Position numbers and translations under genes: made by a program. The notes below the pieces were generated by a model. That model was given only the letters and a program-made list of their open reading frames with translations, ran no database searches and had not been told where the DNA came from. Positions 1 through 64,000 of a stretch of 64,000 nucleotides of DNA are shown here, one piece after another; within the stretch, counting starts at the first letter, position 1, and each line of letters opens with the position of its first letter. This DNA is from Arcobacter ellisii (lineage in GTDB: Bacteria > Campylobacterota > Campylobacteria > Campylobacterales > Arcobacteraceae), in NCBI RefSeq assembly GCF_003544915.1, contig NZ_CP032097.1, positions 1,302,001 through 1,366,000 on the forward strand, read 5' to 3'.

Positions 1-70
1 AATTTTCCATAGAAATTACAAAATATGCAATAACTAAAAATAAAATAGGTACAAATAATTTTTTAGTCAT
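1..70 (-). CDS. Partial gene start: N-terminal membrane segment or signal peptide
   Basis: The first 23 codons of a minus-strand gene that leaves the window at its left edge. The ATG at 68-70 is followed by MTKKLFVPILFLVIAYF: two lysines and then a long hydrophobic run, as in an N-terminal signal peptide or membrane anchor. It begins 6 bases after the stop of the upstream chemoreceptor gene, so the two are probably cotranscribed. The only upstream purine stretch is a weak AAAGA. The product cannot be named from so little sequence; a periplasmic protein working with the receptor is only a guess. Confidence 0.5.
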   Translation of the reverse strand, partial: MTKKLFVPILFLVIAYFVISMEN

Positions 71-76
71 AATTCT

Positions 77-2188
77 TTATCTTTTTTCTTGAATTTTTAT
101 ACTGTTTTTTCCATCGAACTCTTTTTCATCACTATTTTTTACTATTTCAATTGCAATATTATTTGTCTCTTGTGCAATTTGTTGAGTAGTTGAAGAGATA
201 GTTGCTATTTCTTGAGTTTGTTGGTCTAGTTGATTAATAGAACTATTTATTTGCTCCATTCCTATTTGTTGTTCTTTTGATGCAGTTGAAACACTATTTA
301 TTAAATTTACTGTATTTTGAATATTGCTATTTAAAGTTGCGTATCCTTCTATCATATTTGAAGCTATTTCTTTTCCAATATTTGCTTTTGATGTTGCATT
401 TTCAACTAATATTTTAATTTCACGTGCAACTTCAGCACTTCTACTTGCAAGATTTCGTACTTCAGCAGCAACAACAGCAAATCCACGTCCTGCTTCACCA
501 GCAGTTGCTGCTTCAACAGCTGCATTTAATGAAAGAATATTTGTTTGGAAAGCAATTTGGTCAATTAGAGTAATTGATTCATTTATTGCTATAACTTGTG
601 CATTTATTTCATCCATTGATGTAGTTGTTCTATTTGCTAACTCTTCACCAGTTTTTAAAGCAGAAATTACATTTTTAGAGTATTGTGACATTTCATTTAT
701 ATTTTGACTATTTTTAGCAATAGTTGATGTGATTTCTTCAACAGCAGCAGCTGTTTCTTCTAAAGAAGCAGCTGTCGTATTTGCATTTTGAGTTAAAAAT
801 TTAACATTATCTACTAAAATATGAGCACTATTTTGTAAATTTAAACCTATAGTTTTACTATCAACTAACATTTTTGTAATAGTATTTCCAACTTGATTTA
901 TATTTTCACAAAGTTCTAAAATATCACCTTTAACTAATTTTGTATTTACTCTTTTTGTATAATCATAATTACTATAATTTTTTAATACTTCTAAAATATT
1001 ATTTATATTTGAACTTAAATTTTCAAGCATTAAATTGATTACATTTTTTAGTTCATTTAACTCATTTGAGTTTGAATTTGTCACAATTCTACTACTTAAA
1101 TGACCATCTTTTATATCATTTGCAACTTTTGTTGCATCATCAATCAATGCTTTATCTTTTATGATATTTTCTTGAACTTTGATTATATTTGAGTTGATGA
1201 TTTTAGACATATTTCCAAATTCATTATCATTTTTGTCATCTAAAAGATTTATATTTTTTGTTTCATTATTTAAAAATGCAAAAAACTCTCCTAACCCTTC
1301 TTGAAAAGTTGATAAAGATTTATTGATTACTCTACTAATATATAAAAGAGCAATAATAATAAATAAAGCGATAATTATGATTATACTATAAGAATAAAAT
1401 ACTATTTTATCGTGTAATTCAACTATTTTTTGACTAATTCCTGTAGTTAAAATTTCTTGAGATTTTGCACATTTGTGAACAATATCTCTCATCTCTTTCA
1501 TCATTCCAGAATTTTCATTAAAACCTTTTTCTTTTTCAGAAGTTACAAGATTCAAAAAATCTGTTTTATAACTAGAAATTAAAGGTATTATCTCTTTATA
1601 TTTTTCATCTTTTTCAAGTTTTATAATAATTTTATTAAAATTCTCTACATATTTTTCATCAAGTCTTAGCATAAAATCTTTTTCTTGTTTTCTTAAATCA
1701 TAAACTGTTGCAAGTAGATAATTATCATTTGATTTTTTTGCAAATTCTTGAACTAAATGTACACTATTTCTTAGTGAACCATATAAACCATTGTCCTCTT
1801 TTAATCCTATTTTTTGTTGTAGATTAACAATTTTTGTAAAAATTGTAGAGTAATCTTTTATAATAGTGTTGTAGTTATTTAATTTCGTTTTATCTAAATC
1901 AAATAAGTCAAAATTAGTATCTAACGTTGAACTAATTTTTTGAATATTTGATATGTTTTCATTAAATTTTTCAAGATATTTTAAATCTTTTCTTGAAAGA
2001 AAATCTTTTTCATTTTTTCTTAATTCCAACTGTTGAATCTCTAGTTTATTAATTTGTGTACCAATATTTTCAATTTCACTGATTTTATTTATAGAAAGAA
2101 GTTCTATAAATAAAATTAATACAAATGATAAAGAAATAATAATTGATAGACTAATTAATTTTGTTTTTATTGATATATTATCTAGCAT
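77..2188 (-). CDS. Methyl-accepting chemotaxis protein, HBM-type sensor
   Basis: Membrane chemoreceptor that would signal to CheA/CheW. I start it at the ATG in [10 protein letters not shown] because AAAGG lies 7 bases before it; an in-frame ATG 36 bases upstream (2224) has no ribosome binding site. The protein has a TM segment near the N-terminus, a helical periplasmic region, a second TM, a HAMP-like stretch, and a C-terminal signalling domain with the hairpin tip [20 protein letters not shown] and the [15 protein letters not shown] motif. The periplasmic region carries two copies of an EKDF(L/M)xR motif, about 130 residues apart. That is typical of the helical bimodular (HBM) fold, which binds organic acids in some receptors. 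The ligand here is unknown. It ends without a CheR-tethering pentapeptide. Confidence 0.93.
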
Positions 2189-2256
2189 AATAAAGCCTTT
2201 TTTGTAATTCTTATTAATAATCATATCGAATTATCAATTATTTAACAAAAAGTAAA

Positions 2257-2262
2257 TATAAT
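2257..2262 (+). promoter_or_regulatory. Promoter -10 box for the response regulator gene
   Basis: A perfect TATAAT lies 28 bases before the TTG start at 2291, in the divergent gap between the chemoreceptor and the two-component pair. The -35 region (around TTTAAC) is weak, as is common in Campylobacterota. This is inferred from sequence only. Confidence 0.5.
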
Positions 2263-2290
2263 CAATCAACAATAAATGTAAGGAAGGACT

Positions 2291-2953
2291 TTGTATAAGG
2301 TTTTAGTTTTAGAAGATGATGAACTTTTTGCATCAACAATTGAAGATTTTTTAAGTGATGAAGGTTTTATTGTTGATATTGCATATGATGGAGAAGAGTG
2401 TTTAAATCTAAATTATGAAAATAATTATGATTTATATATTTTTGATATTAATGTTCCAAAAATAAATGGACTAGAACTCTTATTGAACTTACGAAAAAGT
2501 GAAGACAACACTCCGACAATTTTTTTAACTTCTTATAAAGATAAAGATACTTTACATGATGCTTTTTTAAAAGGTTGTGATGATTATTTGAAAAAACCAG
2601 TTGATTTGGATGAACTTCTTTTACGAATGAAAGCATTACTAAAAAGAAATAAAAAACAGTTTGAAATTATAAAACTGACTGAAACTTTAACTTTTAATCC
2701 TTTAAATAAAAGACTTTATGAAAATGGTGAAGATTTGAATTTACCTGTAAAAGTTTTAGAACTAATGGAACTATTTATTGAAAATAGGGGAGAAATAGTT
2801 ACTAAAGATATGATAATCGCAAAATTATGGGCAACAAGCCAAGAGTATAGTGAAGGTTCTATCAGGGTTTATATAAATCACATAAAAAAACTTTTTGAAA
2901 ATAAAGACTCTATTTCAAATATTAAAGGTATAGGATATAAAGTTGAATTCTAA
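2291..2953 (+). CDS. OmpR-family response regulator
   Basis: DNA-binding response regulator of a two-component system. It starts at TTG with AGGAAGG placed 3 to 9 bases upstream. The receiver domain (about residues 1-115) has the acidic pair D9/D10, phospho-acceptor D52 (in YIFDINVP), the conserved Thr/Ser in FLTS and the Lys of LKKPVD. The C-terminal winged helix (about 125-220) ends with the usual NIKGIGYK signature. The next gene, a histidine kinase, overlaps its end by 11 bases, so the two are certainly a pair. The regulated genes are not known. Confidence 0.93.
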   Translation: MYKVLVLEDDELFASTIEDFLSDEGFIVDIAYDGEECLNLNYENNYDLYIFDINVPKINGLELLLNLRKSEDNTPTIFLTSYKDKDTLHDAFLKGCDDYLKKPVDLDELLLRMKALLKRNKKQFEIIKLTETLTFNPLNKRLYENGEDLNLPVKVLELMELFIENRGEIVTKDMIIAKLWATSQEYSEGSIRVYINHIKKLFENKDSISNIKGIGYKVEF

Positions 2954-3794
2954 AAAAAGAGATTTTTTAATCTCAATCTCTATAATCTTCACTTTTTGTT
3001 TGGTGATTATTTTATATTTAAACTATTTTTTTATCTCTAAATTTGGTCTAAATCAGGATAATTTTATATATATAATTGTTCCTTTGATTATTTTAGGTTT
3101 GGCAATTTTTTTAAGTTTTTCAATCTCTATTTTAAAACCACTGTTTAAAAGTGATGAGAAATTGGAACTAAGTATTAAAGAGACTATTCATGAATTAAAT
3201 ATTCCTGTTTCTACTATAAAAATGAATACTCAACTTTTAGAAAAAACAATCAAAGATGAAAAGAGTTTAAAAAGATTAGAAAGAATAAAACAAGCTAGTA
3301 ATAATCTTTTGAAATTGTATGAAAATATGGAATATAACATCAAAAAAGAGATAGACAAAATAGATAAACAAGAGTTTTTTCTTGATGAAATAATAAAAAT
3401 TTCAATTGATAAATTTGATGATATTAAAAAAGATACTAAAATTTTAGTTGATGTGCCAAATGTCACAGTTAAAAGTGATATAAATGGTTTTATAAAAACA
3501 ATTGATAATCTAATTTCAAATGCTATAAAATATAATTTAAAAGAAAATCCAATAGTTGAAATATCTTATAAAAATTCTATTTTATCTATTTATAATAGTG
3601 GCGAAAAAATAGATACAAAAAATCTATTTATAGTTTTTGATAAATATTTCCAAGAAAATCCTTCTAATGATGGATTTGGTTTAGGACTTGCTATGGTAAA
3701 AGAGTTTTGTGACAAAAATAAGATTTTAATCAACATAGAAACTACTGAAAGTGGAAATAGATTCAATCTAAATTTAAAAAATATAATTATTTAA
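2943..3794 (+). CDS. Sensor histidine kinase
   Basis: Cognate kinase of the preceding regulator. It starts at TTG inside the last codons of that gene, with AGGAT upstream. At 283 residues it is small: two TM helices (about 8-32 and 42-65) with only a short loop between them and no sizeable periplasmic sensor. The HisKA phosphoacceptor is H83 in IHELNIPV. The ATPase domain has an N-box (DNLISNAIKYN) and a glycine box (GFGLGLAMVKEF). The short loop suggests it senses the membrane or a partner protein rather than a soluble ligand; that is inference. Confidence 0.9.
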   Translation: MNSKKRDFLISISIIFTFCLVIILYLNYFFISKFGLNQDNFIYIIVPLIILGLAIFLSFSISILKPLFKSDEKLELSIKETIHELNIPVSTIKMNTQLLEKTIKDEKSLKRLERIKQASNNLLKLYENMEYNIKKEIDKIDKQEFFLDEIIKISIDKFDDIKKDTKILVDVPNVTVKSDINGFIKTIDNLISNAIKYNLKENPIVEISYKNSILSIYNSGEKIDTKNLFIVFDKYFQENPSNDGFGLGLAMVKEFCDKNKILINIETTESGNRFNLNLKNIII

Positions 3795-3816
3795 AAGGTC
3801 TACTTTTAAAATAAAT

Positions 3817-3822
3817 TATAAT
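3817..3822 (+). promoter_or_regulatory. Promoter -10 box for the SPFH/NfeD operon
   Basis: A perfect TATAAT lies 38 bases before the ATG at 3861, in the short gap after the kinase gene. It would give the SPFH/NfeD pair its own transcript. Confidence 0.45.
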
Positions 3823-3860
3823 ATTATTGTTGAAAGTTTAAATTAAAAAAAGGAAATTCA

Positions 3861-4790
3861 ATGGAAACAAGTATGGTGTTTGCAATTGCAATAATATTTT
3901 TTGCTTTAATAGTCATTGTAAAAGGTATAAAAATTGTTCCTCAATCAGATTTATATTTGATTGAAAGATTAGGAAAATTTAACAAAGTATTACATGGTGG
4001 TTTTCATATAATCATACCAATAATTGATAATGTAAGAGCTGTTCTTACATCAAGAGAACAATTAGTTGATATTGCTAAACAATCAGTTATTACAAAGGAT
4101 AATGTAAATATTTCTATAGATGGGATAGTTTTTTGTAAAGTAGATGATGCAATGCAAGCAACTTATAATGTAGTTGATTTTAAAAATGCTATTGCAAATC
4201 TTGCAATGACTACATTAAGAGCTGAAATTGGTGGAATGGATTTAGATGATACTTTATCAAATAGAGAAACTTTAAATGCAAAATTACAAAGTGAACTAGG
4301 AAGTGCAGCAACAAACTGGGGAATTAAAGTAACTAGAGTTGAAATTTCTGATATTTCAGTTCCACAAGAAATCGAAAGAGCTATGAATATGCAAATGGAA
4401 GCTGAAAGGGAAAAAAGAGCTATTGAAACAAAAGCAAGAGCTGATAAAGAAGCAGTTATTAGAAAAGCAGAAGCATTTAAACAAGAAGAAGTTTTAAAAG
4501 CAGAAGCAATTGAGCGAATGGCAGATGCAAGAAGATATGAGCAAGAACAGCTTGCTGCAGGTCAGCAAGAAGCAATGAGACTTATAAATATCTCTATGAT
4601 GGAAAATGAAAAAGCTGCAGAATTTTTACTTGCAAAAGATAGAATTGCAGCCTTTAGAGCATTGGCTGAAAGTAATTCAACTGATAAAATGATTTTACCT
4701 TATGAAGTAGCTCAAATGATTGGTTCAACTTCTGTTTTAGGAGATGCTTTTTTCAAAGGTGTAAGTAATGGAGCAACAAATAATGCTTAG
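3861..4790 (+). CDS. SPFH (band 7/stomatin) membrane protein, QmcA-like
   Basis: Membrane-anchored scaffold of the stomatin/prohibitin superfamily. One N-terminal hydrophobic helix (about residues 4-22) is followed by the SPFH domain, recognisable from IVPQSDLYLIERLGKF and the HGGFHIIIP turn. Next comes a long alanine- and glutamate-rich coiled coil (about 170-240) and a short C-terminal region. The start has AAAGGAAATTCA upstream. It overlaps the NfeD-like gene by 23 bases. The SPFH-NfeD pairing is widespread, and such proteins form oligomeric rings linked to membrane organisation or protease control. Confidence 0.93.
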   Translation: METSMVFAIAIIFFALIVIVKGIKIVPQSDLYLIERLGKFNKVLHGGFHIIIPIIDNVRAVLTSREQLVDIAKQSVITKDNVNISIDGIVFCKVDDAMQATYNVVDFKNAIANLAMTTLRAEIGGMDLDDTLSNRETLNAKLQSELGSAATNWGIKVTRVEISDISVPQEIERAMNMQMEAEREKRAIETKARADKEAVIRKAEAFKQEEVLKAEAIERMADARRYEQEQLAAGQQEAMRLINISMMENEKAAEFLLAKDRIAAFRALAESNSTDKMILPYEVAQMIGSTSVLGDAFFKGVSNGATNNA

Positions 4791-5208
4791 TGCCGTTGAT
4801 CCTTATATTCTATTAGCAATCGGTGTTGCTTTAGTAGCTTTAGAAGCTTTAATTGCCTCTTTTATACTTATTTGGTTTGGGATAAGTTTTATTATAGTTG
4901 CAGTAATTAGTTATTTTGTAGTATTTTCAGGTGCAGTTTGGCAGTTAGCAACTGTATCGTTGATTTCAATTATTTTGATTTTAGTTTTGAGAAAAAAAGT
5001 TGTAGAGATTTTTTTGAAATCAAAAGTTGAAGTTTCTGATGATTATTTAAACGAAAAAGGAATAGGAGAAATCAAAAACTCAAAAGTTTTTTATAAGGGA
5101 ACTTATTGGGATATTGATTCCCAACTTGATGAAAAAGAGTTTATTGAAGGTGAAAAAGTAGAAGTTTTAAAAACTTTTAAAAATAAAGCAACTATAGAAA
5201 AAAGATAG
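4768..5208 (+). CDS. NfeD-like membrane protein
   Basis: Partner of the upstream SPFH protein. The N-terminal half has two or three hydrophobic helices (about residues 10-75). The C-terminal part (about 85-146) is a small OB-fold-like NfeD domain, as in EKGIGEIKNSKVFYKGTYWD followed by EGEKVEVLKTFKNKATIE. This is the short NfeD1b type without a protease domain. The start at 4768 has AAAGG 8 bases upstream; a second in-frame ATG at 4783 is also possible. The gene ends inside a bidirectional terminator. Confidence 0.88.
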   Translation: MEQQIMLSAVDPYILLAIGVALVALEALIASFILIWFGISFIIVAVISYFVVFSGAVWQLATVSLISIILILVLRKKVVEIFLKSKVEVSDDYLNEKGIGEIKNSKVFYKGTYWDIDSQLDEKEFIEGEKVEVLKTFKNKATIEKR

Positions 5209-5240
5209 AAACAAAGGTTTCTATCTTTCTTTATTTTTTT
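5201..5240. terminator. Bidirectional rho-independent terminator
   Basis: A perfect 12-bp stem (AAAGATAGAAAC with GTTTCTATCTTT) around the loop AAAG, flanked by a T-rich tract on the right and an A-rich tract on the left. It lies between the convergent NfeD-like and NifX-like genes and can stop transcription from both sides. Confidence 0.85.
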
Positions 5241-5682
5241 AGTAATGAATGTTTCTTATAAAACTTTTATATAAAGGTCTTTGTAGTTTATCCTCTGGTT
5301 TTTGATTTGTTTTTGAACAATTTTTAGAATGATGATTATCCTCTTTTAAAAGAGTATGAAAATTTTTATTAGTTAATAGAGTTAAATCTCCATCTGCATA
5401 TTTTATAATTACATCTTTTAATTCTATTCTTTCATCACCTGCAAAATATACTTTTAATCCTTTGTTTAATAGGGTTTCAAAAGGTTTTTCTCCTAAGTGA
5501 GAAGTAATCAATACCTCTACATTTTTACTTTTTAACCAATTTGCAACAGCTTTTCCACCCATTTGTTCATTTTTTAATATTTCAATTTTGTTAATTTCTA
5601 TAAAAGCAAAATATTTTGCTTTTCCAAAAAGTGTCGATACTGCTGTATTTTCTTTATTTGTTTTTACTGGTATTGCAATCAT
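5239..5682 (-). CDS. NifX-like (FeMo-cofactor-binding fold) protein, cyd operon copy
   Basis: 147-residue protein of the dinitrogenase iron-molybdenum cofactor family (NifB/NifX/NafY fold): MIAIPVK, then GKAKYFAFIEINKIEILKN, then NWLKSKNVEVLITSHLGEKPFETLLNKGLKVY. No nitrogenase genes are in the window, so a nif role is unlikely. It is the last gene of the cydA-cydB operon; its ATG overlaps the stop of the 33-residue CydX-like ORF, with AAAGGAG 6 bases before the start. It has a C-terminal tail rich in His, Cys and Lys (HHSKNCSK). A paralogue lies at 9412-9753, and a fused copy in the regulator at 8784-9368. A role in metal or haem handling for the oxidase is inference. Confidence 0.85.
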   Translation of the reverse strand: MIAIPVKTNKENTAVSTLFGKAKYFAFIEINKIEILKNEQMGGKAVANWLKSKNVEVLITSHLGEKPFETLLNKGLKVYFAGDERIELKDVIIKYADGDLTLLTNKNFHTLLKEDNHHSKNCSKTNQKPEDKLQRPLYKSFIRNIHY

Positions 5683-5780
5683 TTTATCTCCTTTGTTGCA
5701 TTTTTATATGAAATTTTATATCCAAGATATATAACCACCGGCCATAAACTTAACCAAATTAATTCACTTAAATATTCCAT
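5679..5780 (-). CDS. 33-residue CydX-like small membrane protein
   Basis: Short ORF of 33 codons between cydB and the NifX-like gene. The ATG at 5778-5780 is 13 bases after the cydB stop and has AAGG 9 bases upstream. The TGA overlaps the next ATG as ATGA, a sign of translational coupling. The peptide MEYLSELIWLSLWPVVIYLG is a single amphipathic or hydrophobic helix with two tryptophans and a short lysine-rich tail. In other bacteria cytochrome bd needs a single-helix subunit of this size (CydX, CydS) encoded just after cydB, and I infer the same here. A decayed second copy at 9754-9843 keeps the core W-L-S-L-x-P-x-V-I-Y-L-G-Y. Confidence 0.7.
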   Translation of the reverse strand: MEYLSELIWLSLWPVVIYLGYKISYKNATKEIK

Positions 5781-5793
5781 TTTTTCTAACCTT

Positions 5794-6927
5794 TTAATAA
5801 TTATGTGAATCTTTAGATTCAATCTCTTCTTTTGTAATTTTTACTTTATCCATACTGTACCAAGCATAAGTTATATATGCTAATACAAAGGGAACCATCA
5901 ATGAAACATAACTCATAACCATAAGAGTATAGTGACTTCCTGAACTATTCATAATTGTTAAACTGCTTTGTAAATCAGTAGTTGAAGGATAGTAAGCTGT
6001 ATTGTTTAATCCCACATTTAATAAAATCGCCATTACAGTTAATACAATTCCTACTCCACCTGTTTTGATGCAACAAGTTTTTTTAAATGTAATAGTTACA
6101 AATACAGCTATAATAACCATCAAGACACCAATTAAGAACATAACTAAAACAATGGGCATATCCATAAAGTTTTGAAAATACTTTAATCTTTCTATTTCTA
6201 TAAAACTATTTTCGTTTATTGTATATCCATCTTTTGTAAGAATCCATAACATAAATCCTAAAAAGAAAAATAAAAAGAAAATCATATTTATTTTGATTGA
6301 ATTAACTGCTTTGATTCTTATTTTTTCATAATCTATATTATTTATAAAATATAAAGCTCCACTAATCTTTGCCAAAAATACAAGTGCAAAGCCCAATAAA
6401 TAGTTATATGGATTAAGAAGTGCTTCAAGGCCTCTTAAAGAGTTTTGCCAATCTACAAAGTTGTTTGAATCAACTATGAATTCGCTTCCACTAAAAAAAG
6501 TACTAATTGCTACTCCTAATAAAAATGTCCCAATATTTCCATTTATTTTTAAAAACATTTCATATGTTTTTTGTCCTAAAAAATTGTTTGGTTTAGTTCT
6601 GTATTCATAAGAAACAGCTTGAATAATAAAACAAAATAGAATGCTTAACCAAACCCAATAAGCTCCACCAAAACTTGTAGCATAAAATAGTGGAAAGGCT
6701 GCAAATAAAGCACCACCAAATAAAACTAAAGTTGTAAAACCTAATTCCCATTTTCTTCCTATACTATTTATTAGCATAGTTTTTTCAGTCTCATTTTCAC
6801 TTAATTTATCTATTAAAGTTTGCCCACCTTGAACAAACATAATAAATACAAAAAATCCACCTAATAAAGATATTATTATCCACCAATATTGTTGAAGTGT
6901 TATAAGTTCTAAGTTTTCAAATCCCAT
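5794..6927 (-). CDS. cydB: Cytochrome bd ubiquinol oxidase subunit II
   Basis: Second subunit of the quinol-oxidising, oxygen-reducing bd oxidase in the inner membrane. I start it at MGFENLELITLQQYWW because GGAGGT lies 7 bases before that ATG and the codon follows the cydA stop; a longer frame to 6951 would overlap cydA without a better site. About 377 residues with nine hydrophobic helices, including FVFIMFVQGGQTLI near the N-terminus, typical of CydB in length and layout. It is cotranscribed with cydA upstream and the CydX-like and NifX-like genes downstream. Confidence 0.95.
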   Translation of the reverse strand: MGFENLELITLQQYWWIIISLLGGFFVFIMFVQGGQTLIDKLSENETEKTMLINSIGRKWELGFTTLVLFGGALFAAFPLFYATSFGGAYWVWLSILFCFIIQAVSYEYRTKPNNFLGQKTYEMFLKINGNIGTFLLGVAISTFFSGSEFIVDSNNFVDWQNSLRGLEALLNPYNYLLGFALVFLAKISGALYFINNIDYEKIRIKAVNSIKINMIFFLFFFLGFMLWILTKDGYTINENSFIEIERLKYFQNFMDMPIVLVMFLIGVLMVIIAVFVTITFKKTCCIKTGGVGIVLTVMAILLNVGLNNTAYYPSTTDLQSSLTIMNSSGSHYTLMVMSYVSLMVPFVLAYITYAWYSMDKVKITKEEIESKDSHNY

Positions 6928-6928
6928 A

Positions 6929-8455
6929 TTAGTGACCTCCATTTGGACCAATTTTTATCTGTTTTGTCATAATTTTTATTTCTGCTATTAATAAAACAGT
7001 AAAAAGTATGGCAAAGATAAAAAAGCTAATCATTACATTTGTTGTTGCTATTTTTGTAGCTGCAATTCCAACAGGCATTAAGTCTTGAATAGCCCAAGGT
7101 TGTCTTCCTACTTCAGCAACTATCCATCCAGCTTCACTTGCAATATATCCTAAAGGAATACTAAAAAGTGCTGATTTTAAAACAATTGGATAGTTTAGAA
7201 TCTCTTTTTTTGTTAATAAAAATAAAACTAAAGCAAACAGTATTGTAAACCAAGTTCCAAGTCCAACCATAATATGGAATGAATAAAATGTAATAGAAAC
7301 AGGAGGAATAACATCTTCTTTATTTTTAATATGTCCATAACCAAAATATTTCATATTTTCATCAAGTAAAATTTTTGAATTATTTAATAATGATTCATTT
7401 GAAGTTTTTTTAGCCTCTTTATAAGATTCCAAAGCTTCAATGGCAATTTTACCTTTTTGCATTTTTTCTTCTACACTTAAAATTCCTCTTTCTTCATTTC
7501 CATAAACTAAATCTTTTATTCCAGGAACATAAGCATTTATATCATGGAAACTTAAAAATGATAAAGCATAAGGAATTGTAAAATCAAATAAAAAAGTATT
7601 TTCATCATTTGTTATTGTTTTTTCTGGATTTAATAAACCAAAAGCTACAATTCCAACTTTCTCTTCTCCTTCGTATAAACCTTCCATGGCTGCAAGTTTC
7701 ATAGGTTGTTTAAGAGCAACTTGATGAGCTGATTCATCTCCACTTAAAATCAAAAATATTGAAGTTATAAGTCCAAATGTAGCCCCAATAATCATAGATT
7801 TTTTAGCAAATAAAATATCTCTTTTTTTCAATAAATACCAAGCACTAACTCCTATAACAAAAAGCGAAGCTAAAACATAACCACTTCCAATAGTGTGTAA
7901 AAATTTACTAATAGCAACAGGAGAGAGTAATACATCCCAAAAATTATTCATCTCATTTCTTACCATATCTGGATTAAATGTCATTCCAACTGGATATTGC
8001 ATCCAACCATTTGCAACAAGTATCCATAAAGCAGATAGATTTGAACCAATGGCAACTAACCAAGTTGATAATAAGTGAAATCCTTTACTAACTTTTTCCC
8101 AACCAAAAAACATTACAGCAAAAAAAGTACTCTCCATAAAAAAGGCTAAAATTCCCTCAACTGCAAGTGGAGCTCCAAAAATATCTCCAACAAACCAAGA
8201 GTAATTTGCCCAGTTTGTACCAAATTCAAACTCCATTATTATTCCAGTTGCAACTCCTATTGCAAAGTTTATTGCAAATAAACCCATCCAAAATTTTGTA
8301 GTTTTTTTCCAAAATTCATTATTTGTTTTTACATAAATAGTTTCCATAATAGCAACAATGAATCCAAGTCCCAAAGTTAATGGAACAAAAATCCAATGAT
8401 ACATTGCTGTTAGTGCAAACTGAGCTCTGGACCAATCAACTAAATGCTCTTCCAT
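6929..8455 (-). CDS. cydA: Cytochrome bd ubiquinol oxidase subunit I
   Basis: Haem-bearing subunit of cytochrome bd, which oxidises quinol and reduces oxygen at low oxygen tension. 508 residues with about nine TM helices. The N-terminal SRAQFALTAMYHWIFVPLT holds the first haem-ligand histidine (H20, matching H19 of E. coli). Later come HTIGSGYVLASLF (second ligand His), the Q-loop entry QPMKLAAMEGLYE, IMVGLGTWF (methionine ligand) and GRQPWAIQD. Its start has GGAAG upstream. The DUF4492 gene lies 11 bases before it and cydB directly follows. Transcription probably starts from the symmetric promoter near 8710-8738. Confidence 0.97.
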   Translation of the reverse strand: MEEHLVDWSRAQFALTAMYHWIFVPLTLGLGFIVAIMETIYVKTNNEFWKKTTKFWMGLFAINFAIGVATGIIMEFEFGTNWANYSWFVGDIFGAPLAVEGILAFFMESTFFAVMFFGWEKVSKGFHLLSTWLVAIGSNLSALWILVANGWMQYPVGMTFNPDMVRNEMNNFWDVLLSPVAISKFLHTIGSGYVLASLFVIGVSAWYLLKKRDILFAKKSMIIGATFGLITSIFLILSGDESAHQVALKQPMKLAAMEGLYEGEEKVGIVAFGLLNPEKTITNDENTFLFDFTIPYALSFLSFHDINAYVPGIKDLVYGNEERGILSVEEKMQKGKIAIEALESYKEAKKTSNESLLNNSKILLDENMKYFGYGHIKNKEDVIPPVSITFYSFHIMVGLGTWFTILFALVLFLLTKKEILNYPIVLKSALFSIPLGYIASEAGWIVAEVGRQPWAIQDLMPVGIAATKIATTNVMISFFIFAILFTVLLIAEIKIMTKQIKIGPNGGH

Positions 8456-8466
8456 TTCTCTTCCTT

Positions 8467-8679
8467 TTAATTTTCTTTTGTTAGATTTTTATATACAAAA
8501 TCAACTTTCTCTTCATATGTCTTATATTCAGTTTTGATAGATTTATCATGGATAAAATAGTTAAGAAAAACTAATATAACTAATAATTTTATTAATATGA
8601 TTTTCCATAATGTTTTGCCAATAGTCATATTTTTAAAACCATTAAGATAAAAAGAGTAAATATTTTTAATATTCAACAT
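8467..8679 (-). CDS. DUF4492 family small membrane protein of the cyd operon
   Basis: About 70-residue protein beginning MLNIKNIYSFYLNGFKNM, with the characteristic MTIGKTLWKIILIKLLVILVFLNYF: one TM helix after a short amphipathic start. I recognise the pattern as DUF4492, which from memory sits next to cydA in Campylobacterota and Bacteroidetes. I use the ATG at 8677-8679 because AAAGGAG precedes it by 5-6 bases; a longer frame to 8700 would place its start inside the operator. It is the first gene of the cyd operon. Its function is unknown; assembly or stability of the oxidase is a fair guess. Confidence 0.8.
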   Translation of the reverse strand: MLNIKNIYSFYLNGFKNMTIGKTLWKIILIKLLVILVFLNYFIHDKSIKTEYKTYEEKVDFVYKNLTKEN

Positions 8680-8693
8680 AAAATCTCCTTTTG

Positions 8694-8738
8694 TTGACAT
8701 ATGTTCAAAATGATAACACTTTAATGAACATATGTCAA
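8694..8738. promoter_or_regulatory. Symmetric operator over the divergent cyd promoter
   Basis: Perfect 14-bp inverted repeat: TTGACATATGTTCA at 8694-8707 and TGAACATATGTCAA at 8725-8738, with a 17-base spacer. Each arm has its own palindromic core, ACATATGT. Read leftward, the right arm supplies TTGACA (8733-8738), followed by a 17-base spacer and TATCAT (8710-8715), an almost ideal sigma-70 promoter for the cyd operon; the left arm falls on the transcription start. A dimer bound at each arm would block or shape this promoter. The divergent DUF134-NifX protein is the obvious candidate ligand. A rightward -10 is less clear. Confidence 0.8.
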
Positions 8739-8783
8739 TAAAAAATCAAGAAAATTTTGATATTATTTCAAACAAGGATAAAA

Positions 8784-9368
8784 ATGGGTAGAGATAAAAA
8801 TAAAAGAAATTTAATATTTAAACCGGCATTTAAAGATTTTATACCAGAAAATAAACCATTTACTGGTGTTACTGTGTTGTTAGATGAAGAGATGGAAGCT
8901 ATTTATTTAATGGATGTTTTAAATTTATATCAAGAAGAAGCAGCTATTAGTATGGAAGTTTCAAGACCAACTTTTACAAGAATTCTAAAAAATGCTAGAC
9001 AAAAATTAACAAGAGCTTTAGTTTATGGAAATAAGATTTCTATTCAAGATGACAATTTAGGTTATATTGTAGCTTTATGTTCTTCAAGTTTAGAAAATTT
9101 TGAATCAATTTTAGCAACTGATAAATATGTATTGATTTATAAAATCCAAAATAATGAAATTAAATTATTGGATAGTTTTGAGAATGAAGTCTTTTCCAAA
9201 AAATTAAAACCTGCTATTGTTTTACCGCAAATATTAATGAAATATAAAGTAAATATATTTTTATCTACAAGAATAGGGGAGGGATTAAAAAATTCACTCT
9301 TTGCAAAAGGGATACAAGCTATTGAGAAACAAATTGATAAAAAAGAGGATTTGATAAATTTAGTTTAG
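8784..9368 (+). CDS. DUF134 helix-turn-helix regulator fused to a NifX-like domain
   Basis: Probable transcription factor of about 194 residues. I start at MGRDKNKRN, with AAGGAT 6 bases upstream; the frame stays open to a TTG at 8757 without support. The N-terminal half (about residues 1-95) matches DUF134 and sigma-70 region-4-like HTH proteins: LDEEMEAIYLMDVLNLYQEEAAISMEVSRPTFTRIL. The C-terminal half (about 100-185) has the NifX-like pattern YIVALCSSSLENFESIL, then KYVLIYKIQNNEIKLLDSF, then KVNIFLSTRIGEGLKNSLFAKG. It is divergent from the cyd operon, whose encoded NifX-like proteins share this second domain. I infer that it senses a metal cofactor or NifX-bound ligand and controls cyd. 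Confidence 0.82.
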   Translation: MGRDKNKRNLIFKPAFKDFIPENKPFTGVTVLLDEEMEAIYLMDVLNLYQEEAAISMEVSRPTFTRILKNARQKLTRALVYGNKISIQDDNLGYIVALCSSSLENFESILATDKYVLIYKIQNNEIKLLDSFENEVFSKKLKPAIVLPQILMKYKVNIFLSTRIGEGLKNSLFAKGIQAIEKQIDKKEDLINLV

Positions 9369-9380
9369 TTTTTTAATTCA

Positions 9381-9407
9381 AAAGAAGTAGAAAAAATCTA
9401 CTTCTTT
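9381..9407. terminator. Hairpin between convergent genes
   Basis: Perfect 11-bp stem (AAAGAAGTAGA with TCTACTTCTTT) around five A residues, placed between the regulator and the second NifX-like gene. The T-tracts are poor on both sides, so it is a weaker terminator than the one at 5201-5240. Confidence 0.6.
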
Positions 9408-9411
9408 AAAA

Positions 9412-9753
9412 TCATACCTTCTGATATAAAAAACTTAATTTATTTAAAATAGGTAATTCCCCATCTGCATATTTTAATAATATTTCATCAATTTTGATTT
9501 TATTTTCTTGCGAACAATATACTTTTATACCATTATTTTTTAATGTATAAAAAGTATTTTCTTTTAAAGCAGAAGAAATTAAAATGTTTACATTTTTGTC
9601 TTTTAGCCAATTAGCTATCTCTTGCGTATCTTTTTGTTCATTCTTTAAAATCTCAATTTTATTATTATTGATTAAAGCAAAATATTCTGCTTTTCCAAAC
9701 TCTTCTAATAAATTACTGTTCTCTTCTTCACTTTTAACTGGTATGGCAATCAT
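9412..9753 (-). CDS. NifX-like (FeMo-cofactor-binding fold) protein, second copy
   Basis: 113-residue paralogue of the protein at 5239-5682. Both share MIAIPVK, the GKA(K/E)YFA and NKIEILKNEQ stretches, ANWLK(S/D)KNV and a KYADG(D/E)L end, and even the same start region with AAAGGAGAT before ATG. This copy lacks the His/Cys-rich tail. The bases just upstream also match the small CydX-like ORF of copy one, so the duplication carried the end of the cyd operon. It ends convergent with the DUF134-NifX regulator. The role is unknown; retention of an intact frame suggests it still works. Confidence 0.82.
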   Translation of the reverse strand: MIAIPVKSEEENSNLLEEFGKAEYFALINNNKIEILKNEQKDTQEIANWLKDKNVNILISSALKENTFYTLKNNGIKVYCSQENKIKIDEILLKYADGELPILNKLSFLYQKV

Positions 9754-9843
9754 TTAATCTCCTTTGTTGCACTTTAATCTATATCCAAGATATATAACAA
9801 TGGGCAAAAGACTTAACCAAGTAAGTAGTATAAAAAGCTCAAG
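9754..9843 (-). pseudogene. Decayed copy of the CydX-like small ORF
   Basis: Thirty open codons directly before the second NifX-like gene encode LTWLSLLPIVIYLGY, aligned with LIWLSLWPVVIYLGY of the ORF at 5679-5780. The DNA between the two copies also shares a run such as ATCCAAGATATATAAC. This copy has no ATG, GTG or TTG: the frame is bounded upstream by TAG and downstream by TAA. It looks like a remnant of the duplication that made the second NifX-like gene. An ATA codon in the frame (seven codons into the open stretch is ACT TGG, preceded by ATA CTA CTT) is the only conceivable start. Confidence 0.6.
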
Positions 9844-10262
9844 CTATTTTTAGCCCATACTAATGCTTTTTTGTTCCAATAAATAAGTAACACCAAATAA
9901 AAAAGTTTGTATTCTAATCTAAGATTTTTTCTAATTTTAATTATTTTGATTCACAAAAGGAATCTTGATTTATAAGTCTCAAGGGCTTATATAGCCAACT
10001 CTCTTTTAAGTATTTTTTGTTTACTTATCTTCTTTTTTAGTCTAATTTTTTTAAACTAAACCTTTAATTCTAGTAACAAAAGCATTAATATAATCATACT
10101 CCAAAAAAGATAAAGTTTGTACAAATATAACAAAAAAAATGAGATATTAAATTAAATTTGTTATAATTACAACCTAATATTTATATAAATAATCATTTAA
10201 CATACTAATAAATAGGATATCTTTATATAAAATAATAAATATTTTTGATTTTGGGTTTTTTT
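9844..10262. other. Gene-poor intergenic stretch with small hairpins
   Basis: About 420 bases without a convincing gene. It holds two small inverted repeats at 9949-9985: GATTC/GAATC around seven bases, then TATAAG/CTTATA around nine. A TATAAT near 10160 may be the promoter of the gene at 10263, leaving a leader of about 100 bases. On the minus strand a frame without ATG reads YLVLLIYWNKKALVWAKNS at roughly 9850-9905; it may be debris from the cyd-related duplication. I see no tRNA or known riboswitch here. Confidence 0.4.
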
Positions 10263-10613
10263 ATGGAATATATAGGAGATATATTTTTTTCTTTTGTTAT
10301 TTTTATAATTGCATATATAATCTTCAAATTTGATTTCTCTAAAAAATTAGCAAGAAAAGGAATCATTGAAAAAGATTTTAGAGGATGTTATATTTTAAAA
10401 TATCCAAAACATGCAGAACTACATAATAAAGATGTTATTTATAAGATAGATATGGATAATTTTTTTAAATTAAATCCAAAATTAAAAGGAAAAATTCCAG
10501 TTATTGAAAGACCTGATTTAGATGTCACAAATCCAAATGCAAAAAAAGAAGAGTTAGAAGAGAGAAGAAAAATAAGAGAAAAATATGCTATTAAAGATTT
10601 AGAAATGGAGTGA
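10263..10613 (+). CDS. Small membrane protein, function unknown
   Basis: About 116 residues beginning MEYIGDIFFSFVIFIIAYII: one N-terminal TM helix, then a charged cytoplasmic region with RGCYILKYPKHAELHNKDVIYKID and a C-terminal Lys/Glu-rich helix. I place the start at the ATG at 10263; a TTG 18 bases upstream extends the frame without a ribosome binding site. I do not recognise the family. It stands alone between a long intergenic gap and a terminator, so context gives no function. Confidence 0.6.
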   Translation: MEYIGDIFFSFVIFIIAYIIFKFDFSKKLARKGIIEKDFRGCYILKYPKHAELHNKDVIYKIDMDNFFKLNPKLKGKIPVIERPDLDVTNPNAKKEELEERRKIREKYAIKDLEME

Positions 10614-10634
10614 GTTTTACTCACTCTATTTTTT
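10608..10634. terminator. Bidirectional terminator
   Basis: Stem GAGTGAG/CTCACTC around TTTTA, followed by TATTTTTT. It overlaps the stop codon of the small membrane protein gene and lies just before the stop of the convergent DsrE-like gene. Confidence 0.75.
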
Positions 10635-11061
10635 AGTAGCTTAAGTTTTGATAATCTTTATCTAATAATTTTTTAGCAACTTCATCTGGTTTTGCTACTG
10701 TAATTCCTTCTAATAAAACAGATTCATCTTTAGAAGCATTTGGTAAATAAAGAGGACAAACCTGAACTTTAGCACCTTGTTTAATTAATGCTTGAAGCAT
10801 CATTTTAGGTGATTTATCTTGAGGTTTTAAAATAGGACTTTCCATTCCTTTTACAGCTAAATCACCTGCATTTGAACAAAGAGTCATATTAACTTCTTTA
10901 TTCTGTTTTAAAGTCATCATTGATAAAACCATTCCCATTATTTGTGTTTGAGCATCTTGTGATGTTATAACAACATTTAAACCTTTTGCCATATTATCAC
11001 TTGCAAAACTCGCTGTTGATAAAAGTAAAGAAGATAATAAAACTAATAAACCTTTTTTCAT
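10633..11061 (-). CDS. Periplasmic DsrE/DsrF-like protein
   Basis: 142 residues starting with a clear Sec signal peptide, MKKGLLVLLSSLLLSTASFA, cleaved near ASFA-SD. The mature part resembles the DsrE/DsrF sulfur-relay fold: LNVVITSQDAQTQIMGMVLSMM, then an MTLCSNAGDLAVK segment and KQGAKVQVCPLYLP with two cysteines in plausible active positions. Secreted DsrE-like proteins of this kind are common in Campylobacterota, but their role is not settled. The membrane protein upstream on the same strand begins the likely transcript. A sulfur-related role is inference from the fold. Confidence 0.78.
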   Translation of the reverse strand: MKKGLLVLLSSLLLSTASFASDNMAKGLNVVITSQDAQTQIMGMVLSMMTLKQNKEVNMTLCSNAGDLAVKGMESPILKPQDKSPKMMLQALIKQGAKVQVCPLYLPNASKDESVLLEGITVAKPDEVAKKLLDKDYQNLSY

Positions 11062-11156
11062 ATTATAAATCCTTATATAAAATTGTTTTAATATTATAAT
11101 TAAAACTTATCAATTTTAGATAGTTTTAACTTATAATAAGATAAAAATTATCTATT

Positions 11157-12317
11157 TTAAAAAGAAAACTTTTTATAAAGTTTGAAAAAATAGATAATAG
11201 TTTTTATTTGAATATAAATAAAAGGAATCATCAAAATAAAATATGCAATTGAATATTTTGAAATGATTTGATTATATGCTAATCCAAAATTTATAAAAAA
11301 CATACCAAAAACAAAAAAAGCAACTCCTGGACAAATCAAAGCAAATGAAACAGCTGATTTTTCAGTTGATTCTATATATTTTTCAAAATAACCCATTTGT
11401 TTCATAACCATGTACCCTAAAACACCAAATATGATTTGTAAAGATAAAATCGTTGATGTAAATACAAAAAGTGATGATTTATTTAATGGTGTTGAATAGT
11501 TGTGTTCTAAACCAAAAGATATTCTTACAAATGTAATTCCAAGTAGAGTTAATATTGGAATAATAATCCAAATAGATGGAGCTGCTTCTAATCCTAAACC
11601 TTTTTCAAACATATTTTTAAAACCAATTGTAAGTTTTATTAACATTAATAAAATAGCAAGGGAAGCAAAAAATAAAGCTCCAAAAATACCAATTGAGTTT
11701 ATAATTAAATTATGACTCATAGCCCCTGGTGCTGCAAAGCCAACTGCAACCATTGAAAGTGCAAATATAGAAATCATTTGAGATAAATTATTGTTTTTAG
11801 AAAAATCAAAATCCCCTTTGATTAGAAGTCTTGAAAAATATTCAAAAAATATTTTCAAAGAAAAATAACCAGTTGTTATAAACCCAATTAAAGCAAAAGG
11901 GAACAAATATTCAACAACTCCCCAAAGACCAGGAATAAGAACCGCTCCTAAAACAAAACATACATTTATTGTCATTGTATATGTCAAAGGTAGAGTCATA
12001 AGGGTAATTTGTGCATTTGAGTTTTTTAAATCTTCATAAGCTTTAGTTTTTTTATACATAAAATATTGTTTTGTATTCCAAACTAATAATTTAAAATGTA
12101 AAAAAGCAAAGGCAATAATAAATACTAAAGAAAAAGAGATTACAAAAGATAACCAATCCCCTTTTAATAAAGCTGGCATAATAAAATCATAAGTTGCCAT
12201 TGGTGTATTTGGATGGGGAACTAAAAACATTAAATACATAAAAAATGAAACACTTAATCCTCCTGCTCCAAGAGAGGATAAAAAGCACATTGGTGAGAAT
12301 TTTTCTCTTAAATTCAT
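11157..12317 (-). CDS. Ten-helix membrane protein, TDT/SLAC1-like (possibly TsoY family)
   Basis: 386-residue integral membrane protein with about ten TM helices and almost no soluble domain. It opens with MNLREKFSPMCFLSSLGAGGLSVSFF, and the overall pattern recalls the tellurite-resistance/dicarboxylate (TDT, SLAC1) carriers. I also recall a TsoY family, which includes selenoproteins, with a similar glycine-rich start; no TGA codon is used here. The DsrE-like gene follows on the same strand, which hints at sulfur chemistry. The substrate is unknown, and the family assignment is from memory. A long palindrome lies upstream, between it and the divergent barrel gene. Confidence 0.6.
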   Translation of the reverse strand: MNLREKFSPMCFLSSLGAGGLSVSFFMYLMFLVPHPNTPMATYDFIMPALLKGDWLSFVISFSLVFIIAFAFLHFKLLVWNTKQYFMYKKTKAYEDLKNSNAQITLMTLPLTYTMTINVCFVLGAVLIPGLWGVVEYLFPFALIGFITTGYFSLKIFFEYFSRLLIKGDFDFSKNNNLSQMISIFALSMVAVGFAAPGAMSHNLIINSIGIFGALFFASLAILLMLIKLTIGFKNMFEKGLGLEAAPSIWIIIPILTLLGITFVRISFGLEHNYSTPLNKSSLFVFTSTILSLQIIFGVLGYMVMKQMGYFEKYIESTEKSAVSFALICPGVAFFVFGMFFINFGLAYNQIISKYSIAYFILMIPFIYIQIKTIIYFFKLYKKFSF

Positions 12318-12391
12318 ATATAAATCCTTAAATTTTTTTCTTTATAGTACATTAAATTATATTAAAAACTTATGAATAAATTATTATATTA

Positions 12392-12420
12392 ACTTATATG
12401 CAACTAAGTTGCATATAAGT
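12392..12420. promoter_or_regulatory. Long perfect palindrome between divergent genes
   Basis: ACTTATATGCAACT and AGTTGCATATAAGT form perfect 14-bp arms around one central A, followed by a T-rich run. It lies in the divergent gap between the multi-TM protein and the outer-membrane protein. Its right end is 9 bases before a TAGAAT -10 candidate (12430-12435), so it covers the -35 region of the rightward gene. Both genes start away from it, so a regulator-binding site is more likely than a terminator. Confidence 0.65.
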
Positions 12421-12459
12421 ATTTTTTGTTAGAATTCAAAAAAAATTTAAAGGAAAATA

Positions 12460-13305
12460 ATGAAAAAAATATTAGTGACAACAGCACTTTTAAGTTCTTA
12501 TTTATTAGCAAATAGTGAGATATCTACATATTATACATACAAAGATTATGATAATTCTAAAACAAAAACAGAAGGAAAAACTTTAGATTATAGGTTTTTA
12601 CATAATTTTCAAAATTCTGAATTAACAATAAATTATGAAGATAGTTTAACAAAAAGAGAAAATGAACTAACAAAAATAAAAATGACTTCTCTTGAAATTG
12701 AAAAGTTAAGTATGAAATATCTTTATCATATAAGTAATGACTTATCTATAAAAACCTCTTTTATAAATATTGAAGATAATTTAGCTCCAACAGATAATGG
12801 AAAAGTTTATGGATTTGGATTTAATAAAAATATAGATAATAGTAATCAAATAAAATTAGACACTTATTTAAGTGATTATGAAGATTTTAATGTTAATCAA
12901 TATGATTTTACATTTATAAAAAAATTTAGATTTGAGAATATTAATTTTCAAGCCCAAACAGGAATAAAATATATAGATATAAATGGAGAAAAATATCAAA
13001 ATTATATTTTAGAAGATAATTATTATATGAGCTATTTTTTAAATCTTAATGCAAATTATAATGGCTTTATTTTAGGTTTAGGAGTGATAAATGGTGATAG
13101 ATTATTCTCAGTTCAAGAAGATGGTTTAAAAGTAGAACATCATGCTTTAGAACAAAATAAAACTTATTTAGTAAGTTTAGGAAAAAAATTTCAAAATATA
13201 GATGTAATAACTAAATATATCTATTCTAATTCAAAAGAATTACCTGAAAATAGAGATGATGTTAGTTCTAAATTTTTTACATTTGGATTAAATTATAATT
13301 TTTAA
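12460..13305 (+). CDS. Outer-membrane beta-barrel protein, function unknown
   Basis: 281 residues with the signal peptide MKKILVTTALLSSYLLANSE. The rest is a series of alternating hydrophobic/polar strands separated by charged turns, ending in KFFTFGLNYNF. A terminal aromatic residue after alternating strands is the usual signal for outer-membrane barrel insertion. I see no plug domain or known porin motif, so it is a small barrel of unknown substrate. AAAGGAAAATA before the ATG is a good ribosome binding site. The palindrome at 12392-12420 probably controls it. Confidence 0.65.
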   Translation: MKKILVTTALLSSYLLANSEISTYYTYKDYDNSKTKTEGKTLDYRFLHNFQNSELTINYEDSLTKRENELTKIKMTSLEIEKLSMKYLYHISNDLSIKTSFINIEDNLAPTDNGKVYGFGFNKNIDNSNQIKLDTYLSDYEDFNVNQYDFTFIKKFRFENINFQAQTGIKYIDINGEKYQNYILEDNYYMSYFLNLNANYNGFILGLGVINGDRLFSVQEDGLKVEHHALEQNKTYLVSLGKKFQNIDVITKYIYSNSKELPENRDDVSSKFFTFGLNYNF

Positions 13306-13418
13306 TTATGATAAATTTATAAATATATTTTATAATTAAGTTAAGTTTAATAAATAAAGATATAGAATTCTTTTTATCAAAGGAAAAATATTATCCTTTG
13401 TAAAATAAAGGAGTTTTT

Positions 13419-14123
13419 ATGGCTTGTGATACAGGTGCAAAACCAATTGAAGAAAAAGAAATAGTTTTAGATAATGAAAATAATAATGAAATAAAAAAGG
13501 AAAAAAATATGAGTTCAAGTTTAGTTTTAAGAAAAGTTCCAGAGTTCAAAATGGATGCCTATGATTCAAAAACAGGTCACTATGTAACTGTAAGTAGTGA
13601 AGATTATAAAGGTAAATGGCATGTAGTTTGTTTCTATCCAGCAGATTTTACATTTGTTTGTCCAACAGAAATTGCAGCAATGAATGCAAAATATGATGAG
13701 TTCCAAGAACTTGGTGTTGAAATTTTAGCTGTATCAACAGATACTAAATTTTCTCATAAAAGATTTGTTGAAACTGAACCTTTATTAAAAGGATTAAAAT
13801 TAACTATTGGTGCAGATACAACAGGTGCTGTAAGTAGAGCATTTGGAGTTATGATTGAAGAAGAAGGATTAGCACTTAGAGGAAGATTCTTAATCAATCC
13901 AGAAGGAACTGTTGTAGCTCAAGAAGTTCAAGCGCCAATGGTTGGAAGAAATGTACATGAGTTTTTAAGACAAGTAAGAGCTTGGCAACATGCAAGTAAA
14001 ACTGGTGAAGTTTGCCCAGCTGGTTGGGTTCCTGGTAAAAAAACACTTCCAGTTAATACAGATGTTGAACAAATGACAGGAAGAGTTGGAGATTATATCA
14101 CTATTGAAGAAATAATGTCTTAA
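13419..14123 (+). CDS. 2-Cys peroxiredoxin (AhpC/TSA family)
   Basis: Thiol peroxidase that reduces hydrogen peroxide and organic hydroperoxides in the cytoplasm. The peroxidatic cysteine lies in FYPADFTFVCPTE and the resolving cysteine in GEVCPAGW. The 234-residue frame begins with an unusual hydrophilic extension of about 30 residues (MACDTGAKPIEEKE), then MSSSLVLRKVPEFK where most relatives begin. Both ATGs have ribosome binding sites: AAAGGAG before 13419 and AAGGAAAAAAAT before 13509. Two products are therefore possible. I report the longer. A CAAAGGA/TCCTTTG hairpin lies in the leader. Confidence 0.92.
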   Translation: MACDTGAKPIEEKEIVLDNENNNEIKKEKNMSSSLVLRKVPEFKMDAYDSKTGHYVTVSSEDYKGKWHVVCFYPADFTFVCPTEIAAMNAKYDEFQELGVEILAVSTDTKFSHKRFVETEPLLKGLKLTIGADTTGAVSRAFGVMIEEEGLALRGRFLINPEGTVVAQEVQAPMVGRNVHEFLRQVRAWQHASKTGEVCPAGWVPGKKTLPVNTDVEQMTGRVGDYITIEEIMS

Positions 14124-14131
14124 TTTTTAGT

Positions 14132-14157
14132 TTATCTCAAGAATTTTCTTGGGATAA
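14132..14157 (+). terminator. Hairpin after the peroxiredoxin gene
   Basis: Twelve-base stem TTATCTCAAGAA/TTCTTGGGATAA with one U-G pair and a two-base gap. The following CTTTCCTTCT is only partly T-rich, so termination may be incomplete. Confidence 0.6.
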
Positions 14158-14177
14158 CTTTCCTTCTAATTACAAAT

Positions 14178-14220
14178 CTAACAAAAAATTAACAAAAAGT
14201 TAACAGAGTAGTTCTATCAT
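14178..14220 (+). promoter_or_regulatory. Activator-type promoter with three 11-bp direct repeats
   Basis: The hexamer (C/T)TAACA occurs three times at exact 11-base spacing (14178, 14189 and 14200), each followed by an A-rich filler. The last repeat ends about 10 bases before a TATCAT -10 box (14215-14220), where a -35 would normally be. Tandem 11-bp repeats in place of -35 are the hallmark of PhoB/OmpR-type activator sites. They lie just upstream of the TonB receptor operon. The regulator is not identified. Confidence 0.55.
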
Positions 14221-14246
14221 TTCAAAAACTTATTTGAAGGAACGAA

Positions 14247-16355
14247 ATGAGACTAAAATACTCGATATTTGCCCTAATTGCATTAAATGCAAATTTTTTA
14301 TCTGCTGAAACAATAAACTTAGAACAGATGTCTGTTACTGCTACAAAAGTAGAAAAAGCCACAAAAGAGATAAGTGAAAGTATTGCTGTTGTAGATGAAA
14401 AAACTATCGAAGATAAAAATATCTTAAATATTCAAGATGCTCTACAAAATATTCCAGGTGTAATAGCTGAATCTTCATCAAATAGTCCTAGTCCAAGATT
14501 GATTATTAGAGGTGCTGGATTAAAAGCTAGATATGGTGTAAGAGAAATTATGGTGATGAAAGATGGGGTTCCTATGACTGATCCTGATTCATTTACAAGA
14601 TTTGATTTTATTGATATGCAAGATGTTTCGAGTATTGAAGTTCAAAAAGGACCTGGTTCAATTAATGCTGTTAATTCAACTGGTGGAGTTATTCAGTTAA
14701 TCACAAAATCAGTTTTTGATGAAGATAAAAATAGTATTAAAGTTGGTGTTGGAAACGATAATCAAAAAAATGTAAATCTAAAACTAAGAGGAGCAATTGA
14801 TGAAAACGATTTTGCTTCATTTACTTTTAGTTCAAGAAAAATAGATAACTCTTGGAGAGATAATAATGAGTTTGATACTACACAAGCTACTTTAAAGTAT
14901 GGTCATATTTTTGATGATGAATCAACAATCGAAAATGAACTTTCATACACTGAATCAAATCTAAATCTTCCTGCTTCTATGACAAGAGAAGAGTTTGAAA
15001 TTTTTAAACAAACAGGAAAACAACATGACACTTCAAATCAATGGCAAAATAGTGCAAGGGATTCAAAAATAGTATCTTTAAATAGTAAATATGAGAAAGA
15101 AGTTGGAAATATTACATATAAACCAAGATTTTATTTTAACTCTTGGGAACATTATCATCCTGTAACTGGACTTATAAATGATAGTGATGACAATAAAGTA
15201 TTTGGTACAGATTTAGAGTTTAATGCAGCTCATAAACTGTTTTCAAAAGATGCAATGTTTGTTGGTGGTGTAACTTTGAAAATGGATAAAACAAATGATT
15301 CTAAAAAATATCAATATAGAGATATTCAAACTCAAACTGTAACATCTGGTTGGCCACCTTCAAGTGTAACTCAAATAGTAAAAACTTTATCAAATGAAAA
15401 AGGTCTTTTAGCTGGAACGGAAGACTCTCAAACTTTGCTTTATGGAACTTATTTAATGGAAAGTTTCAAAGTAACTGATAAATTAGGTTTTGATATTAGT
15501 GCAAGAGTTGATAAACTAAAATTTGATATAGATGGAAATGAAATTACTACTTATGATTATTCAACAAAAAGTTATAAAGCTGGTATTGGTGAGTATGCTA
15601 TTGATAATTCATTTACTTTATTATCAGGAAAAGTAGGTTCAACTTATGCTATCACAGACAACACAAATATTTATGCTTCAATTGCAGGTGCAAATCAAGC
15701 ACCAACAACAAGTGAACTAGGAGAAAATGAAGATTTAGAAAAATCACAAAGTGTAAACTATGAAGTTGGTTTAAAAACTAGAACTGATGATTATTCTTCT
15801 GATTTAGCACTTTTTCAAAATTTTGTAGATGATGAGATTATTCAAATCAAAGATGCAAATGGAGATTCTATTTATGATAATGCGGGAAAAACTGATAAAA
15901 AAGGTTTAGAGTATAACTTAGCTTATGATTTAACTTCATCTATTCAAGTAGGTGGAGCTTATGCTTATAGTAATTTTAAATTTGATACTTTTAATGAATC
16001 AGTACGAGGAAGTTTAGTTTCAAGAGATGGAAACTATATGCCATTTATTCCAAAAAATCAATACTCACTATTTGCAGCTTATAATTTAGCAAATGGCTTT
16101 AAAACAAGAGTAACTGCAAGAACTTATGGAAGTTATTATATGGATAATGCAAATACTCAAAAATATGAAGGTTATGATTTAATTACAGATTTTATGGTTG
16201 GATATGAAAAAAATAGCCACAATATTCAATTAAATATCAATAACTTATTTGATAAATATTATGCTTCTGAAGCTTCAAAAGATGTTTATGGAATTGAGTC
16301 ATATAAAGCTGCAAGTCCTAGAATGACAATGCTTACATATACATATAAATTTTAG
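14247..16355 (+). CDS. TonB-dependent outer-membrane receptor
   Basis: 702-residue receptor for energised uptake across the outer membrane. A signal peptide (MRLKYSIFALIALNANFLSA) is followed by a TonB box-like region, INLEQMSVTATKVEKAT. Next come the plug domain (about residues 45-155, with IPGVIAESSSNSPSPRLIIRGAG and VQKGPGSINAVNSTGG) and a 22-strand barrel ending in MTMLTYTYKF. It heads an operon with a membrane iron-sulfur protein, ExbB, ExbD and TonB, so this receptor brings its own energising complex. The substrate is unclear; a metal or metal chelate is the natural guess from the next gene. Confidence 0.93.
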   Translation: MRLKYSIFALIALNANFLSAETINLEQMSVTATKVEKATKEISESIAVVDEKTIEDKNILNIQDALQNIPGVIAESSSNSPSPRLIIRGAGLKARYGVREIMVMKDGVPMTDPDSFTRFDFIDMQDVSSIEVQKGPGSINAVNSTGGVIQLITKSVFDEDKNSIKVGVGNDNQKNVNLKLRGAIDENDFASFTFSSRKIDNSWRDNNEFDTTQATLKYGHIFDDESTIENELSYTESNLNLPASMTREEFEIFKQTGKQHDTSNQWQNSARDSKIVSLNSKYEKEVGNITYKPRFYFNSWEHYHPVTGLINDSDDNKVFGTDLEFNAAHKLFSKDAMFVGGVTLKMDKTNDSKKYQYRDIQTQTVTSGWPPSSVTQIVKTLSNEKGLLAGTEDSQTLLYGTYLMESFKVTDKLGFDISARVDKLKFDIDGNEITTYDYSTKSYKAGIGEYAIDNSFTLLSGKVGSTYAITDNTNIYASIAGANQAPTTSELGENEDLEKSQSVNYEVGLKTRTDDYSSDLALFQNFVDDEIIQIKDANGDSIYDNAGKTDKKGLEYNLAYDLTSSIQVGGAYAYSNFKFDTFNESVRGSLVSRDGNYMPFIPKNQYSLFAAYNLANGFKTRVTARTYGSYYMDNANTQKYEGYDLITDFMVGYEKNSHNIQLNINNLFDKYYASEASKDVYGIESYKAASPRMTMLTYTYKF

Positions 16356-16364
16356 GAAATAATC

Positions 16365-17798
16365 ATGGTAAATTTTGTAAAAAGAGATAAAAATGATATT
16401 TTTGGAATGCCTATTTTAAATATCATTTTTAAAAATAGGATATTTCAAAGAGTTGTTCAAGTTTTAGTTTTAACAGTATTTGTTTATGCAATCTATTTTG
16501 GTTTTATAAATCCAACAAAAGAGAAAAATCTTTTTACAACTGGACTTTTTTGGGGACTTTTTTGGCCATTTTTTATGGTTACGACTCTTTCAACATTTGG
16601 AAGAGTTTTTTGTGGAGTTTGTCCCCATGGATTTATTGGTAAGTTTATTACAAAAGTTGGATTAAAAAGAAAAATTCCTCAAAGTTTAGCAAATCCTTTT
16701 ATTGGAGTATTTTTACTATTTTTTGGTTGGTGGGCTACGTATTATATGTATCCTGAGTTTTTCAAAATACCTTATGCAACAGCACTTTTATTTTTTATTA
16801 TGACTATAATAGCTGTAGTTTTTTATTATATTTATGATGAAATGGCTTACTGTAAATACATTTGTCCAATTGGAACTATGACAAAAGTTTTTTCAAAAGT
16901 TGGGTTTACAAAACTTGAAACTTATAAAGAACACTGTTCTAGTTGTAAAACATTTGATTGTGCAACAGCTTGTAGTTATAACTTAAAACCATTTACTTTT
17001 GCAAAGAAAAATTCTATGGAAGATTGTACTTTATGTATGGATTGTAGCAGTGCTTGTGAAAGTGTGGCTTTTAAATTAAAAAAACCTTCAAGTACTCTAT
17101 TTGATAAGTTTAAAACATCAAAAGCAGAAGTTTGGGCATTGATTTTTATAACAGCAGCTATTAGTATAACTATGGGATTTCATCACGCACTTGGAAGAAG
17201 TGCAATAGTTGAAGAGTTCTTTTGGACAAAAACAGCAAGATATTTTGAATCATTTGTAAATTTTGGCACTATTGACACAGTTGGGCTTTTTGCATTTTTA
17301 TATGCAGTATTAATTTCGATAGTTTTAAGTGTTGGTGGTATGTTTATAGCTTCAAAGATTTTAAAAGTTAATTTTCAAACTACATTTTACACTTTAGGAT
17401 ATGCTTTTGCACCACTATTTATAATAGGTGGATTATCACATATTGGGGAGTTTTTCTTTTATTCTTATGCTTCAAATATCGTAAATGGTTTTAATCAAGC
17501 TTTTTATTTAGGGCTTGAATTTATGCAACCACTTGCAAGTAGAAAAGATGAGTGGGTTCATATTTTTAAAGTTTTTAATCATATTGGTTATATTTGGGCT
17601 TTTGTGTTGATGATAAATAGATTTAAACTAATAGAGAGCAAAACTATTTTAAAAGTTTTTGCTTTTCCTTTTGCCTCTGCTCTTATAATTTTTTATATGA
17701 GTCTAAATTTTTATACGGGTTATGTATTTAAAACTTATGGTGCAAATATGGGTGGACACAATCACAAAAATCATCAAATGAATATGGAAAACAAATGA
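16365..17798 (+). CDS. Membrane 4Fe-4S protein (NapH/CcoG/RdxA-like) with His/Met tail
   Basis: 477-residue integral membrane protein. The first half has two TM pairs and the motifs CGVCPHG and CKYICPIGT, then a ferredoxin-like stretch with CSSCKTFDCATAC and CTLCMDCSSAC. These could hold two 4Fe-4S clusters, as in NapH, NosR and CcoG/RdxA proteins. The second half has about six further TM helices with histidines that could bind haem. The end, MGGHNHKNHQMNMENK, is rich in His and Met, suggesting copper or another soft metal. It lies between the TonB receptor and ExbB with 9-base and -4-base spacing. I infer an electron-transfer role in metal reduction during uptake. Confidence 0.8.
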   Translation: MVNFVKRDKNDIFGMPILNIIFKNRIFQRVVQVLVLTVFVYAIYFGFINPTKEKNLFTTGLFWGLFWPFFMVTTLSTFGRVFCGVCPHGFIGKFITKVGLKRKIPQSLANPFIGVFLLFFGWWATYYMYPEFFKIPYATALLFFIMTIIAVVFYYIYDEMAYCKYICPIGTMTKVFSKVGFTKLETYKEHCSSCKTFDCATACSYNLKPFTFAKKNSMEDCTLCMDCSSACESVAFKLKKPSSTLFDKFKTSKAEVWALIFITAAISITMGFHHALGRSAIVEEFFWTKTARYFESFVNFGTIDTVGLFAFLYAVLISIVLSVGGMFIASKILKVNFQTTFYTLGYAFAPLFIIGGLSHIGEFFFYSYASNIVNGFNQAFYLGLEFMQPLASRKDEWVHIFKVFNHIGYIWAFVLMINRFKLIESKTILKVFAFPFASALIIFYMSLNFYTGYVFKTYGANMGGHNHKNHQMNMENK

Positions 17799-18220
17799 AT
17801 ATAGAAGTTCTAAAAAATCTTATAGATTATGGAGTTATTGCTCTTTTATTGTTTATGAGTTTTATCTCATTTTGGTTTTTTGTTGAAAGAATAATCTTTT
17901 ATAAAAAATTAGATGTAAAAAGTTTTAAAAATAAAAAGGCTTTAGATATAGCTTTAACAAAACATCTAACAATCATAGGAACAATTGCTTCAAATTCTCC
18001 ATATATTGGACTGCTTGGAACAGTGTTGGCTATTATGCTTACTTTTATGTCTATGGGAAATGGAGATATTGATGCAGCAAAAATTATGAGTTCATTGGCA
18101 CTTGCTTTAAAAGCAACTGCTATTGGACTTGTAGTTGCAATAATTTCTCAGATTTTTTATAATATTTTAGGGCGTTATGCCGAAGTTTTGGAGAGTTTGT
18201 ATGAAGTTGAAGAAGTATGA
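17795..18220 (+). CDS. exbB: ExbB/TolQ-type proton channel subunit
   Basis: 141-residue MotA/TolQ/ExbB protein that uses the proton gradient to drive TonB. Three TM helices: about residues 12-31, 66-86 and 101-125. The signature SPYIGLLGTVLAIMLTFMSMG marks the pore-forming second helix. The ATG overlaps the stop of the preceding iron-sulfur protein gene by 4 bases. It is shorter than E. coli ExbB but normal for Campylobacterota. Confidence in the ExbB role comes from ExbD and TonB directly downstream. Confidence 0.9.
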   Translation: MNIEVLKNLIDYGVIALLLFMSFISFWFFVERIIFYKKLDVKSFKNKKALDIALTKHLTIIGTIASNSPYIGLLGTVLAIMLTFMSMGNGDIDAAKIMSSLALALKATAIGLVVAIISQIFYNILGRYAEVLESLYEVEEV

Positions 18221-18578
18221 CTCTATAAACGTAATACCATTTATTGATGTATTACTTGTTTTATTAGCAATAGTTTTATTAACTTCTACCTTTATTACAA
18301 GAGGGATTATTCCAATATCTTTACCAGAAGCTTCAAACGCAAATACTCTAAAAGCAAATAAAGAGATAATTATAGTTATAAAAGAGGATGGAACTCTATT
18401 TTGTAATAATAATATAGAGGGTTTAAAGAATATAGAAGAACATATTTTACAATTTCCCAAAGATACGCCAATACATATAAATAGCGATAAAAATTCAAAA
18501 TTTGAAATTTTTGTATCAGTTTTAGATATGTTAAAAAGATACGAATATTCAAACATCTCAATAGTGACTGAAAAATGA
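18201..18578 (+). CDS. exbD: ExbD/TolR-type protein
   Basis: About 125 residues beginning MKLKKYDSINVIPFIDVLLVLLAIVLL. The membrane aspartate in PFIDVLLVLL is the conserved proton-carrying residue. A periplasmic domain of about 85 residues follows. I choose the ATG at 18201 because GGAGAG sits about 8 bases upstream; the frame extends to an ATG at 18177 inside exbB with no site. It overlaps exbB by 20 bases and tonB by 4, so the three are translationally coupled. Confidence 0.9.
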   Translation: MKLKKYDSINVIPFIDVLLVLLAIVLLTSTFITRGIIPISLPEASNANTLKANKEIIIVIKEDGTLFCNNNIEGLKNIEEHILQFPKDTPIHINSDKNSKFEIFVSVLDMLKRYEYSNISIVTEK

Positions 18579-19303
18579 ATAGATATTTCAACTCGTTTTT
18601 AATAACTTTAGTTTTTTATGCTTTTTTTGCTTTTTTGCTTTTCTATCTTTTTATGGATAAAAAGATGATTTTAGATGAACCTAAAACTATTCAAAAAATA
18701 TCTTTAAATCATATTGAGTTAGAAAAAAAGCCAGTTGTTAATCAAATAAAAGAAGAAAAGGTTATACAAGAAGAAATAAAAGAGCAAGTAAAAGAAGAGA
18801 TAAAGCCAGAACCAATAGAAAAAGTAGTTAAAAAAGAAGAAAAGAAAATGGTTCCAGAAAAGCCAAAAGAGAAAAAAATAGAAAAAGAAAAAGTAGTTAA
18901 AAAAGAGGAAATTAAAGAGCAAAAAAATCCTACAAAAGAGGAAAATGTTAAAGAAAATATAGTAAATAGTACTATACAAAAAGAAACAAAAGAATTAGTT
19001 GCTCCAAAACCAGTAGTTGATGAAAAAAAAGAGTATTTGGAAAAACATTTGGCACTTATTAGAGATTTGATAAATCAAAATATAAAATATCCTCTAAAAG
19101 CTAAAAAGTTATCAATTCAAGGAGTTGTAACTGTAAAATTTAAACTAAATGAAAATGGAGTTATTGAAAATATAACTATCATTGATGGGCATAAATTTCT
19201 ACAAAATGCAACAATTGAAGCTATTGAAGAGGCTTCAAAAAAGTTCCCAAAAACAAATAAAAGTATAGAGATTCAAATTCCAATAGAGTATAAGTTAATT
19301 TAA
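18575..19303 (+). CDS. tonB: TonB energy transducer
   Basis: 242-residue protein linking the inner-membrane ExbB/ExbD motor to the outer-membrane receptor. One N-terminal TM helix (SFLITLVFYAFFAFLLFYLF) is followed by a long Lys/Glu/Pro-rich periplasmic spacer (about residues 45-150), with repeats such as KEEKKMVPEKPKEKK. The C-terminal TonB domain (about 165-242) contains YPLKAKKLSIQGVVTVKFKLNENG. The start overlaps the exbD stop as ATGA. The spacer explains the long, low-complexity antisense frame on the other strand, which is not a gene. Confidence 0.93.
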   Translation: MNRYFNSFLITLVFYAFFAFLLFYLFMDKKMILDEPKTIQKISLNHIELEKKPVVNQIKEEKVIQEEIKEQVKEEIKPEPIEKVVKKEEKKMVPEKPKEKKIEKEKVVKKEEIKEQKNPTKEENVKENIVNSTIQKETKELVAPKPVVDEKKEYLEKHLALIRDLINQNIKYPLKAKKLSIQGVVTVKFKLNENGVIENITIIDGHKFLQNATIEAIEEASKKFPKTNKSIEIQIPIEYKLI

Positions 19304-19331
19304 AAAAGTCATTTGTGAGTAAATAGTTTGT

Positions 19332-19337
19332 TATAAT
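19332..19337 (+). promoter_or_regulatory. Promoter -10 box for sbcDC
   Basis: TATAAT 35 bases before the TTG start of sbcD, in the 68-base gap after tonB. Its position suits a separate sbcDC transcript. Confidence 0.5.
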
Positions 19338-19371
19338 CTTTTAATAATTTTTAAAAAAGAAAGATTTAACA

Positions 19372-20490
19372 TTGAAAATACTACATTTTAGCGATACTCA
19401 TTTGGGTTTTAATGACCTTGATATTATAAATGAAAACAATATCAACCAAAGAGAAGCGGACTTTTATGATGCTTTTACTCAAGTTGTTGAACAAATAAAA
19501 CTAATAAAACCTGATTATATTATCCACACGGGAGATTTGTTTCATAGAGCAAGTCCTAGTAATAGAGCTATTACTTATGCACTTGAAAAGTTCAATGAAA
19601 TAAATGCTTTAAATATTCCATTTATTTTAATAGCTGGAAATCACTCAACACCAAGAACAAATCTAAGTTCGCCTATTTTAAAGATATTTGAAAACTTTAA
19701 AAATATCTATGTTTCATATAATCAAGAGTATAAAAAAATAGAGTTTGAAGATGTAGTATTTCATACTTTGCCTCATATGAATGATGAAAATATTGCATGT
19801 GAGCAAATAAACTCATGTGAAGCGAATATAGACGAAAACAAAAGAAATATCATGATGATGCACTGTAGCGTTGGTGCTTGGTATTTGATGAGTGAGTTTG
19901 GAGAATGGGTATATCCATCAAATAAAGAGTATATATTTGAAAAGATGGATTATGTGGCTCTTGGGCACTGGCATGGTTTTGGAAAAGTTGGAAAGTATGA
20001 AAATGTTTACTATAGTGGAAGCGTTGAGCGAACAAGTTTAAATGATAAACGAAATTCAAAAGGTTTTATAGTTGCAAATATAAAAGATACACTTACTATA
20101 GACTACATTGAGATAAACATAAGAACTATTAGACAAAAAGAGATAGATTGTAGTGATTTGGAAGCTTCAATACAAGCTTTAGATACAAGTGATTGCCAAA
20201 ATGCAATAGTAGAAGTAAAACTAACAAATCTTACACCATTAGGCTCAATAGATATTCAAAACAAACAAATCAAAGAGTTATTTCCAACGGCTTTAAGTGT
20301 TAGTATAAAAAGAGAGTTTAAAAAAGATATTACCTCATCAAATATTGATAATCTTGAAGCAATATCACTTGAAGAGTATTTTTTAGAGCATATAAAAGAG
20401 AGTTGCAATGACCTAGAGTATGAAAGACTAAAACAAAAGACACAAGAACTATTTTCTAAGTATGAAGAGGTAAGTTATGATACTAACTAA
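19372..20490 (+). CDS. sbcD: Exonuclease subunit SbcD (Mre11-like)
   Basis: Metal-dependent nuclease that with SbcC cuts hairpins and blocked DNA ends. 372 residues, starting at TTG with AGAAAGA upstream. The calcineurin-like phosphoesterase motifs are all visible: FSDTHLGF, HTGDLFH, AGNHSTP, MMHC and ALGHWHGFG. A C-terminal capping region follows, normal for the family. It overlaps sbcC by 14 bases, as in most bacterial sbcDC operons. Confidence 0.93.
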   Translation: MKILHFSDTHLGFNDLDIINENNINQREADFYDAFTQVVEQIKLIKPDYIIHTGDLFHRASPSNRAITYALEKFNEINALNIPFILIAGNHSTPRTNLSSPILKIFENFKNIYVSYNQEYKKIEFEDVVFHTLPHMNDENIACEQINSCEANIDENKRNIMMMHCSVGAWYLMSEFGEWVYPSNKEYIFEKMDYVALGHWHGFGKVGKYENVYYSGSVERTSLNDKRNSKGFIVANIKDTLTIDYIEINIRTIRQKEIDCSDLEASIQALDTSDCQNAIVEVKLTNLTPLGSIDIQNKQIKELFPTALSVSIKREFKKDITSSNIDNLEAISLEEYFLEHIKESCNDLEYERLKQKTQELFSKYEEVSYDTN

Positions 20491-22846
20491 ACTAAAACTA
20501 GAAAACTTTAAAAAGTATAGTTCATTTGAAATCTCTTTTGATTTAGGACTTATAGGAATTATAGGAAAAAATGGAAGTGGGAAATCTACTATTTTTGAAG
20601 CTATCTTATTTGCTTTATATGGTGAACTAAGAAACAAAGGTGATAAAGAAGTAGTAAGAAATGCAAATGCTTCACAAAAAGACATAGTTAGTGTTGAACT
20701 AGAGTTTGAAATAGGTGAAAGTTTATATAAGATAATCAGAGAATTTAGAGGAAAAACTTTAAGTGCAAATGCAAAACTATATAAAAATGAAGAACTTATA
20801 ACTACTGGAGCAAAAGAAGTAACAACAGCTATATCTAATCTAACAAAGATGAGTAAAGATGCTTTTATGCATACTTTATTTGCTAGTCAAAAAGAACTTA
20901 CAAGTTTAAGTAATAGTAAACCAGAAGATAGAAAAAAGATGATTAGAAAACTTCTAGGGCTTGAAAAGATTGATTTTGTAGAAAAAGAGTTAATAGAAAA
21001 GAGTAGGGAGCTAAAAAGAGAAATAGATGCTTTTAAAGAAGTATTACTAAGTAGTGAAGATATAACTATAAAAAAAGAGAATATAGTTGAACAAACAGTT
21101 CAAAAAGAGGAGTTTTTAAAAGAGATAGATAAACAAAGTTTAGTTTTAGAAGAGTTAAATCAAAAAGTTTCTACTATAAAACAAGAGTTAGAACTATTTA
21201 CAAAAACAAAAGAGCAAAAACAAAGTTTAAAAGCTAGATGTGAACTTCTAACAAATACAATCAACTCTCATCAAAAAACACAAGAAAAACTACAAAATGA
21301 ATTAAATACACTATATACAAAACAAGAAGAGTTAAAAGGTTTACAAACTATCAAACAAGAGTATATAAATCTACATGAAACTCTAAAAGAGCAAGATAAA
21401 CTAAAAGAGTATAGCTTAAGAAAAGATGGATTACTTTTAGAGCAAAAAGAGTTAAGAGAACAATACACAAAAGCAAAGGATAGTATAAAGGTATTAGAGT
21501 TTGAAACAAAAGAGCATTTAGAGTTAGTAGAAAAAGAAAAAGAGTTAGATAAGAGTATAGAAAAATATAAACAACTTCTAACAAACAAAGAGTTAGATGA
21601 AAAAAGAGTATTACAAGAAATAGCAGGTGAAGAAAAGCTAATAGCTGATATAAAAAAGAAAATAGAAAATATCACAACGCTAGGCAAAGAATCAAACTGT
21701 CCAACTTGTACAAGACCACTTTTAGATGAGTATGATAGTGTTATATTCTCACTTGAACAAATAGTACTAAATACACAAAATACAAAGATTGATTTTTCTA
21801 AAGAACAACTAGCAAATATTAAAGATGAAAAAGAAAAACTAGAAGAACTACAAAAAGCACATATAAAAGAGCATTTTGAAATCTCTAAAAAGATAAATCT
21901 AATAGAAAATAAAAAAAGAGATTTACAAGTCCAAAAAGAACACTTTGAAAAAGTGACACAAAAGGGAGTAAAAAACAAAGAAGAGTTAGCAAAACTTGAA
22001 ATCTATAGTTATGATAAGAACTTACATGAAGAACTGCTTTTAAAACAAAAAGAGTTAAAAACTAAGTATGAGTATATACTCTCACTTGAAACTATGCTAA
22101 AAAGAGTTGATACTATAAAAGAGGAGTTAGAAGCATCACAGCATAATCAAGATAAATACAACTTAGAACTTCTGCAAAAAGATTTAGAGTATAAAGCTAT
22201 AAACTATGATGAGGTAAAACATCAAGAAAAAGCAAAAGAGTTTGATGAGGTACAAAAACAAAAAGATAGTTTAGTAACTCTTATAAATGATTTAAAAGTA
22301 AAAATAGCAACTATTGAAGGCCAAATCAAAACTATACTTGAGAGTTTACAAAACAATGAAACTCAACTAAAAAAAGTACAAACAAAAAAAGATGACCTAA
22401 ATGACTATGAAAAAATTAAAATAAATTTAGCAGAGTTTAAAACAAAACTAAACTCAAAAGTAGCTCCAAGAATCTCTGATATTGCTTCAAATATGTTTGC
22501 TCAAATCACAAAAGGAAAATATCAACATATCGAAGTTTCAAATGAGTTTGACTTTTATATCTATGATGAAGGCAAAAAGTATCCAATAGAGCGATTCAGT
22601 GGTGGAGAAATCGACCTTGCAAACTTGGTTTTAAGAATCGCTATTTCAAAAACTTTGAGTGAACTAAGTGGTGCAAATAGTGTAGAGTTTTTGGCTTTTG
22701 ATGAAGTTTTTGGAAGTCAAGATGATACAAGAAGAATGGAAATCCTCGAAGCCTTTCATACAATCAAAGAACAATATAGACAAATATTTTTAATCAGCCA
22801 TGAAATGGAAATAAAAGAGATGTTTGAGCGAGTTGTGGAGGTTTAA
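20477..22846 (+). CDS. sbcC: Exonuclease subunit SbcC (Rad50-like ATPase)
   Basis: 789-residue SMC-type ATPase partner of SbcD. The Walker A motif GIIGKNGSGKST is near residue 34. Long coiled coils flank the zinc hook CPTC near residue 408, which joins two molecules. The C-terminal half-domain has the ABC signature RFSGGEIDLANLVLRIAIS and Walker B FLAFDEVFGSQ, then the switch histidine ISHEME. It is shorter than E. coli SbcC (about 1,050 residues), mostly in the coiled coil. An antisense open frame at 21271-21978 is a shadow of the Lys/Glu-rich coil. Confidence 0.94.
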   Translation: MILTKLKLENFKKYSSFEISFDLGLIGIIGKNGSGKSTIFEAILFALYGELRNKGDKEVVRNANASQKDIVSVELEFEIGESLYKIIREFRGKTLSANAKLYKNEELITTGAKEVTTAISNLTKMSKDAFMHTLFASQKELTSLSNSKPEDRKKMIRKLLGLEKIDFVEKELIEKSRELKREIDAFKEVLLSSEDITIKKENIVEQTVQKEEFLKEIDKQSLVLEELNQKVSTIKQELELFTKTKEQKQSLKARCELLTNTINSHQKTQEKLQNELNTLYTKQEELKGLQTIKQEYINLHETLKEQDKLKEYSLRKDGLLLEQKELREQYTKAKDSIKVLEFETKEHLELVEKEKELDKSIEKYKQLLTNKELDEKRVLQEIAGEEKLIADIKKKIENITTLGKESNCPTCTRPLLDEYDSVIFSLEQIVLNTQNTKIDFSKEQLANIKDEKEKLEELQKAHIKEHFEISKKINLIENKKRDLQVQKEHFEKVTQKGVKNKEELAKLEIYSYDKNLHEELLLKQKELKTKYEYILSLETMLKRVDTIKEELEASQHNQDKYNLELLQKDLEYKAINYDEVKHQEKAKEFDEVQKQKDSLVTLINDLKVKIATIEGQIKTILESLQNNETQLKKVQTKKDDLNDYEKIKINLAEFKTKLNSKVAPRISDIASNMFAQITKGKYQHIEVSNEFDFYIYDEGKKYPIERFSGGEIDLANLVLRIAISKTLSELSGANSVEFLAFDEVFGSQDDTRRMEILEAFHTIKEQYRQIFLISHEMEIKEMFERVVEV

Positions 22847-22861
22847 GAAAATATTAATTTA

Positions 22862-23386
22862 TTAAATATTATCGAAAAACTTTTTTAATTCAGAATAAAA
22901 ATTTTCTTTATGAAGTATTAATCTTTCAACTATATTTTTTAATTTTGAATTATCAATTTTTCCATCATTTAAAAGTTTAAAAAAATGTATTCTTTCTTGT
23001 TCATAATCAAGAAGAAATTTACGTGAAGATTCTAAAGATAATAAACTTAAATTAAAATCAATTTTTGAATTTAATTCTTTCATAGAATGATGTAGATTTT
23101 TAATTTTTTCAATTTTTGAGACAAAATCATTATCTAAATTATTATCCATAATATCAGTTAACTGAATAAGTAAATAAAAATATCTTGATGATAATTCGTT
23201 TATTTCTATTAATATATTCTTTTTTAATTCAAATTTTAATTTCTTATTTTCTTGAGAGTGATTTGATTTGTTATTTATATAAGTAAAAAATCCAGCAATT
23301 AATGCACCTAATCCAATTTTTAAAGCTGTATCAGCAAGATCATACTAATTTTTTGTATTATCAATAATTGTTTTTACTTCTTCCAT
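22862..23386 (-). pseudogene. Hypothetical gene interrupted by an in-frame TAG
   Basis: A 175-codon frame starts at the ATG at 23384-23386, with AAGGAAA upstream, as MEEVKTIIDNTKN. It meets TAG at 23345-23347 and then continues as YDLADTALKIGLGALIAGFF, a TM helix, and a Lys/Glu-rich helical region of about 130 residues. The part after MDNNLDNDFVSKIEK (22862-23149) is open from an internal ATG. Without the TAG this would be a small anchored coiled-coil protein. TAG is not a selenocysteine codon, so I call it a nonsense-broken gene. The family is not recognised. Confidence 0.55.
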
Positions 23387-23495
23387 TCATTTTCCTTAAA
23401 ATTAGTAAATTTAGATACTAATTTTATTTTAAAAATAATAAAAATAAAATTTATTTCAATCTGTAATATTTTAAATCCAAAATCTAGATTTTATA

Positions 23496-23501
23496 TATAA
23501 T
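23496..23501 (+). promoter_or_regulatory. Promoter -10 box for the toxin-antitoxin operon
   Basis: TATAAT within TTATATATAATCAG. Transcription would begin about 25 bases before the leader ORF at 23533. Confidence 0.5.
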
Positions 23502-23532
23502 CAGTTATATTATTTAATTTGGAGATAACAAT

Positions 23533-23577
23533 ATGATTAAATTGACAAAAGTTAACATATATGTTAACATATTATGA
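23533..23577 (+). CDS. Fourteen-codon leader ORF before the toxin gene
   Basis: ATG with GGAG 8 bases upstream encodes MIKLTKVNIYVNIL; its TGA overlaps the higB ATG as ATGA. higB itself has no Shine-Dalgarno sequence, so ribosomes finishing this leader would deliver translation of the toxin. The 18-base palindrome at 23551-23568 lies within the leader. Expression as a real peptide is unproven; coupling is the likely purpose. Confidence 0.5.
   Translation: MIKLTKVNIYVNIL
23551..23568. promoter_or_regulatory. Perfect 18-bp palindrome, probable antitoxin operator
   Basis: GTTAACATATATGTTAAC reads the same on both strands. It sits directly before the toxin gene and about 45-60 bases after the predicted transcription start. 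Xre-type antitoxins usually bind such palindromes in their own promoter region, so HigA is the natural ligand. Its place inside the leader ORF is unusual. Confidence 0.65.
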
Positions 23578-23915
23578 AAGAGATTTTGTTTTATAAAAGT
23601 AAATCTCAAAGAAGTTTTATAGAAGAGTTTTTGGATACTTTATCAAATAAAGAAGTAGAAAAAGTTCTTTGGGTATTTAAGTTGATAAGAGAAGATGAAT
23701 TTATATCTACAAAATTTTACAAAAAGCTTGTAAATACTGAAGATATTATAGAAATTCGCGTGCAACTCTCAAATAACAATTTTAGATTTCTTGGTTTTGA
23801 ACATGATGGAAAGTTGATTATTCTTACAAATGCTTTTAGAAAAAAAGAGCAAAAGACACCAAAAAATGAGATTGAATTAGCACAAAAAAGGAAAAAGGAG
23901 TATTTAAATGGATGA
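23574..23915 (+). CDS. higB: HigB-like toxin (RelE superfamily, Gp49-like)
   Basis: 113-residue protein of the RelE/HigB group (phage Gp49-like): MKEILFYKSKSQRSFIEEFLDTL at the start, a central IEIRVQLSNNNFRFLGFEHDGKLIILTNAFRKKEQKTP and a basic C-terminus. Such toxins cut mRNA on the ribosome. The gene precedes its antitoxin, as is typical for hig, and overlaps it by 8 bases. No ribosome binding site is seen before its ATG, which overlaps the stop of the leader ORF. Confidence 0.87.
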   Translation: MKEILFYKSKSQRSFIEEFLDTLSNKEVEKVLWVFKLIREDEFISTKFYKKLVNTEDIIEIRVQLSNNNFRFLGFEHDGKLIILTNAFRKKEQKTPKNEIELAQKRKKEYLNG

Positions 23916-24183
23916 TTTAGATAAATATATACAAAAAAGAAAAAAATTAAGTAAAGAGTTTGAAGAAAATTTTGATAAAGGTTATGATGATTTTAAAATT
24001 GGGGAGTTATTGAAATTAGCCCGAACAGAAGCTGGATTTACTCAAGAAGAAGTTGCAATAAAACTAAATACAAAAAAATCAGCAATTTCAAGAATAGAAA
24101 ATCATGCTTTAGATATAAAACTATCAACGCTTCAAAACTTTGCAAATATTTTAGGAAAAGAACTAAAAATAGAGTTAGTTTAA
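23908..24183 (+). CDS. higA: HigA-like antitoxin (Xre HTH)
   Basis: 91-residue antitoxin with a charged N-terminal helix and a classic Cro/C1-type helix-turn-helix (about residues 30-85): IGELLKLARTEAGFTQEEVAIKLNTKKSAISRIENH. It would neutralise the HigB-like toxin and repress the operon. AAAAAGGAG before its ATG gives strong translation, unlike the toxin, which favours antitoxin excess. The palindrome at 23551-23568 is its likely operator. Confidence 0.87.
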   Translation: MDDLDKYIQKRKKLSKEFEENFDKGYDDFKIGELLKLARTEAGFTQEEVAIKLNTKKSAISRIENHALDIKLSTLQNFANILGKELKIELV

Positions 24184-24200
24184 TTTAAAAAAGAAAAACC

Positions 24201-24578
24201 ATGAACAAAATAAAACTAGAATACCACCAAGAAATAGACAATAAAATAGTAAAAAAAGAGTTGGAGTTTGAAGAAGATTTGATAAAAGTTCCATACTCTA
24301 AAGCTTCACTTTTTGTCTCAAAAGTAAAAGGTAAATCTATGCAACCAGTTATTCTTGATAACTCTTTGGTAGTTGCTGATTTATCTCAAAAAGAGTTTGA
24401 AGATGAAGCTATATTTTTGATTCACAAAGATGAAAATATGTGGATAAAAAAAGCTAGTCTTATAGAGCAAAAAGAGTTTTTTGTATCTATAAATCCTGAT
24501 TTTTCTCATCTTGTTTATAAAAAAGAGGATTGTAGAATTATCGCAAAAGTTTTGATATATTTTGAAAATGAAAACTAA
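24201..24578 (+). CDS. S24 (LexA/signal peptidase fold) protein without DNA-binding domain
   Basis: 125 residues matching only the C-terminal peptidase half of LexA/UmuD/C1-type proteins: VPYSKASLFVSKVKGKSMQPVILDNSLVVADLS, with the nucleophile Ser in GKSMQP and a candidate catalytic lysine in MWIKKASL. No HTH is present, so it is not a repressor by itself. It follows the HigBA pair by 17 bases and may be transcribed with it. A partner for a separate DNA-binding protein is possible; the function is unknown. Confidence 0.75.
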   Translation: MNKIKLEYHQEIDNKIVKKELEFEEDLIKVPYSKASLFVSKVKGKSMQPVILDNSLVVADLSQKEFEDEAIFLIHKDENMWIKKASLIEQKEFFVSINPDFSHLVYKKEDCRIIAKVLIYFENEN

Positions 24579-24939
24579 TCAAATAATCCTATTTTACGAT
24601 GAAGAGTGTCCTTTTTGTAAAAACTATACAAACTTTTTGAAGCTAAAAAAGAGTTTTGATTTAAAACTAATAGATGCTAGAAAAAATAAAATAGAACTAG
24701 AAAATATTTGTAAAAACCTAGATATAAATGATGGTTTTATAGTTGTATATGAAAATCATTGTTTTCAAGGTGCTAAAGCTTTAGAGTTTTTAAATAGTGC
24801 AGTTGATAAAACTACAATTTTGGGAAAATTGCATTTTTTCTTTGCTTATGAAAATATTTTTTCAAAATTTTTATACAAAATTCTTTTTATTTTGAGAAAA
24901 TTTATACTTTTTATTTTAAGAAAAGATAGCAAAATCTGA
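24562..24939 (+). CDS. DCC-family thiol-disulfide oxidoreductase-like protein (DUF393)
   Basis: 125 residues with the DUF393 signature ILFYDEECPFCKNYTNFLK, a thioredoxin-fold CxxC near residue 16, followed by KLIDARKNK and a C-terminal hydrophobic, Lys/Phe-rich helix pair. The second ATG (24568) is an equally good start. It overlaps the S24-like gene by 17 bases, so the two are coupled. Redox partners are unknown. Confidence 0.82.
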   Translation: MKMKTNQIILFYDEECPFCKNYTNFLKLKKSFDLKLIDARKNKIELENICKNLDINDGFIVVYENHCFQGAKALEFLNSAVDKTTILGKLHFFFAYENIFSKFLYKILFILRKFILFILRKDSKI

Positions 24940-24964
24940 TAAGATAAAATCAAAAAGAAAATAG

Positions 24965-25609
24965 ATGAAAGTATATGTTTATATAGTTCCAGTTGATGAT
25001 GGTGCAGCTCCAAATCCTTATGGTGGAGTTTGTACTCTTGCTATTTGTAAAATGAATTTACGTAAAATTGCAAAAAAAGGTGATTGGATTATCGGGCTTT
25101 CAAACTCTTTTGAACTTATCTATACTATGAAAATCACTACTGTTATGAGTATGAAGGAGTATGACGAGTTTACAAAAGAGCATTTACAAATAAAAATACC
25201 AAATAAAACAAGTAAAATTATAGAAGAACAAATGGGCGATAGTGTTTATGATTTTTCAAATGATGAGATAAAACTTCGTCCTAGTGTTCATAGTCGTTGT
25301 ACAAAAGAGATGGATTTATTTGGGGAAAACGTTTTATTATCAAATTTTTTTTATTATTTTGGAAGTGTTGCTCAAAAATTACCAAAAGAGTTTTTAGATA
25401 TTGTTAGTTTAGATATTGACTTTATAGAGTTAAATGAAGAGTTAAAAAATCAATTTTTCTTTTGGTTACAAAATCAAAATTCTGAACTAAATAAAATCTA
25501 TGCAAAACCTCATGTTATTGGATTAATAAGTCCAAGTGATAGAACAAAAGAGATGAGTTGTTGTAGAAGAAAAAAGATAGAGAAAAATTTTTTTAATTCT
25601 AACTCTTAA
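24965..25609 (+). CDS. Nmad2-domain protein (nucleotide-modification-associated)
   Basis: 214 residues beginning KVYVYIVPVDDGAAPNPYGGVCTLAICKMNLRK, which I recognise as the nucleotide modification associated domain 2. It also has KKGDWIIGLSNS and a C-terminal ISPSDRTKEMSCCRRKKIE. The domain is known mainly from phages and islands that carry hypermodified bases or base-handling enzymes. Here it stands at the end of a patch of accessory genes and overlaps the convergent aat gene by 11 bases. No modification methyltransferase or kinase is nearby, so its role here is open. Confidence 0.72.
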   Translation: MKVYVYIVPVDDGAAPNPYGGVCTLAICKMNLRKIAKKGDWIIGLSNSFELIYTMKITTVMSMKEYDEFTKEHLQIKIPNKTSKIIEEQMGDSVYDFSNDEIKLRPSVHSRCTKEMDLFGENVLLSNFFYYFGSVAQKLPKEFLDIVSLDIDFIELNEELKNQFFFWLQNQNSELNKIYAKPHVIGLISPSDRTKEMSCCRRKKIEKNFFNSNS

Positions 25610-26264
25610 GAATTTTAAAATACTCTTCTCTACTTATTTCCCTTGCTCCCAAACTAGCTAAATGGTCATTATAAACTTGACAATCTATGATTTTGATTTC
25701 ATTCTCTTTTGCCCACTGACAAAGATGATAAAAAGCAACTTTTGAAGCATCAGTTACCTTTGCAAACATACTTTCCCCACAGAAAACATCACCAATAACA
25801 AGTCCATAAAGTCCACCAACTAACTCATCATTTAGATAGGTTTCAACAGAAAAAGCAATTTCAAGTTCAAATAAATTTGTATAAGCTTCTATAAACTCTT
25901 CACTTATCCAAGTGCTATCTTCATGTTTTCTTTTAATTTGGGAACATTCACGCATAACTTTTTCAAAGTTTTCATTTGATTTAACTACAAAACCTTTGTT
26001 TGTTAATGATTTTTTCAGGCTTTTTGATACTTTCATTTCATTTGGATTTAACACCATTCTTTTATTTGGTGAGAACCAATGAATATAACCATAATCATCA
26101 ATATACCAAGGGAAAATCCCATTTTCATAAGCATTTATAAGTCTTTGAGGATGAAAGTCACCACCAACAGCAACTAAATCATCTTTCATCATCTCTAAAG
26201 TTGGAAAATCAAAGTTTTCATCATCAAGTAAATATATTTTATTTTTTTTATCAAGTAATTTCAT
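25599..26264 (-). CDS. aat: Leucyl/phenylalanyl-tRNA--protein transferase
   Basis: 221-residue enzyme of the bacterial N-end rule pathway that adds Leu or Phe to proteins with N-terminal Lys or Arg, marking them for ClpS/ClpAP. Family motifs: GGDFHPQRLINAYENGIFPWY, IHWFSPNKRMVL, DSTWISEEFIEAY, LVGGLYGLVIGDVFCGESMF and IIDCQVYNDHLASLGAREISREEY. The length is normal (E. coli 234). It is divergent from rsuA and convergent with the Nmad2 gene, overlapping the latter's end. Confidence 0.95.
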   Translation of the reverse strand: MKLLDKKNKIYLLDDENFDFPTLEMMKDDLVAVGGDFHPQRLINAYENGIFPWYIDDYGYIHWFSPNKRMVLNPNEMKVSKSLKKSLTNKGFVVKSNENFEKVMRECSQIKRKHEDSTWISEEFIEAYTNLFELEIAFSVETYLNDELVGGLYGLVIGDVFCGESMFAKVTDASKVAFYHLCQWAKENEIKIIDCQVYNDHLASLGAREISREEYFKILKS

Positions 26265-26326
26265 GTTTGTATTTTATTGAAAAAATGTTAATATCCGACC
26301 AATTTAAAAGAAAAAGATAGGAATTT

Positions 26327-27013
26327 ATGGCAAATAGTTATAAAAGAATAGATGCTCATCTATCGAGTTTGGGATATTGTACGCGAGGTGAAGCGAAAAA
26401 GTTTTTGAGAATTTTTGAAGTTTTAGTAAAAGATAAAAGAATTTTTGACCCATCTTTAAAAGCTTATCACGACGATATTAAAATTGATAAAGAACCAATA
26501 GATGCTGAAACAATCACAATATTATTAAATAAACCTAGTGGATTTATTTGCTCTCATAATGACGCAGGAAGTTTGATTTACTCTTTAATCCCACAACGTT
26601 GGAATAGAAGAAATCCAAAAATCTCAACTGTTGGAAGACTTGATGTTGATACAACAGGAGCAATTATTTTAACAGATAATGGTGATTTAAACCATAAATT
26701 AACAAGTCCAAAAAGTGATGTAATAAAAGTTTATGAAGCAACTTTGGCTGAACCTTTAAAAGGTGATGAAACACAAATTTTTGCAAGTGGAGAGTTGATG
26801 TTAAATGGTGAAAAAAAACCTTTACTTCCAGCAAAACTTGAAGTTATAACTTCTACACAAGTGCGACTTGAGATAGTTGAGGGAAAATATCATCAGGTAA
26901 AAAGAATGTTTGCAGCAGTTGGAAATAGGGTAGTTAAACTTCATAGATTAAATTTTGCTGGATTTGATGTAGAAGATTTAAAAGAGGGTGAGTATAAGTT
27001 CATAGAACTTTAA
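26327..27013 (+). CDS. rsuA: Ribosomal small-subunit pseudouridine synthase
   Basis: 228 residues with an N-terminal S4-like domain (YKRIDAHLSSLGYCTRGEAKKFL) and the RsuA/RluB catalytic core. The catalytic aspartate lies in TVGRLDVDTTGAIILTDNG, and the KVYEAT and EGKYHQVKRMF segments are typical. Size and the missing C-terminal extension favour RsuA (16S U516) over RluB/RluE, though the exact site cannot be proven. AGGAATTT precedes the ATG. Confidence 0.9.
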   Translation: MANSYKRIDAHLSSLGYCTRGEAKKFLRIFEVLVKDKRIFDPSLKAYHDDIKIDKEPIDAETITILLNKPSGFICSHNDAGSLIYSLIPQRWNRRNPKISTVGRLDVDTTGAIILTDNGDLNHKLTSPKSDVIKVYEATLAEPLKGDETQIFASGELMLNGEKKPLLPAKLEVITSTQVRLEIVEGKYHQVKRMFAAVGNRVVKLHRLNFAGFDVEDLKEGEYKFIEL

Positions 27014-27171
27014 CACTCCTCTTTTTTTGTTATTGTCCAATCTTTATTTTCTTCTTGAAGTTTATCTATTTGTTTTTGAGTCAAATTTAGATATTTCATA
27101 ATTTTTCCATCAAAAACAATACAAGAAAAAACTTCTTCTTTTTTAAATAGATTTTTTATAGTTTCAAACAT
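27010..27171 (-). CDS. 53-residue hypothetical protein
   Basis: Short ORF beginning MFETIKNLFKKEEVFSCIVF and ending ITKKEEC. It follows the HAD phosphatase gene by 11 bases, with AAGAG 8 bases before the ATG, and overlaps the end of rsuA by 4 bases. The regular spacing suggests a real downstream partner of the phosphatase. I do not recognise the family, and its brevity keeps confidence modest. Confidence 0.5.
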   Translation of the reverse strand: MFETIKNLFKKEEVFSCIVFDGKIMKYLNLTQKQIDKLQEENKDWTITKKEEC

Positions 27172-27182
27172 AAATATAACTC

Positions 27183-27806
27183 TTAATAAAATTTTGCTTT
27201 TATTCTATTTTCTAATTCAGCAACAGTCTCTATTGCATCTTTTTCATGATTTGAAAATCCCCAGTTTACTAAAACCGAATCAACTCCTGCATTTGTAGCA
27301 GCCATAATATCTTTATGCGAATCTCCAATTAGTTGAGCATTTTGTTTTTCAATATTGTGTTTATCTAAGATTTTATAAACCATTTCTGGATGTGGTTTTG
27401 GATTTTTTACACTGTCATATCCCAAAATAGTTGAAAAATATTTTGCTAAACCTACATGATTTAACATCTTATATGCATAAGTAGAGTTAGCATTTGTTGC
27501 AACAGCAAGTGTAAAATCACCTTTTAAATCTTCAATTAGTTTAGTAATTCCATCATAAACTACTAAATCACTTAAACAATGTTGATTGTAATACTCTTCA
27601 AAAAGTTTTGTTTGTTCTTGTGTAAACTCTTTTGTTCCATAAAAAAACTCTGCTGAATTTATAGTTGGGTCATTTACTTTTTCTAAAATATGATTTTTTT
27701 CTAATTTTTCAAAACCTAAATTTTCTCGTACATAATTTATAGTATTTGTAATTGCATATCCACTATCAATCAATGTTCCGTCCATATCAAACATTATCAG
27801 ACGCAT
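27183..27806 (-). CDS. HAD-family phosphatase (phosphoglycolate phosphatase-like)
   Basis: 207-residue haloacid dehalogenase hydrolase. Motif I is MFDMDGTLIDSG with the nucleophile aspartate. Motif II is VATNANSTYAYK, motif III has the lysine of VKNPKPHPEMV, and motif IV is QLIGDSHKDIMAATNAG. A helical cap sits between motifs I and II (about residues 15-85), as in Gph-type enzymes. The substrate could be phosphoglycolate or another small phosphate ester. A TATAAT at 27832-27837 on the same strand is its likely promoter. Confidence 0.88.
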   Translation of the reverse strand: MRLIMFDMDGTLIDSGYAITNTINYVRENLGFEKLEKNHILEKVNDPTINSAEFFYGTKEFTQEQTKLFEEYYNQHCLSDLVVYDGITKLIEDLKGDFTLAVATNANSTYAYKMLNHVGLAKYFSTILGYDSVKNPKPHPEMVYKILDKHNIEKQNAQLIGDSHKDIMAATNAGVDSVLVNWGFSNHEKDAIETVAELENRIKAKFY

Positions 27807-27831
27807 TAAATTCCTTTTTTTTGTATTTTTT

Positions 27832-27837
27832 ATTATA
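27832..27837 (-). promoter_or_regulatory. Promoter -10 box for the HAD phosphatase gene
   Basis: TATAAT on the minus strand, 26 bases before the ATG at 27804-27806, in an AT-rich stretch. Confidence 0.4.
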
Positions 27838-27912
27838 TTATGAAAAATATAAGTAAAAAGTTAAATATTTTTTAAATATAGGAGAAATTTTATCTTATTT
27901 TAATATTAGAAC

Positions 27913-28043
27913 TGTTACTATTCTTTCATAGGATATTTGTATTAAATCCTCCTACTACTAAATACATATGATTTTGTATCCTATACTCTGAAGTAAATTT
28001 GAATACGGGCTTTACAGTTTTTCCCTCTGTAAAGCCTTTTTTT
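27913..28043 (+). ncRNA. Candidate small RNA with anti-Shine-Dalgarno loop
   Basis: About 130 bases of plus-strand sequence with no ORF, preceded by a TAATAT -10 candidate (27901-27906) and closed by a strong terminator. The first half folds into a long hairpin: ATAGGATA (27928-27935) pairs with TATCCTAT (27977-27984), and inside it TGTATT (27938-27943) pairs with AATACA (27961-27966). The apical loop (27944-27960) contains TCCTCCTACTAC, which is complementary to Shine-Dalgarno sequences of the AGGAGGA type. The terminator loop is also pyrimidine-rich (TTTTTCCCT). The genes on both sides point away, so the terminator serves this RNA alone. I infer a trans-acting sRNA. Confidence 0.6.
28008..28043 (+). 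terminator. Strong rho-independent terminator of the candidate sRNA
   Basis: Ten-base GC-containing stem GGCTTTACAG/CTGTAAAGCC around the loop TTTTTCCCT, then seven T residues. It is the best terminator in the window, yet no coding gene ends here. Confidence 0.88.
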
Positions 28044-28078
28044 ATGCCTTAATAATCTAAAATTTATATACAAGTGAA

Positions 28079-28084
28079 TATAAT
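28079..28084 (+). promoter_or_regulatory. Promoter -10 box for the NosL-like gene
   Basis: TATAAT 24 bases before the ATG at 28108, after the sRNA terminator. Confidence 0.5.
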
Positions 28085-28107
28085 ACCGCTAAATTTTGGG
28101 AGTTTCT

Positions 28108-28611
28108 ATGAAAAAAATCTTACCTTTTTTTACAATAATTTTAATAATAGCAATAATTGTTGTAATATTTTTATCTATGTCAAATAGCAAACAAATGGTT
28201 GTTTTAAAAGAGGGTAATACAACTTTAACTCCACTTGAAATAGTTTTAGGAAAATATCAAGATAGTGATTGTGGAATGATAATCACTGATTTAACTTATG
28301 CCTCTCAAGTTGTTTCAAATGATGGAAAAACTTGGTTTTTTCACGACCACGGTGGAATGGCAAATTGGTTAAGAACAAAAGAGTTTAAAGATAGTGCAAA
28401 AATTTGGGTTATGTCAAAAGATACAAATAAATATATTGATGGAAGAACAGCTTTTTATAGTACAACAGAAGCAACTCCTATGAGATATGGATTTGGAGCT
28501 TATGAAAACAAACAAGATGGATTTATAACTTTTGAAGAGATGAGTTTAAGAATGCTAAGAGGTGAAACTATGGCAAATCCTGTTTATAAAAAAGAGCTTT
28601 TAGGTAAATAA
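28108..28611 (+). CDS. NosL-like membrane-anchored copper-binding protein
   Basis: About 167 residues. I start at MKKILPFFT, with GGGAG 5 bases upstream; a TTG 12 bases earlier is less likely. One N-terminal TM anchor (about residues 4-25) precedes a periplasmic domain with DSDCGMIITD and FFHDHGGMANWL. The Cys-Gly-Met and His/Met elements match the Cu(I)-binding region of NosL-type proteins. Its stop overlaps the next ATG by one base. A role in copper delivery to a periplasmic or membrane enzyme is probable. No nos genes are in view. Confidence 0.7.
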   Translation: MKKILPFFTIILIIAIIVVIFLSMSNSKQMVVLKEGNTTLTPLEIVLGKYQDSDCGMIITDLTYASQVVSNDGKTWFFHDHGGMANWLRTKEFKDSAKIWVMSKDTNKYIDGRTAFYSTTEATPMRYGFGAYENKQDGFITFEEMSLRMLRGETMANPVYKKELLGK

Positions 28612-29321
28612 TGGAAACAATTAGTATTTTAACAATTATTTCAATAGCTTTTTTAGGTTCATTTGGACATTGTGTGGGAATGTGTGGAGGAATTGTAATT
28701 GCTTATTCAAGTACAAAAATAAGAAGTGAATGGTCAAAACAAACACAAACAATTGCTCATCTATTATATTCATTTGGAAGAATTACAACTTATATGATTT
28801 TAGGAGCCTTATTTGGTCTTGTTGGTGGAGTTGTAACTTTTGATAATCTTACAAGTGGAATATTTTTACTAATAACTGGTTTTATGATGGTTTTAGTTGG
28901 ACTTTCACTTCTTGGGAAAATCAAGTTTTTAACAATGCTTGAACATAGTTGTTCAAAATCATCTTTTTATCAAAAAACATTCAAATCACTTTTAGGTTCA
29001 GACTCTTTATTTAGTTTTTATCTTTTGGGTATGTTAAATGGACTGCTTCCATGTGGGTTTGTGTATGTTTTTGCAATCACAGCTGCAAGTACAGGAAGTG
29101 CATTTTGGGGTGCGATAGTAATGCTTATTTTTGGACTTAGTACAATTCCCGCACTTTTTTCTCTTGGCTTTTTTGTTGGACTTTTCAAACAATCAAATCT
29201 TAGAGATTTATTTATCAAACTTGCTTCAATTTTAGTAATAGCTTTTGGAATATATATAGCTTATATCGGTTATGAATATTTAACAGACCCAACAAAAACT
29301 ATTTTAAATTGTCATATTTAA
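28611..29321 (+). CDS. Sulfite exporter TauE/SafE family membrane protein (UreH/DsbD-like)
   Basis: 236 residues with six or seven TM helices. The sequence GHCVGMCGGIVIAYS near the N-terminus and LNGLLPCGFVYVFAITAA in the middle hold paired cysteine motifs typical of the UreH/DsbD-type transmembrane domain that moves electrons or metals. Such proteins sit in cytochrome oxidase copper-assembly clusters in many Proteobacteria and Campylobacterota. Here it is coupled to the NosL-like gene, which supports copper handling; direct evidence is lacking. Confidence 0.82.
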   Translation: METISILTIISIAFLGSFGHCVGMCGGIVIAYSSTKIRSEWSKQTQTIAHLLYSFGRITTYMILGALFGLVGGVVTFDNLTSGIFLLITGFMMVLVGLSLLGKIKFLTMLEHSCSKSSFYQKTFKSLLGSDSLFSFYLLGMLNGLLPCGFVYVFAITAASTGSAFWGAIVMLIFGLSTIPALFSLGFFVGLFKQSNLRDLFIKLASILVIAFGIYIAYIGYEYLTDPTKTILNCHI

Positions 29322-29354
29322 AAAAATCAATTAAATTTTATAAAGGAGGACAAA

Positions 29355-29534
29355 ATGGTTAAAAAGAAAAAATACTTTAGTTTTTTTGGTATTTTAGCTG
29401 CAACTGTAAATAAGAAATTAGAATCTTTAAATTGTATGATTCTTTCTGTTTTATCAAAAGCACCAGCAATTACTAAAATATTGTTACATAAACAATTAAA
29501 ACCAATGAAATTATATTCAACAAATAACATATAA
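29355..29534 (+). CDS. 59-residue basic protein, function unknown
   Basis: Unannotated short gene with an excellent ribosome binding site (AAAGGAGGA, 4 to 5 bases before ATG). The product starts MVKKKKYFSFFGILAATVNK and continues with a second hydrophobic stretch around MILSVLSKAPAITKILL. It is strongly basic and probably membrane-associated. It lies 33 bases after the SafE-like gene and 23 before the B12-type receptor, on the same strand. I do not recognise it. Its spacing and site argue that it is translated. Confidence 0.6.
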   Translation: MVKKKKYFSFFGILAATVNKKLESLNCMILSVLSKAPAITKILLHKQLKPMKLYSTNNI

Positions 29535-29557
29535 ATAAAAAATTTAGGAAATAAGAA

Positions 29558-31375
29558 ATGCAAAAAAATTTATCTATAAGCTTAGTTGCAAGCTTTCTAA
29601 TAGCGACAAACCTTTTTTCAGCCGAAAACTTAGAAACAATCACAGTTACAAGTGCTACAAAATCAGAACAATCAATCAAAGATGTTACTTCAAATGTTGA
29701 AGTTATAACAAAAGAAGAGATAGAAGAGAAACACTTTACTTCTGTTCCAGAGGCTTTAAATACACTTGCAGGAATTTCATTTGTAAGTAATGGTGGATTA
29801 GGTAATTCAACTTCTTTATACTTACGAGGTATGGACTCAAAAAGAGTTTTAGTTTTAATTGATGGAATAAAATATCAAGACCCTTCAAATACTAGTGGTG
29901 CTGCACTTGAGCATTTAATGATAAATGATATAGAAAGAATTGAAGTAATTAAAGGTGCTCAAAGTGGTATTTGGGGAGCAGATGCAAGTGCTGGTGTAAT
30001 AAATATTATTACAAGTTCAGCTAAAAAAGGGTTTCATGGAAATGCTTCTGTGGAAATGGGAAGTTTTCAAACTAAAAAATATGGAATGACAGTTTCTAAT
30101 AAAACAGATAATTATGATATTGGACTTTCAGCAAATAGAGTATTAACTGATGGATTTTCTTCTCAAGTTCCTTATGGTGAAAATCCGGATGAGTATGTAA
30201 AAAATGGTTATAGAAATACAACTGTTAATTTAAAAGGTGGTTATAACTTAACAGATTCTGATAGAATAAGTGCAAATTATAATCATATTAATTCTTTATC
30301 GCAATATGATGGAAATACAGGTAATGAAACAAAAAGAAGTGATAATGAATCAAATCTATATTCACTAGCATATAATAAAATTTATGAAAGTCACGATATT
30401 AAATTAAAATATGATATTTCAAAATTTGATAAAGAACAATTAGAAGCTACGAAATCTTCGGAAGTAAAAAATTATAATGGTCAAACTACAAGTATAGAAT
30501 TAACTGATAAAATTTCTTATTTAGATAATGATAATGTAGTTATTGGAGTTAATAAGGAAAAAACTGAAGTTGATTATATAAAAGGAAATAACGATAAAAA
30601 TGATTCTGAAACAAAAAATAAATCAATATTTTTAACTAATACTAATACTTTTGAAAGATTAGTATTGACTGAATCATTAAGAAGAGATGATTATTCTAGC
30701 TTTGGTTCAAAAAATACTGGAAAAATTGGTGCAAAATATTCTATTAATGAAGATTTATCATTTAGTACAAATTATGGAACAGCATACAATGCTCCAAATT
30801 TAATACAATCTTTAAATCCTTGGGGAATTTCAAATCCAAATTTAGAACCAGAAAAAGTTAAATCTTTTGATGTATCTTCAACTTATAAAGATTTTACACT
30901 TACATATTTTAAAAATAAAGTTGATAATCTTATAAATTGGCAATCTTCAAAATATCAAAATATTGCTGGAACTTCAACTATAGAAGGTTATGAATCAAAA
31001 TATTCAAAAATGATAATTGAAGATTTATTAATAAACTTAAATTATACTCATTTAAGTGCAAAAAATAGTAAAGAAGAAGATTTAGCTAGACGTCCAAAAA
31101 ATCAAATAGGTTTTGGAGTTGATTATTATGGAATCAGTAAATTACATTTTAATGTAAATGGTAAATATATTGGTGATAGATATGATAAAGATAATAAAAC
31201 AGGTGCTGAAACTGGAAACTATACAATTTGGAATTCTGTGATAAATTATGATATAAACAAAACTTACAAAGCATATTTAAAAGTTGATAACATTTTTGAC
31301 AAATACTATCAAACAGTTGATGGTTATGCAACAGCTGAAAGAAGTGCTTATATAGGATTAAAGGCTAGTTTCTAA
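29558..31375 (+). CDS. btuB: TonB-dependent receptor, BtuB-like
   Basis: 605-residue outer-membrane receptor with the signal peptide MQKNLSISLVASFLIATNLFSA and the TonB box region LETITVTSATKSEQS. The plug (about residues 35-150) has VPEALNTLAGISFVSNGG, LYLRGMDSKRVLVLIDGIK and IKGAQSGIWGADASAGVINI. The barrel ends in ERSAYIGLKASF. Its size and plug resemble BtuB. The following genes encode a BtuF-like binding protein, an ABC ATPase and a permease, with cobB nearby, which supports vitamin B12 or a related corrinoid as substrate. I see no cobalamin riboswitch upstream. Confidence 0.85.
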   Translation: MQKNLSISLVASFLIATNLFSAENLETITVTSATKSEQSIKDVTSNVEVITKEEIEEKHFTSVPEALNTLAGISFVSNGGLGNSTSLYLRGMDSKRVLVLIDGIKYQDPSNTSGAALEHLMINDIERIEVIKGAQSGIWGADASAGVINIITSSAKKGFHGNASVEMGSFQTKKYGMTVSNKTDNYDIGLSANRVLTDGFSSQVPYGENPDEYVKNGYRNTTVNLKGGYNLTDSDRISANYNHINSLSQYDGNTGNETKRSDNESNLYSLAYNKIYESHDIKLKYDISKFDKEQLEATKSSEVKNYNGQTTSIELTDKISYLDNDNVVIGVNKEKTEVDYIKGNNDKNDSETKNKSIFLTNTNTFERLVLTESLRRDDYSSFGSKNTGKIGAKYSINEDLSFSTNYGTAYNAPNLIQSLNPWGISNPNLEPEKVKSFDVSSTYKDFTLTYFKNKVDNLINWQSSKYQNIAGTSTIEGYESKYSKMIIEDLLINLNYTHLSAKNSKEEDLARRPKNQIGFGVDYYGISKLHFNVNGKYIGDRYDKDNKTGAETGNYTIWNSVINYDINKTYKAYLKVDNIFDKYYQTVDGYATAERSAYIGLKASF

Positions 31376-31376
31376 T

Positions 31377-32210
31377 ATGAAATTTTTTTTATTTATACTT
31401 ATTTTTTGTGTAAATTTATTAGGAAGTGAGAGAATAGTTACTCTCTCACCTTCTATAAATGAGATTGTATTTGCTTTAGGTGTTGGTGAAAATGTTGTAG
31501 CAAATACTAAACATTGTGATTTTCCAGAAGAATCAAAAAATCTTCCAAAAATTGGAGGTTATAACAATATCTCTTTGGAAAAAGTGCTTGAATTAAAACC
31601 AACAGTTGTAATTGGACAAGATTATGATGAAAAATTAAACTCAAATTTAAAAGCTTTGGGTATAAAAACTTTAATTTATAAAACAAATACAATCTCATCA
31701 ATAAAAAATACTATTCTTGATTTAGGAAGTTTTTTCAACAAAACTGAAAGAGCAAAGGAATTAGTATCAAATATTGATAATGCTCTGTCTTCTTTAAATT
31801 CAATTATTGAAAATAAAAAGATATTAGTTGTAATTAGTCCGAAAAAATCATTATCAAATCAGATTTATGTAACTGGGAATTTTTTATATTTTGAAGATAT
31901 TATAAAAGCAAGTGGAAATCAAAATGCTTATAATTCAGAAAATCCTGCACAACCTGTTGTAAATACTGAAAAAATTATAAATATGAATCCAGATATTATA
32001 GTTTTATTAGCTCCATTTTTAGATGGAAAAATAGATGAGCAAAAAGAGATAATAAACGCTTGGAAACAACTTCCTATAAATGCTTCAAAAGATGATAATA
32101 TTTATGCTGTTGATAAACTTTATGCTGGAATTCCAAGCCAAAGAGTGGAGTTTTTTATAAAAGATTTTAAAAAGATATTAGAAAATGTTAGAAATAAAAG
32201 ATTACAATAG
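31377..32210 (+). CDS. btuF: Periplasmic cobalamin-binding protein, BtuF-like
   Basis: 277-residue substrate-binding protein of a class III ABC importer. Signal peptide MKFFLFILIFCVNLLGS, then the typical RIVTLSPSINEIVFALGVGENVVANTKHCDFPEESKNLPKIGG start. Two lobes are joined by a long helix (around residues 120-140), and the C-lobe holds NMNPDIIVLLAP and GIPSQRVEFFIKDF. It begins one base after the receptor stop and overlaps the ATPase gene by 26 bases. BtuF and iron-siderophore binders are alike; the B12 assignment rests on cobB and the BtuB-like receptor. Confidence 0.84.
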   Translation: MKFFLFILIFCVNLLGSERIVTLSPSINEIVFALGVGENVVANTKHCDFPEESKNLPKIGGYNNISLEKVLELKPTVVIGQDYDEKLNSNLKALGIKTLIYKTNTISSIKNTILDLGSFFNKTERAKELVSNIDNALSSLNSIIENKKILVVISPKKSLSNQIYVTGNFLYFEDIIKASGNQNAYNSENPAQPVVNTEKIINMNPDIIVLLAPFLDGKIDEQKEIINAWKQLPINASKDDNIYAVDKLYAGIPSQRVEFFIKDFKKILENVRNKRLQ

Positions 32211-32883
32211 TTTTATTTTGCACGAAATCTCTTTTTTGTTAAAAGAGAATGAAAATTTGATAATTCTTGGTGAAAATGGTGCAGGAAAATCAACTCTAGC
32301 AAAGGTTTTATCAAATCTTATTTCAAATGAAAAAGTAAAACTTTTTGGAGAAAATATTTCAAAAATAAGTGATTATAAAAGAGCAAAACTTATAAATTAT
32401 ATTCCACCAAAACTCTCAATTTTTGATGAATATGTAACTTTAAGAGAGTTTTTGGAACTCTCTTTTATTGATAGTGTAAATATTCAAAAAATAGATGAAA
32501 CAATAAAACTTTTAAATTTGAGAAAATTAGAAGATAAATTTTGTAAATCATTTAGTTCAGGTGAAAAGCAACTTTTACTTCTAGCAAGTGCGATAATGCA
32601 CAATGCAAAAATCACTATTTTTGATGAATTAACGGCAAATTTAGATATTAGTCGATTAAAAGAGGTTTTTGATATTCTAAATTCTGATTTACTTGAACAA
32701 AAAATTATTATCACTCATAATCTTGATTTAGCTTATGCTTTAAAATATAAAGTTCTGTTTCTAAATGATGGCATAATCGAATTTTTTGGAGAACATGATG
32801 AATTTTTTTCAAATGAAAATCTAAAAAAATTTTATAACAATACTATTTTAAAATTAGATAATCATTTGGTGGTAAATCTATGA
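32185..32883 (+). CDS. btuD: ABC transporter ATP-binding protein (BtuD/FecE-like)
   Basis: 232-residue ATPase powering the importer. Walker A ILGENGAGKSTLAK (about residue 28), Q-loop region, signature FSSGEKQLLLLASAI (LSGGQ variant FSSGE) and Walker B ITIFDELTANLD, then the switch histidine in IITHNLD. It overlaps both neighbours, by 26 bases with the binding protein gene and by 4 with the permease gene, a tightly coupled operon. Confidence 0.88.
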   Translation: MLEIKDYNSFILHEISFLLKENENLIILGENGAGKSTLAKVLSNLISNEKVKLFGENISKISDYKRAKLINYIPPKLSIFDEYVTLREFLELSFIDSVNIQKIDETIKLLNLRKLEDKFCKSFSSGEKQLLLLASAIMHNAKITIFDELTANLDISRLKEVFDILNSDLLEQKIIITHNLDLAYALKYKVLFLNDGIIEFFGEHDEFFSNENLKKFYNNTILKLDNHLVVNL

Positions 32884-33839
32884 AAATATTTTTATATATA
32901 ATTAGTGTTATCATAGTTTGTATTGCACCTTTTTGGGGAGAAATACCTATTTCTTTAAAAGATATTTTTGAACCAAATTCAACAACTTATACGATATTTT
33001 GGGATTTAAGAGTTTCAAGGGTTTTTTTGGCATTTTTTGTTGGTGGAATTTTGGCATTGGGTGGTTTGATTTTTCAAATTATTTTTAAAAACCAATTAAT
33101 AACACCATATACATTGGGAATTGCAAGTGGAACGACACTTTTTACAGCTATTTCAATAGTATTTTTTCCAGCTCTTTATATGAGTATTTCCTCTGTTTTT
33201 GGTTCTATTATTACTATTTTGATTTTATATTTCATCTCAAAACAGATAAATAAAAGCTCAATTGCAGTCTCTACAAACTCAATTTTACTTATTGGAATTG
33301 CTTTATCATATTTTTATAGTTCAGCTTTGATGTTGGTTTTTTATATGAGTAATTTACAAGAAAACTATTCAATAGTTAGATTTACCCTTGGAAGTTTAGA
33401 TACTGTTGGTTATACAAGTGGAATTGTTGTTATGATTGTAAGTTTAATATTTTATGCAGTTGTACATCTAAATAAAGAGAAAATAAAACTGCTTCTAATT
33501 TGCAACGATACAGCATTTTTAAAAGGTTTAAATGTACACAAAATAAATATTTTACTGCTTGTTGTCGTATCTTTAAGTGTAGGGATAAGTATTAGTTTTG
33601 TGGGACCCATTGGATTTATTGGGCTTATTATTCCTCATATTATAAAACTTGTTTATAAAAAAAGTGCCGATAAACTATTTTTTCCTGTATTTTTCTTTGG
33701 AGGAATATTTTTAGTATTTAGTGATTTGATTTCAAGAAACTTAAATACAGATTCAAGCCTTCCAATTGGTGTGGTAACGGCTTTTATAGGAGCGCCATTT
33801 TTTGTATATTTATTAGTTAGAAGAAATAAAAAAGTATAA
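32880..33839 (+). CDS. btuC: FecCD-type ABC permease (BtuC-like)
   Basis: 319-residue permease of the FecCD/BtuC family with about ten TM helices. Recognisable segments are WDLRVSRVFLAFFVGGILALGGLIFQ near the N-terminus and VSFVGPIGFIGLIIPHIIKL, the coupling region that meets the ATPase. The C-terminus SSLPIGVVTAFIGAPFFVYLL is typical. It closes the transporter operon at a bidirectional terminator that contains its stop codon. Confidence 0.88.
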   Translation: MKIFLYIISVIIVCIAPFWGEIPISLKDIFEPNSTTYTIFWDLRVSRVFLAFFVGGILALGGLIFQIIFKNQLITPYTLGIASGTTLFTAISIVFFPALYMSISSVFGSIITILILYFISKQINKSSIAVSTNSILLIGIALSYFYSSALMLVFYMSNLQENYSIVRFTLGSLDTVGYTSGIVVMIVSLIFYAVVHLNKEKIKLLLICNDTAFLKGLNVHKINILLLVVVSLSVGISISFVGPIGFIGLIIPHIIKLVYKKSADKLFFPVFFFGGIFLVFSDLISRNLNTDSSLPIGVVTAFIGAPFFVYLLVRRNKKV

Positions 33840-33858
33840 ATTTTTATTTATACTTTTT
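33829..33858. terminator. Bidirectional terminator spanning two stop codons
   Basis: Perfect 12-bp stem AAAAAGTATAAA/TTTATACTTTTT with a six-base T-rich loop. The stop codons of the BtuC-like gene and of the convergent sixA gene both lie inside it, so the terminator doubles as coding sequence. Confidence 0.75.
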
Positions 33859-34335
33859 AGGAGATTCAAAGGAGATTAAAGTTGAATTCTCTTTTGATAT
33901 ATCTTTCCAAGAATTTGTATCAAAATCTATTTCAACAATTGCACAAGTAGGTATATTTTCTATTTCTAAATCACACAAAGAGTTTGCTAAATCGCAAAGT
34001 CCAGGATTATGTCCTATAAAAAATATTGTATTAAACGAATTATCTATATTATGAACAACTTTTTTTAAACTTGATAAAGGTGCTTCATAAATAGTTTTAT
34101 CAAAACTTATTTTATCAATAAAACCAATCTTTTCAGCAATTATTTCTGCAGTTAGTTTTGTTCTAAGTGAGGGTGAAGAGATTATCAAATCAGGTATGAT
34201 ATTTTTTTCTTTTAATAGCTCTGCCATAAAAGGAGCATCTTTTTCACCTCTTTTATTTAAAGGTCTATCAAAATCATCAAGTCTTAAATCTTCCCAAGAA
34301 GATTTTGCATGTCTTATCAAAAACAATTTTTTCAT
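33844..34335 (-). CDS. sixA: Phosphohistidine phosphatase SixA
   Basis: 163-residue histidine phosphatase that removes phosphate from phosphohistidine domains of signalling or phosphotransfer proteins. The RHG-type start KKLFLIRHAKSSWEDLRLDDFDRPLNKRG carries the catalytic histidine, and FIGHNPGLCDLANSLCD the second. The length is normal. It begins directly after the acpH-like gene on the same strand, and its end shares the terminator with the transporter operon. Confidence 0.92.
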   Translation of the reverse strand: MKKLFLIRHAKSSWEDLRLDDFDRPLNKRGEKDAPFMAELLKEKNIIPDLIISSPSLRTKLTAEIIAEKIGFIDKISFDKTIYEAPLSSLKKVVHNIDNSFNTIFFIGHNPGLCDLANSLCDLEIENIPTCAIVEIDFDTNSWKDISKENSTLISFESPKKYK

Positions 34336-34950
34336 CTACAGCCTCCAATGTTTTAATTTATTTTTATCCAAATCACTTTTTAGAGTTTTACAAAGTTGTG
34401 GGAAAAACTCTAAAAAATCTTTTTCTAAATAATTTATATTATCAATAACAGTATTTGAATAACCACTTGCTGTTTCTCTTTGTAAAAGTCTAGGAGATAA
34501 TCTTTTATCCATTCTATCAAAAGAGGTTTTTAATTGATTTATAGTGTGATATTTGTTTAGTAAATCTCTTTCTATCATATTTGTTATAGAGATATTTGCA
34601 ATATATGGCATAAAAGGAGCTCTTTTATAAGCTTGTGTATAAAAACTATTTGAGAAAGTTTTTAAAGGAATAGTACAAAATTTATCCCAATTTTTAGTCA
34701 AAAGATAATCATAAGTTAAATCAACTATCACAGGTTTTAATAAACCTCTTTCTCTTAATCTTTTTTTACTACATGAAATAATTTCATGGGAATCAGTAAA
34801 TGAATCAATTTTTTTATGGGTTTGCATTCCTTTTTTTATCTCATCAGAAGCATTTTCCCAAACTCGACCTTTTAAAGGGTCAGCTAAAAAATTTCCAATT
34901 TGAAAATCTATATCTAATTCTGATAAAAATACATGTGCTAACCAGTTCAA
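34336..34950 (-). CDS. acpH: Acyl carrier protein phosphodiesterase (AcpH/DUF479)
   Basis: About 204 residues starting at TTG as MNWLAHVFLSELDIDFQIGN, where family members begin; AAGGAAA precedes it. The frame continues upstream to 35004, but those 18 codons have no ribosome binding site. AcpH removes the 4'-phosphopantetheine group from acyl carrier protein. Features: GNFLADPLKGR, GMQTHKKIDSFTDSH with conserved His/Asp, and VDLTYDYLLTKNWDKF. It is divergent from cobB and followed at once by sixA. Confidence 0.85.
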   Translation of the reverse strand: MNWLAHVFLSELDIDFQIGNFLADPLKGRVWENASDEIKKGMQTHKKIDSFTDSHEIISCSKKRLRERGLLKPVIVDLTYDYLLTKNWDKFCTIPLKTFSNSFYTQAYKRAPFMPYIANISITNMIERDLLNKYHTINQLKTSFDRMDKRLSPRLLQRETASGYSNTVIDNINYLEKDFLEFFPQLCKTLKSDLDKNKLKHWRL

Positions 34951-35042
34951 ATATTTCCTTTTATTTTTTATATCTATGAAAATTTTATCAAGTTTTTGTG
35001 ACATTTAGATAATATTTCCTAAAAAAATCACAAGGAGCCAAA

Positions 35043-36314
35043 ATCAAAGCTATATGTATAAGTGCAACGGCATCAAATCAAGGAAAAACTACTCTAACAA
35101 CAGCACTTTTATATCATTTTAGAAAATCTGTTAGACCTTTTAAAATTGGACCTGATTTTATAGATCCTCTTTTTCATCAAAAAATATGCCAAACTCCAAG
35201 TATAAATCTTGATACTTGTATTATGAATGAAGCCCAAGTAAAATGGTTATTCGATAAATATAGTGATAAAAATATCTCTATTCTTGAGGGAGTTATGGGG
35301 TTTTATGATGGTATGGATAAAAATGCTTCTGCTTATGATGTAACAAAACTTTTAAATGTTCCAACAATCATAGTTTTAGATGCAAGTGGTTCATATATAA
35401 CTTTAAGTGCAATTATAAAAGGTCTTAAAACTTATCAAGAAGGAAATACTATAAAAGGTGTGATTTTTAATCATGTGGGTTCAAATAGTCATTTTGAATT
35501 GATAAAAAATCAAGTTGAAAAAGATTTTGATGATATAGAAGTTTTAGGTTGGATTGAAAATAGACTTGATACTTTGGATTCTACACATCTTGGACTTGAT
35601 TTAAAAGATAATGAGTTTGAAAAACTTGAACATATTTCAAAAGAGGTTTTAAAACATATAGATTTAGAAAAATTAGAAAAAATTGCAGAGTTTACAGCTT
35701 CTAAAACAGAAGATTATCCCTTTGAAAAAATAGAAAAATATAATAAACACATAACTTTGGTAAATGATGAAAATTTCTCTTTTTTATACCATGATAATTT
35801 GGAGTTTTTAAAAGAGAGTTTCGAAAAAGTAACAATAGTAAATGCTATAAACAACGAAATTATTCCAAGTGATGCAGATATTGTTTTTATTGTTGGTGGT
35901 TATATTGAAACTTCAAAAGCTTATGAAAAAATAGAAAACTCAAATGATTTTAAAAACTCATTATTAACTCATGCAAAACAAAATAAAGCAATTTATGGTG
36001 AATGTGCTGGATTACTATTTTTATCAAACAGAGTTGATGATAAAAAAATGATGGGATTATTAGATTTGGATTTTACTTTAGGAAAAAAGTTTTATCGAAT
36101 GGGATATTATGAAAATGAATTAGGAATCACAGGTCATGCTTTTCATTTTACAAAACTTATAGATGAGCAAAAAGTAGGGGAATACAAACTTTATAAAAAA
36201 AATAGTAGTGATGGAACTTATGCTGCATTTAAAAATAATAATGTTTTTGGAACATATCTTCATACAATGTTTAGGAATAATTTTAATAAGATTAAAAAAT
36301 ATTTGAATTTATAG
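35043..36314 (+). CDS. cobB: Cobyrinate a,c-diamide synthase, with an apparent ATC start
   Basis: Glutamine-dependent amidase of corrin-ring synthesis or salvage (CobB/CbiA). The ATP-binding N-terminus reads AICISATASNQGKTTLTTAL (P-loop), then FKIGPDFIDPLFHQ; the first ATG (35223) would remove all of it. The C-terminal amidotransferase domain has the nucleophile in IYGECAGLLFLS and the histidine near TYLHTMF. No ATG, GTG or TTG lies in frame between the upstream stop at 35010 and this domain. ATC at 35043 sits 5 bases after AAGGAG, exactly where relatives have MKAI. I therefore start at ATC, giving 423 residues. B12 uptake genes lie nearby. Confidence 0.85.
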   Translation: MKAICISATASNQGKTTLTTALLYHFRKSVRPFKIGPDFIDPLFHQKICQTPSINLDTCIMNEAQVKWLFDKYSDKNISILEGVMGFYDGMDKNASAYDVTKLLNVPTIIVLDASGSYITLSAIIKGLKTYQEGNTIKGVIFNHVGSNSHFELIKNQVEKDFDDIEVLGWIENRLDTLDSTHLGLDLKDNEFEKLEHISKEVLKHIDLEKLEKIAEFTASKTEDYPFEKIEKYNKHITLVNDENFSFLYHDNLEFLKESFEKVTIVNAINNEIIPSDADIVFIVGGYIETSKAYEKIENSNDFKNSLLTHAKQNKAIYGECAGLLFLSNRVDDKKMMGLLDLDFTLGKKFYRMGYYENELGITGHAFHFTKLIDEQKVGEYKLYKKNSSDGTYAAFKNNNVFGTYLHTMFRNNFNKIKKYLNL

Positions 36315-36399
36315 AGTATTATAATTTTTACTTATGAAAAATAAAACAAACTTTAATTTTTATAAGTTATAATTATGAATTAATTATTAGAAAAACAAA

Positions 36400-36615
36400 T
36401 TATTTTCCAGTTGGATTTAGTTTTGCTTTGAGTTTTTTTGGTAGATGAGCGAAAACCATTGTACTATTTTTGATAAATTTTTCCTTTTCAAAAATTGCAA
36501 TATCTAAACTCATTGTTTCAGTTTTAAAGTTTAGAAGTTTGATAGTTTGATTTCTCTCTTCAAAAAAGAGATTTTCTTTACTTAAATCAATTATTAACTT
36601 TTTACTTTTTGCCAA
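36400..36615 (-). CDS. 71-residue hypothetical protein
   Basis: Small basic protein starting at TTG as MAKSKKLIIDLSKENLFFEE, with AAAGG 7 bases upstream. Short alternating strands and a lysine-rich end (HLPKKLKAKLNPTGK) suggest a small nucleic-acid- or ribosome-associated protein, but I do not recognise a family. It is divergent from the SLAC1-type channel gene. Confidence 0.6.
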   Translation of the reverse strand: MAKSKKLIIDLSKENLFFEERNQTIKLLNFKTETMSLDIAIFEKEKFIKNSTMVFAHLPKKLKAKLNPTGK

Positions 36616-36670
36616 AATAGACCTTTTAATTTTTTCTAATTATAATAAATTATTCTTAATAGGATTTATA

Positions 36671-37648
36671 ATGCAAGTACAAGAGAGCATAAAATCGATT
36701 CCCTCAAACAGATTACAATTTTTCCCTATAATGATGTTTGCTACCATTATGGGTTTAGGTGGTTTAACTTTAGTATATGAAAGATTAAATGCAATTTTTT
36801 CTTTTCCAAATTATTTAGCTTTATTTATGTTGGGTATTTCTACTTTTTTATTTTTTTTAGTTTTGATTTTTTATATTTTAAAACTAATAAAATATAAAGA
36901 TGAAGTTAAAAAAGAGTTTTCTCATCCAATAAGAGTAAATTTTTTTGCTGCGTTTTCTATATCAATGTTAATTTTATCGATTGATTATAGACATTATTAT
37001 ACAAATGTATCAGAACTATTTTTTGTTTTTGGAGCAATTTTTCATATCTTTTTTACCTATTACACCATTAGATTTTGGATAAACAACAATCTTGAAATGC
37101 AACATTCAAATCCAGCTTGGTTTATTCCTATTGTTGGGAATTTGATAGTTCCAATTGCTGGAAAAGGTTTTGTAGATGATTCAATATTATATTTTTATTT
37201 TTCAATTGGAATTTTCTTTTGGATAATTTTATTTTCAATAATTTTAAATAGAATTATTTTTCACAATCAATTTGCTCCAAAATTTATGCCAACACTTTTT
37301 ATTTTAATTGCACCTCCTTCTATTGGATTTATCTCTTATATAAAATTAACTGGAAGTTTAGATTTTTTTGCTCAAATTTTATTTAATTTAGGGCTATTTT
37401 TTACAATTTTAGTTTTTGTTATGTATAAAAACTTTGTAAAAATCAAATTCTTTATCTCTTGGTGGGCATTTACTTTTCCAATGGCAGCAGTTACTTTAAG
37501 TACGATTTTGATGTATGAATTAACTCAAAAAGGGATTTATTCTATTTTTTCTTATGTTTTAACTTTTATTACAACAATAATTGTTTTATTAGTTGCAATT
37601 CAAACTATTAAACATATGATGAAAAAAGAGATTTGTATTATGGAGTAA
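36671..37648 (+). CDS. SLAC1/TehA-type anion channel (TDT family)
   Basis: 325-residue membrane protein with about ten TM helices. The start RLQFFPIMMFATIMGLGGLTLVYERLN is the typical first helix of the tellurite-resistance/dicarboxylate and SLAC1 family. HSNPAWFIPIVGNLIVPIAG and SWWAFTFPMAAVTLSTILMYE are family landmarks. Relatives are gated anion channels or tellurite exporters; the substrate here is not known. Confidence 0.88.
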   Translation: MQVQESIKSIPSNRLQFFPIMMFATIMGLGGLTLVYERLNAIFSFPNYLALFMLGISTFLFFLVLIFYILKLIKYKDEVKKEFSHPIRVNFFAAFSISMLILSIDYRHYYTNVSELFFVFGAIFHIFFTYYTIRFWINNNLEMQHSNPAWFIPIVGNLIVPIAGKGFVDDSILYFYFSIGIFFWIILFSIILNRIIFHNQFAPKFMPTLFILIAPPSIGFISYIKLTGSLDFFAQILFNLGLFFTILVFVMYKNFVKIKFFISWWAFTFPMAAVTLSTILMYELTQKGIYSIFSYVLTFITTIIVLLVAIQTIKHMMKKEICIME

Positions 37649-37702
37649 TTAATTTAAAAAGATATAATACCCCTTCTAATTTAAAATATTAAGGTTTTGC
37701 GA

Positions 37703-38113
37703 ATGTCAAAAAATAAGAATGTTATTTTATATGGGGTTTTATCTTTAATTATCATAGGTGCAATCTATTTTATACCTATGTTTTTAAATGACCCTTTTGA
37801 AAAAATTAAAACAGAAATTTTACAAACAAATAAAACTCTTCCAAAAATGGTAGATGAAGAGACTAGACTTGAGTTAGTTCAGTTTGTAGATAAAAAAATT
37901 GAAACTTATTACACTTTAGTAAAAATAACTAAAGAAGAAGTTGATGTTGAAAAAATAATTCCAGGTGTAAAAGAATCTTTAAAAAATAGTATTTGTGGAA
38001 AACAAAATTTTTTAGATAATTTGTCAAAAGGTGTTGATTACTCATTTACATACAAAGACAAAAATTCTGAATTAATTTCAACAATAATTATTACAAAATC
38101 AGATTGTAAATAA
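37703..38113 (+). CDS. Membrane-anchored protein, function unknown
   Basis: About 136 residues starting at the ATG at 37703 (MSKNKNVILYG), with AAGG upstream; a TTG 6 bases earlier is less likely. One N-terminal TM helix (VILYGVLSLIIIGAIYFIPMF) anchors a small extracytoplasmic domain with two cysteines (NSICGKQ and KSDCK) that could form a disulfide. A TATAAT lies at 37661-37666. I do not recognise the family. Confidence 0.65.
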   Translation: MSKNKNVILYGVLSLIIIGAIYFIPMFLNDPFEKIKTEILQTNKTLPKMVDEETRLELVQFVDKKIETYYTLVKITKEEVDVEKIIPGVKESLKNSICGKQNFLDNLSKGVDYSFTYKDKNSELISTIIITKSDCK

Positions 38114-38145
38114 AATAAAATTTTTTTAATATAAGTCTAAAGTGT

Positions 38146-38151
38146 TATAAT
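38146..38151 (+). promoter_or_regulatory. Promoter -10 box for the aldo/keto reductase gene
   Basis: TATAAT 31 bases before the ATG at 38183. Confidence 0.45.
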
Positions 38152-38182
38152 AAATCCTATTAAAAAATTTGAAGGATTTATT

Positions 38183-39202
38183 ATGGAATTTAGATATATA
38201 GGAAAAAGTGGGCTTAGGGTATCTTCAATTTGTATGGGAACTATGACTTTTGGTTCAACTACAACAAAAGAAGAGGCTTTTAAAATTATGGATAAAGCTT
38301 ATGAAAATGGAATAAACTTTTTTGATACAGCAGAACTTTATCCAGTTCCTCCAAAAGCAAATACAACTGGAATAACTGAACAAATTGTTGGGCAATGGCT
38401 TAAAACAAAACCAAGAGATTCAATAATTCTTGCAACTAAAGTTGCAGGTGCTGCTTCAGGATGGTTTGTGCCACCAATTAGACACGGTTTAACTGCAATT
38501 GACTCTTTTCATATAAAAAGAGCAGTTGAAGGAAGTCTAAAAAAACTTCAAACAGATTATATCGACCTTTATCAAATGCATTGGCCAGATACAATTGTAC
38601 CTATTGAAGAGAGTTTAAAAGCTTTTGATGAGTTGGTAAGAGAAGGAAAAGTACGATATATCGGAACTTCAAATGATAGTGCTTATGGATTAACAAAAGC
38701 AAATGAAACTTCAAAATATAAAAATCTAACTAGATTTGAATCAATTCAAAACAATTTCTCACTTTTAAATCCAAGATTTTTAGATGAATTAGCAAATGTT
38801 TGTCGAAGAGAAAATATTTCACTACTTCCATACTCTCCAATAGCAGGTGGAGTTTTAAGTGGAAAATACAATGGTGGTTTTTATCCAACTGATGCAAGAT
38901 TTACAGCTTACAAAAACAATCAAAGTGTAAGAGTTCAAGCTATGGCAAATAGATTTGTAAATGATAAAACATTAGCTGCAACTGCAAGATATATAGAATT
39001 AGCTCGTGAATATGGGATTTCACCTGTAACTTTGGCAGTTTCATATTCTAAGCATTTTGATTTTATAGCTTCAACAATCATAGGAGCTAGAGTTTTAACT
39101 CAACTTGATGATTCTTTAAAGGCATTTGATTTTAAAATAGGTGATGAACTTTTATTAAAAATTGAACAAATTCAAAAAGAGATTTTATATCCTATGGGAT
39201 AA
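38183..39202 (+). CDS. Aldo/keto reductase
   Basis: 339-residue NADPH-dependent oxidoreductase of the aldo/keto reductase family, most like the Tas/YghZ branch. The TIM-barrel start EFRYIGKSGLRVSSICMGTMTFG is typical. The catalytic tetrad is visible: Asp and Tyr in FFDTAELYP, Lys in ILATKVAG and His in LYQMHWPD. NADP-binding segments follow in LPYSPIAGGVLSGKY and IIGARVLTQLDDSLKAF. The physiological substrate cannot be told. AAGGA precedes the ATG. Confidence 0.92.
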   Translation: MEFRYIGKSGLRVSSICMGTMTFGSTTTKEEAFKIMDKAYENGINFFDTAELYPVPPKANTTGITEQIVGQWLKTKPRDSIILATKVAGAASGWFVPPIRHGLTAIDSFHIKRAVEGSLKKLQTDYIDLYQMHWPDTIVPIEESLKAFDELVREGKVRYIGTSNDSAYGLTKANETSKYKNLTRFESIQNNFSLLNPRFLDELANVCRRENISLLPYSPIAGGVLSGKYNGGFYPTDARFTAYKNNQSVRVQAMANRFVNDKTLAATARYIELAREYGISPVTLAVSYSKHFDFIASTIIGARVLTQLDDSLKAFDFKIGDELLLKIEQIQKEILYPMG

Positions 39203-39277
39203 CTTTTTTTTATATCATTTAATAACATTTAATGTAGTTTTCACTAAAATATAGGTTATTTCTGCAAAAGGATAAGG

Positions 39278-41818
39278 ATGCAAGACTTGAGTATTAATAA
39301 AAAATTTACTTTAACAAACGTTATAGTGACTTTATTAGTTTTAGTTATAGGTTATTTTATATTGAATAAATATAAAAATGATTTGACAGAGGAAGTTTAT
39401 AATGATGTCAAAATAGAGTTAAACGCTTTAACTGTTTTAAAAATTGAAGGAAAATTAGAAGCAGGTATTTCAAATGCAATTTCTATTTCTAATGACTCTT
39501 CAATAAAAGAAGCTTTAGCTAACAATGACAGAGAATTAGCAATCAAAACTTTAGCTAATTTATCAAAAAGTATGAAAGAATCAACACCTTTTCAAAATAT
39601 TCAGATTCATTTACATACAAAAGATAATCACTCTTTTTTAAGATCATGGCAAGCTGATAAATTTGGGGATGATTTAAGTTCTTTCAGACCAAGTGTAGTA
39701 AAAGTTAATACAGACAAAAAAGCAATTAATGGTTTTGAAATAGGTAATGCAGGACTTGGAATTAGATCTGTTGTTCCTATTTTTGATTCAAATAAAAATC
39801 ATGTTGGTTCATTAGAGTTTATGCAAGGAATTAATTCTGTTGCTAGTTCATTTGACCAAGAGAAAAAAGCCTTTTTATTACTAATGGATTTATCTTTAGC
39901 AACTGCTGATGTAAAAGCAGAAAATAAATTAGATAAATATCTTATTTCTCAAAAGTTTATAAATAAAGATTTTTTAGAAGATGCTAAAAAAATAAACTTT
40001 AGCAAACTTTTAAATGATAGTTTTTTAATAACAGATAAATATTTTTATAGTTATGTAGATATTACTGATTTTACAGGGAAAAAATTAGGAATTGCTTTAA
40101 TTGCTGAACCAATTGACTCTGTAAAAGTTGCAATAGATCATGCTTCTTATATTATTTGGGTTGCCTTAATTATTTTGATTGTTGCAGTATTAATTATCAT
40201 GGTAATTTCGTTGGTAAATATGAGAAACAATATTTTACTTCCTATTCTTAATCTTAAAAATTCAATTGAAAGTATTTCAAATAATTCAACTGAAAGAACA
40301 AGAATTGAAGTGAAATCAAATGATGAAATAGGTGATGTTGTAAATAGCTTTAATAATTATTTAGATTCAATCGAAAAAGGTTTAATTCAAGACCAAATTG
40401 TAATAGAAGAATCAAGAACAATTATTGAAAAAGTTAATGCTGGATTATTAAATGATAGAATTAAAGGAAAAGCTAATTCAGCTGGTGTTGATTCTTTAGT
40501 TAATGAAATTAATAATATGATAGAAAGAATGCAAAAAAATCTAACAATTTTAAGTGAATCTTTAGTTGCTTTATCAACTGCAAAATATGATTATCAAATT
40601 CCACATATAGATAATTTAACTGGAATTATCGCTTCTTTATTAAGTGGTACAAAAGTTACACAATCTTCATTAAATGAAATTATGTGTTTAATTGAAAAAT
40701 CAAATAATGAATTAGCTTCTAGTTCAACACAACTTGCAAATGCTTCTAAAAAATTAAGTGATTCATCAAATACACAAGCAGCATCTTTAGAAGAAACAGC
40801 AGCAGCTATTGAAGAAATCTCTGCAACAGTTACAAGAAGTAGTGAAAATGCTATTCAAATGGCTTTATATGCAAAAAATGTTACAAAATCAAGTGATACA
40901 GGAAAAGAATTAGCACATAAAACAGCTATTTCAATGGATGAGATAAATAATCAAGTTCAAGCAATCAATGAAGCTATTTCTGTAATCGACCAAATTGCAT
41001 TCCAAACAAATATTCTAAGTTTAAATGCAGCTGTTGAAGCTGCAACTGCTGGAGAAGCTGGAAAAGGATTTGCTGTTGTTGCAGCAGAAGTGCGAAATCT
41101 AGCAAGTAGAAGTGCAGATGCTGCAAATGAAATAAAAACAATAGTTTCAAATGCAACAATTAAAGCAAAAGAAGGAAAAGAGATTACTTCAAAAATGATT
41201 GAAGGATATAATGAGTTAAATGAAAATATTGTTGTAACTACAAAACTAATTGATGATGTGGCAACTGCATCAAAAGAACAACAAAAAGCAATGGCTCAAA
41301 TTAATGATACAGTTAATTCACTAGACCAAGCAACTCAACAAAATGCAGCTCTTGCATCAACTATCAATGATATGGCTGTAAAAACTTCGATTTTAGTAAC
41401 ACAACTTGAAAGTACGATAAATCAAACAAGTTTTGATAAAAATGCACACAAAAGAGTTTGCGATACAAATTTAATTATTGATATAAATAGATTAAAATCT
41501 GATCATATTAATTTCAAAAATGTTAATTTTGCCCAATGTAAAGAGGGATTCAAATTTACAGTTAAAAATGCACATGAGTGTAATTTAGGTAAATGGATAG
41601 ATTCAAATGAAAATAAAGCTTTTGCAAAAACAAAAGAGTGGGAAGATTTAAAAATTGCACATAAAAAAGTGCATGAATTAGTTCAAGAAACAGTTTATTT
41701 ATATGCTGCTAAAGCAGAAAATGAAAAAATCTTCTCTACAACAAAAGAGATGGAAAATAATATAGAAATAGTATTTGATTTATTAAATAAAATCAGAGAA
41801 ATTAACTGTTCTAACTAA
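39278..41818 (+). CDS. Methyl-accepting chemotaxis protein with dCache sensor and CZB domain
   Basis: 846-residue chemoreceptor. TM1 (about residues 12-30) and TM2 (about 285-310) enclose a double-Cache-type sensor with [31 protein letters not shown] follows, then the signalling hairpin with [20 protein letters not shown]. The C-terminus (about 735-830) is a chemoreceptor zinc-binding (CZB) domain: KSDHINFKN, the zinc-binding AHECNLGKW, and [12 protein letters not shown] domains bind zinc and in some bacteria sense hypochlorous acid through the cysteine. AAGGATAAGG precedes the ATG. The gene is monocistronic and ends in a terminator. Confidence 0.94.
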
Positions 41819-41826
41819 CTACAAAC

Positions 41827-41861
41827 AAAAGAATTTTGAAGATTTTTCTTCAAATTCTTTT
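41827..41861. terminator. Bidirectional terminator
   Basis: Stem AAAAGAATTTTGAAGA with TCTTCAAATTCTTTT, with one bulged base and a short T loop, between the convergent chemoreceptor and ubiB genes. Confidence 0.75.
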
Positions 41862-43416
41862 ATCTATATAAAAGCCTAATAATTCCAATAACAAACAGAG
41901 TTAAAGCCATTTGTTTTAATTCTTTATCATACAAAATCATAAATATCGATGTAAAAATTAATCCAAATGATAAAATAATTGGTTTTATAAAACTTTTTAT
42001 CTCTTTTGAGATAAATTCTAACTGATTGTTTGATATTTCAATTTTAAGTTCACCATTACTAGCTTGTTTTATAACTGATTTTAAATTTTTTAGCGTAAAA
42101 GGAATATCTTTTATTTCATCAACTAATGTTTCAATAATACTATCTTTTGCTCCAAGGGCTTTTGGAAGATTTTCTTGTAAAATTGGCAAAATATCTTTTA
42201 TACCATTAAAATTTTCTATATAAGTTGTACCTAAACCTTCGATAATTGCACTAACTCTTAAAATATATATTGCATCACTTGGAAGTTTAAATGGCATTTT
42301 TCTTGTGCTTTCTAAAACTTCAAAAGCTAGTTTTTGCATTGATTCACTACTTAAATTGTCATTTGAAAAGATATCAAACATTTTGCTTGTAAATTCAGCT
42401 AATTCACTTGTTGGTGCTTCATAGGCAATTGTTCCTAATCTTTTACTAGCACTTATATAAAGCTCATAATCTCTTTCATTTGCAGCTTTAATAAGCTCAA
42501 TTATTGCTATTCTTGAAGAGTTTGGAACACTTTTTACCATTCCAAAATCAAGTAAAATTATTTGACCATCTTTTGAAATCAAAAGATTTCCAGGATGAGG
42601 GTCTGCGTGAAAATAGCCATTTATTAACATCTGAGTTGTGTAAAAGTTTACAAGGGTTCCTATAATTTTATTAAAATCAATTTTTTCTTTTAAAATATTT
42701 TCTTTGTCATCAAATCTAAAACCTTCTTCAAAACTCATAACCAAAGCATCATCACAAGATAAATCAATAAAAGGTTTTGGAAATTTTATACCACTATCTT
42801 TATACATTTGCGAAAATTTAATCAGGTTTTGTAATTCTTGATTTAGACTAACTTCTTGTAAAATCATTGAAGAAAACTCTTTTATAACAGCTTCTATGGA
42901 ATTTTTAGTATAAAAAGAGAATAGGGGATTAAATAAAAAGTTAAAAATATTTATAATTTTTATATCAGCAATTACTCTTTTTTTGATACCTTTTCTTCTT
43001 AATTTTACAGCAACTTTTGTATCATCAAATAAAACTGCTTTATGAACTTGACCTATTGAAGCACAAGCAATAGGAGTTTTGTCAAAAGTTTTAAAGCTGT
43101 TGTTTTCAAAAGCTTTATTAAAAACTTCTTCAAATTCACTATTATTCATAGGTGGTAATTTATCGTGAAGCTCTTTTAACTCATCTAAATATTCTTGAGA
43201 AAAAAAGTCAGCTCTTGTTGCTAACACTTGAGCCAATTTTATAAAACTAGCTCCTAAAGTAGTGATTGTATCTTTTAGTTTTTGAGGTTTTAAAGGTTTT
43301 AGACCTAAAAAACTCTCTTTTCTTTTGATAACTAAATAAATAGTTAATAAAAACAAAAAGACTTTATATACTCTATTTGGTGAGTATAAATTTAGGGTTT
43401 TAAAAAACTCTTTTAT
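41860..43416 (-). CDS. ubiB: UbiB/ABC1-family atypical kinase, apparent ATA start
   Basis: Membrane-associated kinase-like ATPase of the UbiB/ADCK family, needed for quinone biosynthesis or lipid-linked isoprenoid handling. Motifs: FIKLAQVLATRAD (a KxGQ-type segment with Ala for Gly), CASIGQVHKAVL, VAVKLRRKG and HADPHPGNLLISKDG, with a C-terminal TM pair. The only usual start, TTG at 43356, has no ribosome binding site and lies inside a hydrophobic run. The frame is open upstream as KEFFKTLNLYSPNRVYKVF, back to an ATA at 43414-43416 that overlaps the stop of the preceding gene as ATAA and follows GAGG. I report that longer form; the shorter would be 498 residues. Confidence 0.8.
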   Translation of the reverse strand: MKEFFKTLNLYSPNRVYKVFLFLLTIYLVIKRKESFLGLKPLKPQKLKDTITTLGASFIKLAQVLATRADFFSQEYLDELKELHDKLPPMNNSEFEEVFNKAFENNSFKTFDKTPIACASIGQVHKAVLFDDTKVAVKLRRKGIKKRVIADIKIINIFNFLFNPLFSFYTKNSIEAVIKEFSSMILQEVSLNQELQNLIKFSQMYKDSGIKFPKPFIDLSCDDALVMSFEEGFRFDDKENILKEKIDFNKIIGTLVNFYTTQMLINGYFHADPHPGNLLISKDGQIILLDFGMVKSVPNSSRIAIIELIKAANERDYELYISASKRLGTIAYEAPTSELAEFTSKMFDIFSNDNLSSESMQKLAFEVLESTRKMPFKLPSDAIYILRVSAIIEGLGTTYIENFNGIKDILPILQENLPKALGAKDSIIETLVDEIKDIPFTLKNLKSVIKQASNGELKIEISNNQLEFISKEIKSFIKPIILSFGLIFTSIFMILYDKELKQMALTLFVIGIIRLLYR

Positions 43417-43676
43417 TTTAAATCCTCTTTTAATTTTTGTAAATCTTCTTTAGTTGCAAGTCCCAATTCATCAATTATCTCTTTTAGAGTAGATTTTAGT
43501 TCAGCTTTAAATTTTTCATCACTTTCTTTACCTTTTTGTTCTAGTGATTCCAAAAAACTTTTTACATCTTTTGTATCAAGTTTTCCTTTTTCTTCTAGTT
43601 TTTTTAGTTCATCTTCTATTTTTTCTTTTAAAACTAACGCTCCACCAAGTCCTGTAAAAATAAGCTCTTTTAACAT
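43413..43676 (-). CDS. Phasin-like coiled-coil protein
   Basis: 87-residue, highly charged helical protein: MLKELIFTGLGGALVLKEKIEDELKKL, then a long Lys/Glu coil ending LQKLKEDLK. The short glycine-containing hydrophobic start and coiled coil resemble small PhaF/phasin-type proteins found upstream of ubiB in related genomes (from memory). Its stop overlaps the likely ubiB start. AAAAGGATATTCT precedes the ATG. Confidence 0.72.
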   Translation of the reverse strand: MLKELIFTGLGGALVLKEKIEDELKKLEEKGKLDTKDVKSFLESLEQKGKESDEKFKAELKSTLKEIIDELGLATKEDLQKLKEDLK

Positions 43677-43791
43677 AGAATATCCTTTTTATTTTATTGT
43701 TTTAATATATAACGAAGAAAAGTTTTTTAGTAGTTGTTTTTTGTCTTTTTATAGTTTAATAAAAAATAAGAGTTTAAAGTTGATAGAGATA

Positions 43792-44190
43792 CTATTCGCT
43801 AAAACTAGCAAAAGCACCTTCAACACTTGGAATAGTTTTATAATGAGTTTTTGTTAGTCTTACATTACTTGTTTTAAGATCACATATTGCGATTCTAAAA
43901 CTTGAACCCATAATTGGTTCTACAACACAAATGATTTTATCTTCAATTTGTCTTGTTACGTAAATTGTACCTTGTAAAGCTGGAAAAAAATATTTTGGAT
44001 AACTTAATGGTGTTATTTCAACTATATCTATATTTTCTTGATTTTCAAGAGTTTGCATAACTTTCATAGCATCTTCATAATTTTCAAATTGAATACACCA
44101 ATCATCAAATTTTTTATTGAAATGTTGTAAATCTTCATCAAGAAAACCACCTGCTATTGATTGTAAAGCAAAAATAGACACAAAAAACAC
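43792..44190 (-). CDS. Hypothetical protein, possibly secreted
   Basis: 132 residues or slightly fewer: FALQSIAGGFLDEDLQHFNKKFDDWCIQFENYEDAMKVM, then a beta-rich region to the end. The start is uncertain. GTG at 44190 has no ribosome binding site; GTG at 44181 has AAGG 8 bases upstream. The frame stays open upstream as YFKVFFVSIFALQSIAGG, which would make a signal peptide. I do not recognise the family. It is divergent from ybgC. Confidence 0.65.
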   Translation of the reverse strand: MFFVSIFALQSIAGGFLDEDLQHFNKKFDDWCIQFENYEDAMKVMQTLENQENIDIVEITPLSYPKYFFPALQGTIYVTRQIEDKIICVVEPIMGSSFRIAICDLKTSNVRLTKTHYKTIPSVEGAFASFSE

Positions 44191-44302
44191 CTTGAAATAT
44201 ACATAATTTTAAAAACGGATTTTAACATAATAGAATAAAATTAACATCATATTTACTCATAAGAGTGTAAAATCAATTCAAATATTAAATTAAGGTTATT
44301 AA

Positions 44303-44665
44303 GTGCAAATTAGAGTTTATTACGAAGATACAGATTGTGGAGGAGTGGTTTATCACTCTAATTATTTTAATTTTTGTGAAAGAGCAAGAAGTGAACTTTT
44401 TTTTAAAAAAGGTTTATCACCACATAACAAAGATGAATTTTTTGTAGTTAGAAGTTCAACGGCTGATTGGATAAAACCTGCTGTATTTGGAGATATTTTA
44501 AAGATTAATACAAAACTTGTTGAAAAAAAATCAGCTTCTATCATGATGTATCAAGAGATATTAAGAGATGATGAAGTTTTATTTAAGGCTACTTTTAAAT
44601 TAGCTTTTTTAAAAAATTTTAAACCTTCAAAAATTCCTTTGGATTTTTTTGAATTATTTAATTAG
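44303..44665 (+). CDS. ybgC: YbgC-type acyl-CoA thioesterase
   Basis: 120-residue hotdog-fold thioesterase starting at GTG, with AAGG upstream. The signature MQIRVYYEDTDCGGVVYHSNYFNFCERAR holds the catalytic aspartate of the 4HBT family. YbgC proteins hydrolyse short or medium acyl-CoA esters and are linked to the Tol-Pal system in other bacteria. Here the next gene is a secreted phospholipase D-like nuclease rather than tol genes. Confidence 0.92.
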   Translation: MQIRVYYEDTDCGGVVYHSNYFNFCERARSELFFKKGLSPHNKDEFFVVRSSTADWIKPAVFGDILKINTKLVEKKSASIMMYQEILRDDEVLFKATFKLAFLKNFKPSKIPLDFFELFN

Positions 44666-44674
44666 GAAAAAATT

Positions 44675-45148
44675 ATGTTAAAAATTTTATTTATATCTTT
44701 GTTTTTGGTTTTAAATTTATATTCAAGTGAAGTTTTTATTCTTCCAAATGACTCAAAAAAAGCACAAGAACAAATAAGTTCAACTCTTTTGGATGCAAAA
44801 TTTGAGATTTTTATTGCAATGTACAATTTTTCATATAAAAGTTTTGCAAAGGATTTGATAAAAGCCTCAAAAAATGGTGTAAAAGTAACTGTTTTATTTG
44901 ATGATAAAAAAACAAAAAAAGATGATGAAGTTTTAGATTTATTAAAAGAGAATGGAATAAAAACAATAATCAATAAAGATAAAAACAAAATGCATTTAAA
45001 AGTTGCTTTAATTGATTCTTCTAAAGCCATTATTGGAAGTACAAATTGGACAAAAGAATCATTTGAAGAAAATTATGATTTAATTTATATAACTGATGAT
45101 AAAAAAGTTATAGATAAGATAGTTGAAATAAAAGAAATATTCAACTAA
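44675..45148 (+). CDS. Secreted phospholipase D-family nuclease
   Basis: 157 residues with the signal peptide MLKILFISLFLVLNLYSSEV. One HKD motif is visible: MHLKVALIDSSKAIIGSTNWTKES (H, K, D and the downstream GSTN). A single HKD motif and small size match Nuc-type nucleases that dimerise to form the active site. It would act in the periplasm. It lies 9 bases after ybgC. Confidence 0.87.
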   Translation: MLKILFISLFLVLNLYSSEVFILPNDSKKAQEQISSTLLDAKFEIFIAMYNFSYKSFAKDLIKASKNGVKVTVLFDDKKTKKDDEVLDLLKENGIKTIINKDKNKMHLKVALIDSSKAIIGSTNWTKESFEENYDLIYITDDKKVIDKIVEIKEIFN

Positions 45149-45196
45149 AAGCATTAAAATTGTATCATATGAATAAAAAAATTTAAAAAGGATTTT

Positions 45197-46426
45197 TTGG
45201 TGTTAGAAATATTTGTTATAGGTTTTTGTGCCTATTTTGCATTTAATATTTATACTTCTTTTATGCAAATTGGTTTTGTAAAAAATGCAAAAACTTTTCA
45301 AGCTATTATATTAGATTCAGCAAAATATGAAGAGGCTGCTAATTATTCAATAGAAAAAGAGAAACTTGCTATTGTTTCAACTTTTTATGATTTTGTATTA
45401 TTTATTTTATGGATTGGTTTTGGATTATCTTATTTGGATTCATTAGTTCAAATTGAATCTTTTTGGTTAAAAGCCGTTGTTTTTGTGGATCTGTTTATAA
45501 TCATAAACTGGATTTTAACTCTACCATTTGAACTTTATTCAACTTTTAAATTAAATAAAAAATATGGTTTTTCAAATATGACACCAGCACTTTTTATAAA
45601 AGATACTATAAAAACTGGAATTTTATTTTTAGTTTTTGGTTCACTTGTAATTGCAGGAATTTCATTTATTATAAATAGTTTCTCTTCTTGGTGGATTTGG
45701 GGATTTGTTTTTATTTTTGCTGTAATAATTTTAATAAATATGCTTTATCCAGTGATTCGAGATAAAATGTTTGATAAATTTGAAAAATTAAAAGATAAAG
45801 AGTTAGAAGCAAAAATCGAAAATCTTTTAAATGAAGTTGGATTTAAAAGTAGTGGAGTTTTCAGCGTTGATGCAAGTAAAAGAGATAATAGACTAAATGC
45901 TTATTTTGGTGGTTTAGGTGCAACTAAAAGAGTAGTTTTATTTGATACTTTAGTTGAAAAATTAACACACAATGAGTTACTTGCTGTTTTAGGACATGAA
46001 TTAGGACACTTTAAAAATGGTGATATTGTAAAAAATATTGGAATTATGGGTGTTGTTATGTTTATCTTTTTTGCTATTTTTGGAAATTTACCTGATGAAC
46101 TATTTTTAGGATTATCATTAAACAATGAACCTTATGCGATTATTACTGTGTTTTTGATATTTTCTCCTATTTTATCGTTTTTCTTGATGCCATTAATCTC
46201 TATGATTTCAAGACATAATGAATATGCAGCCGATGAATTTGGGTCAAATTTACAATCAAAAGAGGATTTAGTGAATGCTTTATTAAAACTTGCAAATGAA
46301 AATAAATCATTTCCTTTATCACATCCTTTATATATTTTCTTTTATTATTCTCATCCACCTTTAGTTGAGAGATTTAAAGAGCTTGGATATGATGTAAAAA
46401 GTTTAAAATTTAGCGAGAATAAATAG
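45197..46426 (+). CDS. M48-family CaaX-type metalloprotease (Ste24-like)
   Basis: 409-residue zinc membrane protease of the Ste24/HtpX family. An N-terminal multi-TM region (to about residue 185) includes the YGFSNMTPALFIKD segment of CaaX protease 1. The catalytic motif LAVLGHELGHFKNGD (HExxH) lies near residue 265, and the third zinc ligand in NEYAADEFGS near 340. Start TTG at 45197 or GTG at 45200; AAAGG suits either. It abuts rmuC with no gap. Confidence 0.92.
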   Translation: MVLEIFVIGFCAYFAFNIYTSFMQIGFVKNAKTFQAIILDSAKYEEAANYSIEKEKLAIVSTFYDFVLFILWIGFGLSYLDSLVQIESFWLKAVVFVDLFIIINWILTLPFELYSTFKLNKKYGFSNMTPALFIKDTIKTGILFLVFGSLVIAGISFIINSFSSWWIWGFVFIFAVIILINMLYPVIRDKMFDKFEKLKDKELEAKIENLLNEVGFKSSGVFSVDASKRDNRLNAYFGGLGATKRVVLFDTLVEKLTHNELLAVLGHELGHFKNGDIVKNIGIMGVVMFIFFAIFGNLPDELFLGLSLNNEPYAIITVFLIFSPILSFFLMPLISMISRHNEYAADEFGSNLQSKEDLVNALLKLANENKSFPLSHPLYIFFYYSHPPLVERFKELGYDVKSLKFSENK

Positions 46427-47884
46427 ATGTTAAGTCAAGGAATAATTGAAGTTAATTATCTTACTTTAATAGTTGCAATAATTGCCATAATATCTGGATT
46501 ATTGATAATATTACAATTCTCAAGACAAAAATATGAAAATCAATTAAAAGTTTTACAAGATGAAGCTTTATTAAAATTAAAAGCATTAAATGAAAAAATT
46601 GAGTTAAATCATAGTTATTATGAGGCTCAAATAAGCACTTTGAATAATGCAAATAGAAAACTAGAAGAAGAAAAAAAACTTATTAAAGAGAGTTTTGAAG
46701 ATAAATTAAAGATTTTAGAAAAACACTCTTCACAAATAAATTCAAATACAGTTGAAACTTATGAATTTAAACTTTCAAGTTTGGCAAAGATGGCAGAAGC
46801 AAAAGAGAAACAATTACTTAGAGAATTTGAAATAAAAGAAGAAAATTTTAATGAAAAAATAACTCTTTTAGAAGAGTCAAAAAAACAATTAAAAATAGAG
46901 TTTGAAAATCTTGCTAATAAACTTTTTGATGAAAATCAGAAAAAATCAACTCTAAATTTAACACAAGTTTTAACTTCATTTAAAGACCAATTAGACTCTT
47001 TTGGAAAAAGAGTTAATGAGATTTACAATGAAGAAACAAAACAAAGAACCACCCTTTTAACAGAGATTAAAAATCTAAAAGATTTGAATAATCAAATCTC
47101 AACAGATGCTGTTAATTTAACAAAAGCTTTAAAAGGTCAAAATAAGACTCAAGGTGATTGGGGAGAGATGATTTTATCATCTATTTTAGACCAAACAGGA
47201 CTTAGAGAAGGGAAAGAATATACTATTCAGGGCTCATTTAATGATAATGATGGAAAACGATTAAGACCCGATGTTATTGTTCATTTACCATCAAAAAAAG
47301 ATATTGTTATTGATTCAAAAGTATCTTTAAACGCTTATATAAATTATTGTAAAACTGAAAATGAAGAACATAAATTAGCTGCTTCAAAAGAGTTAGTTAA
47401 ATCTATTATTTCTCATATAAAAGCTCTTAGTTCAAAAAGATATGAAGAGATAGATGGTGTTAGAACACTTGATTTTGTGTTGATGTTTATTCCTGTTGAA
47501 GGTGCTTTTATCCTTGCAACTTCAACTGATGATAATCTATTTAAGTTAGCTTTTGAAAATAATATTATGTTAGTTTCTCCATCAACTTTATATGTAACTT
47601 TAAGAACAATAGAAAATATTTGGAGAAATGAACATCAAAATGAAAATGCTTTATTGATTTCAAAAAAAGCAGCTGATTTATATGATAAATTTGCCTCTTT
47701 TGTAGCTGATATTGAAGATATTGGAGTTAATATAAATAGAACTCAAAAAGCTTATGATAGTGCAATGAATAAACTAACTTTAGGAAATGCAAATCTTATA
47801 AAAAGAGCCGAAGAGTTTATAGATTTAGGTGTAAAACCTAAAAAACAGATTTCAAATAAATTGATAAATTCTCAAGAGGAATAG
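46427..47884 (+). CDS. rmuC: DNA recombination protein RmuC
   Basis: 485 residues: one N-terminal TM helix (LIVAIIAIISGLLIILQF), a long coiled coil (about residues 30-215) and the RmuC nuclease-like domain with GQNKTQGDWGEMILSSILDQTGL, RPDVIVHLPSKKDIVIDSKVSLNAY and FMLMFIPVEGAFILA-like residues. RmuC limits recombination between short inverted repeats and has been linked to phage defence. The gene begins at the base after the protease stop codon. Confidence 0.92.
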   Translation: MLSQGIIEVNYLTLIVAIIAIISGLLIILQFSRQKYENQLKVLQDEALLKLKALNEKIELNHSYYEAQISTLNNANRKLEEEKKLIKESFEDKLKILEKHSSQINSNTVETYEFKLSSLAKMAEAKEKQLLREFEIKEENFNEKITLLEESKKQLKIEFENLANKLFDENQKKSTLNLTQVLTSFKDQLDSFGKRVNEIYNEETKQRTTLLTEIKNLKDLNNQISTDAVNLTKALKGQNKTQGDWGEMILSSILDQTGLREGKEYTIQGSFNDNDGKRLRPDVIVHLPSKKDIVIDSKVSLNAYINYCKTENEEHKLAASKELVKSIISHIKALSSKRYEEIDGVRTLDFVLMFIPVEGAFILATSTDDNLFKLAFENNIMLVSPSTLYVTLRTIENIWRNEHQNENALLISKKAADLYDKFASFVADIEDIGVNINRTQKAYDSAMNKLTLGNANLIKRAEEFIDLGVKPKKQISNKLINSQEE

Positions 47885-47887
47885 AAT

Positions 47888-48952
47888 ATGGATTTAGCCA
47901 TAACTTTAGCAAATAATTTTTTAGCATTGTTAGATGCAATGGCTATTTATATTTTGATTGGGCTTTTAATAGCTGGATTTTTAAAACAAATAGTTCCTGA
48001 TGATTTTATAATAAAACATCTAGGAAGTGGAAATATTAGTTCAGTTATAAAAGCTACTGTTTTTGGAATACCACTTCCAGTTTGTTCATGTTCAGTTATT
48101 CCTTTAGCTCAAAGTCTTAGAAAAGAGGGTGCTAGTAAAGGTGCTGTTCAAAGTTTTTTGATTTCAAGTCCAATAACTGGAGTTGATTCGATTTTAGCAA
48201 CTTACTCTTTTTTTGGTTGGTTTTTTACAATTTACAGAGTTGTTTCATCAATGATAATTGCAATACTTACTGGAATAATTCAAAATATTTTTGATAAAGA
48301 AGAAAAAAAAGTAGAAGAAGAGGAAACTTCATCTTGTTCTTGCCATTGTTCTTGTAGTTCTCAAAAATCAATTAAAAAACCTTTTTCTATAAAAGAGGTT
48401 TTTTCTTATGCTTATGTAACTTTATTTAAAGATATGGTAAAACCACTGTTTATTGGACTTTTATTTGCCACACTTTTTACTACCTTAGCTCCAAAAGAGT
48501 ACACAAGTTTGCTTTTTGAAAATCAAATACTTACATATTTTGTAATAATTTTATTTTCAATGCCTTTATATATTTGTGCAACTGCATCTTTACCAATTGC
48601 AGCAGCATTAATAATAGAAGGAATGAGTCCAGGAGCAGCTTTTATACTTTTAAGTGCTGGACCAGCAACAAGTTTAATAACAATGAGTGTTGTTTATAAA
48701 AGTTTAGGAAAAACTTCGTTGATTATATATTTAAGTGTGATTGCTGTTTTATCTTTATTTTTTGGTTATATTTTTGATACATTTTTTTCAAATCTACAAA
48801 TATTAAATTTTAGTTTAGAAGAAGAAAACAGCTCTTTAATCTCTCAACTTTCAAGTTTTATTATGCTTGCTTTGATGTCATATTATTTAATAAAACCTTG
48901 GTTAAAAAGAAAAAAAGAGAGTTCTTGTTGTAGTTCAGGTTCTTGTCATTGA
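47888..48952 (+). CDS. SO_0444-type Cu/Zn efflux permease
   Basis: 354-residue permease with about eight TM helices. Features are FGIPLPVCSCSVIPLAQSLRKEGASKGAVQSFLISSPITGVDS, the Cys-rich cytoplasmic loop SSCSCHCSCSS and the C-terminal SSCCSSGSCH. These match the SO_0444 family of copper/zinc efflux transporters, related to arsenite permease-like ArsP. The clustered cysteines would pick up soft metals. It overlaps the convergent EamA gene by 7 bases. Confidence 0.87.
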   Translation: MDLAITLANNFLALLDAMAIYILIGLLIAGFLKQIVPDDFIIKHLGSGNISSVIKATVFGIPLPVCSCSVIPLAQSLRKEGASKGAVQSFLISSPITGVDSILATYSFFGWFFTIYRVVSSMIIAILTGIIQNIFDKEEKKVEEEETSSCSCHCSCSSQKSIKKPFSIKEVFSYAYVTLFKDMVKPLFIGLLFATLFTTLAPKEYTSLLFENQILTYFVIILFSMPLYICATASLPIAAALIIEGMSPGAAFILLSAGPATSLITMSVVYKSLGKTSLIIYLSVIAVLSLFFGYIFDTFFSNLQILNFSLEEENSSLISQLSSFIMLALMSYYLIKPWLKRKKESSCCSSGSCH

Positions 48953-49842
48953 TTTTTTTTAAATAATCTAAGTAAATTTAGATTATTTAAAATATAGATG
49001 GCAATTATTGTAAATATTGTTCCTATTATTACATTAAAAGTTATCTCTTCCCCTAAAAATATAGCTCCAATAGAAAGTGCACTTGCAGGAACTAAAAAGA
49101 TATAAGATGAAACCTCTTTTGCACCAAGTTTTGTAGCTCCAATGAAATAAATAGAAGTAGCAAAAGTTGTACTTAAAATAGTAATAACAAACATATTAAA
49201 CCAGAAAATAAAATCAAAATCTACAATTTTATGGAAAATATTTCCATCTACAAAAAATACAAAAAGCGTAAAACTTGAAACTATATAAGTATAAAAAGTA
49301 AAAACAAAAGCATTTATTTTTGTAGCTTTTGAAGTGATAATCGTCAAAATTGACCATAAAAAAGCAGCTAATAAAAAATATATATTATCTTTTGAAAATA
49401 TCTCATTTAGATTAAAATTCCAAATATTTAGCATATTTAAAACCCCAAAAGCACCAAGAATCAAAGCAAAAGAGTGTTTTAAACTAATAGTTTTTTTATT
49501 TAATAAAGCAATTAATATAAAAGTTATTATTGGAATTAAAGTAGTTACTAAAGCCCCACCAAAACTTCCAGTTCCATGTTGAACACCTAAAAACATAACT
49601 ATACTATAAAGGGTTAAAATCACTGAAGCAATTAAAATAAAGATAAAAGATTTTAAATCAAATTTAAAAGAGAGTTTGAAAAAATAGATTAATGGAAACA
49701 TAGATATAAAACAAATACCCATTCGAAGAAATACTAATTCATACTCATTTACATAGTTTGTTAAAACTTTGGTGCTAATCCATGAAGCACCCCAAAAAAT
49801 CATGGCAAAAACCATTAAAATATGAAATAAGTTTTTATTCAT
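48946..49842 (-). CDS. EamA/DMT-family transporter
   Basis: 298-residue drug/metabolite transporter with ten TM helices in two EamA repeats. The first repeat begins MVFAMIFWGASWISTKVLTNYVNEYELVFLRM; the second has LLAAFLWSILTIITSKATK. Substrates of this family vary from amino acids to nucleosides and cannot be told here. Its ATG overlaps the stop of moeA by one base, so the two share a transcript. Confidence 0.88.
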   Translation of the reverse strand: MNKNLFHILMVFAMIFWGASWISTKVLTNYVNEYELVFLRMGICFISMFPLIYFFKLSFKFDLKSFIFILIASVILTLYSIVMFLGVQHGTGSFGGALVTTLIPIITFILIALLNKKTISLKHSFALILGAFGVLNMLNIWNFNLNEIFSKDNIYFLLAAFLWSILTIITSKATKINAFVFTFYTYIVSSFTLFVFFVDGNIFHKIVDFDFIFWFNMFVITILSTTFATSIYFIGATKLGAKEVSSYIFLVPASALSIGAIFLGEEITFNVIIGTIFTIIAIYILNNLNLLRLFKKNQ

Positions 49843-51062
49843 TATTTTAATTGGTTTAATAATAATATATCTACCAAATCTCCAGATTTTAAATCTTTAC
49901 TATCTTCATCTTGAATTAAAAGAGCAGGGCTTTCAAGCATATTTGTTAAAATTGCACTTGTTCCCTCTTTTTTTCCTTCAAAATCAATAACATATTCACC
50001 ATTTAAATATTTTACATTACAAGCAGTAAATACAGTTTTATCTGTTTTTTTAGGGAAATCTTGAGTTATTTTTGCTTTAATTATTGGTAAAGATTCATTT
50101 GAGTTTCTAAATTTATAAATTAGAGGTAAAACATAAAGTATTGCACAAACAGTTGAAGAATAAGCAAATCCAGGAAGAGCCACAATGATTTTTTTATCTT
50201 TAAGTGCAATTAAAATATGCATTCCAGGTTTGATTGATACACCATGAAATAAAACTTCAGCTTTTAATTTATCTTTGATTACATCTTGAACAAAATCATA
50301 ATCTCCAACACTAACTCCACCAGTTGTTACAACAATATCAGCTTTTTGTAAAGCTGTTTCAAATAGATTTGCAATAGAGTCTATGTCATCTTTTACAACA
50401 CCCATTTGTAAAACTTCTGCACCATTACTTTTAAATAAAACTTCTAAAGTAAGATGATTTGAACTTCTAATTTGAGAATCATTTGTTTGAATTTCACCTA
50501 AATCTAAAACTTCACTTCCTGTACTTGCAACCGCAATAATTGGATTAACAACCACTTCAATCATTGAAATATTTAATGATGCTAAAACACCAATTTCTGC
50601 AAATCCAATTTTTGTTCCTTTTTTTATTAGAACTTCATCTTTTTTATAATTTTCCCCCATTTCTCTTACAGCAAAAGCAAATGGAACATCTTTTTTTATT
50701 TTAATTTTATTCTCAATTACTTCAACATTTTCAATAGGAATTAAAGTATCACTACCTTTTGGCATAAGTGAACCTGTAAAAGTTTTTATACATTTATTTA
50801 AACTAACTTCAGATTCAACAACATAACCAGCAGGATTTTTTGCAATTATTTCTAAAAACTCACTTTTTAAATCTTCATATCTAATTGCATAACCATCCAT
50901 TGCAGAAGTTGGAAATTCTGGGCTATTATGATTTGCTATCACATCTTTTGCTAAAATTTTTCCTAATGCTTGAGTAATAAACAGTTTTTGTGTAGTTTGT
51001 TTTGTTAATTGAATATTATTTAATATTTCAATAGATTTTTTGTAACTAATAAAATTTCGCAT
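49842..51062 (-). CDS. moeA: Molybdopterin molybdotransferase
   Basis: 406-residue enzyme that inserts molybdate into adenylylated molybdopterin. Hallmarks are FPTSAMDGYAIRYEDL, TGSLMPKGSDTLIPIENV, VVTTGGVSVGDYDFVQDV and ALPGFAYSSTVC. The domain order and length are normal. The small gene at 51070-51270 lies 7 bases upstream. An EamA transporter gene follows directly. Confidence 0.95.
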   Translation of the reverse strand: MRNFISYKKSIEILNNIQLTKQTTQKLFITQALGKILAKDVIANHNSPEFPTSAMDGYAIRYEDLKSEFLEIIAKNPAGYVVESEVSLNKCIKTFTGSLMPKGSDTLIPIENVEVIENKIKIKKDVPFAFAVREMGENYKKDEVLIKKGTKIGFAEIGVLASLNISMIEVVVNPIIAVASTGSEVLDLGEIQTNDSQIRSSNHLTLEVLFKSNGAEVLQMGVVKDDIDSIANLFETALQKADIVVTTGGVSVGDYDFVQDVIKDKLKAEVLFHGVSIKPGMHILIALKDKKIIVALPGFAYSSTVCAILYVLPLIYKFRNSNESLPIIKAKITQDFPKKTDKTVFTACNVKYLNGEYVIDFEGKKEGTSAILTNMLESPALLIQDEDSKDLKSGDLVDILLLNQLK

Positions 51063-51069
51063 ATTAAAT

Positions 51070-51270
51070 TTATAACTTTTTTAATTGATTATATTTATGT
51101 ATCATAATTTGTTCAAATAACATTGCTCCAAAGCCCACTGGTAATTCGCTATTAGCTTTTTCAACTGATAAAATAATATTTCTTATTTGTTCTTCAGTCA
51201 TATTCATAGCCAATGGTAAGATAGTTTCTTTAATTTTTTCTCTAAAAAGTGTCTCTTCTTCTAATGTCAT
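51070..51270 (-). CDS. 66-residue hypothetical protein upstream of moeA
   Basis: Small helical protein, MTLEEETLFREKIKETILPL then MTEEQIRNIILSVEKANSELPVGFGAMLFEQI. It is acidic at the start and lysine-rich at the end. It lies 7 bases before moeA, so the two are cotranscribed. I do not recognise a named family. Confidence 0.7.
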   Translation of the reverse strand: MTLEEETLFREKIKETILPLAMNMTEEQIRNIILSVEKANSELPVGFGAMLFEQIMIHKYNQLKKL

Positions 51271-51418
51271 TTTGTATCTTTGTATAATATTTATGAAATT
51301 ATATATTTTTTATCTAAAACTTGAGTAAAATCTAACCATTTTATGGAAATTAAATTATTTTTTTTGAACAAAAGATGTTCTAAAAATTAGATGTAAAATA
51401 GTATTAAACCTTTTTTGA

Positions 51419-51424
51419 TATAAT
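51419..51424 (+). promoter_or_regulatory. Promoter -10 box for ttcA
   Basis: TATAAT 27 bases before the TTG start at 51451. A short inverted repeat, GAACA/TGTTC around AAAGA (about 51366-51380), lies further upstream and could bind a regulator. Confidence 0.5.
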
Positions 51425-51450
51425 CACAAAAAAATTATAGGAATAATATA

Positions 51451-52239
51451 TTGGTTGAATTAAGTAAAAAAATTTCTACAATTGTAGGTAAAACTAATGC
51501 TGAATATGGATTAATTAAAGAGGGTGATAGAATATTAGTTGGATTTTCTGGTGGAAAAGATTCTTTAACGCTAATTCATGCCTTAAATAGAATAAAAAAA
51601 ATAGCTCCATACAATTTTGAATTTAAAGCTGTAACTGTAACTTATGGTATGGGCGAACAAGTTGAGTTTTTAAGTAATCATTGCAAAGAACATGGAATTG
51701 AACACGAAATAATTGATACTCAAATTTTTGAATTAGCTGGTGAAAAAATCAGAAAAAATTCATCTTTTTGTTCATTTTTTTCAAGAATGAGAAGAGGGTA
51801 TTTATACTCAACAGCACAAGAACAAGGATATAACAAAGTAGCTCTTGGGCATCATTTAGATGATGCAATGGAATCATTTTTTATGAATTTCTTTTATAAC
51901 GGAACAATGCGTTCTATGCCTCCAATTTATAAAGCAGAAAATGGTTTAGAAGTTATAAGACCACTTATTTTTTGTAGAGAGAGACAATTACGTGCATTTG
52001 CAAATACAAATGAAATCAATGTAATTGGTGATGAAGCTTGTCCAGGTCTTAGATTTGATGTAAAAATGCCACATGCAAGAGCAACAACAAAAGAGTTATT
52101 AGCAAAACTTGAAGAAGAAAATCCTAAAATTTTCGTTTCAATGAAAGCTGCTTTTAGCAATATTCAACTATCAACATTCTTTTATAAAGATATAAAAGAA
52201 TTAACAGATGAAGTAACGGAAGAAGATAATATTATATGA
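51451..52239 (+). CDS. ttcA: TtcA-like PP-loop ATPase (tRNA 2-thiocytidine family)
   Basis: 262-residue PP-loop protein starting at TTG. SGGKDS (residues 33-38) binds ATP and GHHLDDAMESFFMNFFYNG is the family motif. Known TtcA enzymes thiolate cytidine 32 of tRNA using a 4Fe-4S cluster held by a CxxC pair and a third cysteine. Here the pair reads C107-S-F-F110, so the second cysteine is Phe. One cysteine remains in DEACPGLR. The enzyme may bind its cluster differently or thiolate by another route. It overlaps the DUF523 gene by 4 bases. Confidence 0.82.
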   Translation: MVELSKKISTIVGKTNAEYGLIKEGDRILVGFSGGKDSLTLIHALNRIKKIAPYNFEFKAVTVTYGMGEQVEFLSNHCKEHGIEHEIIDTQIFELAGEKIRKNSSFCSFFSRMRRGYLYSTAQEQGYNKVALGHHLDDAMESFFMNFFYNGTMRSMPPIYKAENGLEVIRPLIFCRERQLRAFANTNEINVIGDEACPGLRFDVKMPHARATTKELLAKLEEENPKIFVSMKAAFSNIQLSTFFYKDIKELTDEVTEEDNII

Positions 52240-52730
52240 AAATATTAGTATCTTCTTGTTTATTGGGAGAAGATGTTAGATATGATGGAAACAATTCATC
52301 TATCGCATTTGATCCAAAATTTCCATTCTCACTAAAAGAATTATTTATGGATATTTTATGTGAAAATGAAATCTATTCATTTTGCCCAGAAGTTGCAGGA
52401 GGTTTGCCAATTCCTCGAATCTCAGCTGAAATAGTAAAAAATGATAAACCTTTTATAGTAAAAAATCAAGAAGGGCTTGATGTAACAATAAATTTTTTAT
52501 TAGGTGCAAAAAAAGCTTTAGATATTTGTAAAGAAGAGAATATAAAGGTTGCTCTTTTAAAATCAAAATCTCCATCTTGTGGAAATAAAGAGATTTATGA
52601 TGGTACTTTTTCTTCTAATTTGATTAATGGTCAAGGTTTAACAGCAAAATTACTTGAAGAAAATGGAATAAAAGTATTTAATGAAAATGAATTAAAAGAG
52701 TTAAATAAGTTTATAAAAACTAATAAATAG
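52236..52730 (+). CDS. DUF523 family protein (YbbK-like)
   Basis: 164 residues beginning KILVSSCLLGEDVRYDGNNS, with CPEVAGGLPIPRISAEIV and ALLKSKSPSCGNKEIYDGTFS. These conserved cysteines and the SxSCG motif define DUF523. Members often lie with tRNA-thiolation or sulfur genes, and here the gene is translationally coupled to ttcA. The exact function is not known to me. Its stop codon sits inside the terminator at 52710-52740. Confidence 0.88.
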   Translation: MKILVSSCLLGEDVRYDGNNSSIAFDPKFPFSLKELFMDILCENEIYSFCPEVAGGLPIPRISAEIVKNDKPFIVKNQEGLDVTINFLLGAKKALDICKEENIKVALLKSKSPSCGNKEIYDGTFSSNLINGQGLTAKLLEENGIKVFNENELKELNKFIKTNK

Positions 52731-52740
52731 TTTTTATAAA
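52710..52740. terminator. Bidirectional terminator made of coding sequence
   Basis: Perfect 13-bp stem TTTATAAAAACTA/TAGTTTTTATAAA around ATAAA. It contains the stop codon of the DUF523 gene (TAG) and, on the other strand, that of trxC. Confidence 0.7.
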
Positions 52741-53165
52741 CTCTCATTTACTAAATTTGAAAGTCTTAATGGGTCTAATGCACCTGAAACTCTCTTTTTC
52801 TCTATTCCATTTTTATAAACAATAAGTGTGGGAATAGACATAATTGAAAATTTTCTTGATAAAGTTTGTTCTACTTCTGTATTAACTTTAACAAACAAAG
52901 CTTTTAAAGGGTATTTTTGTGCTACTTGTGTAAAAATTGGAGCAAACATTTTACAAGGTCCACACCAAGGTGCCCAAAAATCTACAATTACTGGAATTTC
53001 TGAATTTACAATAATATGATCAAAATTTATTTCATTTAACTCAATTGGTGTTGTATCAAGTAATGATTTTTTACAACTACCACAATTTGCTTTAGAATAA
53101 CTATCTTTTACGGGAATTGCATTTATTTTTAAACAGTGAGGACATACTACATTTACTTTTGACAT
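52734..53165 (-). CDS. trxC: Thioredoxin 2
   Basis: 143-residue TrxC-type thioredoxin. The N-terminal zinc-binding domain (CPHC near residue 9 and CGSC near 29) is followed by a thioredoxin fold with the active site VDFWAPWCGPCKMFAP and the cis-proline loop SIPTLIVYKNG. TrxC is an oxidative-stress-linked disulfide reductase. The small flagellar-type gene lies 2 bases upstream. Confidence 0.94.
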   Translation of the reverse strand: MSKVNVVCPHCLKINAIPVKDSYSKANCGSCKKSLLDTTPIELNEINFDHIIVNSEIPVIVDFWAPWCGPCKMFAPIFTQVAQKYPLKALFVKVNTEVEQTLSRKFSIMSIPTLIVYKNGIEKKRVSGALDPLRLSNLVNESL

Positions 53166-53167
53166 TT

Positions 53168-53407
53168 TTAAGCCTTTATATTTAGTAACATATCAGAAGT
53201 TGCATTTTGTGTTTCAATACTTTTTGCATTAGCTGAATATGAAATAACTTCAGGTATTTGATTTACAATAGAATCTATTAAATCTGCACTAACTTCTTGA
53301 AATTGGGGATCAGCAACTGTATTTGCAACTCTTGCGATATTTGTAGCCATTTCATTGATTTGTAATTCAGAAGCTACCATTGAATTAAGATTATTATCAA
53401 TTCTCAT
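53168..53407 (-). CDS. Small flagellar-rod-like protein, function unknown
   Basis: 79-residue protein: MRIDNNLNSMVASELQINEM, then ATNIARVANTVADPQFQEVSADLI and AKSIETQNATSDMLLNIKA. The pattern of a short N-terminal helix, an NxARVAN stretch and a C-terminal helix ending with xTQNxxxDMLLxI recalls flagellar rod and hook proteins (FlgB/FlgC/FlgE ends). It overlaps the metalloprotease-like gene by 11 bases. A flagellar association is inference. Confidence 0.65.
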   Translation of the reverse strand: MRIDNNLNSMVASELQINEMATNIARVANTVADPQFQEVSADLIDSIVNQIPEVISYSANAKSIETQNATSDMLLNIKA

Positions 53408-53891
53408 AATTAAATCCTTGTTTTAAACTTTCTAATAACATTTTATTCAAATTTGCTGTTTGAGCTATACTTGAATCAGCTCCACTCATAGAACTAACAG
53501 AACTAGATGCATCTTTTAATTGTTCAAGTTTAATTTTAGCACTTTGTGGATCATTTGGAATAGATGTATCAAATCTAACGCTTCCACCCATTGCATATAA
53601 TTTTCCATCAGGACCAATTTGATAATTATAATTTATTGCACTTGTTGTCGCTGCACTTGAAGCATGCGTTTGCTCATGAGTTCTTATTTCACTATCTTTA
53701 TTTTTAAATTTATTCAAAACTCGTTGATAATCATTTTCATCATATTTTTCAGCGCCTAATACAACTGTATCAGTTTTTTCAAAAGTAGATTTTTCTAACT
53801 CTTTTTTATCAATTTTTGCTAATTGTCCTTTTTTTATAGACAATTCTTGATAAATTGATGATAAGTTTTGATAATTATCAGTTAGTTCCAT
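53397..53891 (-). CDS. Putative metalloprotease, CJM1_0395/SprA-related family
   Basis: 164 residues. The zinc-like motif IRTHEQTHASSAAT (HEQTH) is followed by YNYQIGPDGKLYAMGGSVRFDTSIPNDP, typical of the SprA-related/CJM1_0395 group. No signal peptide is visible, so it is cytoplasmic or exported by another route, perhaps the flagellar one as its coupled partner suggests. The enzyme activity of this family is, as far as I know, predicted only. Confidence 0.82.
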   Translation of the reverse strand: MELTDNYQNLSSIYQELSIKKGQLAKIDKKELEKSTFEKTDTVVLGAEKYDENDYQRVLNKFKNKDSEIRTHEQTHASSAATTSAINYNYQIGPDGKLYAMGGSVRFDTSIPNDPQSAKIKLEQLKDASSSVSSMSGADSSIAQTANLNKMLLESLKQGFNYEN

Positions 53892-53989
53892 ACTTTACCC
53901 ATTTTTAGTTTCATTTTAACAAAAAAAATTGTAATTGTAAATAAACTATTTTTACTTTTTTTAAATAAATCTTTCGATAAAATAATTTA

Positions 53990-55102
53990 ATGATATATAA
54001 TTTTCTAAAATCAACTACTTTAAAATTATTAATGCTTGTATGTACTGTTTTAGGTACATTAATAGTTTCTGCACTATTATTTTATAGTCAAATTGAACAG
54101 TTAAAAAAACAGATTGACAATATATATTTTGGAAATTTAATTCCTATCATAAAACTTCAAATTATTTCTGATAATTTTCAAGAAATCACCGCTTGTAGAA
54201 AGATAAAATATAATTGTGAATTTAAAAAAGAACAAGAAATCATACTTCAAGAATGGGATTATTACTATAAAGCTTATAAAAATGAAGATGAGAAAATAGT
54301 TGTTGATACAATCAATAATGAAATTCTTCAATCCTTTAAAGACAACAAATATAATCTTTTTATTAATATTTTAAAAAGAGTTGATTTTCTAATAAAATAT
54401 GAAACACAACAAGCTTTTAAACAAAGAAAAGCTTTTTTAGATGATTATGAGCAAATGAAAAATTATCTTTTTTATAATATTGTTTTAATTTTATTTTTAT
54501 CTTTTGTGATTATTGCTTATATTATCTATCAAGTTATAAAAAAAGATAGACAATTAACTGTATTAAATAAAAAGTATAAAATCGATTCTATTACTGATTC
54601 TATGACAAAACTTTATAATAGAAAATATTTTGATACAATTTTTGATAATATGCCATTTATTTCAAATGCCAATAATTGGAAATGTGCTTTTATTATGGTT
54701 GATATAGACTATTTCAAACAATATAATGATACATATGGACACGATTTAGGAGATGTTACACTTAAAAAAGTTGCAACAAGTTTAAAAGAGTATTTTAATA
54801 AAAAATATGAATTCGTTTTTAGATTAGGTGGAGAAGAATTTGGTGTAATTTTGTTTGATACAGATATAAATACCTTAGAAAATTGTCTAAAAGATATGAA
54901 TAGAAGAATTGTCGAATTACAAATTGAGCATAAAAATAGTAAAATACTTGACGTTGTTTCAATTTCAATGGGAGCTATAATATATGAACCAAATTCATAT
55001 ATCTCAGCTAACAAACTTTATAAATTTGCAGATGAATGTTTATATAAGTCAAAAGAAAATGGAAGAAATCAATATCATATTTATAACAAAGGAAATGAAT
55101 GA
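53990..55102 (+). CDS. Membrane-bound diguanylate cyclase (GGDEF)
   Basis: 370 residues. Two TM helices (about 12-32 and 160-182) enclose a periplasmic helical sensor of about 125 residues with two cysteines (TACRKIKYNC). The cytoplasmic GGDEF domain (about 205-370) has the intact active site FRLGGEEFGVI, KDYFKQYNDTYGHDLGD-type metal ligands (VDIDYFKQYND) and SISMGAI. It should make cyclic di-GMP. I see no clear inhibitory RxxD site five residues before GGEEF. The last 4 bases overlap pssA. Confidence 0.91.
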   Translation: MIYNFLKSTTLKLLMLVCTVLGTLIVSALLFYSQIEQLKKQIDNIYFGNLIPIIKLQIISDNFQEITACRKIKYNCEFKKEQEIILQEWDYYYKAYKNEDEKIVVDTINNEILQSFKDNKYNLFINILKRVDFLIKYETQQAFKQRKAFLDDYEQMKNYLFYNIVLILFLSFVIIAYIIYQVIKKDRQLTVLNKKYKIDSITDSMTKLYNRKYFDTIFDNMPFISNANNWKCAFIMVDIDYFKQYNDTYGHDLGDVTLKKVATSLKEYFNKKYEFVFRLGGEEFGVILFDTDINTLENCLKDMNRRIVELQIEHKNSKILDVVSISMGAIIYEPNSYISANKLYKFADECLYKSKENGRNQYHIYNKGNE

Positions 55103-55656
55103 GTTTTTTGTTTAATAAGTACAATCATTTTAATTTAGCAAATATTGTTACTTTTTTTAATATTGCATCAGGATTATTTGCAATATATTTTTTGACACAT
55201 CATCAATTTTTTGCAGCTGCACTTTTTGCTTGGCTTGCAGGTGGATTTGATATAGTTGATGGAAAAATCGCTAGAAAATACAATCTTTCAACACAATTTG
55301 GTATTCAATTAGATTCTTTTGCAGATTTTTTATCATTTGTAATTGTTCCTACTATGTTTATTTATTTTGCAGTAATTGATACAAAAGAACCTTTTTTAAG
55401 TGTTCCTTTAATTATCTTTGCATTTGTATATTACGTAATTTCTGGACTTAGAAGATTAATTCAATTTAATATAAATGCAGATGAAGGTAAGGTTGAAAAA
55501 TATTTCACAGGTGTTCCAACTCCACTTGGTGCTATTTTATTATGGATAGTTTATTTAATTTTTTTAACAGGATTTATTTCAGAAACTTTTGTACTTTTTA
55601 TGATGATAATTATTGGTTATCTATTAAATTCAAAAGTTAAAATTCCTCATTTATAA
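55099..55656 (+). CDS. pssA: CDP-diacylglycerol--serine O-phosphatidyltransferase
   Basis: 185-residue membrane enzyme making phosphatidylserine, the precursor of phosphatidylethanolamine. The CDP-alcohol phosphatidyltransferase motif is complete: DGKIARKYNLSTQFGIQLDS with the final Asp in FAD. It has about six TM helices and the GLRRLIQFNI segment typical of PssA rather than PgsA. It starts within the diguanylate cyclase stop codon. Confidence 0.88.
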   Translation: MSFLFNKYNHFNLANIVTFFNIASGLFAIYFLTHHQFFAAALFAWLAGGFDIVDGKIARKYNLSTQFGIQLDSFADFLSFVIVPTMFIYFAVIDTKEPFLSVPLIIFAFVYYVISGLRRLIQFNINADEGKVEKYFTGVPTPLGAILLWIVYLIFLTGFISETFVLFMMIIIGYLLNSKVKIPHL

Positions 55657-55665
55657 GTTATATTT

Positions 55666-56586
55666 ATGAATAATGAAATTGTAAGTGTAGATTTAGGCTC
55701 TAATTCTTTTAGAGTTCTAAAATATGATTGTAAAAATCATGAAATCATTTCAGAATATAATGAAGTAGTTGGAATGGCTGATGGTTTAGTAGATACAGGA
55801 ATTATTTCAAAGGAAGCTATGTTAAGAGTAATATCTGCAATTAACCATTCTTGCGAAGTTCTAAAATATGAAGCAAAAGATGCTGTTTGTGTAACAACAG
55901 CTGCCATGAGAAAAGCTAAAAATAATCAAGAAGTTTTAGAATTTTTTAAAAATGAAACAGGAATAAATTTTGAAATAATTGATGGTGATGAAGAAGCAAG
56001 ACTTACTTTACTTGCAGTTAAATATGCTTTAAAAAGAGAAAAAATCAATTCTGATAATTTTATACTTCTTGATATTGGTGGTGGTTCAACTGAAATTATT
56101 GTAAATACTAAAGATAACTATAAAGCAAAAAGTTTTGATTTTGGTATTGTAACAATGACTCAAAAATTTTTAAAAACACATGATTTACATAATGATTTAG
56201 AAAATAAAAAAATTGAGATTAAAAAGTTTTTGGACTCTTTAAATTTAGATTTAACAAATTATAGTTTTGTTGCAACTGCAGGAACACCAACAACTATCGC
56301 AGCAATTAAACTTGGACAAGATTTTTTTTCATATGACAGAAATATTGTAAATGGTGCAACAGTTAATCTTGAAGATTTAACTTTTTGTTTAAATATTTTT
56401 AAAGATTCTTCACAAGAAGAGATAACAAGACTTGTTGGTCGTGGTAGAGTTGAGTTTATTGAAGTTGGGATTTTTATTTATAAAACAATATTTGAAGTTT
56501 TAAATAAAAAAGAGTCAATAGTTTTAGATGATGGCTTAAGAGAAGGTGTTGCTATAAATTATTGTTTAACAAAGTGTAGAAATTAA
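55666..56586 (+). CDS. ppx: Ppx/GppA-family phosphatase
   Basis: 306-residue actin-fold phosphatase acting on polyphosphate or pppGpp. Phosphate-1 motif VDLGSNSFRVLKYD, then CVTTAAMRKAKNNQEVL, phosphate-2 LLDIGGGSTEIIVN and GTPTTIAAIKLG. The length is that of the short single-module form. Whether it favours polyphosphate or pppGpp cannot be decided. It is 9 bases after pssA and overlaps the convergent flagellin-like gene by 4 bases. Confidence 0.9.
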   Translation: MNNEIVSVDLGSNSFRVLKYDCKNHEIISEYNEVVGMADGLVDTGIISKEAMLRVISAINHSCEVLKYEAKDAVCVTTAAMRKAKNNQEVLEFFKNETGINFEIIDGDEEARLTLLAVKYALKREKINSDNFILLDIGGGSTEIIVNTKDNYKAKSFDFGIVTMTQKFLKTHDLHNDLENKKIEIKKFLDSLNLDLTNYSFVATAGTPTTIAAIKLGQDFFSYDRNIVNGATVNLEDLTFCLNIFKDSSQEEITRLVGRGRVEFIEVGIFIYKTIFEVLNKKESIVLDDGLREGVAINYCLTKCRN

Positions 56587-57386
56587 GAGAGTAATCTCAC
56601 ACTTTGTTCTTGAACTATATTTGCTTGAGAAGCTGCTAAATATCCAGCATTTGCATTGATATTTGATTTTGTAAAATCTGTTGATTCTTTTCCAAAATCT
56701 TTTATTTTATTCATTTTATTTTCATTGTATAAATTATTTTGTTCTTTAATATTTTCTAATGCTTTTTCTTCTAATTGTTTACTAAATTGGGAAAATTGAT
56801 TTGAAACATTTTGTAATTCACTTGAAGATGAAGCTACTTTATTTAAAGCATTTGATACATTTTCTGGATTATTCAAATCATTATTATTTACAGTTTCAAA
56901 AATATCATTTGCGAAACTTGCTGTATTTGTTTTAGCCATTGAAAAGTTTTCAGAACTAGTATTAATATCTATACTATTTTTGTCATCATAATAACTATTT
57001 ACTAATAAAGATTCATTTTTGTATTTTGTTTCATAAGCAACTTGATTAAAATTTCTTAAATCTTCATTTATACTTTGTTTTATATCATTTTTATTTTCTA
57101 AATTATTAATATTTTCAAGTTTATTTTGAATATTTTTCAAATAATCTTGTTGTTTTTCAATAGAATTTTGAGCAATTTTAGACATAGCTATTCCATCATT
57201 TAGTGATTGTACATTTAAAGATAACTCATCTCTTTGTTTGTTATAATCACTTATACTTAAGTTTAATGCCTCTTTTTCAGAATTATTAATTTTACCACTT
57301 AAAGAAGATTTTTCTAGCTGTAACGAAGAAGATGACGAGGTATTTAAACTTGATATAGAATTATTATTTATCGCATTTACATCCAT
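56583..57386 (-). CDS. Flagellin-like protein
   Basis: 267 residues. The N-terminal part (about 45-115) has LSLNVQSLNDGIAMSKIAQNSIEKQQDYLKNIQNKLENI, like the D0/D1 helices of flagellin. The C-terminus SNINANAGYLAASQANIVQEQSVRLLS matches the flagellin end, including the RLL(S/Q) close. The first 40 residues are Ser/Asn-rich instead of a standard flagellin start, and the middle is short. It is probably exported through the flagellar system and may be a minor filament or cap-like protein. GAAGGAG precedes the ATG. Confidence 0.75.
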   Translation of the reverse strand: MDVNAINNNSISSLNTSSSSSLQLEKSSLSGKINNSEKEALNLSISDYNKQRDELSLNVQSLNDGIAMSKIAQNSIEKQQDYLKNIQNKLENINNLENKNDIKQSINEDLRNFNQVAYETKYKNESLLVNSYYDDKNSIDINTSSENFSMAKTNTASFANDIFETVNNNDLNNPENVSNALNKVASSSSELQNVSNQFSQFSKQLEEKALENIKEQNNLYNENKMNKIKDFGKESTDFTKSNINANAGYLAASQANIVQEQSVRLLS

Positions 57387-57416
57387 TTGGGCTCCTTCAA
57401 ATTATTATTTTAATTT

Positions 57417-57422
57417 ATTATA
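57417..57422 (-). promoter_or_regulatory. Promoter -10 box for the flagellin-like gene
   Basis: TATAAT on the minus strand, preceded by TTAGC, about 31 bases before the start codon. It is a sigma-70-type box; I see no sigma-28 (CGATAT-type) element. Confidence 0.45.
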
Positions 57423-57568
57423 GCTAATTTTTTTAATAATTATTCATTACTATTAATATTTTTTATTTAGATATAGCTAAATTTACAAAATAAATAGATA
57501 ATCAAAAGGTAGTTTAATCATAGTTTTTGTAAAATAAATACTTATTTTTAGAACAATGGAGAATTATT

Positions 57569-59266
57569 ATGAAGATGACTGGCGCAAAAATGGTTGTAGA
57601 ATCATTACATCAAGAAGGGGTTGAAGTAGTATTTGGATACCCTGGAGGCGCTATTATGAACGTCTATGATGAAATATATAAACAAAACTATTTTCAACAC
57701 ATTCTAAATAGACATGAACAAGCTTCAATAATTGCAGCTGAAGGTTATGCAAGAGCAACTGGAAAAACAGGGGTTGCAATTGTTACAAGTGGTCCTGGAT
57801 TTACAAATGCAATAACAGGAATTGCTGATGCTTATATGGATTCGATTCCATTAGTTATCATTTCAGGACAAGTTCCAACAGCAATTATAGGAACTGATGG
57901 TTTCCAAGAAATTGATGCAGTAGGAATTTCAAGACCTTGTACAAAACATAATTATTTAGTTAATAAAATTGAAGATTTACCAAGAATTATTAAAGAGGCG
58001 TTTCATATAGCAAGTACTGGAAGACCAGGACCTGTTCATGTGGATATTCCAAAAGATATTACAGCTCAAGTTGCTGAATTTATATATCCAAGTGAAATAA
58101 ATTTACCAACTTATAAGCCAACGGTAAATTACAATAAAAGACAATTAAAAAAAGCAATGGAAGCAATTTCAAGTGCAAAAAAACCTCTTTTATATATAGG
58201 TGGTGGAGCAATATTATCTAATTGTGCATTTGAAATTAGAGAATTAGCTAGAAAATTAAATATTCCAGCAGTTGAAACTTTAATGGCAAGAGGAGTAATG
58301 GGTGATGAAAATCCATTATTCTTTGGAATGTTAGGAATGCATGGAGAATTTGCAGCTAATATGGCAGCTTATGAAACAGATTTATTAATCTCTTTAGGTG
58401 CAAGATTCGATGATAGGGTTACAGGAAGACTTGATGAGTTTGCTTCAAAAGCAAAAGTTATTCATGTTGATATTGACCCAACTTCAATTGCAAAATTAGT
58501 AGTTCCAGATTATCCAATAGTTGGAGATTTAAAAGTTACAGTTAAAGCTATGATTGAAGCTATTGAAGAAAATGAATTTAATGATTATACTAACTGGGTT
58601 GATTTATTAAAAGATTACAGAGAAAAAGAACCTTTAAGATATCTTGATTCAAATGAAGTTATTAAACCACAATGGCCAATCCAAAGGGTAGGGAAACTTT
58701 TAGGAGATAAAGCTATTATTTCTACAGATGTTGGTCAACATCAAATGTGGACTGCTCAATTTTATCCATTTTCATATCCAAGACAATGGATTACAAGTGG
58801 TGGTTTAGGAACTATGGGATTTGGATTACCAGCTGCTATGGGTGTAGCAAGAGCAGTTAAAGGAACTGATAAAGTTACTATAAACTTTACAGGCGATGGT
58901 TCTATTTTGATGAACATTCAAGAGCTTATGACTTGTGTAGAATATGATTTACCAGTAATTAATATAGTTTTAAATAACAACTATTTAGGAATGGTTAGAC
59001 AATGGCAAACAATGTTCTATGAAAATAGATTATCAGAAACTGACTTATCTGCTCAACCAAATTTTAAAATGCTAGTTGAAGCTTTTGGTGGTTTAGGTTA
59101 TAGAGTTACAACAAAAGAAGAGTTTGATGCTGCTTTAAAAGATGCAGTTGAAAAGAAAAAACCTGCAATGATTGAAGTAGTTGTTGCAAGAAATGAAGAG
59201 GTATTACCAATGGTTCCAAATGGACATGCGTTAAATGAAATGACATTAATTGAAGGAGCAAAATAA
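57569..59266 (+). CDS. ilvB: Acetolactate synthase large subunit
   Basis: 565-residue thiamine-diphosphate enzyme that opens valine, leucine and isoleucine synthesis. Features: VFGYPGGAIMNVYDEIY, the catalytic glutamate in RHEQASIIAAEGYAR, VTSGPGFTNAITGIADAYMDS, and the ThDP motif FTGDGSILMNIQELMTCVEYDLPVINIVLNNN. AGAA/GGAG precedes the ATG. No leader peptide rich in branched-chain codons is visible upstream. It overlaps ilvN by one base. Confidence 0.96.
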   Translation: MKMTGAKMVVESLHQEGVEVVFGYPGGAIMNVYDEIYKQNYFQHILNRHEQASIIAAEGYARATGKTGVAIVTSGPGFTNAITGIADAYMDSIPLVIISGQVPTAIIGTDGFQEIDAVGISRPCTKHNYLVNKIEDLPRIIKEAFHIASTGRPGPVHVDIPKDITAQVAEFIYPSEINLPTYKPTVNYNKRQLKKAMEAISSAKKPLLYIGGGAILSNCAFEIRELARKLNIPAVETLMARGVMGDENPLFFGMLGMHGEFAANMAAYETDLLISLGARFDDRVTGRLDEFASKAKVIHVDIDPTSIAKLVVPDYPIVGDLKVTVKAMIEAIEENEFNDYTNWVDLLKDYREKEPLRYLDSNEVIKPQWPIQRVGKLLGDKAIISTDVGQHQMWTAQFYPFSYPRQWITSGGLGTMGFGLPAAMGVARAVKGTDKVTINFTGDGSILMNIQELMTCVEYDLPVINIVLNNNYLGMVRQWQTMFYENRLSETDLSAQPNFKMLVEAFGGLGYRVTTKEEFDAALKDAVEKKKPAMIEVVVARNEEVLPMVPNGHALNEMTLIEGAK

Positions 59267-59763
59267 TGAATAACTTCAATCATTATTATGATAGTGAAAC
59301 TACAAGACAAGTAATTTCTGTAGTTGTATTAAATGAACACAATGTATTATCTAGAATTGTTGGACTATTTTCAGCAAGAGGTTATAATATTGATTCATTA
59401 ACTGTTGCTCCAATTGCTGAAAGTCCATATTCAAGAATGACAATAGTTACAACTGGTGATAAAAGAGTGATAGATCAAATTGTTAAACAATTAAATAAAT
59501 TAATTCCTGTATTAAAAGTAAATGAACATAAAAATGTAGTTGAAAAAGATACTGTTTTAATGAAATTTTCAATTGATAATAATTTATCAGATATTGATGT
59601 AATAGCTCGTGCTTATCATGGAGCTATTCAAAATGTTACAGATGAAGCAATTATCGTAAGTGCTACTGATTCATCTGCAAGAATTATGAATTTTATTAAA
59701 GTTATGCAAAAATTCAATCCACTTGAAGTTGTAAGAAGTGGTATTGTAGCTATGGAAAGATAA
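59266..59763 (+). CDS. ilvN: Acetolactate synthase small (regulatory) subunit
   Basis: 165-residue ACT-domain subunit that gives valine feedback control. The ACT start is RQVISVVVLNEHNVLSRIVGLFSARGYNIDSLTVAP, and the second half has ARAYHGAIQNVTDEAIIVSATDSSARIMNFI. It is coupled to ilvB and followed by a hairpin before lpxD. Confidence 0.95.
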   Translation: MNNFNHYYDSETTRQVISVVVLNEHNVLSRIVGLFSARGYNIDSLTVAPIAESPYSRMTIVTTGDKRVIDQIVKQLNKLIPVLKVNEHKNVVEKDTVLMKFSIDNNLSDIDVIARAYHGAIQNVTDEAIIVSATDSSARIMNFIKVMQKFNPLEVVRSGIVAMER

Positions 59764-59779
59764 GAGTTTTTCTTATCTT
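59757..59779 (+). terminator. Hairpin between ilvN and lpxD
   Basis: Perfect 9-bp stem AAGATAAGA/TCTTATCTT with the loop GTTTT, at the end of ilvN. No T-tract follows, so it may only reduce read-through into lpxD or protect the upstream mRNA. Confidence 0.5.
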
Positions 59780-59799
59780 ATCCTAATTAAAGGATAAAA

Positions 59800-60747
59800 A
59801 TGACTCTTCAAGAAATTGCAAATTATATTGGTTTAGATATCACAAGTGACAAAGAGATTACTGGTTTAAATACATTAACAGATTCAACAGAATTTGAACT
59901 TACTTTTTTAGAAAATAAAAAATATTTATCAGATTTAAAAAATACAAAAGCAGCAGCAGTTTTAGTTACACAAGAGAATTCAAGTGAAGTTCCTCAAAAT
60001 ACTATTGCTTTAATTTGTGATGAACCATATTTAATGTTAGCAAAAATTAGCAAACTTTTTGCTCCAAATGTGATAGAAATGGATGGTGAAAAGCCATTAG
60101 TTGGTGGTGGAACAAAAGTTATGCCAAACGTTTATATTGGTAAAAATTCAGTTATTGGAAGTGATTGTACTATAATGGCTGGAGCTTTTATCGGGGATAA
60201 TGTAACTATTGGAAATAACACTATTATTTATCCAAATGTTACAATTTATAGAGATTGTAAAGTTGGAAATGATTGTATTATTCATGCAGGAACTGTTGTT
60301 GGTAGTGATGGTTTTGGATTTGCTAATACAAAAGATGGTAAATATATAAAAATTTATCAAAATGGAAATGTTGAAATTGGAAATGATGTTGAAATAGGCG
60401 CAAATTGTACCATTGATAGAGCAGTATTCAAAACAACAAAAATTGATAGTGGTGTTCGAATTGATAATCTAGTTCATATTGGACACAATTGTAAAATAAG
60501 TTCAGGTTGTATTTTAGTTTCTCAAGTTGGATTATCAGGTTCTACAACTTTACATCCTTATGTTGTTATGGGTGGACAAAGTGCAACAGCTGGGCATTTA
60601 GAAATTGCACCTTTTACAACAATTGCAGCTCGTGGTGGTGTAACTAAAACAATACATGAACCAAAAAAACAATGGGCAGGTTTCCCTTTATTTGAGCATA
60701 GACAATGGCTTAAATTACAAGGAAAAATTTCAAATTTATTAAAGTAA
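59800..60747 (+). CDS. lpxD: UDP-3-O-acyl-glucosamine N-acyltransferase
   Basis: 315-residue lipid A enzyme that adds the N-linked acyl chain. An N-terminal uridine-binding region (about 1-95) is followed by a left-handed beta-helix of hexapeptide repeats (MPNVYIGKNSVIGSDCTIMAG and so on). The catalytic histidine lies in VHIGHNCKI near residue 228-231. A C-terminal helical tail ends the protein. AAAGGATAAAA precedes the ATG. ftsK follows closely. Confidence 0.94.
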   Translation: MTLQEIANYIGLDITSDKEITGLNTLTDSTEFELTFLENKKYLSDLKNTKAAAVLVTQENSSEVPQNTIALICDEPYLMLAKISKLFAPNVIEMDGEKPLVGGGTKVMPNVYIGKNSVIGSDCTIMAGAFIGDNVTIGNNTIIYPNVTIYRDCKVGNDCIIHAGTVVGSDGFGFANTKDGKYIKIYQNGNVEIGNDVEIGANCTIDRAVFKTTKIDSGVRIDNLVHIGHNCKISSGCILVSQVGLSGSTTLHPYVVMGGQSATAGHLEIAPFTTIAARGGVTKTIHEPKKQWAGFPLFEHRQWLKLQGKISNLLK

Positions 60748-60757
60748 AGGCTTTATC

Positions 60758-63001
60758 ATAGCTAAGAAAATTATATCCCTAATTATTTTATTTATTATTG
60801 TTTATTTTCAATTTTCTACATTTGAAAGTGGAAAAGAGATTGTGGGAAATGTTGGATATTCTTTTTCTGATTTTTCTCATAAATATTTTGGATATTTATC
60901 TTATGTATATTTATTGTTATTAATATTTCCTCTTTATGCAATTAATTTTAAGAAAAATATCGACCAAAAAGATTTAATATTAAATGTTCTTGTTGTCTTT
61001 TTACTACTTTTTGTTTGTTTGATTTTTCAAGCATTAATTCTTGAAAATCCTTATACAAGAGGAGAAATTGGGAATATTTTGGTTGATTCCTTAAGTCCTG
61101 TAATAGGACGTGCAGGTCTTTATTTCTTTGTTTTAGTTGGTTTTATAATTTCAGTTTTAGTTCTATTTGAAAATTCAGATTTTGATATTGAAGATTTAAA
61201 AAAATTAAAAAATAAAATAAAATTAAGAAATAGTTTAGATATTAAAAGAATAGAAAATAAACGAAGAGAAAAAAGAGTTGAAGAAACAACAAAAGAAGTT
61301 TTAAATAGTATAGATAAAAAACTTAATAAAACTATTCCTGAAGTAAAAGAAATTAAAACAACTCCAGATAATAGTAATAAAAATGTAGCAACAATAACTC
61401 CTGAAATATATGAAAATATTGAAGAGATAAAAGATACAAATATTTATGAATCTTCTTTATTTGATAGTGATGATTTTGAAAAAGATATTCAAGTAGTTGA
61501 ATCACATGGAATTATTGTAGATGAGTTAGAAGAAAACAAAAAACTTTTAGCAGAAATTGAAGTAGGTAAAACTGAAAAACCTAAAAATTTTGAATTACCA
61601 CCAACTTCATTTTTTCAAAATCCTCCAAAGGATAATAAATCAAAAGTTTCAGAAGCTTTTATTGACCAAAAAATTGGAGATTTATTAGATAAACTTGCAA
61701 TGTTTAAAATTGAAGGTGATGTTGTAAGAACTTATACAGGTCCTGTTGTTACAACTTTCGAGTTTAAACCAGCACCAAATGTAAAAGTTTCAAAAATTTT
61801 GAGCCTACAAGATGATTTAGCAATGGCATTAAAAGCTCAAACAATTAGGATTCAAGCACCAATTCCTGGAAAAGATGTTGTGGGAATTGAAGTTCCAAAT
61901 GAAGATACACAAACAATATATTTAAAAGAGATGTTAGAGAGTGAGATTTTCCAAAATTCTATTTCACCACTTACTATGATTTTAGGAAAAGATATTGTAG
62001 GTAAACCATTTATAACAGATTTAAAAAAGCTTCCACATCTTTTGATTGCTGGAACAACGGGGTCAGGTAAATCAGTTGGAATTAACTCAATGATTTTATC
62101 TTTACTTTATAAAAATTCACCAGATAATTTAAGACTTGTGATGATTGACCCAAAAATGCTTGAGTTTTCAATGTATAATGATATTCCACATCTTTTAACT
62201 CCTGTTATTACAAAAGCAAGTGATGCAATCAATGCTTTAGCAAATATGGTTAGTGAGATGGAAAGACGTTATACATTAATGTCAAAAACAAAAACAAAAA
62301 ATATTGAAAACTATAATGAAAAAGCAAAAAATGAAGGTTATGAAACTATGCCTTATATTGTTGTTGTAATTGATGAGTTAGCAGATTTGATGATGACAAG
62401 TGGAAAAGATGTTGAATACTCAATCGCAAGACTTGCCCAAATGGCAAGAGCAAGTGGAATTCACTTAATAGTTGCAACTCAAAGACCATCTGTTGATGTT
62501 GTAACAGGACTTATTAAAGCAAATTTACCAAGTAGATTATCTTATAAAGTAGGGCAAAAGATAGATTCTAAAATTATTTTAGATTCAATGGGAGCTGAAT
62601 CACTTCTTGGACGTGGAGATATGTTATTTACACCTCCTGGAATGTCTGGACTTGTGAGAATTCATGCACCTTGGTCAACAGAAAGCGAAATTGAAAAAGT
62701 TGTAGAGTTTTTAAAAGACCAAAGAGAAGTTTCTTATGATATGAACTTTATAAAAGATAGAAATTCTGGTGTTTCTTCATCTGGTGGTGGAAATTCAAAT
62801 AATTCAGATTTAGTTGAACTTGATGAATTATATGAAGATGCAAAAGAGATTGTTTTAACTGAGAAAAAGACTTCAATCTCATATATTCAAAGAAGACTTA
62901 GAATTGGATATAACAGAGCAGCAACAATTGTTGAACAGTTAGAACAAACTGGAATTTTATCTGAAGTAAATGCTAAGGGAAATAGAGAAATCTTAATTTA
63001 A
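60758..63001 (+). CDS. ftsK: DNA translocase FtsK, apparent ATA start
   Basis: Septal DNA pump that clears chromosome ends at division. The first usual start codon is GTG at 60842, but the frame continues upstream as AKKIISLIILFIIVYFQF, a clear TM helix that completes the four expected of FtsK. No ATG, GTG or TTG lies in it. ATA at 60758, followed by GCT AAG AAA, stands 7 bases after AAAGG, so I start there (747 residues). Motor motifs: AGTTGSGKSVGINSM (Walker A), VVVIDELADLMM (Walker B) and SGIHLIVATQRPSVDVVTG. The C-terminal winged helix has SYIQRRLRIGYNRAA. Confidence 0.9.
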   Translation: MAKKIISLIILFIIVYFQFSTFESGKEIVGNVGYSFSDFSHKYFGYLSYVYLLLLIFPLYAINFKKNIDQKDLILNVLVVFLLLFVCLIFQALILENPYTRGEIGNILVDSLSPVIGRAGLYFFVLVGFIISVLVLFENSDFDIEDLKKLKNKIKLRNSLDIKRIENKRREKRVEETTKEVLNSIDKKLNKTIPEVKEIKTTPDNSNKNVATITPEIYENIEEIKDTNIYESSLFDSDDFEKDIQVVESHGIIVDELEENKKLLAEIEVGKTEKPKNFELPPTSFFQNPPKDNKSKVSEAFIDQKIGDLLDKLAMFKIEGDVVRTYTGPVVTTFEFKPAPNVKVSKILSLQDDLAMALKAQTIRIQAPIPGKDVVGIEVPNEDTQTIYLKEMLESEIFQNSISPLTMILGKDIVGKPFITDLKKLPHLLIAGTTGSGKSVGINSMILSLLYKNSPDNLRLVMIDPKMLEFSMYNDIPHLLTPVITKASDAINALANMVSEMERRYTLMSKTKTKNIENYNEKAKNEGYETMPYIVVVIDELADLMMTSGKDVEYSIARLAQMARASGIHLIVATQRPSVDVVTGLIKANLPSRLSYKVGQKIDSKIILDSMGAESLLGRGDMLFTPPGMSGLVRIHAPWSTESEIEKVVEFLKDQREVSYDMNFIKDRNSGVSSSGGGNSNNSDLVELDELYEDAKEIVLTEKKTSISYIQRRLRIGYNRAATIVEQLEQTGILSEVNAKGNREILI

Positions 63002-63033
63002 CAAATTGTTACTTTTTATTTACATTGATACAC

Positions 63034-63039
63034 TATAAT
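63034..63039 (+). promoter_or_regulatory. Promoter -10 box for the second two-component operon
   Basis: TATAAT 26 bases before the TTG start at 63065, in the gap after ftsK. Confidence 0.5.
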
Positions 63040-63064
63040 TCAAAAGTAAATAAGGAGTAAAAAT

Positions 63065-63751
63065 TTGATTAATATTTTAATGATTGAAGATGACATTGAA
63101 CTAGCTAAAATCTTAACTGAATACCTAAACCAATATAATATAGTTGTTACAAATTATGATACTCCAGAACTTGGAATATCAGCACTCTCTTTAAAAAAAT
63201 ATGATTTAGTTATATTAGATTTATCTCTTCCAAATATTGATGGAATAGAAGTTTGTAGAATAATTAGACAAAAATATGATTTACCAATTATTATATCTTC
63301 TGCAAGGTCATATTTAGGTGATAAAATCGCTTGTTTTTCTTATGGAGCTGATGATTTTATGCCAAAACCATATGATACACAAGAATTAATACTTAGAATA
63401 AAATCTATTTTAAAAAGATGTAATCATCAAATTATTGAAAAAGAGTCTTCTTTAAATAAAAAACAAATATTTACTTTTGATGAATCTAAAATGGAAATAT
63501 ATAAAGATGGAGAACTTCTTGATTTAACAAATGCTGAGTATTTTATACTTCAATATATGATTCAAAAAAATGGTTTTGTTGTTTCAAGGCAAGAGTTACT
63601 TTCAAATGTTGATTCTATAAAATATGAAAGTTCTTATAAAAGTATTGATGTTTTAATTGGTCGAGTTAGGACAAAAATCGAAGAAAATACTAAAAAACCC
63701 AAATATATTTTGTCAATTAGAGGAGTTGGTTATAAACTGGTTAATCAATAA
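63065..63751 (+). CDS. OmpR-family response regulator
   Basis: 228-residue DNA-binding regulator starting at TTG with AAGGAG upstream. Receiver domain: acidic residues E8-D10, phospho-acceptor D52 (VILDLSLP), IISSARS and FMPKPYD. The winged-helix domain ends in ILSIRGVGYKLVNQ. It resembles the ArsR-type acid-response regulators of Helicobacter and related bacteria, but I would not name it. The partner kinase begins inside its last codons. Confidence 0.92.
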   Translation: MINILMIEDDIELAKILTEYLNQYNIVVTNYDTPELGISALSLKKYDLVILDLSLPNIDGIEVCRIIRQKYDLPIIISSARSYLGDKIACFSYGADDFMPKPYDTQELILRIKSILKRCNHQIIEKESSLNKKQIFTFDESKMEIYKDGELLDLTNAEYFILQYMIQKNGFVVSRQELLSNVDSIKYESSYKSIDVLIGRVRTKIEENTKKPKYILSIRGVGYKLVNQ

Positions 63752-64000
63752 AAAAGATTCTATTTTTTTTCAAATTAGGCTTTTTTTTCTTTCAATTTTT
63801 TTAATTATTAATATCATCATAATAATACAATTTATAGTTGATAGCAAAACATACTCTTTATTGGAGATAAAAAGATATCTCTCAACAATTAGAATAGTTG
63901 AAGATTTGAATATGAAAAATGCCTCACTTCAAGAAATTAATGAAAAAATTGCAATTTTTGATATGAAATTATCAAATAAAAATCTACAAGATATATTAAC
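63726..64000 (+). CDS. Sensor histidine kinase, partial (cut by window end)
   Basis: N-terminal part of the cognate kinase. A positively charged start, NKKDSIFFQIR, leads into TM1 (LFFLSIFLIINIIIIIQFIV) and the beginning of a periplasmic domain (SKTYSLLEIKRYLSTIRIVEDL). The only usual in-frame start is TTG at 63726, with AGGAG directly abutting it, which is too close for normal initiation. ATC at 63744, just before AATAAAAAAGAT, aligns with the start of the other kinase in this window and may be the true start. It continues beyond 64000. Confidence 0.75.
   Translation, partial: MVINWLINKKDSIFFQIRLFFLSIFLIINIIIIIQFIVDSKTYSLLEIKRYLSTIRIVEDLNMKNASLQEINEKIAIFDMKLSNKNLQDIL

Follow-up and report, generated by a model that had tools for sequence, protein, structure and literature searches.

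The question raised by this intergenic stretch of the Arcobacter ellisii genome is whether it encodes a regulatory RNA and, if so, which messenger the RNA would act on. The window, that is, the whole stretch of DNA analysed, comprises 64,000 nucleotides (G000:C1:1302001-1366000) of a 2.8-Mb genome, and an earlier note on it had proposed an orphan small RNA at 27913-28043 with a CCUCC loop and a strong terminator. Judged by its sequence, the unit, here termed sRNA1, is a real and conserved RNA family, and it is probably a trans-acting base-pairing sRNA that represses ccoN translation by pairing with the Shine-Dalgarno (SD) region. The unit and its neighbours are composed as follows.

27183-27806, minus strand: gene of a HAD-family phosphatase (Pfam), the divergent upstream neighbour, not constant among relatives
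27916-27921, plus strand: predicted -10 box TACTAT, inferred from the alignment, with TATAAT in 15 of the 30 aligned sequences
27928-28043, plus strand: predicted sRNA1 transcript of ~116 nt with two hairpins, from homologue alignment, consensus fold and covariance model
27928-27984, plus strand: hairpin 1 (arms 27928-27936 and 27976-27984), presenting the pairing loop, from fold and consensus
27947-27957, plus strand: loop seed UCCUCCUACUA, perfect complement of UAGUAGGAGGA in ccoN (within G000:C1:2518857-2518868, minus strand)
28007-28043, plus strand: intrinsic terminator, first of 349 in the window
28108-28611, plus strand: gene of a 167-aa protein without family match, downstream neighbour
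28611-29321, plus strand: gene of a DsbD_2-family membrane protein, downstream neighbour (Pfam PF13386, 1e-51)

Hairpin 1 with its large loop is followed by a linker and then by the terminator hairpin. The proposed unit was borne out, and both flanking genes (27183-27806, minus strand; 28108-28611, plus strand) indeed point away from it, whereas the proposed start at 27913 is probably ~14 nt too far upstream, to judge from the -10 box. Since the aligned -10 box occupies 27916-27921, the 5' end should be located at about 27927-27929. A sigma-70 consensus scan returned no plus-strand promoter at sRNA1, so the promoter call is one made by alignment. The absence of an ORF was confirmed as well, as no plus-strand ORF of at least 30 aa lies inside sRNA1. 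For the alternative that the unit is the mRNA of a small protein, only sporadic frames turned up, most of them starting with TTG. Since the 12 homologues examined, out of 45, have no frame of at least 8 aa starting inside sRNA1 in common, this alternative is hardly credible.

The downstream side is more constant: at 45 of 45 loci a DsbD_2 gene with the orientation of sRNA1 follows, with no more than one gene in between. This position just upstream of the operon would also suit a cis-acting leader or attenuator of the downstream DsbD_2/BtuB-like operon, in which the terminator is the regulated element. Such a leader is nevertheless quite improbable, because a TATAAT stands between the terminator region and the operon in 24 of the 30 aligned loci, the known riboswitch families give no match, and the conserved loop matches ccoN instead. 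The gene at 28108-28611 had been regarded as NosL-like, for which no Pfam or NCBIfam match was obtained; as the TonB receptor is moreover BtuB-like, a copper-related reading of the locus was dropped. Between the DsbD_2 gene and the BtuB-like TonB receptor, a small ORF of 59 aa (MVKKKKYFSFFGILAATVNKK...LKPMKLYSTNNI, window positions 29355-29534, plus strand) with the strong SD AAAGGAGGACAAA was observed. It has counterparts of 56-67 aa in 38 of the 42 sRNA1 loci compared and no Pfam or NCBIfam match reaching the cut-off, and is likely an unannotated conserved small protein.

The terminator is built as GGGCTTTACAG-TTTTTCCCT-CTGTAAAGCCT followed by seven T (28007-28043), and with -15.1 kcal/mol it ranks first among 349 hairpin-plus-T-run candidates, in keeping with its description as the best terminator in the window, although narrowly (next -14.8 and -14.2). 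A standard terminator scan with a loop limit of 8 reported none at 28007-28043, where the loop has 9 nucleotides; this loop, UUUUUCCCU, is also C/U-rich. The terminator stem covaries, since for 6 of the 9 modelled pairs one or more sequences have both partners exchanged with pairing kept. The covariance model has 19 pairs, of which 7 show two-sided changes: these 6 and, in hairpin 1, the innermost pair, a weak one. Both arms of that hairpin are nearly invariant in the 30 aligned sequences with almost no covariation, and for this reason they neither support nor refute its pairing.

The predicted fold of sRNA1 is better than those of 200 out of 200 shuffles (z -3.1) and leaves UCCUCCUACUAC unpaired, so that the main hairpin presents the CCUCC loop as the earlier note had stated. 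Across the 45 homologues, some of which were cut short at the T-run in the linker, the mean unpaired probability is 0.81 for the 10 loop bases vs 0.52 for the whole RNAs, and in about 11 of the 45 the predicted lowest-energy fold differs, with the loop partly paired. The 5' arm of hairpin 1 contains AGGA, through which the RNA might act as a protein sponge, for example for CsrA via GGA motifs; however, this GGA is tied up in stem pairing, and the homologues of G087, G088, G089 and G092 (genus g33) do not have it in the arm, which makes a sponge very improbable. Soon 3' of hairpin 1, CTTTTTTTGAA is present in 12 of the 30 aligned sequences (L012, L013, L014, L017, L018, L019, L021, L023, L024, L026, L032 and L034), where it could serve as a first terminator giving a shorter RNA of ~65-70 nt.

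Of 30 same-genus genomes, 28 gave an sRNA1 homologue by BLASTN (E < 1e-20); G025 (54% complete) and G028 (95% complete) did not. A covariance model built from 30 aligned sequences, the search proposed in the earlier note, found one copy each in 45 of 104 Arcobacteraceae genomes, comprising 29 of 31 in the own genus and 16 of 73 in other genera (g3, g6, g33 and g39). The four g33 homologues have the weakest scores (E 3e-5 to 8e-4) and the same gene context; their hairpin 1 arms are replaced (AAAATTAAAA / TTTTAATTTT type), while the hairpin is kept and the loop CCTCCTACTAC retained. A loop that varies among relatives had been named as evidence against the RNA, and the loop turned out to be among the most stable parts family-wide. 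A strict hairpin pattern matched 11 stretches of a named genome collection, all of them labelled Arcobacter or Aliarcobacter; the genome of the window itself, or one very close to it, may be missing from this collection.

No described RNA was known to match, and this agrees with the searches: Rfam 15, whose families include 6S, SRP RNA, tmRNA and riboswitches, gave 0 covariance-model matches, whether at the gathering score or with the E-value limit relaxed to 5, and none of the literature matches listed names sRNA1. Likewise, the matches listed from the open-licence literature include no paper dealing with a regulatory sRNA in Arcobacter or Aliarcobacter and none on an sRNA silencing ccoN. According to excerpts of Stav et al. 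2019 (PMC6429828), intergenic regions of Arcobacter sp. L were examined and most of the novel ones left unnamed, and the sRNA1 region may be among these. The word orphan had to be given up, as sRNA1 is spread over five genera and its loop motif recurs in another RNA of the same genome.

G000:C1 ~1790220-1790335 (L104 ~1921-2036), plus strand: sRNA2, with its own promoter and terminator

The second RNA, sRNA2, features its own TATAAT, the sequence ACTCCTCCTACTATATACAAGT and the terminator GGAAGCTTTTTATAAGCTTCC, and is followed by another HAD gene. It was recognised in 21 of the 25 genus genomes examined, after removal of L187 and L189 as chance matches, and it has no evident overall similarity to sRNA1 beyond the seed.

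As to the messenger, the loop complement TAGTAGGAGGAT was found with at most one mismatch at 11 sites of the own genome, against 2 for the reversed-pattern control. One of the sites is the sRNA1 locus, one is the sRNA2 loop and three are inside coding sequences, no more than 80 nt from their start; only one of the 11 is an SD before a start codon on the right strand, namely TTAGTAGGAGGAGATTGATG of ccoN, a gene ~1.2 Mb from sRNA1. ccoN encodes the catalytic subunit of cbb3 oxidase, and the target protein was assigned as CcoN by NCBIfam TIGR00780 (689 bits vs a cut-off of 583). Target prediction with the loop, another of the proposed checks, thus returned the ccoN SD region as best target, and the proposal that the loop pairs with SD regions is, through this match, the best-supported reading, whereas its comparison to RepG proved loose. 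Among 199 own-genome leaders, many of which were chosen for their TAGGAGGA, the sRNA1 loop reaches its lowest energy (-21.9) with ccoN and, equally, with the leader of an ORF whose start is probably wrong; with sRNA2, ccoN alone is lowest (-32.0; next -21.7; margin 10 kcal/mol). For the sRNA1-ccoN pair of G000 alone, 7 and 17 of 1000 shuffles pair as well, a weak result when taken by itself.

A CCUCC loop complements any strong SD, and sRNA1 could accordingly be a general anti-SD regulator, whose loop would resemble the 16S anti-SD and which would tone down a large set of strong-SD mRNAs, with ccoN just one of them. Among the sites examined, six own-genome TAGGAGGA sites besides ccoN have, by rule, a start codon at SD distance, one of which (L213) is probably inside a gene, while the other five precede genes for a 114-aa protein of no known family, a DUF1924 protein with CxxCH, a lactate permease, and a chemoreceptor-like and an SppA-like protein, the last two named by eye; the energy match to ccoN is, furthermore, modest in some species. 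A general role of this kind is still rather unlikely, as the bases beyond CCUCC are conserved and change with ccoN in two lineages, and the ccoN leader is also matched by a second block, which occurs in g6 and in sRNA2. The 114-aa gene (L142) had been called ferredoxin-like by eye, and no family match was obtained for it.

Specific pairing with ccoN, the preferred reading, can be followed across species. A perfect match of at least 9 nt over the SD is present in 37 of the 41 genomes having both parts, with a mean duplex energy of -23.7 kcal/mol across the 41; G087 was left out as a contig end led to a wrong start, and G119, G115 and G122 had no leader to compare. Cognate pairs beat randomly dealt ccoN leaders in energy (p 0.0006) and length (p 0.017), values that ignore relatedness. 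The loop changed from CUACUA to CUACAA at two places on the ccoN-region tree, once in the G012/G016/G022/G024 clade and a second time in G019, where sRNA1 and ccoN match perfectly over 15 nt, and both origins lie among species whose ccoN has UUGUAGG or a variant, not UAGUAGG. The covariation is partial, since in other species (G002, G003, G007, G009, G013, G023 and G027) ccoN changed and the loop did not follow, and the SD match is just 7-8 nt in G001, G005, G006 and G012. By rank, 25 of 198 leaders come before ccoN for G005, and 5-8 do so for G002, G007, G012 and G092.

In g6, 8 of 10 loops contain a second block UUAUAUACAAG (exact in 5, with one change in 3) matching CUUGUAUAUAA of the ccoN leader; the block TTATATACAAG is the complement of CTTGTATATAA there, and the six two-block homologues with a leader pair at -29.6 to -31.8 kcal/mol. 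For G118, 0 of 1000 shuffles of either partner pair as well. The second RNA combines the seed UCCUCCUACUA with UAUAUACAAGU, so composed that pairing with the ccoN leader is possible over ~23 bp. The predicted sRNA2-ccoN pairing amounts to -22 to -33 kcal/mol in 13 of 21 genomes and to about -17 to -21 kcal/mol in the remaining 8, which are without the TATACAAG block; clade-B sRNA2 does not have the second block, yet ccoN there keeps the matching sequence.

The ccoN leader is itself conserved, as fits a leader read by RNAs: of the 41 main ccoN leaders of sRNA1-bearing genomes, 40 retain CTTGTATA and 28 retain TAGTAGGAGGA, the others mostly having a clade-B variant in place of the latter. For comparison, 20 leaders were taken from the 59 genomes without detected sRNA1, 18 of the 20 lying outside the genus, and these contain TTAGTAGGAGGAG in 15 and CTTGTATA in 7 cases. 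Conservation of the SD block in such genomes points to undetected relatives, sRNA2 or another constraint, and something other than sRNA1 may conserve TTAGTAGGAGGAG. Second ccoN copies were observed at G021 L334, G029 L316 and G116 L323, 92-95% identical to the query. Those of G021 and G029 have different leaders in place of this one, and that of G116 keeps part of it in degenerate form (TATATAAAATTATTAGGAG) with weak pairing (-12.9), which suggests that, as far as the leaders go, the second copies are outside sRNA control. As a separate observation, nearly all of the main-copy leaders compared have two GTGAC copies, a few nt from each other, immediately before the CTTGTATATAA block.

From the computed conservation, hairpins, exposed loop, complementarity and conserved leader we infer a chain of events in which transcription, repression rather than activation, and the signal are the conditional links. 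The anatomy is that of a trans-acting, SD-blocking sRNA, being a free-standing unit with a terminator and a promoter (by alignment alone), and an exposed seed that is complementary to a ribosome-binding site and conserved in relatives. sRNA1 would be transcribed from its own promoter and ended at the intrinsic terminator, and the exposed loop of hairpin 1 would pair with the ccoN SD, by which ccoN translation would be repressed; as the loop matches the ribosome-binding site, the RNA probably turns down oxidase production. sRNA2 would pair with the ccoN leader too, and the trigger may be oxidative, nitrosative or Fe-S stress. The wider proposal, that two sRNAs with separate promoters converge on the ccoN leader as a post-transcriptional hub throttling cbb3 oxidase under stress in Arcobacteraceae, is put forward tentatively, as an idea with somewhat less than even chances. 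If true, the hub would be the first sRNA circuit described for Arcobacteraceae, as far as the open-licence literature shows, and a microaerophilic group would tune its oxygen-respiring enzyme at the translation step using two RNAs.

The suggestion of a stress signal comes from a candidate operator at the sRNA1 promoter.

27879-27897, no strand assigned: dyad TAGGAGAAATTTTATCTTA, candidate operator near the -35 region, with at most 2 mismatches to TAAGATAAANTTTATCTTA

Of 16 genus genomes, 11 have a dyad within this limit at the sRNA1 promoter. Genome-wide, it showed no enrichment over the reversed-pattern control, and since it is not commoner than this control it is a lead and not a finding. 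Similar sites in relatives lie upstream of sufB/nifU, thiol-peroxidase-like, ahpC/ferredoxin and gpx genes, and further sites of G000 are near desulfoferrodoxin and YgbA/Crp-type genes. Of 20 chosen sites, 10 precede genes for stress defence or Fe-S functions (sufB/nifU 5, thiol-peroxidase-like 3, ahpC/ferredoxin 1, gpx 1), and the other 10 fall within or close to genes unrelated to these. The presence of the candidate operator at promoters of the sufB/nifU, thiol-peroxidase-like, ahpC and gpx kind is the reason why oxidative, nitrosative or Fe-S stress is considered as the signal, and the link of the sRNA1 promoter to oxidative or Fe-S stress is only suggestive.

Apart from sRNA1, the dyad TAAGAYAAANTTTATCCTA was seen to recur before Fe-S assembly and peroxide-detoxification genes, in G000 at L090, L091, L093, L094 and L095 and in relatives at L243, L244, L245, L247, L250, L253, L254, L255, L256 and L259; these sites are a possible stress regulon. 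Autoregulation of Fur or Rrf2 via the dyad was discarded, as none of the 4 Fur-family and 3 Rrf2-family gene loci contains a site within 3 mismatches. A shared operator near ccoN (G002, G003, G005, G009 and G012) was rejected too, the sites being 137-150 nt upstream, inside the apparent terminator of the preceding gene, which we take to be smpB. By eye, GTTAATTAATTGTTAAT, from ccoN promoters, and TTAACAATTAATTAACA, from some of the sRNA1 promoters, may resemble an ArcA box.

C-rich or CCUCC single-stranded segments covering SDs are familiar from FsrA of Bacillus subtilis, RyhB, LhrC and the alphaproteobacterial cuckoo RNAs, and the targets of FsrA and RyhB include respiration or iron proteins. 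All of these differ from sRNA1 in bacterial group and anatomy. Among RNAs linked to the same oxidase, the HRC-8-4 motif of Rhodobacterales is, in the excerpts of its description (PMC8632094), an intergenic candidate associated with cbb3 oxidase genes and mainly situated between ccoNOQP and ccoGHIS, whereas sRNA1 lies far from ccoN.

RepG of Helicobacter pylori, to which the earlier note had likened sRNA1, uses its terminator loop to pair with the G-repeats of tlpB and hp0102, according to the excerpted source (PMC8295292). The two are alike as Campylobacterota sRNAs with a C/U-rich loop that pairs, in sRNA1 by prediction, with purine-rich 5' leaders, the terminator loop of sRNA1 having this composition as well. 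The likeness is loose, however, since on the same excerpts (PMC8295292) the RepG pairing loop is that of the terminator while the ccoN-matching loop of sRNA1 belongs to the upstream hairpin 1, and the best target of this main loop is the SD UAGUAGGAGGA with no homopolymeric G-repeat; RepG is also encoded between hp1043 and hp1044, and sRNA1 beside other genes. IsrR of Staphylococcus aureus is, in the excerpts of its report (PMC12607789), a stress-responsive, Fur-regulated RNA that represses respiration and has a predicted site over the cydA ribosome-binding site. IsrR is Fur-repressed, has many iron-related targets and addresses a bd instead of a cbb3 oxidase, and it resembles the role proposed for sRNA1 as a respiration-repressing sRNA with a predicted site at the ribosome-binding site of a terminal-oxidase gene.
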